From positions 1 to 32,979 of the forward strand of contig JAHBWO010000038.1 of the NCBI GenBank assembly GCA_019636945.1: DNA of 32,979 nt. Direction: 5' to 3'. The notes below the pieces were generated by a model that worked only from the letters and a program-made list of their open reading frames with translations, was not told where the DNA came from and did no database searches. Numbering within the stretch: the first letter of the stretch is position 1; every line of letters starts with the position of its first letter. Source of the stretch: Nitrospira sp. (GTDB lineage: Bacteria > Nitrospirota > Nitrospiria > Nitrospirales > Nitrospiraceae). A program made the position numbers and the translations under genes. Of the stretch, positions 1 through 32,979 are shown one piece after another.

Positions 1-131
1 CCCAATTGTTTCCAGAGCTCCATCATGGCTTGCTCATCCATGGGCTTCTCGTGTTTCTTGTCCTTGGCAAGAGCAGGGGACACCATCAACGCAACACACA
101 ATGCGGTAGCGGTTATAGATAGGAAACGCAT
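1..131 (-). CDS. Secreted protein, DUF1579-like N-terminus (partial)
   Basis: Only the first 43 codons lie in the window; the gene runs off the left edge. The start at 131 follows a strong AAGGAGG ribosome site about five bases upstream. Residues 1-22 form a Sec signal peptide (MRFLSITATA, then a hydrophobic stretch ending SPALA), and the mature part begins with a charged lysine-rich segment. The following residues, MDEQAMMELWKQLG, resemble the short leader seen before DUF1579 domains, so that family is the best guess, but the domain itself is outside the window. The product should be exported to the periplasm. It is the most downstream member seen of the minus-strand accessory block. Family assignment is tentative; the reading frame and signal peptide are clear. 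Confidence 0.55.
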   Translation of the reverse strand, partial: MRFLSITATALCVALMVSPALAKDKKHEKPMDEQAMMELWKQL

Positions 132-195
132 AGGAGCCTCCTTGTGGTTGGGGAACGTGTGTAACATATGAGTTCTCTGCTATCAGGTGACCTGT

Positions 196-696
196 TCAAT
201 GACTATGTGAGCTTCGTCTTGCTGCCTCGATGGTAGCGACGTCGATCTTTTGCATGGTCATCATCGCATCGAACGCTCGTTTGGCCTCCTCGCCGCTTGT
301 AGCCATTGCTTCAATCAGCACCCGCGGTGTGATTTGCCAGGAGACGCCCCACTTGTCCTTGCATCAGCCACACTCACTTTCCTGGCCGCCATTCCCGACA
401 ATGGCGTTCCAGTAGCGGTCAGTCTCCTCCTGGTCGTCGGTCGCGATCTGGAACGAGAACGCTTCATTATGCTTAAAGGCGGGGCCGCCATTGAGACCGA
501 TGCAGGGGATACCGGCGACGGTGAAGTCCACCGTAATGACCTCGCCCGCCTTGGTGGAGGGGTTATCACTCGGGGCACGGTGGATCTTACCCACGGTGCT
601 ATCGGGAAAGGTCGCCGCGTAGAAACGTGCGGCTTCTTCGGCATCGTGGTCATACCACAGACAGATCGTATTCTTCGCAATCGTATACTTGCCCAT
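196..696 (-). pseudogene. PhnB-like VOC protein broken by in-frame TGA at a Trp position
   Basis: Codons 1-110 encode a PhnB/3-demethylubiquinone-methyltransferase-like VOC domain: CLWYD near residue 12, EEAARFY near 20, and GLNGGPAFK near 67-75. Codon 111 is TGA (plus strand 364-366). The same frame then continues without interruption through CKDKWGVSWQITPRVLIEAM and a helical tail to a stop at 196-198, giving the usual family length of about 166 residues. Relatives have CGWCKDKWG at this point, so the stop replaces a conserved tryptophan (TGG to TGA). The C-terminal part cannot start on its own from a good ribosome site. This is either a recent nonsense mutation or a sequencing error. Readthrough is conceivable but no signal for it was seen. 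It lies just downstream of a frameshifted DUF1801 gene. Confidence 0.8.
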
Positions 697-723
697 GTTG
701 ACGTCCTTCCTGTTGCACAGGCG

Positions 724-1108
724 CTACTTGTTCGTTCTGCCTGTTTCTGCTGAGTTCTCCTTCACCCTAAACTTCACGATCTGTTCGATCAAGGTATAGG
801 GAATGGGTTGGTCAAGCGGGAACTTTGCCGTCCCCTTCCCGTTGAGATATGGCGAGAGCACTTTCTGAAATTGTTTCCGAACAGTCGTCGTCATCGGATA
901 GATGCTGACATGTGCTTTAAATCCGGCGAAGTAGATCAATGGGGCCGTTTAGTTTTACCGCTGGGATCCCATAGCTGATTGTTTCTTTCGCAGTAGGTGC
1001 CGCCCGCTTGATCGTCGTCCGCATCTTCCGGAGACAAACCTGGACAGTGTCAGGAAACCCGGCGATGTAGGCGTCTACTGTCTTGGGCACAGCTCGTTGT
1101 ACATCCAT
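724..1108 (-). pseudogene. DUF1801 (YdhG-like) protein with one-base frameshift
   Basis: Two overlapping minus-strand frames join into one DUF1801 protein. The first runs from ATG at 1108 (GGAG eight bases upstream) through KTVDAYIAGFP and ETISYGIPAVKLNGP. The second carries LIYFAGFKAHVSIYP, KFPLDQPIPYTLI and IVKFRVKEN to the stop at 724. The switch is at the run GGCCCC near 940-950: removing one C restores a 127-residue protein of normal family length. DUF1801 proteins are small cytoplasmic proteins of unknown biochemical role, often found beside SRPBCC and VOC genes, as here. A homopolymer indel may be a real lesion or a consensus error. An upstream ATG at 1189 would overlap the preceding gene and adds residues that do not look like the family. 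Confidence 0.75.
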
Positions 1109-1166
1109 CGAGTGTACTCCACGAGAGAGCGTTCCTCGTGCTGATAGGTTCATCGTCGCTGCCGAG

Positions 1167-1613
1167 TTACTCCGGAATCTCAGCTTCAACGAGCTTCCCC
1201 AGTAAGATCAATGATTCCTGCCAGCCGAGGTAGCAGGCCTCGGGAGGAATCACAGCGGGGACGTTCTCTTGTACGATGTTCACGTTTGTTCCACACGATA
1301 CCTGTGTCAGAGTTACGGTCACGTGCATGTCGCCCGGAAGGTTGGGGTCATCAAACGCATCGGTGTAGCGGAGCCGTTGATGCGGCACAAGCTCAAGGTA
1401 CTTGCCACCGAATGAGTGGCTCTTGCCTGTTGTGAAATTGGTGAACGACATTCTGAACGTTCCTCCGACCCTTGCATCCATGTGGTGTACCTTGCCCGTA
1501 AAGCCATTGGGCGGTAACCATTTTGCCATAGCATCGGCATCGAGGAATGCACGATAGATGCGTTCAGGCGTTGCGCGAAACACACGGTGGAGGCGAATGG
1601 TATTGGTGCTCAT
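1167..1613 (-). CDS. SRPBCC (AHSA1-like) domain protein
   Basis: A 148-residue protein made of a single START/Bet v1-like fold of the AHSA1/CalC type. Diagnostic segments are TIRLHRVFRATPERIYRAF near the start, DADAMAKWLPP near residue 26, GGTFRMSF near 50 and the C-terminal GWQESLILLGKLVE. Such proteins are soluble, cytoplasmic, hydrophobic-cavity proteins; their ligands are mostly unknown, and no function beyond the fold is claimed. ATG at 1613 is preceded by AAAGGGGA at good spacing. The stop is about 60 bases before the frameshifted DUF1801 gene, so the two probably formed one transcript. Gene pairs of AHSA1, DUF1801 and PhnB-type VOC are common in bacterial accessory clusters. Confidence 0.85.
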   Translation of the reverse strand: MSTNTIRLHRVFRATPERIYRAFLDADAMAKWLPPNGFTGKVHHMDARVGGTFRMSFTNFTTGKSHSFGGKYLELVPHQRLRYTDAFDDPNLPGDMHVTVTLTQVSCGTNVNIVQENVPAVIPPEACYLGWQESLILLGKLVEAEIPE

Positions 1614-1759
1614 TATCGTTTCCCCTTTGTATGGTCGTAAACCTTTTCGGTGGCTTTATTTCGTCATGTGCGTAATCCGACTCTACCTGTTAGTTGAAGG
1701 AACTTGTGAAAATCGACAGCCTTAGGTCAGGGATCAGATGACGAGATCCGGCTCCCTGT

Positions 1760-2020
1760 TTACCCACCGCTCAGTGCGCAGACGATATGGACGTCATCAT
1801 CGTCGTGTAGCGGCTCGGTTAGGTGAAACGTCTGTCTGTCATTGACGAAGATTCTGATATGGGGACGAATGGCGTCCTGCTCGGTAATGATCCGAAAGCG
1901 GATGCCGGGGAATCGCTGGTCGAGCGCATCCAGTGCTTGGGCTAGCGTGGCTCCTCCCACCTCAACTTCGGTCTGTTGCCCGGTGTAGGAGCGGAGAGCC
2001 CCTGGGATGTGAATTCTCAT
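1760..2020 (-). CDS. MoaD/ThiS-family ubiquitin-like sulfur carrier
   Basis: An 86-residue beta-grasp protein ending in the Gly-Gly tail (CALSGG) required for adenylation and thiocarboxylation in MoaD/ThiS carriers. The internal IRIFVNDRQ and DDDDVHIVCALSGG segments fit the family, where the acidic loop precedes the last strand. ATG at 2020 overlaps the stop of the upstream propeller gene in an ATGA arrangement, implying translational coupling. No MoaE, ThiG or E1-like (MoeB/ThiF) gene is adjacent, so its partner enzyme must be encoded elsewhere. The stable pairing with an Asp-box propeller suggests a dedicated role different from bulk molybdopterin or thiamine synthesis; that is inference. 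Confidence 0.85.
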   Translation of the reverse strand: MRIHIPGALRSYTGQQTEVEVGGATLAQALDALDQRFPGIRFRIITEQDAIRPHIRIFVNDRQTFHLTEPLHDDDDVHIVCALSGG

Positions 2021-3174
2021 CGACCGCGGCCCGCCGCCTCGACCGAATAAATCTCAGGCAGATGTCTGGCGATGCAAGTCCAGGTCGATCCCTCGTTAAG
2101 ACTGGCCCAGATCTCTCCTTGTGTCGTTCCCAGGTAGAGGCCGACTGGATTGTGGGCATCGTTGGTCATGGCCTGCCGTTTCACGGTCCACCAGGCGTTC
2201 GAGCGGGGCAAGCCCTTGTCTTGGCGAATCCACTTGGTGCCGCCGTTGCGGGTGACATAGGCTGCTGGTTTTCCCTCGGGGCTTACGCGTGGCCACACGG
2301 TTGTGCCGTCCATCGGAAAGACCCAGGCCGTATCGGCATTGCGTGGATGGACGACCATGGGAAACCCGATATCGCCGACCTTCTTTGGCATGGTCTTTCC
2401 GATTCGCACCCATTTGGTAGAAGGACGGTCGATTCGATAGATGCCGCAGTGGTTCTGATGATAGAGCCGGTCCGGATTGCTGGGACAGAGCCGGATGCAG
2501 TGCGGATCGTGATAGGTAACGACGGACGCATCAAACCCTTCGACCGTCTCCATCCCTTTGATGAGGGGCGCGAAGGTCTTGCCGCCGTCGATCGATTCGT
2601 GGATGCCGCCGCCGGACATGCCAAAATACAGGTGCTTGGGGTCGCGCGGGTCTACGATGATCGAGTGCAACTTCGGGCCATCCGGTGTACCGTCCTGCAC
2701 GCTGCCCATCCATTCGATGTACTGGGGATCGTCGTTGATAGAGGAGAACGGTTTCCACGTTGCACCGCCGTCGTCCGATCGGAAGAGCCCCTGCGGCGAA
2801 GTGCCGGCATACCATGAGCCTGGCTCGTTTGCGTGGCAGGGAGTGAGCCAGAAGACATGTCCAACGGTGCGTCCCTTCTCACCTTCCGGACGTTTGCGGA
2901 AGGTCGGTGGTGCGGTGGATTCTTTCCAGGTCTTGCCTCTGTCAGTGGACCGAAAAATGGTCGGGCCCAAGTGTCCGGTGCTGGCGGCCATCAGGATCGT
3001 GCGCTTGTCTCGTGGATCGCAGACCATATGATGGATGATATGACCGAGATGGATCGGCGCAGACAGTTTCCAGGTTCGCCTGGTACGATCGCTCTTGAGG
3101 AGAAAAGCACCCTTCCGAGTGCCGATGAACAGGGTGATGGCGCCGTTGGTGATCGCGTTGGTCGAAGATGGCAT
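2017..3174 (-). CDS. Sialidase-like/sortilin-like Asp-box beta-propeller protein
   Basis: A 385-residue protein with at least five BNR/Asp-box motifs spread along it: STDRGKTW, SDDGGATW, SIDGGKTF, TRNGGTKW and SLNEGSTW. This indicates a bladed beta-propeller of the exo-sialidase/VPS10-like superfamily. No signal peptide is visible, so it is probably cytoplasmic, and the catalytic arginine triad of true sialidases cannot be confirmed; enzymatic activity should not be assumed. ATG at 3174 follows GAGGGAGG with six-base spacing. Its stop overlaps the start of the MoaD/ThiS-like gene (ATGA), so the two proteins are made together. The propeller is a plausible interaction scaffold for the small carrier. 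Confidence 0.85.
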   Translation of the reverse strand: MPSSTNAITNGAITLFIGTRKGAFLLKSDRTRRTWKLSAPIHLGHIIHHMVCDPRDKRTILMAASTGHLGPTIFRSTDRGKTWKESTAPPTFRKRPEGEKGRTVGHVFWLTPCHANEPGSWYAGTSPQGLFRSDDGGATWKPFSSINDDPQYIEWMGSVQDGTPDGPKLHSIIVDPRDPKHLYFGMSGGGIHESIDGGKTFAPLIKGMETVEGFDASVVTYHDPHCIRLCPSNPDRLYHQNHCGIYRIDRPSTKWVRIGKTMPKKVGDIGFPMVVHPRNADTAWVFPMDGTTVWPRVSPEGKPAAYVTRNGGTKWIRQDKGLPRSNAWWTVKRQAMTNDAHNPVGLYLGTTQGEIWASLNEGSTWTCIARHLPEIYSVEAAGRGR

Positions 3175-3316
3175 GCCCGGCCTCCCTCAGTTGATGACGT
3201 GACGGTTTGCAATGCGTTCAGCAGTTCATCTCGTCCCTCGGCCTAGCGATCATCCTGTTGGCCGCGTAGCGGTTGAGGATCTTTGAATGTCCGCTTTGTA
3301 CAGGTCAAGCAGGTGT

Positions 3317-4063
3317 TCATCCTACGAAGGGCCCTTTTCCTGCACCGCAACAGGATGTCGTTGAGCTGTCCTCGTAGCGATCATGATACCGAACCCACTC
3401 CATTGTGTGGTCGGGGTTCTCGTCCCGCCCTTTGGGAACGAGATCGAGCCAGTTGTACGTGCAGTTCAGCAAATCAAGTCCGCGACCATAGGTGGAGTAG
3501 GTGTGAAATACATCTTGACCTTGTCGATAGAAAAAGCTGGCGCCGGGCAACTCATTATCGATAAAGGGACCGGGGCGGTAGTTGTAGAGAACCTGTCCGG
3601 ATTCTTCATCCGTCTGCGTAAAGGATACGCCGAAGTCGAAGTTGAAATCTGACTCGAAGGATGACACCCAGCGAACATCCCATCCCATACGTGTCTTGAA
3701 ACGCTCGATCTGTGCCAGTGGCGCACGAGACGCCACCACAAAAGAGACATCCCGGTGGGCCAGATGAATGGGGATGCCTTGGAAGCCATCAGCCCAAAAG
3801 GAACAACTCTTACAACCCTGCTCCCAATCCGGGCCGAGCATAAAATGGTAGAGGGCAAGCTGGGTCTTACCACCGAAAAGATCGGCGAGACTCTGTTTGC
3901 CGGTTGAGGTCTCAAACGTATAACTCTTCTCGACCTTTCGCCAGGGCAGCGCGCGGATCTGCGCCGTCATGCCGTCTCTGAGCTTGGTAAATTCCTTCTC
4001 TTTCACGAGCAAAGCCTTGCGTGCCTTCAACCATTCGTCATGAGAAACGATTTGATGTTGCAT
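3317..4063 (-). CDS. DUF899 family thioredoxin-like protein
   Basis: A 248-residue protein matching the DUF899 layout: an N-terminal helical region with HDEWLKARKALLVKEKEFTKLRD, a central thioredoxin-like part with LADLFGGKTQLALYHFMLGP, then GCKSCSFWADGF carrying Cys84 and Cys87 in a CxxC pair. The C-terminal part has SFFYRQG, DVFHTYSTYGRG and WVRYHDRY. DUF899 proteins are cytoplasmic and presumed redox or peroxiredoxin-like, but their substrates are not established. ATG at 4063 follows AGGAGG with five-base spacing, inside a 19-bp gap after the SRPBCC gene, so the two are cotranscribed. The last dozen residues (TTSCCGAGKGPFVG) extend slightly past the usual family end. Confidence 0.87.
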   Translation of the reverse strand: MQHQIVSHDEWLKARKALLVKEKEFTKLRDGMTAQIRALPWRKVEKSYTFETSTGKQSLADLFGGKTQLALYHFMLGPDWEQGCKSCSFWADGFQGIPIHLAHRDVSFVVASRAPLAQIERFKTRMGWDVRWVSSFESDFNFDFGVSFTQTDEESGQVLYNYRPGPFIDNELPGASFFYRQGQDVFHTYSTYGRGLDLLNCTYNWLDLVPKGRDENPDHTMEWVRYHDRYEDSSTTSCCGAGKGPFVG

Positions 4064-4081
4064 ATGAGCCTCCTGAATAGA

Positions 4082-4612
4082 TCAACGGGACTCGGCCAAC
4101 GCTTTGAGGTTGGTCAGCCCATCCTCGAAATCTTTGCCGACCATCTTGTCCATGTTGCAGAAAAGACCCATCACTTTCATCATGAAGGGTTGTGGACCGT
4201 ACATGGCCCAGGTGAGTTGCGTCGAACCGCCATTGGGAGCCAAGGTAAACTCAGCAGTATTGTGCGCTTCGAACGGTTTGAGGAAATCCAACTGGATCAG
4301 AATCTTGGATGCAGGAACCGATTCGAGCAGTTCCATCCTTCCAGTGCCCACATCTTTATTGCCGTCCCATTCCAACACCGCGCCCTTACCCTGTGAGGCA
4401 CCACTATGAGTTTTCTTCATCGCCAGGTCCTTCTTTTCCCAAGGCGACCAGGATGTCCAAGTATGAAAGTCGTTGATGAGGGTGAAGACTGTTTCCGGCG
4501 ACGCTGCGATGGTTGCCGTTCGTTGAATGCGAAAGGTATCCGGCTTTGTTGCAGCATAGACCAGGATTGCTATCACCAGAACAATGGCTACGATGAGAAT
4601 AGTCGTTAGCAT
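4082..4612 (-). CDS. Membrane-anchored SRPBCC/polyketide-cyclase-like protein
   Basis: A 176-residue protein with one N-terminal transmembrane helix (residues 2-21, very rich in Ile, Val and Ala) followed by a START-like SRPBCC domain. Family features are IQRTATIAASPETVFTLIND, WTSWSPWEKKD, and the C-terminal NMDKMVGKDFEDGLTNLKAL. Similar membrane-anchored SRPBCC proteins are widespread and uncharacterised; the domain may face the cytoplasm or the periplasm. ATG at 4612 is preceded by GGAGAAGG. It forms a two-gene unit with the DUF899 gene. Upstream lies a degenerate YciI-like remnant that ends ten bases before this start. Confidence 0.83.
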   Translation of the reverse strand: MLTTILIVAIVLVIAILVYAATKPDTFRIQRTATIAASPETVFTLINDFHTWTSWSPWEKKDLAMKKTHSGASQGKGAVLEWDGNKDVGTGRMELLESVPASKILIQLDFLKPFEAHNTAEFTLAPNGGSTQLTWAMYGPQPFMMKVMGLFCNMDKMVGKDFEDGLTNLKALAESR

Positions 4613-4621
4613 GGCCTTCTC

Positions 4622-4744
4622 CTACTCCGTACGTGCTGAATGCTGAGGGCTGAAGTGGACAGACGGATTGGCATCGGGAGTCCGCTCATTTCTGCGTTTC
4701 AATTCCATCACTGCCGCATCTTTGGTGGCTTTCACGATGAGCAT
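4622..4744 (-). pseudogene. Remnant of YciI/DGPF-like gene N-terminus
   Basis: A 40-codon frame begins MLIVKATKDA. Reading upstream in frame gives ATA CGA ATC ATG, preceded by AAAGGAG at the normal distance from the ATA. YciI-family proteins often begin MRxMxIVKATKDSEAG, so an original ATG start has apparently become ATA and the rest of the domain, including the DGPF motif, is lost. The tail runs into a heptamer repeat region and stops ten bases before the SRPBCC start. Only about 12 residues support the family call, so a short genuine leader peptide cannot be excluded. Confidence 0.35.
4634..4654. repeat. Three-copy heptamer tandem repeat (TGCTGAR type)
   Basis: Three consecutive seven-base units read TGCTGAA, TGCTGAG, GGCTGAA on the plus strand. 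Such arrays expand and contract by slippage. This one sits in the 3' part of the YciI-like remnant, just upstream of the membrane SRPBCC gene. Confidence 0.5.
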
Positions 4745-4916
4745 GATTCGTATGATGATCTCCTTTTATGTTCGAATCTCTACCCTATTGTCGAACGGAG
4801 GCACCTGAAATCGACAGGCAGACTGTATCGAGCCAAGTATTTGTATTCTCAAGGCTTGTGTTCGGTCTCCGTCGCTGCTCTCCGCTGCCGATGCTGTTCG
4901 TTCATGCCAGGTATGG

Positions 4917-6032
4917 TTACTTTCCACATGACTCAGCATTTGATGGCAGCAGTGTATCAATGATGGCCTTGTTAAAGTGGTCGGGCTCCTCGAACGGTAT
5001 GTTATGGGCAGACTCTTCGAACCAGATAAGTCGCTTGCAGGGTGCACTCAGCCTTTCCAAATAACCGGCCGCGACCATTGATTCGGTAATTCGATCGTGT
5101 CGACCGAGTAAAAACACGACCGGGACCTCGACCCGTGTGACTTCCCGCTCTAAGTCCCGTGCAAGGAGCTCCAGCGTCATCGTATCCACCGATGTATGAA
5201 TACCCCGATGGATGGAGATGAGTTCCCATGGCGTGACAAGGCCGGTCACCATGGCTCGAAGGATCACGCAGAATTGGCAGGGCTTTTGGTGGAAGCTCCC
5301 TCCATACTTGTCTATGACACTCTCCATCGCCATCTGCTGGTCAGATGTCGAATAGGGTGGTGGTCCAAGTGTGCGCAGACGTGTCAGTATGGCGTCGTCC
5401 TGCTGAGCCGTGGCTGCGAATGAGGCGAATTCATGAGCCGTGTGCTGAGTCTTGAGCCATGAAACGATTTGGGCCACGCCAATGTAGGCAGAGACTTTTT
5501 CGGGGTGTTGTTGGCTATAGAGGAGCCCGAGCATCGACCCCCAGGAATGGCCAACCAAGATGATTTTGTTCTGGCCGAGTGTCTGTCTGAGATGGTCCAC
5601 GACGGCACCTAGATCAGCGAGATGGCGGGCGACCGTGAGCTGATGGGGATCGGCATCCGAATCGAACGAACGTCCGGCACCCCGTTGATCCCAGTAGACC
5701 ACGACGAAATGTCGTTCAAGTTCGCCGTTGAAGTAGCGGAACAGTGGTCGTTCCGCTCCGCCGGGACCGCCGTGTAGCCAAAGCAACACCGGTGCGCCCC
5801 GGTGTTCACCTCGGGTCTGCAGAAAGAGCTGTGCTCCGTCTACCGGGAGATATTCGGATTGTTGGATTGGGCCCGATGGAGGAGCTTCGGTGGCCTGCGT
5901 GCTTGCGCAGCTCGCCACAAGTAGGGAGAGTGTGAGTGCCAATGTACACCGGAACAGGGTCTGAGTCAGAGATACTATACGACTTGTGCTAGATACAAAG
6001 GGAATAAGCTGCTGCTCTGTTCTTTGGGTCAT
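4917..6032 (-). CDS. Alpha/beta-hydrolase lipoprotein, prolyl-iminopeptidase-like
   Basis: A 371-residue alpha/beta-hydrolase. The N-terminus is a lipoprotein signal with lipobox LVASC, Cys42 being the lipidation site, so it should be membrane-anchored in the periplasm or outer membrane. The HGGPGG oxyanion-hole motif (87-92), WDQRGAGRS (114-122), and nucleophile elbow GHSWGS (Ser163) are those of the proline iminopeptidase/epoxide hydrolase branch. Likely triad partners are Asp313 (GRHD) and His343 (SAHN). The substrate is unknown; peptide or ester hydrolysis would fit. ATG at 6032 follows AAGGAGAGG. The gene stands about 170 bp upstream of the YciI-like remnant and follows a GyrI-like gene by 39 bp, so cotranscription with the latter is likely. 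Confidence 0.87.
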   Translation of the reverse strand: MTQRTEQQLIPFVSSTSRIVSLTQTLFRCTLALTLSLLVASCASTQATEAPPSGPIQQSEYLPVDGAQLFLQTRGEHRGAPVLLWLHGGPGGAERPLFRYFNGELERHFVVVYWDQRGAGRSFDSDADPHQLTVARHLADLGAVVDHLRQTLGQNKIILVGHSWGSMLGLLYSQQHPEKVSAYIGVAQIVSWLKTQHTAHEFASFAATAQQDDAILTRLRTLGPPPYSTSDQQMAMESVIDKYGGSFHQKPCQFCVILRAMVTGLVTPWELISIHRGIHTSVDTMTLELLARDLEREVTRVEVPVVFLLGRHDRITESMVAAGYLERLSAPCKRLIWFEESAHNIPFEEPDHFNKAIIDTLLPSNAESCGK

Positions 6033-6071
6033 GGACCTCTCCTTCGGTAATCATGATGGTGTGAAGAGTCC

Positions 6072-6680
6072 TCATCGCATGGGCTGCCTGATGATGGTTT
6101 TCCATTTTGTGGGGTCAGCTTTCCGAATATCGCTCAAGTAAATTTCGTGATGTTTTCCCGTGGGTGTGCCTCGAGCGGCAATGAACTGATGCACCTTTTC
6201 GATGGTTGGCCCTTCCGCGGAAAACGGCCCAATGTGCAACACTTGCGCGCACAAGCCTTCTGCATAAGTCTCGATCCGCAATTGGCCGGCTGCTGGTAAG
6301 GCCTTCTTCCTTGTTATCTTTGCCATGGCCGTCTTGATGATCTCTTCAGAGACGAAAGAGGGCTGCATGATCATCATCGTCCATTTCCATTGGGCTCGGT
6401 TATTGGCGATGAAGTCGGATATATTGTCCGCCCACCAGAGCCCCTCGAGCGGCATGACGGCGTAGTCGATCTGTTGCCGCCCCTTCTTGACCATAAATTT
6501 CACGGTGTAAGACACGGAGAATAAAGCTTCGACCGCCTCGGCATATGCTCGCGAGGTGTTCGGGTCTCCTTGGCCGTCAATCATGAGGAACTGGAGTGAT
6601 GGCACGTCAACCTCAACGACTTGCTTGGCTGACGGTTGATAGAGATGATGTAGTTCCTTCTTGAGATCGATTTGTGTCAT
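6072..6680 (-). CDS. GyrI-like small-molecule-binding domain protein
   Basis: About 202 residues of the GyrI-like/SOUL-related fold often found alone or fused to AraC regulators. Supporting segments are LQFLMIDGQGDPN near residue 30, AVEALFSVSYTVKFMVKK, DYAVMPLEGLWW near 75, and GPFSAEGPTIEKVHQFI with GKHHEIYLSDIRK toward the end, typical of this subfamily. Such stand-alone proteins probably bind hydrophobic small molecules; no catalytic role is evident. The start at 6680 (MTQIDLKKEL) is chosen because GAGGAG lies just upstream; a start at 6713 would overlap the preceding gene. It is cytoplasmic and likely in one transcript with the hydrolase lipoprotein downstream. Confidence 0.85.
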   Translation of the reverse strand: MTQIDLKKELHHLYQPSAKQVVEVDVPSLQFLMIDGQGDPNTSRAYAEAVEALFSVSYTVKFMVKKGRQQIDYAVMPLEGLWWADNISDFIANNRAQWKWTMMIMQPSFVSEEIIKTAMAKITRKKALPAAGQLRIETYAEGLCAQVLHIGPFSAEGPTIEKVHQFIAARGTPTGKHHEIYLSDIRKADPTKWKTIIRQPMR

Positions 6681-6693
6681 GTCTGCTCTCCTC

Positions 6694-7119
6694 TCAGCGG
6701 ACAAACGGCACAAGATTGAATCCAGAGGGGCGATCCTGCTGATCCGTAAAGTCAGTGCGCTGGACCACCCAACTCGGAGAAAGCCGAATGTTCAGCCGGT
6801 GGAGGCGCATTCCCAATCCCTCGGTAATGACATCAGGCGTCACCGGGCTCCAGGGACTCGCCAGGCTCCCATAGTTGATTCGAGAGTATCGCGCATCGAG
6901 AAACCGATAGACGACGATGACTCCCGTCTCGGATTCTACGAGTTCATCGGGTGTGCCTAACTTGTCAATCACCTCAGCGAAGGTGGTTTGATCGGGACGG
7001 ATAAAGGCCACGTCCTCCATAGTAATGGGCTCGTTGACGCTGACACGGGCAAAATCCGCGAAACCACAGCCCTCGATCAGGACAAGCATCAGAAACAGGC
7101 TAAGGTGTGCATGACACAT
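6694..7119 (-). CDS. BamE/SmpA-like small lipoprotein (second of pair)
   Basis: The start at 7119 (MCHAHLSLFL) is chosen because GGGGAGGG lies eight bases upstream; longer starts at 7146 and 7161 lack such a site. The 141-residue product has a signal peptide ending in lipobox LIEGC (Cys18). The mature part contains RPDQTTFAEVIDKLGTPDEL, the helix-turn signature of SmpA/OmlA (BamE-like) domains, and then VVYRFLDARYSRINYG. Those domains usually sit in the outer membrane periplasmic leaflet; a role in beta-barrel assembly cannot be assumed for this divergent copy. It lies 23 bp after a paralogue of the same architecture, so the two probably arose by duplication and are cotranscribed. Confidence 0.72.
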   Translation of the reverse strand: MCHAHLSLFLMLVLIEGCGFADFARVSVNEPITMEDVAFIRPDQTTFAEVIDKLGTPDELVESETGVIVVYRFLDARYSRINYGSLASPWSPVTPDVITEGLGMRLHRLNIRLSPSWVVQRTDFTDQQDRPSGFNLVPFVR

Positions 7120-7142
7120 CCGAATCACCCTCCCCACAAGGC

Positions 7143-7562
7143 TCATTCGCCGAAGGGCCATGCCTGGAACGCTAATGTATCCGTCCGACGACCATAGAGC
7201 ACATCGTCGACGAGCCCATCGTGATTGATCAGTACATAGAGGTCGTCGCTCTTGATATTGAAACGCGAGAAGTTGACCAGTAAGAGCAGAAGACTGCTCG
7301 ACTTCAGGTCGTAATGGTAATACTGCAAGATTTCTTGTCCGTTTGCCTGGAGAATGCGGTCCGGCGCACCGATTCGAGCGACGACCTCAGCCCGTGTGGT
7401 CATTCCCTTCGTGAGGCTCGCAAGATCTTCTTGCTTAATCTTGTCTCCCAGTGTGGCTCGTCCGAATGCACAGCCTGGAACAACGATGAGTATAAGAATA
7501 GCCAGCAGGCCGAGCAGGCGGTTCTGTGTTGAGATCAACGGGGATGCAGCGGGGTAACTCAT
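7143..7562 (-). CDS. BamE/SmpA-like small lipoprotein (first of pair)
   Basis: About 139 residues starting at ATG 7562, preceded by AAAGGAG nine bases upstream; an ATG at 7592 would place that site inside the gene. A signal peptide with a strongly hydrophobic core (LLGLLAILILIVVPGC) ends at Cys31 as a lipobox. The following KQEDLASLTKGMTTRAEVV and ARIGAPDRIL are a clear SmpA/OmlA-type helix and turn, then QEILQYYHYDLK and DGLVDDVLYGRR strands. A four- or five-leucine run (SSSLLLLLVNF) in the middle is unusual for an exposed lipoprotein. It is predicted to be an inner or outer membrane lipoprotein, paralogous to the next gene. Confidence 0.75.
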   Translation of the reverse strand: MSYPAASPLISTQNRLLGLLAILILIVVPGCAFGRATLGDKIKQEDLASLTKGMTTRAEVVARIGAPDRILQANGQEILQYYHYDLKSSSLLLLLVNFSRFNIKSDDLYVLINHDGLVDDVLYGRRTDTLAFQAWPFGE

Positions 7563-7628
7563 CGCGTGCTCTCCTTTCTTTTTTCGTGACAAGAGAGAGC
7601 ATAGCGAAGGAGACAGTTCTCCATATTG

Positions 7629-7668
7629 AAAAAACCCGACATGGTGGGCCTGAGCACAAGGCTCGGTA
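7629..7668 (-). terminator. Possible terminator of the AraC gene
   Basis: Downstream of the AraC stop, the minus strand reads CCGAGC, a five-base loop, then GCTCAGG, followed by a C-rich spacer and six T residues (plus strand A7629-A7634). The stem has a bulge and the T run is some bases away, so this is only a possible terminator. Confidence 0.35.
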
Positions 7669-7672
7669 GCCG

Positions 7673-8461
7673 TTAGGCCTTCCGGGCTAGGGCGAGCTGG
7701 TATTGAGCAGGGGTGCTTCCGGTCAGCAGGCGAAAGTCGCGGTTCATATGCGCTTGGTCGCTATAGCTGAGCATTGCGGCCAGATCGACCAGGCTTCTCA
7801 GCGGGGCACGGTGAATTGCTGCGATTGCGGACTGCACACGAAGGATCCGGAGCAGCAGTTTTGGGGGCAGCCCAATCTGAGCCATCACCGCACGCTCGAT
7901 CTGGCGAGGGCTGCGCCCGGTCAACTCAGACAAGGTATCGACTCGCCAGACGTCATGGTTCTGCTGTACGGACCGGAGAGCCTGGTCAAGGGGCGTCGGT
8001 GTAATATCGAGTCGATGGAGGGTGGTGCTGAGCCTCTGGGTGAGCAACTCGGTCTGAGCGAGGAAACCTAGTTCCTCTGCAAGTTCTTCCGGACGTACGC
8101 CGAGGAACGCCGGCAGCTCCACGTGCTGGTCGGTCAGTTCTCTAGGGTGTAGATCGAGAAAGTGTCGGCCCATTCCAGGGCGAAACCGAATTCCGAGATA
8201 CTGCGCGTCCGGCGTGAATTGAAACTGGTGCGGGTGGCTGGCTGTTCCGAAGAGGAAACAACGAACATGAGGGTGCAGTTGCTCATAGACTACATCCACG
8301 CATCCGTCAGGCACAATTGTAAAGTCGCGGAACGGACTCGTCGCTGATACTACTCCGTGCCAGAATCGCTCGATGAAGGGAACAAGGGACTGTGGTGGTG
8401 CCAGTTCTTCATAATCTTTCACAGTCCATTGTTCTAATCGAGATGGTCCCTTTCGGCTCAT
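7673..8461 (-). CDS. AraC-family transcriptional regulator with DUF6597 sensor part
   Basis: A 262-residue regulator. The N-terminal half carries PFIERFWHG, FTIVPDGCVDVVY and LGIRFRPGM, the pattern of the DUF6597 sensory domain found in many AraC proteins. The C-terminal half has two helix-turn-helix units: VDTLSELTGRSPRQIERA (about 175-192) and LVDLAAMLSYSDQAHMNRDF (about 220-240), followed by LTGSTPAQYQ. It should be a cytoplasmic, DNA-binding activator responding to a small ligand. ATG at 8461 is preceded by GAGG. Neighbouring small lipoproteins, GyrI-like and SRPBCC genes are typical companions, but the sequence shows no specific target site. Confidence 0.88.
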   Translation of the reverse strand: MSRKGPSRLEQWTVKDYEELAPPQSLVPFIERFWHGVVSATSPFRDFTIVPDGCVDVVYEQLHPHVRCFLFGTASHPHQFQFTPDAQYLGIRFRPGMGRHFLDLHPRELTDQHVELPAFLGVRPEELAEELGFLAQTELLTQRLSTTLHRLDITPTPLDQALRSVQQNHDVWRVDTLSELTGRSPRQIERAVMAQIGLPPKLLLRILRVQSAIAAIHRAPLRSLVDLAAMLSYSDQAHMNRDFRLLTGSTPAQYQLALARKA

Positions 8462-8601
8462 GTGGAACCTCAGATCGATCCGATCCTCTCGCTCCCCTCA
8501 TGGAAAGTCAAGCAGTCAATATGCATCAGCCTTGACCGCTCAGTACTTGGAGTACCCAAAAGAGCTGGCGAATCCAGATTTGGAATGTGACAGACTCTTT
8601 C

Positions 8602-8967
8602 CTAGCGCGCCTTCTGCGGAAAATCTGGGGCGGGTGGGCGTGCAGGCATAGGAGGCGGGGCGGGCAGTTCAAATCGCCGATTGTTCAATTGCAAAGGAGG
8701 GCCGTCATTTATGGGGGGACTTTGTGGTGGTTGCACAGTAACGGAGCGCTCGCCATTGGGCAGAACCGTTGTTGTGTGCACATTGCCAGCAGGATCCTTG
8801 TAGACTGTTGTTCCACCTTCGGTATTGAGTATTTGGTTCAACCGTTCCTTTGCGCCTGGCTGCGGAGACTGGTTTTCTTCTTCGGCGAACGACAGGCTTC
8901 CCGTCGCGGCATACGGCAGAACTGCGATAAGGAGTGCAGCGACGATCGAGTGCTTTGTTGGCAGCAT
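8602..8967 (-). CDS. Secreted proline-rich hypothetical protein
   Basis: A 121-residue protein of unknown function. ATG at 8967 follows AAGGAA. Residues 1-28 are a Sec signal peptide (KHSIVAALLIAVLPYAATG, ending SLSFA). The mature part contains a short beta-like stretch TTVYKDPAGNVHTTTVLPNG, resembling repeats seen in periplasmic DUF4124-like or hypothetical proteins, and ends in a proline-rich tail with PAPPPMPARPPAP. It is predicted to be periplasmic and partly disordered. It lies between an ABM-domain gene and the AraC gene, with no clear operon link. Confidence 0.6.
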   Translation of the reverse strand: MLPTKHSIVAALLIAVLPYAATGSLSFAEEENQSPQPGAKERLNQILNTEGGTTVYKDPAGNVHTTTVLPNGERSVTVQPPQSPPINDGPPLQLNNRRFELPAPPPMPARPPAPDFPQKAR

Positions 8968-9006
8968 GATGATTCCTTATGGCTAAAGGTGGATGTATCC
9001 ACACAT

Positions 9007-9303
9007 TCATTGCGAATTGTCCTCAAGGGTAATCCAGCGATCTCGCGGGCGTGCCAGTAATGGGGTAAGCTTTCGGATCGTTTCCGAACCCTTGTACTTT
9101 TCCCTGACCTTGTCCGCATCCTCGCGTGTCCTCCACTTGGCAATTGCCAAGATATGTTGAGGCGCGTCTTGATCGACTAGTACTTGATGGGATAGGAAGC
9201 CGTCAAAGGCTTTCATGTCAGACCAGATTTGGTGCGTGAGTTGAAGCCCTTCCGCTTCGGTGCCTGGCCTCAACCACGTGTCCCATACGACGGTGATGCT
9301 CAT
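9007..9303 (-). CDS. ABM-superfamily small protein (antibiotic monooxygenase-like)
   Basis: A 98-residue single-domain protein beginning MSITVVWDTWLRPGTE, with GLQLTHQIWSDMKAFDGFLSHQVL and IAKWRTREDADKVREKY, matching the dimeric alpha/beta barrel of antibiotic biosynthesis monooxygenase-like proteins. These cytoplasmic proteins act as small quinone or haem-related monooxygenases or have no known activity; none can be assigned here. The start at 9303 is preferred: GAGAG lies upstream and the homologous part begins there, whereas the open frame back to 9699 has no family features. It lies 39 bp upstream of the secreted proline-rich protein gene. Confidence 0.75.
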   Translation of the reverse strand: MSITVVWDTWLRPGTEAEGLQLTHQIWSDMKAFDGFLSHQVLVDQDAPQHILAIAKWRTREDADKVREKYKGSETIRKLTPLLARPRDRWITLEDNSQ

Positions 9304-9901
9304 GGGCACTCTCTTTCTCTCGCTGAACGAAAAGTGGACTATTGGCGTTCTTCTTCTCTGTGCAATCGAGGACAGCCTAGAGGACAACGATAGGAAGCGT
9401 CTAGAAAAAACACGACATCCGTAGCGTTCTATCCTTGTCCCGCCTAGGTACGTTTCAAGCGTGACTCCTGGGTAAAGATGATCGCCTACCTGGTCGAATT
9501 GATAGGCATCAAATCGATAGCGTTCTTCTCTCAAGTTATTTGCCAGCTTACATGATATGTTAGACAACAGGGGCAGCCACTGACTGTGCGGGTGAAAGGT
9601 GGAACAGCTTGATGTCGACGATAAGTACTCAGACAAGCAGGAGTGAGCCTGATGCAGACTCAGGACTATTCGAAAGCGACGAGACTGACCCGGTACCACT
9701 GGTTAGCAGATAGGCCCGTCCACGCTGCGCCTTGTTACTGGCCAGTGATCCTCCGGTTACATGGGGAGCGGGAACGCATAAAGGGCGATCCCTCACGGTC
9801 TTGTGGCCTGGTGAGAGCTTATCCTTGGTCGTATCGTCTCACGCTTGTTCTTGTCGAGGCATTTCAGCACACCACCGCAGCGTAGACTGTCGGAAGATCA
9901 T
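9304..9901. other. Intergenic region without a supported gene
   Basis: About 600 bp between the ABM gene and the hairpin behind the propeller gene. Open frames here on both strands have no recognisable domain, poor starts and atypical composition. No tRNA, insertion sequence or repeat array was seen. The promoter of the ABM gene must lie at the left end. Confidence 0.5.
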
Positions 9902-9929
9902 GCGAAGCGGGACCGGTGTCCCGCTTCGC
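9902..9929 (-). terminator. Strong hairpin downstream of the propeller/Ig gene
   Basis: A perfect 12-bp inverted repeat (GCGAAGCGGGAC and GTCCCGCTTCGC) with a four-base loop lies nine bases past the stop codon at 9938. It lacks a clear U tract on the minus strand, so it may be a Rho-independent terminator of weak type or an RNA-stabilising 3' end. Confidence 0.6.
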
Positions 9930-9937
9930 CGATTCCG

Positions 9938-11578
9938 TTAGCGTTTCACAATCAACGTAGTGCTGATAGACACCCCATTCGCCGTTGCCGTGATGGTCAC
10001 GGAGGTATTTGTTCTAACCCTGCTGGTTTGCATCGTGAAGGACGCAGTGGTCGCGCCACTGGAGACCGTCACGGTGCTGGGCACAGAGACAACCGCCGGA
10101 TTGCTACTAGTCAGTTTTATGACGGTTCCCGCGCTGGCTGAGACCGTGACCGTTCCCTTGGCGGTTTTCCCGCCCTGGACTATCGTGGGAGACAGCGTCA
10201 GCGCTGTCGGGATGGGCAACGCTGCCACTGGATAATGCAGCAGCGACATATTGCCAGCCATCAAGACCGCCACTGAGCCATCCAGAGCGAGGACCGCATC
10301 CACTCCCCGCACTCCAGCCGACTCGCTCGCCACCCAGTCGATGGTTCCATTGGCAGCCAGCCGAACGGTAACCGCTTGAGTCGCGTTGGGATCGAGAGTC
10401 GTCCCTGGTCCAGCCGCACCTGTGATGTAGGTAACCCCCTGAGCACCAAGGATCAGATCCCGCGGTTCTTCGACAGCTGAGGCATGCCGGTCAATCACCA
10501 CCGGAGCATGCACCGGAGCACCGGTCGTGTCATAGCGCAAGAGCAACCAGTTGGTTCCACTCGCTCCAGGTACCGTACCTGCCACCACCAGTTGGCCCTG
10601 GGCGTTGACCGCCACATGCCGTCCCTCTGCCCCTGGCGTCGTCGAGAGGGTAAACAGCGGTTGCCGTGCGGCGGACTCAAGTCCGAGAAAGAGACCGGTG
10701 GCTGATTTGCCCGTGAAGGCAATTTCTCCCTGTGACCCCACCGCCATACCTGGGGAGTAAGACCCAGCCGCCTCCGCATAAATCGTTGTGATCATCCGTG
10801 CCCCGGTATCAGGCGCAAATTCGCTGATGGACAGTCCATACGGCCCAGCGCCAGCTACCAACACGGTTCCTGTAGATGACAGGGCAATCGCTCCGGCTAG
10901 CGCTGCGTACGGAGTCCCTGACGTCCACAAGATCGTCCCATCTACGCTCCCAAGACGAACAACGCGAGTCGTGGCAAACCCTCCACGGAACGCGACAAAT
11001 ACATCACCGCTGGGATCGAACACGGCATATGCAGGGACTTGCCCCACACCCGACGTCCGATTCTGCCACAAGAGAGTCCCGGCCGGTGAATACTTTTGGA
11101 CGCGCCACGACCCATCGAAAAGTCCCAGGATACCGGGTTGACAGGTCGGGTCCTCGGGGATACAGAGCCTATAGTTGTAATCGCCGTCATTCGAGAAAAC
11201 ATAAATATTATCGTCAATATCTATCAATACGCGTGCAGGCTTGATCCCCGCATAGTTTGTCGTTTTTGGAGTTCGCACCGGTTGAGTCCAGACCGGTTGG
11301 CCATTCTGGCCGTACCGCTGTAGCGTCATCATCTCCCCATACGTGGGATCAATACTCGAAGGCGACTCGATCCCAACCACGACATAGTCGCCAATCGACA
11401 TTCGATCGACAGCCACGCCCACACCTCCAGGAATACTTTGTCGCCAATCAGCAACCTGGACCAGCTGAGCTGATGCGGGAGCTGTCACGAACCCCGTAAA
11501 AGCGACGCTACTCGCCATGAGCACCCAGACTGATCTGTAAACGATTTCCTGAATCCTCCGCATAAAGTGATACGACAT
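9938..11578 (-). CDS. Secreted beta-propeller protein with C-terminal Ig-like domain
   Basis: A 546-residue exported protein. Residues 1-38 are a long Sec signal peptide ending APASA. The central part (about 40-450) has repeating strands such as DDNIYVFSNDGDYNYRL, GDVFVAFRGG, AIALSSTGTVLVAGAG and GAQGVTYITGAAG, consistent with a propeller of WD/SBBP-like blades. The last 90 residues (PTALTLSP, GGKTAKGTVTVS, SSNPAVVSVPSTVTVSSG, VTITATANGVS) form a Big/Ig-like domain of the type common in Nitrospira surface proteins. One disulfide could join the two cysteines in LCIPEDPTCQPG. No catalytic residues were found; a surface or periplasmic binding role is likely. ATG at 11578 follows AGGAG closely. 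The gene is monocistronic. Confidence 0.7.
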   Translation of the reverse strand: MSYHFMRRIQEIVYRSVWVLMASSVAFTGFVTAPASAQLVQVADWRQSIPGGVGVAVDRMSIGDYVVVGIESPSSIDPTYGEMMTLQRYGQNGQPVWTQPVRTPKTTNYAGIKPARVLIDIDDNIYVFSNDGDYNYRLCIPEDPTCQPGILGLFDGSWRVQKYSPAGTLLWQNRTSGVGQVPAYAVFDPSGDVFVAFRGGFATTRVVRLGSVDGTILWTSGTPYAALAGAIALSSTGTVLVAGAGPYGLSISEFAPDTGARMITTIYAEAAGSYSPGMAVGSQGEIAFTGKSATGLFLGLESAARQPLFTLSTTPGAEGRHVAVNAQGQLVVAGTVPGASGTNWLLLRYDTTGAPVHAPVVIDRHASAVEEPRDLILGAQGVTYITGAAGPGTTLDPNATQAVTVRLAANGTIDWVASESAGVRGVDAVLALDGSVAVLMAGNMSLLHYPVAALPIPTALTLSPTIVQGGKTAKGTVTVSASAGTVIKLTSSNPAVVSVPSTVTVSSGATTASFTMQTSRVRTNTSVTITATANGVSISTTLIVKR

Positions 11579-11587
11579 CTGACTCCT

Positions 11588-11605
11588 CTCAATACATTAA
11601 TTGAG
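11588..11605 (-). promoter_or_regulatory. Inverted repeat just upstream of the propeller/Ig gene ribosome site
   Basis: CTCAAT and ATTGAG arms of six bases with a six-base AT-rich spacer lie directly before the AGGAG ribosome site. They could form an operator or a small 5' hairpin. The match is short. Confidence 0.3.
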
Positions 11606-12063
11606 TAAATACAACCATCCGACCACACTCGCTTATGCGAAACGCCGAGCACCGCTCTAACCTCCCGATCGTAGCTCCTCCTCTCCAATCTATTCTGGAA
11701 GGCATAATATGTTGTAGACGAATGACTCTACTGCAGATTAATCCTGAGGCTGGACATCCCGATTTGAATACCGTACCCCAGACATCAGCCTTAGATGCCC
11801 TCTTGAAAAAGGGTTCAATTTTCATACCGTCAGCTCTTGATGTGCTGTTTTTGAAATCACACGCATCTCGCACCTACGGCGTCACACCAGGACTTGGCAT
11901 CGTTCGCAGCGAATGCGCGGGGGCTCTTGTAAATCAACATGATGCCGCCCTCAAACGACACCTGCTTGCGTAAGCCACAATCACTCAGGCCTGCAGGCAA
12001 GGGCTTCCCCAGAGAGGATCCGCTATTGGGTAAGAGCCTCACTGTGGGAAAAGGATTCAGTGT
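11606..12063. other. Intergenic region without a supported gene
   Basis: About 460 bp between divergent units. A 112-codon plus-strand frame and shorter minus-strand frames exist, but they show no domain, no good ribosome site and no coding-like composition. The region must hold the promoter of the propeller gene (minus strand). No repeat or RNA gene was recognised. Confidence 0.5.
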
Positions 12064-12561
12064 ATGAATAAACTGTGTAGCGAAAAGCGGCAGCGTGAAA
12101 AGGCTGATACCGATGACATACTAACGCCCGGCTTAGGAACAGTGGCAAGTCGCAGGAGGAACGCCAAGCATCTAGAAACTCTGAAGTGCAACAAGCAGCA
12201 AGGCCTTCATCATAATGAAGTGTGTGACTGTCTTGCCAGCGAAATCCATAGAAACCTGAGAAACCTGCCAGAAACTAAAAATAAGATCTGGTATGCGCAT
12301 CCCGCCTAGTTTGTGGAAGGTAATCCGATCGTCGGATACAGCATGCAGAAACCAGGTATACGGCTGATGTTCTGGAGCGGGGCGGATTTTGAAGAAGCAG
12401 GATTGAATGTGATAGGCAATAAATTTAAGGATGCATCAGTGTTCTATGATGATGTCTCCAAAGTAAAGAAGTTGGATTTGCGACGATGGCTGAAGAAAGC
12501 ATGGGCGATTCAGTGGGACTATAAGAATCTCGTCCGGCGTAAGGGTGGCTGGAACGGCTGA
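12064..12561 (+). pseudogene. Second DUF1801-family gene broken by in-frame TAG at a Trp position
   Basis: Two short frames lie in the same reading frame, separated only by TAG at 12307-12309. The upstream part ends NLPETKNKIWYAHPA; the downstream part begins FVEGNPIVGYSMQKPGIRLM and continues FKDASVFYDDVSKVKKLDL, RRWLKKAWAIQWDYKNLVRR. DUF1801 relatives read HPxWFxxGNPVVGY here, so the stop stands for a conserved tryptophan (TGG to TAG). Codons before about 50 do not resemble the family, and the true start may be inside. A GTG at 12313 could start the downstream half but has no ribosome site. A nonsense-inactivated gene or a sequence error is most likely. Confidence 0.75.
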
Positions 12562-12681
12562 AATAGCGCATACGATACTGCCCCAATTTCTTGCAATCTT
12601 CCTTTCCTCGATCGTTCCGTCCAGTGGAAAGATAGGTAGAGGTGATCTACCCCGGCCTCTTTGCTTAGGAGTGTCAGTCAT

Positions 12682-12717
12682 TTGACATCAATATGCCTAT
12701 TGCGTATGCTTTGATGC
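12682..12717 (+). promoter_or_regulatory. vapBC promoter with operator-like inverted repeat
   Basis: TTGACA (12682-12687) and TATGCT (12705-12710) are separated by 17 bases, a good sigma-70 promoter. Transcription should begin at about 12716-12718, at the vapB start codon, which has no ribosome site. CATCAA (12686-12691) and TTGATG (12711-12716) form an inverted repeat spanning the promoter, a plausible site for VapB autorepression. Confidence 0.6.
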
Positions 12718-12975
12718 ATGCGGACGACGATTAATTTGCCAGATGACCTTATGACCCAAATCAAGAAGCTGGCGGCCAAGACCCACTCGACGGTGACCGC
12801 GTTGATTGAGGAAGCATTGCGCGAGGCACTTGCACGGCGCCGTCGTGCTGGACGGCGGCCGCCCATGAAATTGCCGACGTATGGCAATCAGGGGCTTCTT
12901 CCGGGAGTTGATATCGATGACACCGCTTCGCTACTCGATGTGATGGAATCGTCTCGTGATCCTTCCCGACGTTAA
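12718..12975 (+). CDS. vapB: Ribbon-helix-helix antitoxin, VapB type
   Basis: An 85-residue antitoxin. Residues 1-40 (RTTINLPDDLMTQIKKLAAK, then STVTALIEEALREAL) are a ribbon-helix-helix DNA-binding domain; the following Arg-rich linker and the C-terminal acidic part (GVDIDDTASLLDVME) should wrap the toxin. It neutralises the neighbouring VapC and likely represses its own promoter. The ATG at 12718 lacks a ribosome site but coincides with the predicted transcription start, suggesting a leaderless mRNA. The gene overlaps vapC by 20 bp, so translation is coupled. Confidence 0.88.
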   Translation: MRTTINLPDDLMTQIKKLAAKTHSTVTALIEEALREALARRRRAGRRPPMKLPTYGNQGLLPGVDIDDTASLLDVMESSRDPSRR

Positions 12976-13384
12976 TGTGCTGGTCTACGCGCACCGGCAG
13001 GACTCGGTCTGCCATTTGGATTACCGAGATTGGCTACACCGGACTCTCGCATCGGATACGGCGTTCGGAATATCAGACCTGGTGCTGAGTGGGTTTCTAC
13101 GAGTGGTGACCCATCCGCGGGTCTTCGGCGATCCGACACCGCTGGACGTTGCTATGGAGTATGCAGCGTCGGTGCGCAACCATCCTAACGCGGTGATCTT
13201 GGCGCCGGGTGATCGCCATTGGGAAATCTTTCAACGGCTGTGCCAAGAGGTAAGCGCAAGGGGAAATCTCATTGCCGATGCGTATTTGGCCGCTCTTGCT
13301 ATTGAGACCGGGGCAGAGTGGATTACAACCGACCGAGACTATGCACGGTTTTCAGGTTTGCAGTGGAGACATCCACTCAGCTGA
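12956..13384 (+). CDS. vapC: PIN-domain toxin ribonuclease, VapC type
   Basis: A 142-residue PIN-domain protein. Acidic metal-binding residues are Asp5 (LPDVNV), Asp41 (ISDLVLSGF, where many relatives have Glu), Asp108 (IADAYLAALA) and Asp126 (TTDRDYARF). This predicts an Mg-dependent, sequence-specific RNase that cuts tRNA or rRNA and is inhibited by VapB. The start is GTG at 12956, overlapping the end of vapB. The motif set LSGFLRVVTHPRVF is that of a widespread chromosomal VapC subgroup. The gene ends near an ECF sigma remnant on the opposite strand, and the pair is the only plus-strand functional unit in the first 16 kb. Confidence 0.88.
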   Translation: MILPDVNVLVYAHRQDSVCHLDYRDWLHRTLASDTAFGISDLVLSGFLRVVTHPRVFGDPTPLDVAMEYAASVRNHPNAVILAPGDRHWEIFQRLCQEVSARGNLIADAYLAALAIETGAEWITTDRDYARFSGLQWRHPLS

Positions 13385-13400
13385 CCCACAAGCGGCGCAT

Positions 13401-13418
13401 GCCTGTATCGATACGGGC
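13401..13418. terminator. Short palindrome between convergent vapC and minus-strand operon
   Basis: GCCTGTAT and ATACGGGC arms (one G-T pair) flank a CG centre. It lies 17 bp after the vapC stop and after the sigma remnant stop on the other strand, so it could terminate both ways, but there is no T run. Confidence 0.3.
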
Positions 13419-13432
13419 GTATATCGTGCGCT

Positions 13433-13516
13433 TCAATCACTCAATTCATTCAGTCGCTTCTCCAGAAACCGTCGCTCCAGTCTCTGCTGTGTGAGAGTAA
13501 GGGCTCGTTCCTCTCT
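13433..13516 (-). pseudogene. Remnant of a second ECF42-type sigma factor C-terminus
   Basis: Directly after the VOC stop codon, the same frame encodes 27 residues with ERALTLTQQRLERRFLEKRL and then NELSD before a stop. This aligns with the C-terminus of the intact sigma gene 0.4 kb upstream (ERALALAKQKPERRFLETRL). It cannot be translated independently. It is the relic of another sigma gene copy, most of which has been deleted or replaced by the VOC gene. Confidence 0.7.
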
Positions 13517-13912
13517 CTATGGTGTGCAGGGTTCATGCACGGTACGCTGTGAAATCCACCAGATGTTTCCGTGCTGATCTTTCACCCCGCCTTGCCGATC
13601 GCCGTATGGCATGTCGCCGACTTCCATTTCAAGAACCGCTCCATGTTTGAGTGCCCGTTGCATCGAGGCATCGGCATCCTCAACGTACAGATAGTATGCC
13701 GCAGCCATCGGCTCATAACGTTCCGTTGCTTCACTCACCATGACGGTGGAAGTGCCAAGTTTGACTTGGACGTTCTGGATGAGACCATTTGGTCGCATGG
13801 TCCGGCAGGTCTCAGCTCCATCCAGACCTTGCACCAAGAAACGTACGAACGATTCGGCATCGTTCACAAAGAAATACGGTGTCACAGTGTTGAAGCCGGG
13901 AGGGATATACAT
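13517..13912 (-). CDS. VOC family (PhnB/glyoxalase-like) protein
   Basis: About 131 residues of a single VOC fold: FNTVTPYFFVNDAESFVRFL, VKLGTSTVMVSEA, AYYLYVEDADASMQRAL, then DMPYGDRQGGVKDQHGNIWW, a typical end of the PhnB-like subgroup. Metal ligands of true glyoxalases are not fully evident, so the reaction is unknown. The start at 13912 (MYIPPGFN) has GGAGAGG six bases upstream and is preferred over 13927. It is the last gene of the ECF42 operon, 18 bp after the sigma gene, and its stop abuts the sigma remnant. Confidence 0.85.
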   Translation of the reverse strand: MYIPPGFNTVTPYFFVNDAESFVRFLVQGLDGAETCRTMRPNGLIQNVQVKLGTSTVMVSEATERYEPMAAAYYLYVEDADASMQRALKHGAVLEMEVGDMPYGDRQGGVKDQHGNIWWISQRTVHEPCTP

Positions 13913-13930
13913 GTCGGACCTCTCCATTGT

Positions 13931-15190
13931 TCAGGTTGACTCCTGCAACTCAGCCAGCCGCGTTTCCAAAAACCTTCGTTCCGGTTTTTGCTTCGCGAGC
14001 GCCAGCGCGCGCTCGTAGGAGGCGCGGGCGTCTGCGAACTTGCCGAGTCTTCGGCAGAAGTCGGCTCGTGTAGCGTGTGCCAGATGATACTGGGCTAACT
14101 CACCGCGCTCCAGTAGAGCATCGACTAGCTCCAACCCCTTGGTCGGCCCATCCCGCATGGCGATGGCTACTGCTCGGTTAAGTTCGATGATTGCTGAAGG
14201 TTCCACCCGAAAAAGAAGATCGTACAATGCGACGATTTGTACCCAATCTGTTTCTGCCGTGCTGGGTGCCTCAGCATGGACGGCGGCGATGGCGGCTTGA
14301 AGTGTATAGGGTCCGATCCGTTTCATGGACAGAGCACGTTCCACTAATGCGATGCCTTCGCTGATCTGGGCTCGACTCCAGAGTGAGCGATCTTGTTGTT
14401 CCAAGAGCACAAGATCACCGGTGCCCGACGTGCGCGCTGGTCTTCGCGATTCGTGCAAGAGCATCAGGGCCAGGAGGCCTGTGATTTCGGGTTCCGGCAA
14501 GAGTTGCAGCAAGAGACGGCCCAGGCGAATCGCTTCGCTTGAAAGATCCGCTCTGGTGAGTGATGTTCCAGATGACGCAGAGTAGCCTTCGTTGAACACC
14601 AAGTACACCACTCGAAGGACGTTTTCCAACCGCTCTGGTAACTCCGATGGCGGAGGCACTTCATACGGGATACGCGCGTCACGGATCTTGGCTTTGGCTC
14701 GGACGATCCGCTGCGCGATGGTGGTGGGTTTGGTGAAAAACGCGTGAGCGATCTCCTCTGTCGTGAGGTTGCAGACCTCGCGCAGCGTCATCGGGATTTG
14801 GGCTTCCGATGACAGGGCTGGATGGCAGCAGGTAAAGATCAACCGCAGCCGGTCATCTTCGAGGTACTCGTCTGTTTGTGCCGATGGATCACGGGTGGTG
14901 GTCTCGATGTGTCTGGTGAGTTCATTCAATGATGCATCATAACGGGCACGCCGTCTCATGCCATCAATCGCCTTGAACCGTCCGGTGGAGACGAGCCAGG
15001 CGCGTGGATTGGCTGGTATGCCGTCGCGCGGCCATTGCTCCGTTGCCGCGGCGAAGGCTTCCTGCAGCGCTTCCTCAGCCAGATCGAAATCACCCAGCAG
15101 CCGGATCAAGGTGGCGAGGACCAGTCTCGATTCTGAACGGTAGATTTCATCAACTTTGACACGTGCGTGAGTGACAGCTTCATCGCTCAT
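13931..15190 (-). CDS. ECF RNA polymerase sigma factor, ECF42/DUF6596 type
   Basis: A 419-residue sigma factor. Region 2 (about 15-90) has LIRLLGDFDLAEEALQEAF and NPRAWLVSTGRFKAID; region 4 (about 140-170) has LTTEEIAHAFFTKPTTIAQR. The long C-terminal extension carries VYLVFNEGYSASSG (the DUF6596 signature), LHESRRPAR and a TPR-like tail ending ERRFLETRLAELQ. This architecture defines ECF42, which lacks a classical anti-sigma factor and is known to be encoded beside DGPF/YciI proteins, which is seen here. It should direct RNA polymerase to stress-type promoters, probably including its own operon. The two YciI genes are immediately upstream and a VOC gene downstream. Confidence 0.92.
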   Translation of the reverse strand: MSDEAVTHARVKVDEIYRSESRLVLATLIRLLGDFDLAEEALQEAFAAATEQWPRDGIPANPRAWLVSTGRFKAIDGMRRRARYDASLNELTRHIETTTRDPSAQTDEYLEDDRLRLIFTCCHPALSSEAQIPMTLREVCNLTTEEIAHAFFTKPTTIAQRIVRAKAKIRDARIPYEVPPPSELPERLENVLRVVYLVFNEGYSASSGTSLTRADLSSEAIRLGRLLLQLLPEPEITGLLALMLLHESRRPARTSGTGDLVLLEQQDRSLWSRAQISEGIALVERALSMKRIGPYTLQAAIAAVHAEAPSTAETDWVQIVALYDLLFRVEPSAIIELNRAVAIAMRDGPTKGLELVDALLERGELAQYHLAHATRADFCRRLGKFADARASYERALALAKQKPERRFLETRLAELQEST

Positions 15191-15202
15191 TGATCACCCG
15201 GT

Positions 15203-15559
15203 TTACCCCTCGACTATGGCAAGTGGTCGCACTTCAATTGCGCCGCCTGCAGGAAGTGTCGGGATGCTGGATGCGATGGCGATCGCCTCGTCGAGATCTT
15301 CGCATTCGACCACGTGGTAGCCACCAAGCTGTTCCTTCGTTTCGACGAACGGCCCATCGGTCAGGATAGTCTTGCCCTCTGTCATTCGTACCGTTGTCGC
15401 TGTCGCCGTCGGCTGCAGCTGACCACCGCCGCGAAGTCGCCCGCTCTTGATCAGGCTTTGAATGACGGTGCCGTACTCGCGCATGATGGTGTCTCTCTCA
15501 GTCTCGGACAGGTTCTCCCACGCCTTCTCCTCGAAGCAACACATGAGCATATATTGCAT
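15203..15559 (-). CDS. YciI/DGPF-domain protein (second copy)
   Basis: A 118-residue YciI-like protein with the DGPF motif at residues 68-71 and ETKEQLGGYHVVECEDLDEA following. It is a compact cytoplasmic ferredoxin-like fold. Members beside ECF42 sigma genes are required for, or modulated by, the sigma factor in other bacteria, though their chemistry is unknown. ATG at 15559 follows GAGGAG. It is 12 bp upstream of the sigma gene and 15 bp after its paralogue, so all three are cotranscribed. Two adjacent cysteines (MLMCCFEE) near the N-terminus are common in this subgroup. Confidence 0.9.
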   Translation of the reverse strand: MQYMLMCCFEEKAWENLSETERDTIMREYGTVIQSLIKSGRLRGGGQLQPTATATTVRMTEGKTILTDGPFVETKEQLGGYHVVECEDLDEAIAIASSIPTLPAGGAIEVRPLAIVEG

Positions 15560-15574
15560 GGTTTCTTCTCCTCG

Positions 15575-15931
15575 CTATGCACAGCCCAAGTCCTTCATCG
15601 GGCGGACTTCCACGCTGCCGAACTTGGCGGCTGGAAACTGTGCCGCAATGCGAATGGCATCGTTCAGGTCCGAGACATCAATCATGAGGAAACCGCCAAG
15701 CTGTTCCTTGGTCTCGGCGAATGGCCCATCGGTGGTCGAGGTCTTGCCCTCTCGAACCCGCACGGTCGTCGCGGTTTCAACCGGATGTAGCGGAGAGGCA
15801 GCAAGCAACTGACCTGCTTTCTGTAACTTTTCGCAGTAGGACATGGCTTCATCTGAGATCGAGTGCCGCTTGTCGCTTGGGAACGCATTCAAGATTTGTT
15901 CTTCGACATAGACAAGGCAAAGGTATTTCAT
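15575..15931 (-). CDS. YciI/DGPF-domain protein (first copy)
   Basis: A YciI-like protein of 118 residues starting MKYLCLVYVEEQ, with DGPF at residues 68-71 and ETKEQLGGFLMIDV, then DLNDAIRIAAQFP and GSVEVRPM. Of the tandem ATGs at 15934 and 15931, the second is preferred because AGGAGG ends only two bases before the first. It is a paralogue of the next gene and belongs to the same operon as the ECF42 sigma factor. Together the two copies are the usual DGPF partners of this sigma class. Function is not established. Confidence 0.9.
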   Translation of the reverse strand: MKYLCLVYVEEQILNAFPSDKRHSISDEAMSYCEKLQKAGQLLAASPLHPVETATTVRVREGKTSTTDGPFAETKEQLGGFLMIDVSDLNDAIRIAAQFPAAKFGSVEVRPMKDLGCA

Positions 15932-15980
15932 CATGGCCTCCTAGGTCAGCTGTGTTCATGGGGCAAGGTCTTATTGCCTG

Positions 15981-16394
15981 CTACTTGGCTCGGTCGTTCA
16001 TTTCCCACAGGGCAAAGGTGTTGCCCTCCGTATCCAAGCAGATGGCGAAGTAGCCCATCCCTGGCACGGCTGTCTTCTGTTTGCAGACTGTTCCGCCGAG
16101 TTTTTCAACTTTGGTCGCCGCTTTACTGACTGATGGAACGCTGACGTAATTTGTGATCGGCTGTTGCGGATGCATCCGTGGCATCATGCCGCCATCGGGA
16201 GAGGCATCTGGGCCTCCGGTATCGATATGCCAATAATCGGCAATTGCCGCGGGTAGTTTGGCAAATTTCCAGCCGAACATCCCCTTATAGAATTTCTGGG
16301 CTCGTTTCAGATCATCGGCCGGTACTTCAAACCAACAAATACTGGCCGGTATCTGCGCGATGCGTGTCTTTCTCTTTGTCGTCTTCTTCGCCAT
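15981..16394 (-). CDS. VOC family (glyoxalase/bleomycin-resistance-like) protein
   Basis: A 137-residue protein with a lysine-rich start (MAKKTTKRKTRIAQ) and a VOC domain: ICWFEVPADDLKRAQKFYKG, MFGWKF, GGMMPRM, NYVSVPSV and DTEGNTFALWEM. This subgroup is frequent in DGPF/ECF42 clusters; enzymatic role unknown. ATG at 16394 follows GGAGGG at four bases. It appears to be the first gene of the minus-strand operon VOC, YciI, YciI, sigma, VOC, with gaps of only 12 to 46 bp between members. The promoter should lie in 16395-16540, where I see no clear hexamers. Confidence 0.87.
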   Translation of the reverse strand: MAKKTTKRKTRIAQIPASICWFEVPADDLKRAQKFYKGMFGWKFAKLPAAIADYWHIDTGGPDASPDGGMMPRMHPQQPITNYVSVPSVSKAATKVEKLGGTVCKQKTAVPGMGYFAICLDTEGNTFALWEMNDRAK

Positions 16395-16542
16395 GGTTCC
16401 CTCCTACCGTTGAAGTGGTTGGCTTCTGCCATACGCTATCGGCTTGCTCGTAAGATAGTCGTCGAGAAGGGAAAAAATCGACAGGGCTTTCTTCTCTTGA
16501 TGTGGAGATATTGGAGGAACAAGCCGGTCCAGCTAACGGTAG

Positions 16543-16956
16543 TGGCCTATGCTTCGGCTTCTGCCGGTAGGAGCGCTGTGCCTGTCTCGTTTTCTGGTAC
16601 TGCATCTGATTGATGTTGTGCGGCAATCAGCGAGTAGAACACCGGGACGACAAAGAGGGTAAAGAGAGTCCCGACCGTCATCCCAGTGACGAGCATCATG
16701 CCGATACTATTGCGGGCTGCCGCTCCTGGTCCAGTGGCCAGCATGAGCGGGAAATGGCCGAAGATGGTGGCGGCCGAGGTCATCAACACCGGTCGCAGTC
16801 TGGTTAAGGAGGCTTTGCGGATAGCGACAAGTCTCGACAGCCCTCTGACCTGTAGCTGATTGGCAAACTCCATGATGGGGATCCCGTTTTTGGCAATGAG
16901 GCCGACTAATGTAATCACCCCGACCTGAGAATAAATATTGATAGTCGTCAGATCGA
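16543..16956. repeat. Left copy of direct repeat flanking the nxr module
   Basis: This segment aligns without gaps to 24512-24925, at a constant offset of 7969 bp; by eye identity is roughly 85-90 percent. It corresponds to the 3' end of the RND pump gene. The match begins at TGGCCTATG and ends sharply at GATCGA, after which the sequences are unrelated. Confidence 0.9.
16547..16956 (-). pseudogene. Orphan 3' fragment of an RND efflux permease gene
   Basis: The frame encodes about 136 residues, DLTTINIYSQVGVITLVGLI onward, including MEFANQLQVRGLSRL, LMTSAATIFGHFPLML, and the end ENETGTALLPAEAEA. These match residues of about 897-1032 of the intact RND gene in this window. The first 85 percent of the gene is absent. 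An open frame continues upstream to 17161 but encodes nothing RND-like and overlaps the kinase gene, so it is not a real start. Its frame remains open to the natural stop, so the loss is fairly recent or the repeat is maintained by recombination. Confidence 0.88.
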
Positions 16957-16999
16957 CTTCAGCCTCGCTCACCTGTCCAGCCTGGCGATAAGCGTTCAT

Positions 17000-17028
17000 T
17001 TGACGTACGCCTGTCATCCTCGATAACC
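17000..17028 (+). promoter_or_regulatory. Possible promoter of the nxr-linked kinase/regulator pair
   Basis: TTGACG (17000-17005) and GATAAC/ATAACC (17022-17028) are 16-17 bases apart, about 40 bp before the kinase start. The site is inside the unique 110-bp sequence between the repeat end and the gene. The -10 match is only moderate. Confidence 0.35.
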
Positions 17029-17066
17029 TTAAGCAACAATAGCAACTTTTTACTTGGAACCACACC

Positions 17067-18587
17067 ATGCTTACGGATGTGCGTTTGAGAGAATCGGTCT
17101 TGATCATCTTCATGGCCATTCTCCTGGCGGGGTTGTTCGTTTTCGACATGTATTCACCCATGGCCTTCGCCGATCATGAGTTTTATGTCTTGGTTGTTTT
17201 AGTTGCCACTGCTTCGTGTTTTTCATGGATGCCGGCAATTGTTGCTGGTGCAGGGACCCTCCTCACCATGGTTGGAGGCATGGGGACTCCATGGTTTGCC
17301 AATTTGCCTCCGTGGATTCAGATTGGGAACCGGTCCATCACGATTGTGATTTTGTGGGTACTCGTTTGGTTTGCCTGGAAACGGCGCCAGGCTGAAGCGG
17401 CGCTGCAGAAAGCGAATGAGGATCTGGAGCAAAAAGTCACAGAAAGGACTCAGGAACTCGCCGCTGCCAATCGTACCTTGGTGATGGAAATTGCCGGACA
17501 CGTTCACACTGAACAGGCGCTACGACTTTCTCAGAGGCGGCTTGCCGACATCCTCGACCTTGCGGAGGATGCCATCATCGTCACTGAACATGATCGATCG
17601 ATCACGCTCTTTAATCAAGGAGCGGCGAAGCTGTTCGGTTATGATCCAAGCGAGGTGCTGGGGAAGCCGATAAATCTGGTGCTGCCGGAACGATTTTGGA
17701 TTGATTATTCGTCCTACATCAACACGTTCACTCATGATTCAGAGTCGGCCCATAGGTTGGCACAACGGCGTGAAGTGTTTGGCGTAAAAAAGGATGGAAG
17801 TGAGTTTCCTGCAGAAGCAAGTATCTCCAAGTTGAGCGTCGCCGAGAAAACGACGTTTACCTTGATCGTGCGAGACATCACGGACCGGCTGAGGACGGAG
17901 CGGCAGCTCCAGTCATTGACATCCGAGCTAATGACGGCACAAGAGGAAGAACGGCGGCGTATTGCTCGCGAGCTCCACGACGACATTAATCAGCGACTGG
18001 CCTTGGTGGCAATCGAAATCGGGAACATGTTGTCCGATCCCTCGATACTGACCGAGCAAACCAAGAGAACGATTCAATCTCTCAGTCAACGGCTGGTCAG
18101 AATCTCGGATGACGTTCGCCGCATGGCATACCAATTTCATCCCTCTATCCTGGATGATCTGGGGCTCACTGCGGCGCTCAAACGTATGGCTGATGAATGG
18201 TCGGAAAAGACGGGGATTAAAATCGTCATTGTTCAAGAAGAGATGGCCGATCGTTTGCCGCGCGATGTCGCCTCTTGCCTCTATCGAGTTTCACAGGAGA
18301 GCCTTGCCAATATAGTGAAACATTCCCACGCCGTTCGTGTGGAGCTCGAATTGACCTGTGGTGAGCAAGAGATTACCCTGTCGATTTATGACGCCGGTGT
18401 TGGCTTCGATCTTAAGGATGTTCAGGCTCGCAATCCCGGGTTAGGCCTGGTTAGTATGCGGGAGCGGGTTCGGTCCGTGCGAGGACGATTTGACATCCAG
18501 TCCGAACCAGGCCGAGGCACACATATTATGGTACATATCCCATTCTCTGGAGCGCCACATGAAGAAACCACGAGTTATCTTGGCTGA
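17067..18587 (+). CDS. Membrane PAS sensor histidine kinase, NarX/HisKA_3 type
   Basis: A 506-residue kinase. Residues 10-104 hold about four membrane helices; 106-150 form a coiled linker (EDLEQKVTERTQELAAAN); 155-275 are a PAS domain (AEDAIIVTEHDRSITLFNQG, ending IVRDITDR). The HisKA_3 dimerisation domain carries ARELHDDINQ with phospho-acceptor His304. The ATPase has N-box SLANIVKHSH (Asn415), G1 DAGVGFD (442-448) and GLGLVSMRERV. It should autophosphorylate and pass phosphate to the overlapping response regulator. The input signal is unknown; no periplasmic sensor loop of NarX size is present. The start has only a weak GGAA site. Its position directly upstream of nxrAB suggests control of nitrite oxidation, which is inference. 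Confidence 0.92.
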   Translation: MLTDVRLRESVLIIFMAILLAGLFVFDMYSPMAFADHEFYVLVVLVATASCFSWMPAIVAGAGTLLTMVGGMGTPWFANLPPWIQIGNRSITIVILWVLVWFAWKRRQAEAALQKANEDLEQKVTERTQELAAANRTLVMEIAGHVHTEQALRLSQRRLADILDLAEDAIIVTEHDRSITLFNQGAAKLFGYDPSEVLGKPINLVLPERFWIDYSSYINTFTHDSESAHRLAQRREVFGVKKDGSEFPAEASISKLSVAEKTTFTLIVRDITDRLRTERQLQSLTSELMTAQEEERRRIARELHDDINQRLALVAIEIGNMLSDPSILTEQTKRTIQSLSQRLVRISDDVRRMAYQFHPSILDDLGLTAALKRMADEWSEKTGIKIVIVQEEMADRLPRDVASCLYRVSQESLANIVKHSHAVRVELELTCGEQEITLSIYDAGVGFDLKDVQARNPGLGLVSMRERVRSVRGRFDIQSEPGRGTHIMVHIPFSGAPHEETTSYLG

Positions 18588-19203
18588 CGACCATACCTTT
18601 GTGCTTGAAGGATTCAAAAAATTACTGGAAGTGCATTGCGAATTAGTAGCGTCTGTGGAAGATGGTCGGGCGCTCATTGAAGCCACTATAAAGCTCGAGC
18701 CAGACCTCGTGATACTGGACATTTCAATGCCAAAGCTTAATGGCGTTGAAGCGGCGAGAAAGCTCAAGAAGCAGTTCCCGGTGGTGAAACTGATTTTCGT
18801 TACGATGCATGCCGACATGGCCTATGTCGATGCGGCGTTCAGAGCCGGAGCTTCAGGTTATTTGTTGAAACGATCGGCAGCCACGGAATTGATGGAGGCG
18901 GTACGCTCCGTGATGAACGACAAGTTCTACGTGACTCCTCTCATTACAAAAGAGGTCGTGACGTCATTCCTTAAGCCGACACAAACTCGTTTGGCTACGA
19001 TTGACGACTTAACAACGAGACAGCATGAGATTCTTCAATTGGTTGCCGAAGGATTGTCCGCGAAAGAAATCGCCGACCAACTGAAGATCTCTCACCGCAC
19101 AGTTGAGTTTCACAAGACCAAGATCATGGAGCAGCTCCACGTCCATAGTACGTCTGATCTGGTCAAATACGCAGTGGCACATGGCTTAGTCACCGCATCG
19201 TGA
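18559..19203 (+). CDS. NarL/FixJ-type response regulator
   Basis: A 214-residue regulator with receiver domain (DD at 10-11, phospho-acceptor Asp54 in VILDISMPKLNG, Thr and Lys in FVTMHAD and YLLKRS) and a C-terminal LuxR helix-turn-helix (LTTRQHEILQLVAEGLSAKE, IADQLKISHRTVEFHKTKIM). The ATG at 18559 is chosen because GGAG lies six bases upstream and MKKPRVILADDH is the normal beginning of the family. It overlaps the kinase gene by 29 bp, so the two are translationally coupled partners. It lies 319 bp upstream of nxrA in the same direction and is the best candidate local regulator of the nxr promoter. Confidence 0.93.
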   Translation: MKKPRVILADDHTFVLEGFKKLLEVHCELVASVEDGRALIEATIKLEPDLVILDISMPKLNGVEAARKLKKQFPVVKLIFVTMHADMAYVDAAFRAGASGYLLKRSAATELMEAVRSVMNDKFYVTPLITKEVVTSFLKPTQTRLATIDDLTTRQHEILQLVAEGLSAKEIADQLKISHRTVEFHKTKIMEQLHVHSTSDLVKYAVAHGLVTAS

Positions 19204-19522
19204 TGCCTCTGGACTTACTACAGTAGTTGGTCCATCAAAACCTCGTAGTTTCTCCAAACCAAGCCGGTAGTCTTTCCTCCCCTTATCCCAGCGGGGCTCG
19301 GCTAAACTGCATCCTCGTAAATGTTTGGTGCGTCAACTGTGATTCACGCTAGACTCGTGCTTGTTCCTGGCTCGTGAATGAGCAGGCGAGAGTTACTATT
19401 GTCGTGCATGTTGAGTTAAGCACGCGTGAATCTCGGAGAGTGGAATCTGAACTCATGAAAAAAACTGATCTTTCTCATAATCACTGCGTCTTCCTCATAC
19501 TACTAAATGGGAGGTAGAACAC
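19204..19522 (+). promoter_or_regulatory. nxrAB upstream regulatory region
   Basis: A 319-bp non-coding gap. The 7-mer CGTGAAT occurs at 19373-19379 and 19425-19431, with its inverse ATTCACG at 19342-19348. The outer copies extend into a split inverted repeat: ATTCACG and CGTGCTT (to 19362) against AAGCACG and CGTGAAT (19418-19431). CATAAT at 19476-19481 is a possible -10 without a good -35. The nxrA ribosome site GGGAGG is eight bases before ATG. No small gene is seen. Confidence 0.55.
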
Positions 19523-22500
19523 ATGGTCATCACGCGTAGGCAGTTCATGAAAGCTTCTGCCGGCACGATCGCTGCCATAGCTGTGGCGGACAAAGTTCTG
19601 GCATTGACGGCGCTTCAGCCGGTAATCGAGGTCGGCAACCCCTTGGGGGAGTATCCGGACCGATCCTGGGAACGGGTCTATCACGACCAATATCGGTACG
19701 ATTCATCGTTCACATGGGTCTGCTCCCCTAACGACACGCACGCCTGCCGCATTCGAGCTTTCGTCCGCAACGGAGTGGTGATGCGGGTCGAACAGAACTA
19801 CGACCACCAGACCTATGAAGACTTGTATGGAAACCGCGGGACCTTTGCGCACAACCCTCGAATGTGTCTCAAGGGATTTACCTTCCATCGGCGCGTCTAC
19901 GGGCCGTATCGCTTGAAGGGTCCCTTGATCCGGAAGGGCTGGAAACAGTGGATGGATGATGGCTCACCCGAACTCACCTCGGACACGAAGCGCAAGTATA
20001 AGTTCGACAGCCGGTTCTTGGACGATATGCTCCGGGTCTCCTGGGATACGGCCTTTACCTATGCAGCGAAGGCCATGATCATCATTGCCACCCGATACAG
20101 CGGGGAAGCTGGGGCGCGGCGTCTTCGTGAACAAGGGTATGCCCCCGAGATGGTGGAAATGATGAAGGGCGCGGGTGTGCGCTGTTTCAAGCACCGAGCC
20201 GGCATGCCCATTCTCGGATTCATCGGCAAACATTCCAATACCCGGTTCAATAACAGCGTCCTGCCTGTATTGGATACGTGGATCCGCAAGGTCGGTCCGG
20301 ATCAGGCGCAAGGCGGCCGGTATTGGAACAACTACACCTGGCATGGAGACCAAGATCCCTCCCAGCCATTTTGGAACGGGACGCAAAATTGCGACGTAGA
20401 TTTGAGCGATATGCGATTCACGAAGTTCAACACGAGCTGGGGCAAGAATTTCGTCGAGAACAAAATGCCGGAAGCGCATTGGAAGCTCGAATCAATCGAG
20501 CGAGGGGCGCGCCTCGCGGTGATCACGCCGGAGTACAATCCCACGGCACAGCGCGCCGATTACTGGATTCCCCTTCGCCCGCAGTCGGACGGGGCCTTTT
20601 TCCTCGGCGCCTGCAAGATCATTCTCGATGAGAACATGCATGACATCGACTATCTCAAGCAGTTCACGGACATGCCCTTGTTGGTCCGCACGGATACCCT
20701 CCAGTATCTGGACCCCCGTGAGGTGATCCCGAACTACAAGTTCCCTGATTTCTCCCACAGTTATTCCGGCCGAATCCAAGCATTGAAACCAGAGTACATC
20801 GAACGGTTAGGCGGGTTCATGGTGTGGGATCTGGCCAAGCAGCAAGCCGTCCCGCTCCATCGTGAGCAGGTTGGCTGGCATTTCGATAGCAGCGGCATTC
20901 AGCCGGCATTGACCGGAACCTATCGAGTTAAGCTGTTGAACGGACGCGAAATCGATGCGCAGCCCATCTACCAGATGTATCAGATCCACTTCCAAGACTA
21001 TGATCTCGATACCACGCATCAGATCACCCGCTCGCCCAAGGATCTCCTGGTCCGCTGGGCGCGCGACTCAGGCACGATTAAACCGGCGGCCATTCACAAC
21101 GGCGAGGGGGTCTGCCACTATTTTCATATGACCTCAAATGGACGGGCGGCCGCCTTGGTCCTGACCTTGACCGGCAACATTGGAAAGTTCGGTGCCGGCT
21201 GCCATACCTGGTCCGGCAATTACAAAGTGGGGATTTGGAATGCGACGCCCTGGTCGGGGGCTGGGGGCGGCGTACACTTATCGGAAGATCCCTGGCAGCT
21301 CAATCTGGACCCGAATGCCCATGGGAAGGAAATTAAGTACAAGAACTACTACTATGGCGAAGAGCCTGCGTACTGGAATCACGGTGATACGGCGTTGATC
21401 GTCAATACCCCGAAGTATGGCCGCAAGGTCTTTACGGGGAAGACCCATATGCCGACCCCCAGTAAGCTGCGCTGGGTCGTCAACGTCAACCTGTTGAACA
21501 ATGCCAAGCACCACTACGACATGGTGCGGAACGTCGATCCCAACATCGAATGTCTCATCACGCAGGACATCGAAATGACGTCCGACGTCAACCATGCGGA
21601 TATCGCCTTTGCCGTGAACTCCTGGATGGAGTTCACCTATCCTGAAATGACGGCTACCGTGTCGAATCCCTGGGTACAGATCTGGAAGGGGGGGATCCGG
21701 CCGCTGTACGACACGCGGAACGATGCCGATACGTTTGCCGGGGTGGCGGCCCGACTGGCCGAGATCACGGGCGAGAAACGCATGCGAGACGTCTTCCACT
21801 TTGTCTATGAGAATCGCGTGGACGTCTACGCCCAACGTCTCCTGGATGCGTCGAGCACCTTTTACGGATATAGTGCTGATGTGCTCTTGAAGTCGGAAAA
21901 GGGGTGGATGGTCATGGTGCGGACCTATCCGCGTCACCCCCTCTGGGAGGAGACCAACGAGTCGAAGCCAATGTGGACCCGATCGGGGCGCATCGAGAGC
22001 TATCGGGTTGAACCGGAAGCGATCGAGTACGGAGAAAACTTTATCTCGCATCGTGAAGGGCCGGAAGCAACACCGTATCTGCCGAACGCCATCTTCACGA
22101 CCAACCCCCATGTTCGGCCGGACGACTATGGCATTCCGGTCACGGCCCAACACCACGACGACAAAACTATCCGGAACATCAAGCTCTCGTGGGCTGAAAT
22201 CAAGCGCCACACCAACCCTCTGTGGGAGAAGGGCTATCAGTTCTACTGCGTCACCCCGAAGACCCGTCACCGCGTTCACAGCCAATGGTCGGTGAACGAC
22301 TGGGTACAGATCTACGAGTCGAACTTCGGTGATCCCTATCGCATGGATAAACGGACGCCAGGAGTCGGCGAACACCAGGTGCACATCAATCCCCAAGCAG
22401 CCAGAGATCGCGGCATCAATGACGGGGACTATGTCTATATCGATGGAAACCCGGTGGATCGTCCGTATCGTGGATGGAAACCGAGTGATCCCTACTACAA

Positions 22501-22960
22501 AGTGGCTCGACTCATGATCCGCGCCAAGTACAACCCGGCCTATCCGTATCACGTGACCATGGCGAAGCATGCGCCGTACGTCTCAACGCCAAAGTCGGTC
22601 AAAGGACACGAGACGAGGCCAGATGGACGTGCCATTGCCATCGACACCGGGTATCAGTCGAACTTCCGATACGGTGCTCAACAGTCATTTACGCGCAGCT
22701 GGCTCATGCCGATGCATCAAACCGATTCGCTCCCGGGGAAAAGTGCAAACGGGCTTAAGTTTAAATGGGGGTTCGAAATCGACCACCATGCAGTCAACAC
22801 GGTGCCGAAGGAATGTCTCATCCGTATTACCAAAGCGGAGGACGGCGGGATCGGGGCACGCGGTCCCTGGGAGCCGGTGCGTACCGGATTTACCCCGGGC
22901 CAAGAGAACGAGTTCATGATTAAGTGGCTGAAAGGCGAGCACATCAAGATCAAGGTCTAA
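19523..22960 (+). CDS. nxrA: Nitrite oxidoreductase alpha subunit (molybdopterin)
   Basis: A 1145-residue type II DMSO-reductase-family protein of the length usual for Nitrospira NxrA. It oxidises nitrite to nitrate at a Mo-bis-MGD centre. The N-terminus has a twin-arginine motif (TRRQFMK, residues 4-10) and a hydrophobic stretch to about 30, indicating Tat export with NxrB to the periplasmic side. The proximal Fe-S cluster region shows Cys67, Asp71, Cys75 and Cys115. The probable Mo ligand is Asp276 in NNYTWHGDQDPS, by alignment with NarG. Start ATG is preceded by GGGAGG. It is followed by nxrB after 89 bp containing a hairpin. No chaperone or gamma subunit gene adjoins it. Confidence 0.96.
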   Translation: MVITRRQFMKASAGTIAAIAVADKVLALTALQPVIEVGNPLGEYPDRSWERVYHDQYRYDSSFTWVCSPNDTHACRIRAFVRNGVVMRVEQNYDHQTYEDLYGNRGTFAHNPRMCLKGFTFHRRVYGPYRLKGPLIRKGWKQWMDDGSPELTSDTKRKYKFDSRFLDDMLRVSWDTAFTYAAKAMIIIATRYSGEAGARRLREQGYAPEMVEMMKGAGVRCFKHRAGMPILGFIGKHSNTRFNNSVLPVLDTWIRKVGPDQAQGGRYWNNYTWHGDQDPSQPFWNGTQNCDVDLSDMRFTKFNTSWGKNFVENKMPEAHWKLESIERGARLAVITPEYNPTAQRADYWIPLRPQSDGAFFLGACKIILDENMHDIDYLKQFTDMPLLVRTDTLQYLDPREVIPNYKFPDFSHSYSGRIQALKPEYIERLGGFMVWDLAKQQAVPLHREQVGWHFDSSGIQPALTGTYRVKLLNGREIDAQPIYQMYQIHFQDYDLDTTHQITRSPKDLLVRWARDSGTIKPAAIHNGEGVCHYFHMTSNGRAAALVLTLTGNIGKFGAGCHTWSGNYKVGIWNATPWSGAGGGVHLSEDPWQLNLDPNAHGKEIKYKNYYYGEEPAYWNHGDTALIVNTPKYGRKVFTGKTHMPTPSKLRWVVNVNLLNNAKHHYDMVRNVDPNIECLITQDIEMTSDVNHADIAFAVNSWMEFTYPEMTATVSNPWVQIWKGGIRPLYDTRNDADTFAGVAARLAEITGEKRMRDVFHFVYENRVDVYAQRLLDASSTFYGYSADVLLKSEKGWMVMVRTYPRHPLWEETNESKPMWTRSGRIESYRVEPEAIEYGENFISHREGPEATPYLPNAIFTTNPHVRPDDYGIPVTAQHHDDKTIRNIKLSWAEIKRHTNPLWEKGYQFYCVTPKTRHRVHSQWSVNDWVQIYESNFGDPYRMDKRTPGVGEHQVHINPQAARDRGINDGDYVYIDGNPVDRPYRGWKPSDPYYKVARLMIRAKYNPAYPYHVTMAKHAPYVSTPKSVKGHETRPDGRAIAIDTGYQSNFRYGAQQSFTRSWLMPMHQTDSLPGKSANGLKFKWGFEIDHHAVNTVPKECLIRITKAEDGGIGARGPWEPVRTGFTPGQENEFMIKWLKGEHIKIKV

Positions 22961-22976
22961 ATGCTATTGATTTGAC

Positions 22977-23010
22977 CGTCGGCCCTTGCCACAAGAAGCA
23001 AGGGCCGACG
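22977..23010 (+). promoter_or_regulatory. Intercistronic hairpin between nxrA and nxrB
   Basis: A perfect 13-bp stem (CGTCGGCCCTTGC and GCAAGGGCCGACG) with an eight-base loop lies 17 bp after the nxrA stop and 39 bp before the nxrB start. No T run follows, so it is unlikely to be a full terminator. It could protect the nxrA transcript end, allow processing or adjust the subunit ratio. Confidence 0.75.
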
Positions 23011-23049
23011 AAGTTCGACAATAGCCTATGATGAATTACGGAGGAGACT

Positions 23050-24339
23050 ATGCCTGAAGTATATAACTGGCAGCTGGGACGAAAGATGTTGTATCCCTAC
23101 GAGGAGCGGCATCCCAAGTGGCAGTTCGCCTTTGTGTTTAATATCAACCGCTGCTTAGCGTGCCAGACCTGTAGTATGGCGGATAAGTCGACCTGGCTCT
23201 TCTCGAAGGGGCAGGAGTACATGTGGTGGAACAATGTGGAGACCAAGCCCTATGGCGGCTATCCCCAGTTCTACGACGTCAAGATTACGCAGTTGATCGA
23301 GCAGGTGAATCCCGGCGGACAAGTCTGGAACGTCCGCGTGGGACGGAAGCACCATGCTCCGTACGGGGTGTTTGAAGGGATGACGATTTTCGACGCAGGC
23401 GCCAAGGTCGGGCAGGCGGCGATCGGGTACATTCCAACCGACCAAGAATGGCGGTTTGTGAATATCTATGAAGACACCGCCACCTCCATGCGTGCGCTGG
23501 TGGAAGGCATCGACAAGACCGGGTTCTCACGGGACGAACCCTGGAAAATGACCGGCAGCAGCTTGCCGGAGCATGAGACGTTTTTCTTCTATCTGCAACG
23601 CATCTGTAATCATTGCACTTACCCTGGCTGCTTGGCTGCGTGCCCAAGAAAGGCCATCTATAAGCGTCCGGAAGACGGGATCGTCCTCATTGACCAGAAT
23701 CGCTGCCGTGGCTACAAGAAGTGCGTCGAACAGTGTCCCTACAAAAAACCAATGTATCGTGGGACGACCCGGGTCAGCGAAAAGTGTATTGCCTGCTATC
23801 CTCGGATCGAAGGAAAAGATCCCTTGACCGGTGGGGAACCGATGGAGACCCGTTGTATGGCGGCCTGTGTCGGAAAGATCCGGATGCAGAGCTTGATGCG
23901 CATCGGCGAGGATGGCCTATGGGCCGAGGATCGTTGGCATCCCCTGTACTACGCGATCCGGGTCGAACAGGTCGCGTTGCCGCTCTATCCCCAGTGGGGG
24001 ACGGAGCCCAACGGGTTTTACATTCCGCCTCGGCACTCGCCGCGTGGCTATGCCCGCCAGATGTTTGGTCCTGGCGTGGACAACGCGATTGAAAAGTACT
24101 TGGTGCCCAGCCGCGAGCTGTTAGCGGTGCTCCAGCTCTGGAGGGCCAGCCAGCAGATCGTGTTCCGCTACGATGTGATCCCTGGGCCGAAAGTGTTTGA
24201 GACCCAGATCCACGGGAAGCGATTTGAGATGTATAACGACACGGTCCTGGGCTTCAATAAGTCCGGGAAGGAAGTGGCTCGGATTCAAGTGGAAGAGCCG
24301 ATCTACATCCGGCCGGCCGAACGGGTCACCTGGCTGTAA
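23050..24339 (+). CDS. nxrB: Nitrite oxidoreductase beta subunit (iron-sulfur)
   Basis: A 429-residue electron-transfer subunit related to NarH, of the standard Nitrospira length. Cysteine groups for four Fe-S clusters are visible: Cys35, Cys38, Cys41 (RCLACQTCSMADKSTW); Cys186, Cys189, Cys194, Cys198 (CNHCTYPGCLAACP); Cys219, Cys225, Cys229; and Cys246, Cys249, Cys269, Cys273. It passes electrons from NxrA to the gamma subunit/cytochrome chain. It has no signal peptide and should be co-exported with the Tat-bearing NxrA. ATG at 23050 follows GGAGG. It ends just before a strong intrinsic terminator, so the operon is only nxrAB. Confidence 0.96.
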   Translation: MPEVYNWQLGRKMLYPYEERHPKWQFAFVFNINRCLACQTCSMADKSTWLFSKGQEYMWWNNVETKPYGGYPQFYDVKITQLIEQVNPGGQVWNVRVGRKHHAPYGVFEGMTIFDAGAKVGQAAIGYIPTDQEWRFVNIYEDTATSMRALVEGIDKTGFSRDEPWKMTGSSLPEHETFFFYLQRICNHCTYPGCLAACPRKAIYKRPEDGIVLIDQNRCRGYKKCVEQCPYKKPMYRGTTRVSEKCIACYPRIEGKDPLTGGEPMETRCMAACVGKIRMQSLMRIGEDGLWAEDRWHPLYYAIRVEQVALPLYPQWGTEPNGFYIPPRHSPRGYARQMFGPGVDNAIEKYLVPSRELLAVLQLWRASQQIVFRYDVIPGPKVFETQIHGKRFEMYNDTVLGFNKSGKEVARIQVEEPIYIRPAERVTWL

Positions 24340-24367
24340 GTCAGGAAGCACCAGAGAGGTAGGAGGA

Positions 24368-24406
24368 GGGGTGGGGTTCTGAGGAAGGGCTCCACCCCAT
24401 CTTTTT
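24368..24406 (+). terminator. Intrinsic terminator after nxrB
   Basis: GGGGTGG and CCACCCC form a seven-bp GC-rich stem, extendable by weaker pairs, around a 17-base loop and followed by ATC and five T residues (24402-24406). It lies 28 bp after the nxrB stop and ends the plus-strand module ahead of the convergent RND gene. Confidence 0.75.
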
Positions 24407-24492
24407 CAGACCAGTGCGTTTGCGAGCCGTATAGTTTCGGGTTCACCGCCCTTCGAGGGCAGAAATGGGTTACAGTCCTTCTCGATTGCTCA

Positions 24493-24508
24493 TGTGGCAT
24501 AGGCCACA
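24493..24508 (-). terminator. Short hairpin behind the RND gene
   Basis: TGTGGC and GCCACA arms of six bases with a four-base loop, 7 bp past the RND stop on the minus strand. No T run follows, so termination is uncertain. Confidence 0.3.
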
Positions 24509-24511
24509 CAA

Positions 24512-24925
24512 TGGCCTATGCTTCGGCTTTTGCTGGTAGGAGCGCTGAGCCTGTCTCGTTTTCCGGTGCTGGAGCCGATTGATGTTCTGTGGCGATCAGC
24601 AGGTAGAACACCGGGACCACAAAGAGGGTAAAGAGGGTGCCGACCGTCATGCCGGTGACGAGCATCATACCGATGCTATTACGAGCCGCAGCCCCAGGCC
24701 CTGAGGCGAGCACCAGGGGAAAATGGCCGAAGATGGTGGCGGCTGAAGTCATCAACACCGGTCGAAGTCTGGTTAACGAGGCTTCGCGGATGGCGGCAAG
24801 TCTCGGCAGCCCTCTGGTCTGTAGCTGATTGGCAAACTCCACAATGAGAATCCCGTTCTTGGCGATGAGGCCGACCAATGTAATCAGCCCGACCTGAGAA
24901 TAAATATTGATGGTCGTCAGATCGA
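24512..24925. repeat. Right copy of direct repeat flanking the nxr module
   Basis: Gapless partner of 16543-16956 at an offset of 7969 bp. Here the sequence is the natural 3' end of the intact RND gene and continues into it without a break. It starts at the last codons and stop of the gene. Confidence 0.9.
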
Positions 24926-27614
24926 GAAAGCTGACCACCAACGCGCCGGAGATGGCGAGCGGGACCGAACCAAGGAGTACGATCAGCGGATCCCGGAAGC
25001 TTTTGAACTGGGCGGCCAGGACCAAATAAATCAGGACGACGGCAAAGCCCAGGGTAACGGTGAGAGCTGCCCCTTCCTGACGGAGCTGGCGCGATTCGCC
25101 GGCATAGTCGAGGATGATCCGTGGGCCGACCGCCATCGCGGCCTCTTCGAGCACCCGCAGGCCTTCTTCTTTGGTGACGCCCGGTTTGAGCCCACCGAAG
25201 ATGCGGACGGCGTCCCGCTGCTGGAAGCGGTTCAAGCTGCGTGGCGCTGTGCTCGTTTCGATGTGAGCGAAGGTTGAGACCGGCACCAACTGGCCGCTTG
25301 GCGTCTTGATCTTCAAGTCCAGTAGCGGGTCGATCGTGGCGCGGTCTTTGTCGCCGAGTTGTGGGATGACTTTGTAGCTCCGGTCGAAGTAGTTGAATCG
25401 GTTGACGTAGGCCCCGCCGAGCATGGTGCCCAGCTCACGGCCGACTCCGGCTAAATCGAATCCCAAGTCTGCGAGCCGCTCACGATCCAGCACGACCCTG
25501 GCTTGCGGGAGGTCGATCTTGAGGTCGGTGTCCACGTAGAGGAACTTTCCGCTCTGCCAGCCTGCACCTAAGAGGGTACCAACGGTTTCAAGGAGTTGTT
25601 CAGCGGGCGCGTCGGATTCAAGAATTAGCTCGACGTCGTATTGTCCCGGAGTCGGAAGCGGTGGATCGAGTCGGGGGAAGACCCGCAATCCCGGGACTTG
25701 AGAGACCGCGCCATACACGTCGTTGTACATGCCTTCCGTCGAGCGGGCTCGATCGTGCCAATCCTTCGCGACGATCCCGCCGAATCCGCCCCATGCGGTG
25801 GTGAGCGACCAGGTGTAGTCTGTTTCAGGGATGGCGGTAATTGCTTTGACGATCTGGAAGTGTTGACGGTTCGTCGCATGCACCGTGGAATCCGGTGAGG
25901 CCTCGAAGAAGAGACTGATGTGGTTCTGGTCCTCTACGGGAGCCAGCTCCTGACGGGAAAAGTGATAGAGCGGCCAGGCTGCGATCATGATGAAGACGGC
26001 AGCCGCCACGATTCCTCCGTTCATTGTGAGAGCGCCATCAAGCAGTGTGGCATAGAGTCTCCGCGCTTCTTCGAACCGTCGGTTGACGAACGCGGTCAAT
26101 CGACCTTCTTTGCCCTGAGGATGGACAAATCGTGAACTCATTACAGGCGAGAGCGTGATGGCGACGACCCCGGACAAGACCACGGCGACGGCCAGTGTGA
26201 TAGCAAATTCGAGGAACAGGGATCCGGTGAGCCCTCCCTGAAAGCCGATGGGCGCATAGACGGTGGCGAGGGTGATGGTCATGGCGATGATAGGACCAAG
26301 CAGTTCACGTGCGGCTGCTCGTGCGGCTTCAATTCTGGATTTGCCAAGACGCACGTGCCGTTCCACGTTCTCCACGACGACGATGGCGTCGTCCACAACC
26401 AGCCCAACGGACAACACAATCGCGAGTAGCGTGAGCAGATTGAGGCTGAATCCAAAGGCGGTCAGGAAGAGCGCGGCTCCGATCAACGAGACCGGTATCG
26501 CCACCAACGGGACAAGTGCCGTGCGGACTGATCCCATGAAGAGAAATACCACCACGGCGACGATCAAAATTGTCTCGGACAGCGTCTTGGAGATTTCCGT
26601 CAGCGCGTTTCGGATGAACATGGTGCTGTCCCAGACGAGTTTCATGTCGATATCGCTCGGCAACGTCCGACGAATTCGGTCAACCTCGTCGCGCAGGCGG
26701 TGCCCGACCTCGATCTCGTTGACGCCGGGGACCGCCCAGATACCGAGGTACACGCCTTCCGTTTCGTCGTATTTGGCGATGATGTTCGCTTCTTCCGCTT
26801 CACGCTCGACCCGCGCCACATCCCTCAGCCGTACGATGGCACCGTCTCGATCGGCGATGATCAATTCCTCAAATTCCGTTGTTGAGCGCAGATCGGTATT
26901 GGCGAGTAAATTAATCTGGACCTGATTGCCTTTCGTGCGGCCCACGGCGGCGAGGTAATTATTTCGCCGAAGGGCGCCTTGGACATCGCCGGGGGAGAGA
27001 TTGAATGAGGCCAGACGATCGGGGTCGATCCAAATCCGCATCGCGATCTGCCGTTCACCTTCGAATGTTACCCGTTGGACCCCGGGTAATGTGGCCAGTT
27101 GTGGTTGCAATGTGCGAAGGAGCCAATCGGTGACGGCTGGAACCGCGCGCTCCTGTGAGCTGAAGCTGAGATAAAAGGAGGCATAGGGACGATCTGCCCG
27201 CTGTATTTCAATCGCAGCCGGTTCAGCTTCCGGCGGCAGTTCCGCCCGCACCTGTTGCAGTCGTGCCGTGACTTCGGCCAGGGCAGCGGTGCTGCTGTGG
27301 TTCAATTTCAAGTGGACGGTCACGGTGCTGACACCGGACCGACTGGTCGATTCGACGTAATCGACGCCACTGATCGCCGAGACCACTCGCTCGATCGGGG
27401 TACTGATAAATCCACGAACGGTTTCGGCACTGGCTCCGTAGTAGACGGTCGTGATCACCACCAGGGAGTTCTCGATCGTGGGATACTGCTGGACCGGGAG
27501 CGCGGTCAATGCCTTCCATCCCGCGAGGAGGATCACCAGGTTGACGACGATGGCCAAGACCGGATGGACGATGAAGATGTCAGTGAAAACTCTGGTGGTG
27601 ACTGGCTGCTTCAT
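24516..27614 (-). CDS. RND multidrug efflux permease (HAE-1/AcrB-like)
   Basis: A 1032-residue inner-membrane pump with the 12-helix RND layout. The proton-relay pair Asp408-Asp409 is present in TM4 (VGLVVDDAIVVVENVERH), and IAKNGILIVEFANQLQTRG marks TM10-11. Periplasmic porter loops lie at about 40-335 and 560-860. It works as a trimer using the proton gradient, with the adaptor encoded just upstream; the outer-membrane factor is not in this window. Sequence segments such as PVQQYPTIENS and GASAETVRGFISTPIE place it in the hydrophobe/amphiphile branch near MexF/MdtB types. The start lacks a strong ribosome site, so coupling to the adaptor gene is likely. Its 3' end is duplicated on the other side of nxrAB. 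Confidence 0.95.
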   Translation of the reverse strand: MKQPVTTRVFTDIFIVHPVLAIVVNLVILLAGWKALTALPVQQYPTIENSLVVITTVYYGASAETVRGFISTPIERVVSAISGVDYVESTSRSGVSTVTVHLKLNHSSTAALAEVTARLQQVRAELPPEAEPAAIEIQRADRPYASFYLSFSSQERAVPAVTDWLLRTLQPQLATLPGVQRVTFEGERQIAMRIWIDPDRLASFNLSPGDVQGALRRNNYLAAVGRTKGNQVQINLLANTDLRSTTEFEELIIADRDGAIVRLRDVARVEREAEEANIIAKYDETEGVYLGIWAVPGVNEIEVGHRLRDEVDRIRRTLPSDIDMKLVWDSTMFIRNALTEISKTLSETILIVAVVVFLFMGSVRTALVPLVAIPVSLIGAALFLTAFGFSLNLLTLLAIVLSVGLVVDDAIVVVENVERHVRLGKSRIEAARAAARELLGPIIAMTITLATVYAPIGFQGGLTGSLFLEFAITLAVAVVLSGVVAITLSPVMSSRFVHPQGKEGRLTAFVNRRFEEARRLYATLLDGALTMNGGIVAAAVFIMIAAWPLYHFSRQELAPVEDQNHISLFFEASPDSTVHATNRQHFQIVKAITAIPETDYTWSLTTAWGGFGGIVAKDWHDRARSTEGMYNDVYGAVSQVPGLRVFPRLDPPLPTPGQYDVELILESDAPAEQLLETVGTLLGAGWQSGKFLYVDTDLKIDLPQARVVLDRERLADLGFDLAGVGRELGTMLGGAYVNRFNYFDRSYKVIPQLGDKDRATIDPLLDLKIKTPSGQLVPVSTFAHIETSTAPRSLNRFQQRDAVRIFGGLKPGVTKEEGLRVLEEAAMAVGPRIILDYAGESRQLRQEGAALTVTLGFAVVLIYLVLAAQFKSFRDPLIVLLGSVPLAISGALVVSFLDLTTINIYSQVGLITLVGLIAKNGILIVEFANQLQTRGLPRLAAIREASLTRLRPVLMTSAATIFGHFPLVLASGPGAAARNSIGMMLVTGMTVGTLFTLFVVPVFYLLIATEHQSAPAPENETGSALLPAKAEA

Positions 27615-27640
27615 AGTTTGGAACGATCAAGACTCGCTGA

Positions 27641-27724
27641 CTTAGCTCATATTACTCATGACGGTTCGTCGAAACAGCGGATCGGCGATTGCAGTAGAAG
27701 TGTTCATGAATAATGTGAGTTAGG
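27641..27724. repeat. Palindromic element with 21-bp arms between MFP and RND genes
   Basis: CTTAGCTCATATTACTCATGA (27641-27661) and TCATGAATAATGTGAGTTAGG (27704-27724) are inverted arms. They differ at four positions, all transitions, three or more of which can still pair as G-U in one RNA strand. The right arm contains the MFP stop codon. The arm recurs once more at 29024-29044. Confidence 0.65.
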
Positions 27725-28838
27725 GCTGTGCCTGCGTCGCTGGATGCTGGGGTGGCGATGCAATCGTGACGAGCACGCCGTCACGAAGCTTAAATGACCC
27801 GATCGCGGCGACCTGTTCTCCCACGGTAAGCCCTTCATGAATGACGATGTCGTCACCGGACATCGGTCCAGTCTCGACTTGGCGCGCACGGACTCTCGTC
27901 TGGCCGTCTTGGCCCTGCGCGAGGACAAACACCTGATCACCTCCAGGTCCCTTCCGAAGCGCGCTCACGGGAATTGCGACGACCTTGCGCATGGCACCAA
28001 TGGGAATCCGAACCCGCACAGATGATCCGGGAGTCGGTACATCGCTGTTCCCCGCGATCCTGGCGCGGACCATGGCATTTCTGGTTGTGGGGTCCACACG
28101 AGCATCGACGGCGACGATTTTGGCCGTGACGGACGGGGCCGTCGCGGACGACAAGATCTCAACGGCCTCGCCGACCTGCAACCCTCCAGCCACCTGTTGC
28201 GGGACGGCAAAATCCACATTCACGGCTTCGCCCACTCCTTGGAGTGTGGTCAAGAGTGTTCCCTCGTCTAGGTACTGACCGGGGTGGACATCCGCGATTC
28301 CGACCCTGGCTTTGAATGGGGCGCGGATGGTTTTTTTCGCGATGACGGCCTTGGTCCGAGCGATTTGGGCCTGGGCCACGTCCAAGTCGGCGCGTGCCCG
28401 ATCCACTTCCTCTTGCGTGGTGGCAAGCTCCTGACTGAGATTCTGCCGGCGATGAAGAATCGTTTTCGCGAGTGCCACTTGAGCTTCCTGTGCGCGCAGG
28501 TCTGCTTCCTCGACCGAGACATCGAGGGCCACCAGTAGTGTTCCGGCTTCCACGATTTGCCCTGGGGTAAGGCGGACTTCGCGGACCGTACCGGCTAATT
28601 CGTTCTTCAGCGAAATCGAGCGAAGCGCCAGAACGGTTCCGATCGATGTGGTGTGCGGTCGATGGTCGATCGTTCGTGCGACAGCGACCGTGACGGTCTC
28701 GCTCGGTTCCGGCTGATTGGCTGAAGCGGCCTGTTCAGTTTGCAGGGATCCATATTTCCACGAGGCTAATCCGATCCCGAGGAGGATGACAAACAGAACA
28801 AGAACGATCGATCCAATCCAATTCTTAGGGGTCATCAT
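27720..28838 (-). CDS. RND periplasmic adaptor (membrane fusion protein)
   Basis: About 372 residues of the HlyD/AcrA-type adaptor. Residues 8-27 form the membrane anchor (GSIVLVLFVILLGIGL). Then come barrel-lipoyl strands (TSIGTVLALRSISLKNELAG, TVREVRLTPGQIVEAGTLLV), an alpha-hairpin with DLRAQEAQVALAKTILHRR, and the second lipoyl half (IRAPFKARVGIADVHPGQYL), ending in a membrane-proximal domain. It links the RND permease to an outer-membrane channel. The start near MMTPKNWIG is chosen because homologous sequence begins there; no strong ribosome site is visible. It is upstream of the permease by 105 bp containing a palindromic element. Confidence 0.9.
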   Translation of the reverse strand: MMTPKNWIGSIVLVLFVILLGIGLASWKYGSLQTEQAASANQPEPSETVTVAVARTIDHRPHTTSIGTVLALRSISLKNELAGTVREVRLTPGQIVEAGTLLVALDVSVEEADLRAQEAQVALAKTILHRRQNLSQELATTQEEVDRARADLDVAQAQIARTKAVIAKKTIRAPFKARVGIADVHPGQYLDEGTLLTTLQGVGEAVNVDFAVPQQVAGGLQVGEAVEILSSATAPSVTAKIVAVDARVDPTTRNAMVRARIAGNSDVPTPGSSVRVRIPIGAMRKVVAIPVSALRKGPGGDQVFVLAQGQDGQTRVRARQVETGPMSGDDIVIHEGLTVGEQVAAIGSFKLRDGVLVTIASPPQHPATQAQP

Positions 28839-28871
28839 ATCGGTCACGATGCTATGGTACCACAATAAAGT

Positions 28872-28883
28872 GTGCCATGGCAC
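28872..28883. promoter_or_regulatory. Perfect 12-bp palindrome upstream of the adaptor gene
   Basis: GTGCCATGGCAC lies about 34 bp before the MFP start, in the place expected for a repressor operator. No regulator gene is adjacent and the palindrome is short. Confidence 0.3.
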
Positions 28884-29023
28884 GTTTCTTCTCGGACTAT
28901 CGGCGGGGAGTTGTGTGACAGCTTGCCCGGAGGTGGCGATCAGCTTTCGATAGACTGAGAATAGGTGTGTCGACGTCACACACGAGTGAATCGATGATCA
29001 ACAGCATGGAGGAGACAGGAGAG

Positions 29024-29044
29024 TCATGAATAATGCGGGTTAGG
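29024..29044. repeat. Solo copy of the 21-bp palindromic-element arm
   Basis: TCATGAATAATGCGGGTTAGG matches the right arm at 27704-27724 with two differences. As there, it contains the stop codon of a minus-strand gene, in this case the small lipoprotein. No inverted partner was found nearby. Confidence 0.6.
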
Positions 29045-29429
29045 ACTTCACATCCGCTTCCCATGAGATGCTGGCCGGACACCATTGCCAGATGCCGAGA
29101 GTGATGATACGAGTCAATCCAGCCGGGATACAAGCCGTACGGTTCACCTCGACCTTCCGGTTGATCAACTTAGTTGAATCGCCACATCGCTTCAGATAGT
29201 CGTCGGCCTTGATGTCATGGAGGTTGGCATGAGGCACGACAAAGGCCACCACCGGGACCGGCAGGACGGCGATAGAGGAGTCATCGACACCTTGAGATCC
29301 TGAGCAATGGGCTCCGGTTTTCGGATACCTGACGTCATCCCGGACAAGCGCCGTCGTACAGCCTGCGAGGAACAGCGACGTACTGACCAGCAGTGCAACG
29401 CATCCCTGTCGACCTTGTTTCCAGATCAT
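29040..29429 (-). CDS. Small lipoprotein of unknown function
   Basis: About 129 residues. ATG at 29429 is preferred because GGGAGG lies five to six bases upstream; a GTG at 29435 touches that site. A signal peptide ends in lipobox LFLAGC (Cys24). The mature part has four further cysteines, at GAHCSG, LKRCGD, RTACIP and WQWCPA, which could form two disulfides in the periplasm. Segments SIAVLPVPVVAFVVPHANLH and LTRIITLGIWQWCP are hydrophobic but short. I do not recognise a family. It lies about 200 bp upstream of the adaptor gene and may be separately transcribed. Confidence 0.6.
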   Translation of the reverse strand: MIWKQGRQGCVALLVSTSLFLAGCTTALVRDDVRYPKTGAHCSGSQGVDDSSIAVLPVPVVAFVVPHANLHDIKADDYLKRCGDSTKLINRKVEVNRTACIPAGLTRIITLGIWQWCPASISWEADVKS

Positions 29430-29490
29430 GAACACCCTCCCTGTTGATCGGCCATGTTCCTTAGACGCAGGCTACTCACAAACGTAAATA

Positions 29491-29532
29491 CCGTCAAGTC
29501 AATGGAGCGGTCGGTACAATACTGCTTGACGG
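29491..29532 (+). promoter_or_regulatory. EamA gene promoter with flanking inverted repeat
   Basis: TACAAT (29515-29520) is a good -10 box; the -35 is poor. CCGTCAAG (29491-29498) and CTTGACGG (29525-29532) are perfect eight-base inverted arms on either side, which suggests an operator and an activator- or repressor-controlled promoter. Confidence 0.45.
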
Positions 29533-29556
29533 GGAGGATCCAACGACGGTATCCCA

Positions 29557-30465
29557 ATGACCATGTCTCAGCCGTCCACAACCGTGGCCTATGGATCGAT
29601 CGTCCTTGCGGCGGCCCTCTGGGGTGGGTCGATTGTTGCGCAGAAGATGGCACTCACGTCGTTTTCCGCGGTCGAAGCCTCCGTCCTCCGCGATATCGGA
29701 GGGCTGGCAATTCTCCTGGCGACTTGGTGGTCGAAGGAAGGTGGTGCCGTGAGGGTGAGCGGCGCCGATGCCCGGTTGCTCGGCCTGCTGGGACTCGGTG
29801 TGTTGGGCAACCACCTGCTCATCCTCATGGGCCTGAATTATGTGAGCGGCGCTGTCGGTGGGGTGATCATCGGATCGAGTCCGGTGGTGACCTCCGTGCT
29901 GTCGGCTATGTTGATCAAGGATGTGCCGTTGCGCGCAGTCTGGGCTGGTGCGTTGCTCTCCTTCGCAGGGGTTGGGGTGGTCTCCGTGGCGGGGTTTCAG
30001 GCGGCAGGTGATCAGCCGTTGCTGGGCAGTACGCTCGTGTTTCTCGGGGTGGTCAGCTGGGCGCTCTATAGCATCGGGAGTCGCGCGATCATGGAGCGCA
30101 TGTCGGCCTTGACGGTCAATTGGACGACCTTGATGGTGGCCACGGTCCTTCAAATCCCGCTGTTATGGACCGATCAAAAAATGATGAACGCCGGAATAGG
30201 ATCAGTCACCACCCCCGATTGGCTGGCACTTGGCTATCTTGTCATCTTTGCGACGGCGGTGGCGCAACAGGCCTGGTTGTTCGGCGTGAAAGGTGTCGGT
30301 CCGTCACGGGCCTCGGTGCTGGGGAATCTGACCCCGGTGGCGGCGATTGGGCTGTCTGCCCTGATCTTAGGGGAGGCCGTTGGTTTGATTGAAATTCTTG
30401 GAATCTGTCTTATCCTCGCCGGTGTCTGGGTCGTCAATCGCCAAACGGCCGAAGTCAGCAGCTAG
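29557..30465 (+). CDS. EamA/DMT-family transporter
   Basis: A 302-residue integral membrane protein with ten predicted helices arranged as two EamA repeats: repeat one from AYGSIVLAAALWGGSIVAQK, with GLNYVSGAVGGVIIGSSPVV, and repeat two from LVFLGVVSWALYSIGSRAIM, with GPSRASVLGNLTPVAAIGLS and ILGEAVGLIEILG. Such proteins export or import amino acids or other small metabolites; the substrate cannot be read from sequence. The only good ribosome site (GGGGAGG at 29531-29537) is 19 bp upstream of ATG, and no nearer in-frame start exists. The gene is alone, followed by a T6 run at about 30470 that may aid termination. Confidence 0.9.
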   Translation: MTMSQPSTTVAYGSIVLAAALWGGSIVAQKMALTSFSAVEASVLRDIGGLAILLATWWSKEGGAVRVSGADARLLGLLGLGVLGNHLLILMGLNYVSGAVGGVIIGSSPVVTSVLSAMLIKDVPLRAVWAGALLSFAGVGVVSVAGFQAAGDQPLLGSTLVFLGVVSWALYSIGSRAIMERMSALTVNWTTLMVATVLQIPLLWTDQKMMNAGIGSVTTPDWLALGYLVIFATAVAQQAWLFGVKGVGPSRASVLGNLTPVAAIGLSALILGEAVGLIEILGICLILAGVWVVNRQTAEVSS

Positions 30466-30618
30466 CCCGTTTTTTCTCTATGAATCCCTCTTCTCAGCCT
30501 CGATCCCGGTTCCGGTAGTGGAGTATCATACGGAACTTAGTGGGAGAGGTAGGTGCTGCTTCGACAGACAGGTGTCTACGATTGATAGTCTGCCGTATTC
30601 CTGCAGAGCGGGTATGTG

Positions 30619-32076
30619 ATGAACGGTAATTATGCCCGTGCACTGATTCCGCTGATCCTGGCCGGGACGTTCCTGCTGGATGTATTCATGCCGTGGGGGT
30701 ATGCGGTTTGGGTTGTCGGGGATGTCTTCAGTGCGATCCTGACCCTCTGGATTGAGTGGCCGATTGCTCCGTATCTTGTTGCGGCCATCGGAACCGTTCT
30801 CGCGTACCTCGGGCACACGCTCTCACCTCCAGTCATCTCGGTGGATATTGCCGGTTTCAATCGTGTTGTGGGCATAGCTCTTCTGTGGATTACGGCGTGG
30901 CTCGTAGCGCGAGCGAGAATGGCGAAACTTGATGATGCCACCAGACGACTGGGTGCGATCATGGAAAGCAGTAACGATGCCATTTTGAGTGTGACACCTG
31001 ACGGATTCGTCACGACGTGGAATGGAGGCGCGGAGCGCATCTTCGGATATACGGCCAACGAGATGATTGGCCGCTCGATCCTCACGATTATTCCTAGCCA
31101 TCTTTCTCGGGACAGAGCCTGGGAGCTGGCCACAGTGAGGGGAACGCATGATATCCAAAACTATGATGCCGTACGGTTGACCAAGGACGGTCGATATATC
31201 GATGTGTCGGTCACCTTATCGCCGCTCAAGGACGCGGTCGGTCAGTTTCTAGGCGTATCAAAAGTTATTCGCGATATCAGTGAGCGAAAACAGGGGGAGA
31301 CACTCCTGAAACAGGCACATGAAGCGCTTGAAATGAAGGTGCTGGAGCGCACTGCAGAATTAAGCGCCGCCAACCATTCCCTGCGAATACTTTCCAGCCA
31401 ACTGATGCAAGTGCAGGAAGAGGAGCGAAGCCGACTTGCACGCGACCTGCATGACGAGGTCGGACAGTTGCTGACGGCGCTGAAAATTGACTTGCAAGAT
31501 ATCCAGCATGGCGAGGTCAGGGATGCCCGTTTCAGCCCTCTCACGGATAGCCTTGAGCTGGTGGACCAATTGCTGACTCAAGTGCGCACGCTGGCGCTTG
31601 ATCTGCGACCGTCGATTCTTGACGATCTGGGATTGGTTCCAGCACTTCGTTGGTATGCCAACCGGCAGGCGGCGCGAAATGGGTGGATCCTTTCGCTCGC
31701 GGTCGAGGGAATGGAGGGGAGAATCCCGATTCCCATGGAGGTCACCTGTTTCCGGGTCGCGCAAGAGGCACTGACCAACATTGCGAAGTACTCGCAGGCT
31801 AAGGTGATCGATCTGACGCTGAGCCGACAAGGTGGGGATGTCACCCTCGTCATCCAAGACGATGGTGTCGGATTCGATGTGATACTGGCACGAAGACGGG
31901 CACAGAGCGGAGAGAGTATCGGGTTGCTCGGTATGGAAGAGCGTGCACGGCTGGCCGGCGGGAGCTTGGTGATTTCGTCGGTGCCGGGTGAAGGGACCAG
32001 GCTTGAATTGAGTTTCTCGCTTGCCGAACAAGAGCTGATCAAGCCGCACCTACCGACTGAGGTCATATTGCCATGA
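30619..32076 (+). CDS. Membrane PAS sensor histidine kinase, HisKA_3 type (second)
   Basis: A 485-residue kinase of the same design as the nxr-linked one: three or four N-terminal helices (to about residue 98), a PAS domain (about 108-225; SNDAILSVTPDGFVTTWNGG, GVSKVIRDISERK), a coiled linker, then HisKA_3 with ARDLHDEVGQ and phospho-acceptor His278. The ATPase has N-box ALTNIAKYSQ and G1 DDGVGFD. The start may be ATG 30619 or the GTG just before. It overlaps its partner regulator by four bases (ATGA at 32073-32076). Signal unknown; the lack of a large periplasmic loop suggests sensing within the membrane or through PAS. Confidence 0.92.
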   Translation: MNGNYARALIPLILAGTFLLDVFMPWGYAVWVVGDVFSAILTLWIEWPIAPYLVAAIGTVLAYLGHTLSPPVISVDIAGFNRVVGIALLWITAWLVARARMAKLDDATRRLGAIMESSNDAILSVTPDGFVTTWNGGAERIFGYTANEMIGRSILTIIPSHLSRDRAWELATVRGTHDIQNYDAVRLTKDGRYIDVSVTLSPLKDAVGQFLGVSKVIRDISERKQGETLLKQAHEALEMKVLERTAELSAANHSLRILSSQLMQVQEEERSRLARDLHDEVGQLLTALKIDLQDIQHGEVRDARFSPLTDSLELVDQLLTQVRTLALDLRPSILDDLGLVPALRWYANRQAARNGWILSLAVEGMEGRIPIPMEVTCFRVAQEALTNIAKYSQAKVIDLTLSRQGGDVTLVIQDDGVGFDVILARRRAQSGESIGLLGMEERARLAGGSLVISSVPGEGTRLELSFSLAEQELIKPHLPTEVILP

Positions 32077-32726
32077 GCCATATCCGGCTTCTTATCGTGG
32101 AAGATCATGCCTTGGTGAGGGCCGGTATGAAGGCCCTCCTGCAAAAAGTCGAAGGCATTCAGGTTGTCGCAGACATGGGGGATGGGTTGGAAGCCGTCAA
32201 GTTTGTGCAACTGGAGGCTCCGGATCTCGTCCTGATGGATATTGCCATGCCGGGCTTGAACGGACTCGATGCAACGTCCCGGATTGTCAAGGAATCGTCG
32301 ACCACGCGCGTGATCCTGTTGTCGATGTATGCCAACGAAGAATACCTCAGTCAAGCGTTGCAGGTCGGTGCGTCAGGGTACTTATTGAAAGGGGCTGAGT
32401 TGGCAGAATTAGAATTGGCGATCAAAACAGTGAGTCGTGGCGAAACCTATTTGACCCCCGCCGTTGCCAAGTATGCCGTGGAGGCCTATCGAAACAAGTC
32501 CGGAGCGCCGTCCAGTCCGTTGGCCAGGCTGAGCGGGCGCCAGCGCGAGATTTTACAATTGATCGCGGAAGGTCAAACCACAAAAGACATCGCATACCGC
32601 CTGAACCTGAGCGTGAAAACCGTTGAAACACACAGAAGTCAATTGATGGAACGGCTTGAAATTCACGATGTGCCGGGGTTGGTCCGATTCGCGATGCGAG
32701 TTGGGCTGATCCAACCAGATTCTTAA
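32073..32726 (+). CDS. NarL/FixJ-type response regulator (second)
   Basis: A 217-residue regulator: receiver domain with acidic pair Glu10-Asp11, phospho-acceptor Asp56 (LVLMDIAMPGLNG), LLSMYAN and YLLKGA, and a LuxR-type helix-turn-helix (LSGRQREILQLIAEGQTTKD, IAYRLNLSVKTVETHRSQLM). The start overlaps the kinase stop by four bases, so the pair is translationally coupled. It is paralogous to the nxr-linked regulator, with matching helix-turn-helix order but different recognition-helix residues (NLSVKTVETHRSQL versus KISHRTVEFHKTKI), so target sites may differ. Targets are unknown. Confidence 0.93.
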   Translation: MSHIRLLIVEDHALVRAGMKALLQKVEGIQVVADMGDGLEAVKFVQLEAPDLVLMDIAMPGLNGLDATSRIVKESSTTRVILLSMYANEEYLSQALQVGASGYLLKGAELAELELAIKTVSRGETYLTPAVAKYAVEAYRNKSGAPSSPLARLSGRQREILQLIAEGQTTKDIAYRLNLSVKTVETHRSQLMERLEIHDVPGLVRFAMRVGLIQPDS

Positions 32727-32979
32727 CCTGCTTCGGTCTCTCTCCGTATCGTTCGATGAGCTCCTATGTTCTCCCCGGGGGCTTTCTGCCTTCTTTTCAG
32801 GGTTTCCCCGATACGTCTCTCTTCTGAGCTTCTGGCATGTTGCGTATCCAGCGTAACGGATCCGTCATCTCTGTATCCGAGAAAGAAGAACCCTGACACC
32901 ATGGTAGGTGCCGTTGCGCAGGCTCCAGGTGACAAGTGTTTCGAAGGAGAACAGGGGAATTGGGTCACACGAGGAGATT
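32727..32979. other. Right-end region without a supported gene
   Basis: The last 253 bp hold no gene I can support. An 81-codon minus-strand frame has no domain or good start context. The final bases include GAGGAGATT, a ribosome-site-like sequence that could serve a plus-strand gene starting just beyond the window. Confidence 0.45.

What the first reader, a model, noticed from the sequence alone, without database searches (positions are those of the whole stretch)
27641..29044. 21-bp palindromic element placed on stop codons of two genes
A paired element (27641-27724) and a solo arm (29024-29044) share TCATGAATAATG. In both cases the repeat contains the stop codon TAA of a minus-strand gene. 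The arm differences are transitions compatible with G-U pairing, as expected for an RNA hairpin or a REP/MITE-like mobile repeat.
Basis: seen in the sequence. Interest (0 to 1): 0.55.

Follow-up and report, generated by a model that had tools for sequence, protein, structure and literature searches.

The report
Tiny jumping DNA in stop codons
The repeat is a short, gene-less jumping DNA element of Nitrospira bacteria that inserts at CTAG or a close variant, so it can land exactly in a gene's stop codon without harming the gene; a larger element with matching ends and its own transposase gene was found in two relatives.

Summary
Window 27643-27722 is an 80-bp inverted-repeat element with TTAG at both sides, and 29024-29043 is one further arm; each overlaps the TAA stop of a minus-strand gene. 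The genome has 38 arm matches (backward-pattern control 1), many in facing pairs. I collected 122 distinct paired elements from Nitrospira and relatives, mostly 194-195 or 215 bp. They behave as a MITE: relatives show empty sites, insertion is at a TA inside a CTAG-like (YTAR) target, and at least the TA is duplicated. In the window the target was the stop codon of an efflux-adaptor gene. Complete 1.7-kb elements with similar ends and an IS1380-family transposase occur in two relatives; none was found in the window's genome (88% complete). The REP/RAYT reading is not supported. Stop-codon placement follows largely from the target sequence: 31 of 86 elements lie exactly in a called stop codon, against 69 of 587 background CTAG sites, and a residual excess remains unexplained. 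Unexpectedly, the interior of the long forms, which the window copy lacks, is a strongly covarying rod with a one-strand G-U bias, so single-strand structure seems selected. Verdict: a new member of a known kind.

The parts
27643..27722 (+). 80-bp MITE copy, left end to right end on the + strand, interior core deleted
   Evidence: Facing arms, both subterminal sequences kept; orthologous copies in G006, G081, G011, G095
27642..27645 (.). Left flank of target, TTAG (YTAR); TA at 27643-27644
   Evidence: Same 4-mer as the right flank; family target YTAR
27646..27661 (+). Left terminal inverted repeat CTCATATTACTCATGA (consensus CCCGCATTATTCATGA)
27704..27719 (+). Right terminal inverted repeat TCATGAATAATGTGAG (consensus TCATGAATAATGCGGG)
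27720..27723 (.). Right flank of target, TTAG; 27720-27722 is the TAA stop of the efflux-adaptor gene on the minus strand
   Evidence: empty sites in L089-L091
27720..28865 (-). RND efflux periplasmic adaptor gene whose stop codon received the element (start site chosen by me; longest ORF runs to 28979)
   Evidence: TIGR01730 177.6 bits, cut-off 94.9; HlyD domains
24516..27614 (-). RND transporter gene next downstream on the same strand
   Evidence: ACR_tran E 6e-244
29024..29043 (+). Solo arm ending in TTAG; 29040-29042 is the TAA stop of the next gene
29023..29035 (+). 13 bases GTCATGAATAATG present in the window and absent from the close relatives; the following GGGTTAG is ancestral
   Evidence: alignment with L086, L087, L094
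29040..29435 (-). 131-aa ORF of no known family, its stop codon overlapped by the solo arm
   Evidence: no Pfam or NCBIfam match; conserved in relatives

Best explanation
The repeat is a non-autonomous transposable element (MITE) of Nitrospira, most likely moved by IS1380-family transposases acting on shared ends CCCGCATTATTCATGA...TCATGAATAATGCGGG. It inserts at a TA within YTAR, mostly CTAG, and at least the TA is duplicated. YTAR always contains TAA or TAG and is its own reverse complement, so an insertion at the last codon of a gene leaves that gene an intact stop, whichever way the element points. In the window one insertion hit the stop codon of the efflux-adaptor gene, and this copy has no interior; a second insertion at the stop of the 131-aa gene was later almost wholly deleted. 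Shown: the family, its ends, its target, empty sites, stop-codon placement, and an IS with similar ends and the same target. Inferred: that this IS type mobilises the MITE, and the insertion-then-deletion history of the solo arm.
For: 38 arm matches in the genome against 1 control; 28 of 59 relatives carry the arm, controls 0; 122 distinct paired elements with sharp size classes. Restored targets CTAG in 52 of 83, YTAR in 73 of 83, while CTAG is 547 of 18,295 background TA sites. Empty sites for three elements, one being the window's own site. No duplication outside the YTAR in 119 elements. Complete IS copies in L296 and L297 with ends 2-3 mismatches of 19 from the MITE arm and CTAG on both sides; transposase IS1380 family. 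Reference IS1380A also sits on a palindromic 4-mer. Stop-codon placement above background.
Against: No IS with matching ends was found in the window's own genome: its one IS1380-type gene has other ends. IS and MITE share only the terminal repeat, not the subterminal sequence (compare). Only one of the three empty adaptor sites (L091) has a YTAR stop; L089 and L090 have TGA. Flanking 4-mers are identical in 67 of 122, mean 55.9 and maximum 67 in 2000 shuffles, so whether 2 or 4 bases are duplicated is unsettled. A decayed copy lies beside the own-genome IS630 gene, though on one side only.
Confidence: 0.84

Rival explanations
1. REP/BIME elements moved by a REP-associated Y1 transposase (RAYT).
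For: The genome has three Y1 transposase genes, and one (C82) lies between two arms.
Against: That gene sits outside both elements; the C208 and C2 loci have only 5-6-mismatch matches. The elements are 80-341 bp with 16-bp inverted ends and a duplicated TA, unlike single REP hairpins (REP features recalled, not from a call).
Confidence: 0.03
2. A MITE moved by an IS630- or IS5-type transposase; both are known for CTAG/TA targets (recall; for an IS5-like MITE).
For: TA duplication within CTAG fits these families. A decayed element lies next to the own-genome IS630 gene.
Against: Neither the own IS630 copy nor any of 29 further IS630 loci has arms on both sides; 11 of the 29 show isolated matches with 4-5 mismatches. 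Two IS1380 copies do carry the ends. IS5-family genes were not searched.
Confidence: 0.1
3. The element is actively steered to stop codons or gene 3' ends, beyond its taste for CTAG.
For: Among non-genic sites elements are in stop codons more than CTAG sites are: odds ratio 2.7, p 0.0003; 2.8 and 2.5 at two stricter thresholds; 2.2-2.5 for CTAG-site elements alone. The gene end meets the right end in 44 and the left end in 19 of 115 ends each, p 0.002.
Against: The gene caller misses genes, which inflates the intergenic background; selection against promoter-side insertions would give the same excess; the orientation count contains orthologous copies and a scan biased to fresh right ends.
Confidence: 0.12
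4. A transcription terminator or mRNA hairpin kept at gene ends for its function there.
For: The window copy folds better than its shuffles on both strands (z -4.7 and -2.8).
Against: No terminator-like site was reported at the element. The strand that folds best is not the coding strand of the neighbours. Window-only mutations have weakened the arms, and relatives lack the element altogether.
Confidence: 0.05

Closest known systems
IS1380-family insertion sequences (IS1380A of Acetobacter pasteurianus as reference)
   Same: Candidate mobiliser: the full-length relative has an IS1380-family transposase (NF033539, 371 bits, cut-off 180; 39.5% identical to the IS1380A transposase over 92% of the query in two joined pieces). 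IS1380A copies also sit on a palindromic 4-mer, identical on both sides in 6 of 9 copies.
   Different: IS1380A uses mostly TCGA or TCAA and has other end sequences; the MITE has no gene.
TnRErm46 / ISRe46 of Rhodococcus equi (PMC6794481, passages seen)
   Different: A large resistance transposon of another IS type with other ends, not a MITE.
MITEPsy1 of Pseudomonas syringae (PMC3189936, passages seen)
   Same: 100-nt MITE with 18-nt inverted repeats, inserting after CTAG or YTAA with that sequence duplicated.
   Different: Other end sequences; thought to derive from ISPsy2 and listed as possibly IS5 family.
Correia/nemis and ERIC elements (review PMC10969869, passages seen)
   Same: Small inverted-repeat MITEs; Correia-containing transcripts can be cut by RNase III, and ERIC at gene 3' ends affects transcript levels.
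   Different: Other hosts; I did not compare their sequences or structures.

Membership tests
MITE | Short, many copies, no coding capacity for a transposase | tested here: met
   122 elements of 80-341 bp; no ORF analysis of the interiors beyond their length
MITE | Terminal inverted repeats | tested here: met
MITE | Target duplication and empty sites | tested here: met
   TA duplicated; three elements with empty sites, one of them less clean
MITE | Autonomous element with the same ends | tested here: met
   L296, L297 in relatives, 2-3 mismatches of 19 per end; not found in the own genome
MITE | Mobilised in trans by that element's transposase | not testable with these tools
   needs a transposition assay
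IS1380 family (the full-length relative) | IS1380-family transposase | tested here: met
   PF13701 E 3e-124 and 2e-121; NF033539 above cut-off
IS1380 family (the full-length relative) | Short palindromic target at the ends, as in IS1380A | tested here: met
   CTAG on both sides in two copies; IS1380A TCGA/TCAA
REP/RAYT | Y1 transposase gene flanked by the repeats | tested here: not met
   three Y1 genes, none so flanked
IS630-derived MITE | IS630 copy with the same ends | tested here: not met
   own copy and 29 further loci; the listing holds more IS630 matches than the loci fetched
Rfam RNA families | Match at gathering score | tested here: not met
   only one tRNA in 83,296 bases of the window and 18 loci

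The most novel reading that the evidence does not exclude
The long forms are a mobile structured RNA: the strand read from left to right end folds into a 57-pair rod that selection maintains across Nitrospiraceae, with compensatory changes and a bias to G-U over A-C on that strand. The folded strand would then have a task of its own, as a transcript that protects or regulates the element or its neighbours, or as a single-stranded form used in transposition, and the stop-codon target would let it spread almost without cost to the host.
Probability: 0.3. Interest if true: 0.62.

Novelty: new member of a known kind. Interest (0 to 1): 0.42.

Why it matters
It explains a puzzling repeat in stop codons by one simple rule: a transposase that prefers the self-complementary YTAR can use stop codons as safe sites. 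It ties a widespread Nitrospira repeat, whose end sequence is in none of the papers of the library searched, to IS1380. The covarying interior makes it testable whether a bacterial MITE is selected as a folded single strand and not only for its ends.

Tried and rejected
REP/RAYT: Y1 genes found but not flanked by the arms. Own-genome IS1380-type gene: no arm at up to 5 mismatches in its locus. Own-genome IS630 gene: a decayed element on one side, none on the other. 29 further IS630 loci: no paired arms, isolated 4-5-mismatch matches in 11. A 4-9-base duplication outside the YTAR, suggested by GCTG on both sides of the window copy: no signal in 119 elements. C201 against C212 as filled/empty pair: the second end has no clear arm, so not used. 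Rfam: only a tRNA. A 194-bp element against the plasmid collection: no match. Terminator: no terminator-like site at the element.

Left out before counts: one search used 230 of 244 ends (14 nearer than 330 bases to a locus end). Of the 93 elements from the 115 collection loci, one search used 83 with both ends usable and one search used 86. One search left out three orthologous copies of the adaptor-site element (119 of 122). One search aligned 70 of the 97 elements of 175-216 bp listed; the core model used 47 of those 70. One search looked for empty sites only in the loci held then.

Papers: seen as passages only: PMC3189936, PMC10969869, PMC10813416, PMC4133298, PMC6794481, PMC12542641. All others were seen in listings. 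No paper was read whole. ISfinder was not available.

Recalled, from no call: that IS630 and IS5 use TA/CTAG-type targets, the REP features, and that the 1145- and 429-aa proteins resemble nitrite oxidoreductase.

Full report
What is there. At 27643-27722 lies an 80-bp inverted-repeat element whose two sides read TTAG, and at 29024-29043 one further arm. Both overlap TAA stop codons of minus-strand genes: an RND-efflux periplasmic adaptor (TIGR01730) and a 131-aa ORF without a Pfam or NCBIfam match. The pattern with up to 3 mismatches occurs twice in the window, 0.01 expected.

A repeat of the genome and the group. The window's genome (4.36 Mb, 267 contigs, 88% complete) has 38 arm matches at up to 2 mismatches, 1 for the backward control; two contigs share an identical 2.2 kb, so this is slightly inflated. 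Eleven paired elements of this genome were aligned, 80 to 250 bp long; by eye ten share the subterminal sequences and one (C188) does not. Of 59 relatives, 28 have the arm at up to 1 mismatch, with no control match.

Anatomy. Among the loci held I found 122 distinct paired elements: 48 of 194-195 bp, 21 of 215 bp, five of 80-82 bp, the longest 341 bp. Four of the five short ones are orthologous copies of the window element. Left end: TAGCCCGCATTATTCATGACGGTTCGT..CGAAA. Right end: GCGGATCGGCGATTGCAGCAGAAG.G.TCATGAATAATGCGGGCTA. The window copy consists of these two ends without the interior.

Target and duplication. Restored targets are CTAG in 52 of 83 and YTAR in 73 of 83; CTAG is 547 of 18,295 background TA sites. 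No duplicated sequence lies outside (119 elements). Empty sites were found for three elements: L100 (187 bp) against L107, L111 and L113, each with a single TA; the adaptor-gene site against L090 and L091; and L224 against L080, less clean. Left and right 4-mers are identical in 67 of 122, against a mean of 55.9 and a maximum of 67 in 2000 shuffles. In the collection set the left end keeps G in 15 of 17 cases in which the right flank has A. So I claim only that TA is duplicated within a preferred YTAR. Of nine copies of the reference IS1380A, six have the same 4-mer on both sides, TCGA or TCAA, and three are mixed.

The window insertions. In L089-L091 (80-81% identity in the adaptor) no element is present; by eye the adaptor gene ends at the same place, 26 nt before the next ATG. 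The stop is TAG in L091 and TGA in L089 and L090. In the window and in G006, G081, G011 and G095 the element sits exactly in that stop codon. The solo arm is a 13-base gain (29023-29035) against three close relatives, while the GGGTTAG that holds the stop is present in them. Insertion followed by near-complete deletion is my inference.

Stop codons. With a simple codon-phase gene caller (coding fraction 0.76), 31 of 86 restored sites fall exactly in a called stop codon, 46 in gaps and 9 in genes; the background CTAG sites give 69, 281 and 237 of 587. The odds ratio is 2.7 among non-genic sites (p 0.0003) and 4.2 among all sites; two stricter thresholds give 2.8 and 2.5 among non-genic sites, and CTAG-site elements alone 2.2 to 2.5. 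A cruder ORF test points the same way (33 of 83 elements, 133 of 547 CTAG sites). The caller misses genes; at the threshold for which the window was printed it missed the 131-aa ORF. That inflates the background gaps, so the residual excess is no proof of targeting. The gene end meets the right end in 44 and the left end in 19 of 115 ends each (p 0.002); this count holds orthologous copies and the right-end bias of the scan.

The mobiliser. Copies at contig ends in G031 led to a longer element. L296 (G012) and L297 (G018) hold copies of 1697 and 1709 bp with an open transposase frame. Their ends are 2-3 mismatches of 19 from the MITE arm, with CTAG on both sides. The transposase is of the IS1380 family: PF13701 E 3e-124, NF033539 371 bits with cut-off 180, 39.5% identity to the IS1380A transposase over 92% of the query in two joined pieces. 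The similarity of IS and MITE ends is limited to the terminal repeat. The own genome has one IS1380-type gene, without these ends.

Structure of the long forms. For 70 aligned elements (66 distinct) a 57-pair rod has 96.2% standard pairs, 25 pairs with a change on both sides, and 285 doubly changed cells against a shuffled mean of 92.6 (0 of 500 reach it); slid versions give at most 46. On the left-to-right strand 186 G-U cells stand against 32 A-C cells; the reverse strand's own structure gives 83 against 61; the 31 pairs shared by both give 53 against 21 on the left-to-right strand; the folding energy is lower on that strand in 62 of 66. The sequences are related and the first structure was chosen on that strand, so the shared-pair figure is the fairest. 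A core model matched 41 of 198 genomes sampled from the phylum: 17 of the genus, 23 of other genera of its family, one of another family in the class; 7 matches are in the own genome. Ten matched loci were fetched. Nine show facing arms of this family; for the tenth, L313, my script's coordinate filter did not look in the right place, and one search lists arms on both sides of the core (G019:C25 372 and 546). The window copy has no core.

In print. No paper of the library holds the 13-base strings TGAATAATGCGGG or CCCGCATTATTCA; three hold the 12-mer TCATGAATAATG, with unrelated titles. Listings for Nitrospira with MITE and with IS1380 showed nothing on this family by title; one, PMC12542641, was checked by passages and is unrelated. 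Subscription papers and ISfinder were not searched. The stop-sparing use of CTAG is known from TnRErm46, and a CTAG/YTAA-duplicating MITE from MITEPsy1.

Verdict. A real and mobile MITE family of a known kind. Stop-codon placement follows largely from its target; the structure of the long forms, apparently selected on one strand, is the part that a specialist might not expect.

Noticed in passing
194-215-bp elements of L115-L229 and own loci (alignment A2): The interior is a covarying rod with compensatory changes and a G-U bias on one strand; absent from the window copy.
   Followed up: yes
L259-L268 (G021, G006, G031, G032): Arms with the variant TCGTGAATAATGCGGGCTA border elements with quite different interiors, so several MITE families seem to share these ends.
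   Followed up: partly
own genome L034, L039, L042, L046; also L079: A second kind of degenerate palindromic repeat (TTTCATGTTTCAGGTT...AACCTGAAACATGAAA) recurs beside or inside the elements.
   Followed up: no
L042 (G000:C82) 638-1126: IS200-type Y1 transposase gene with its own short GC hairpins, lying between two arms but outside both elements.
   Followed up: partly
L063 (G019): A left end is followed by an ORF that looks like a large ATPase; no right end within 1.5 kb.
   Followed up: no
window 19523-24339: ORFs of 1145 and 429 aa resemble molybdopterin and iron-sulphur subunits of nitrite oxidoreductase (recalled resemblance, not tested; ORFs).
   Followed up: no
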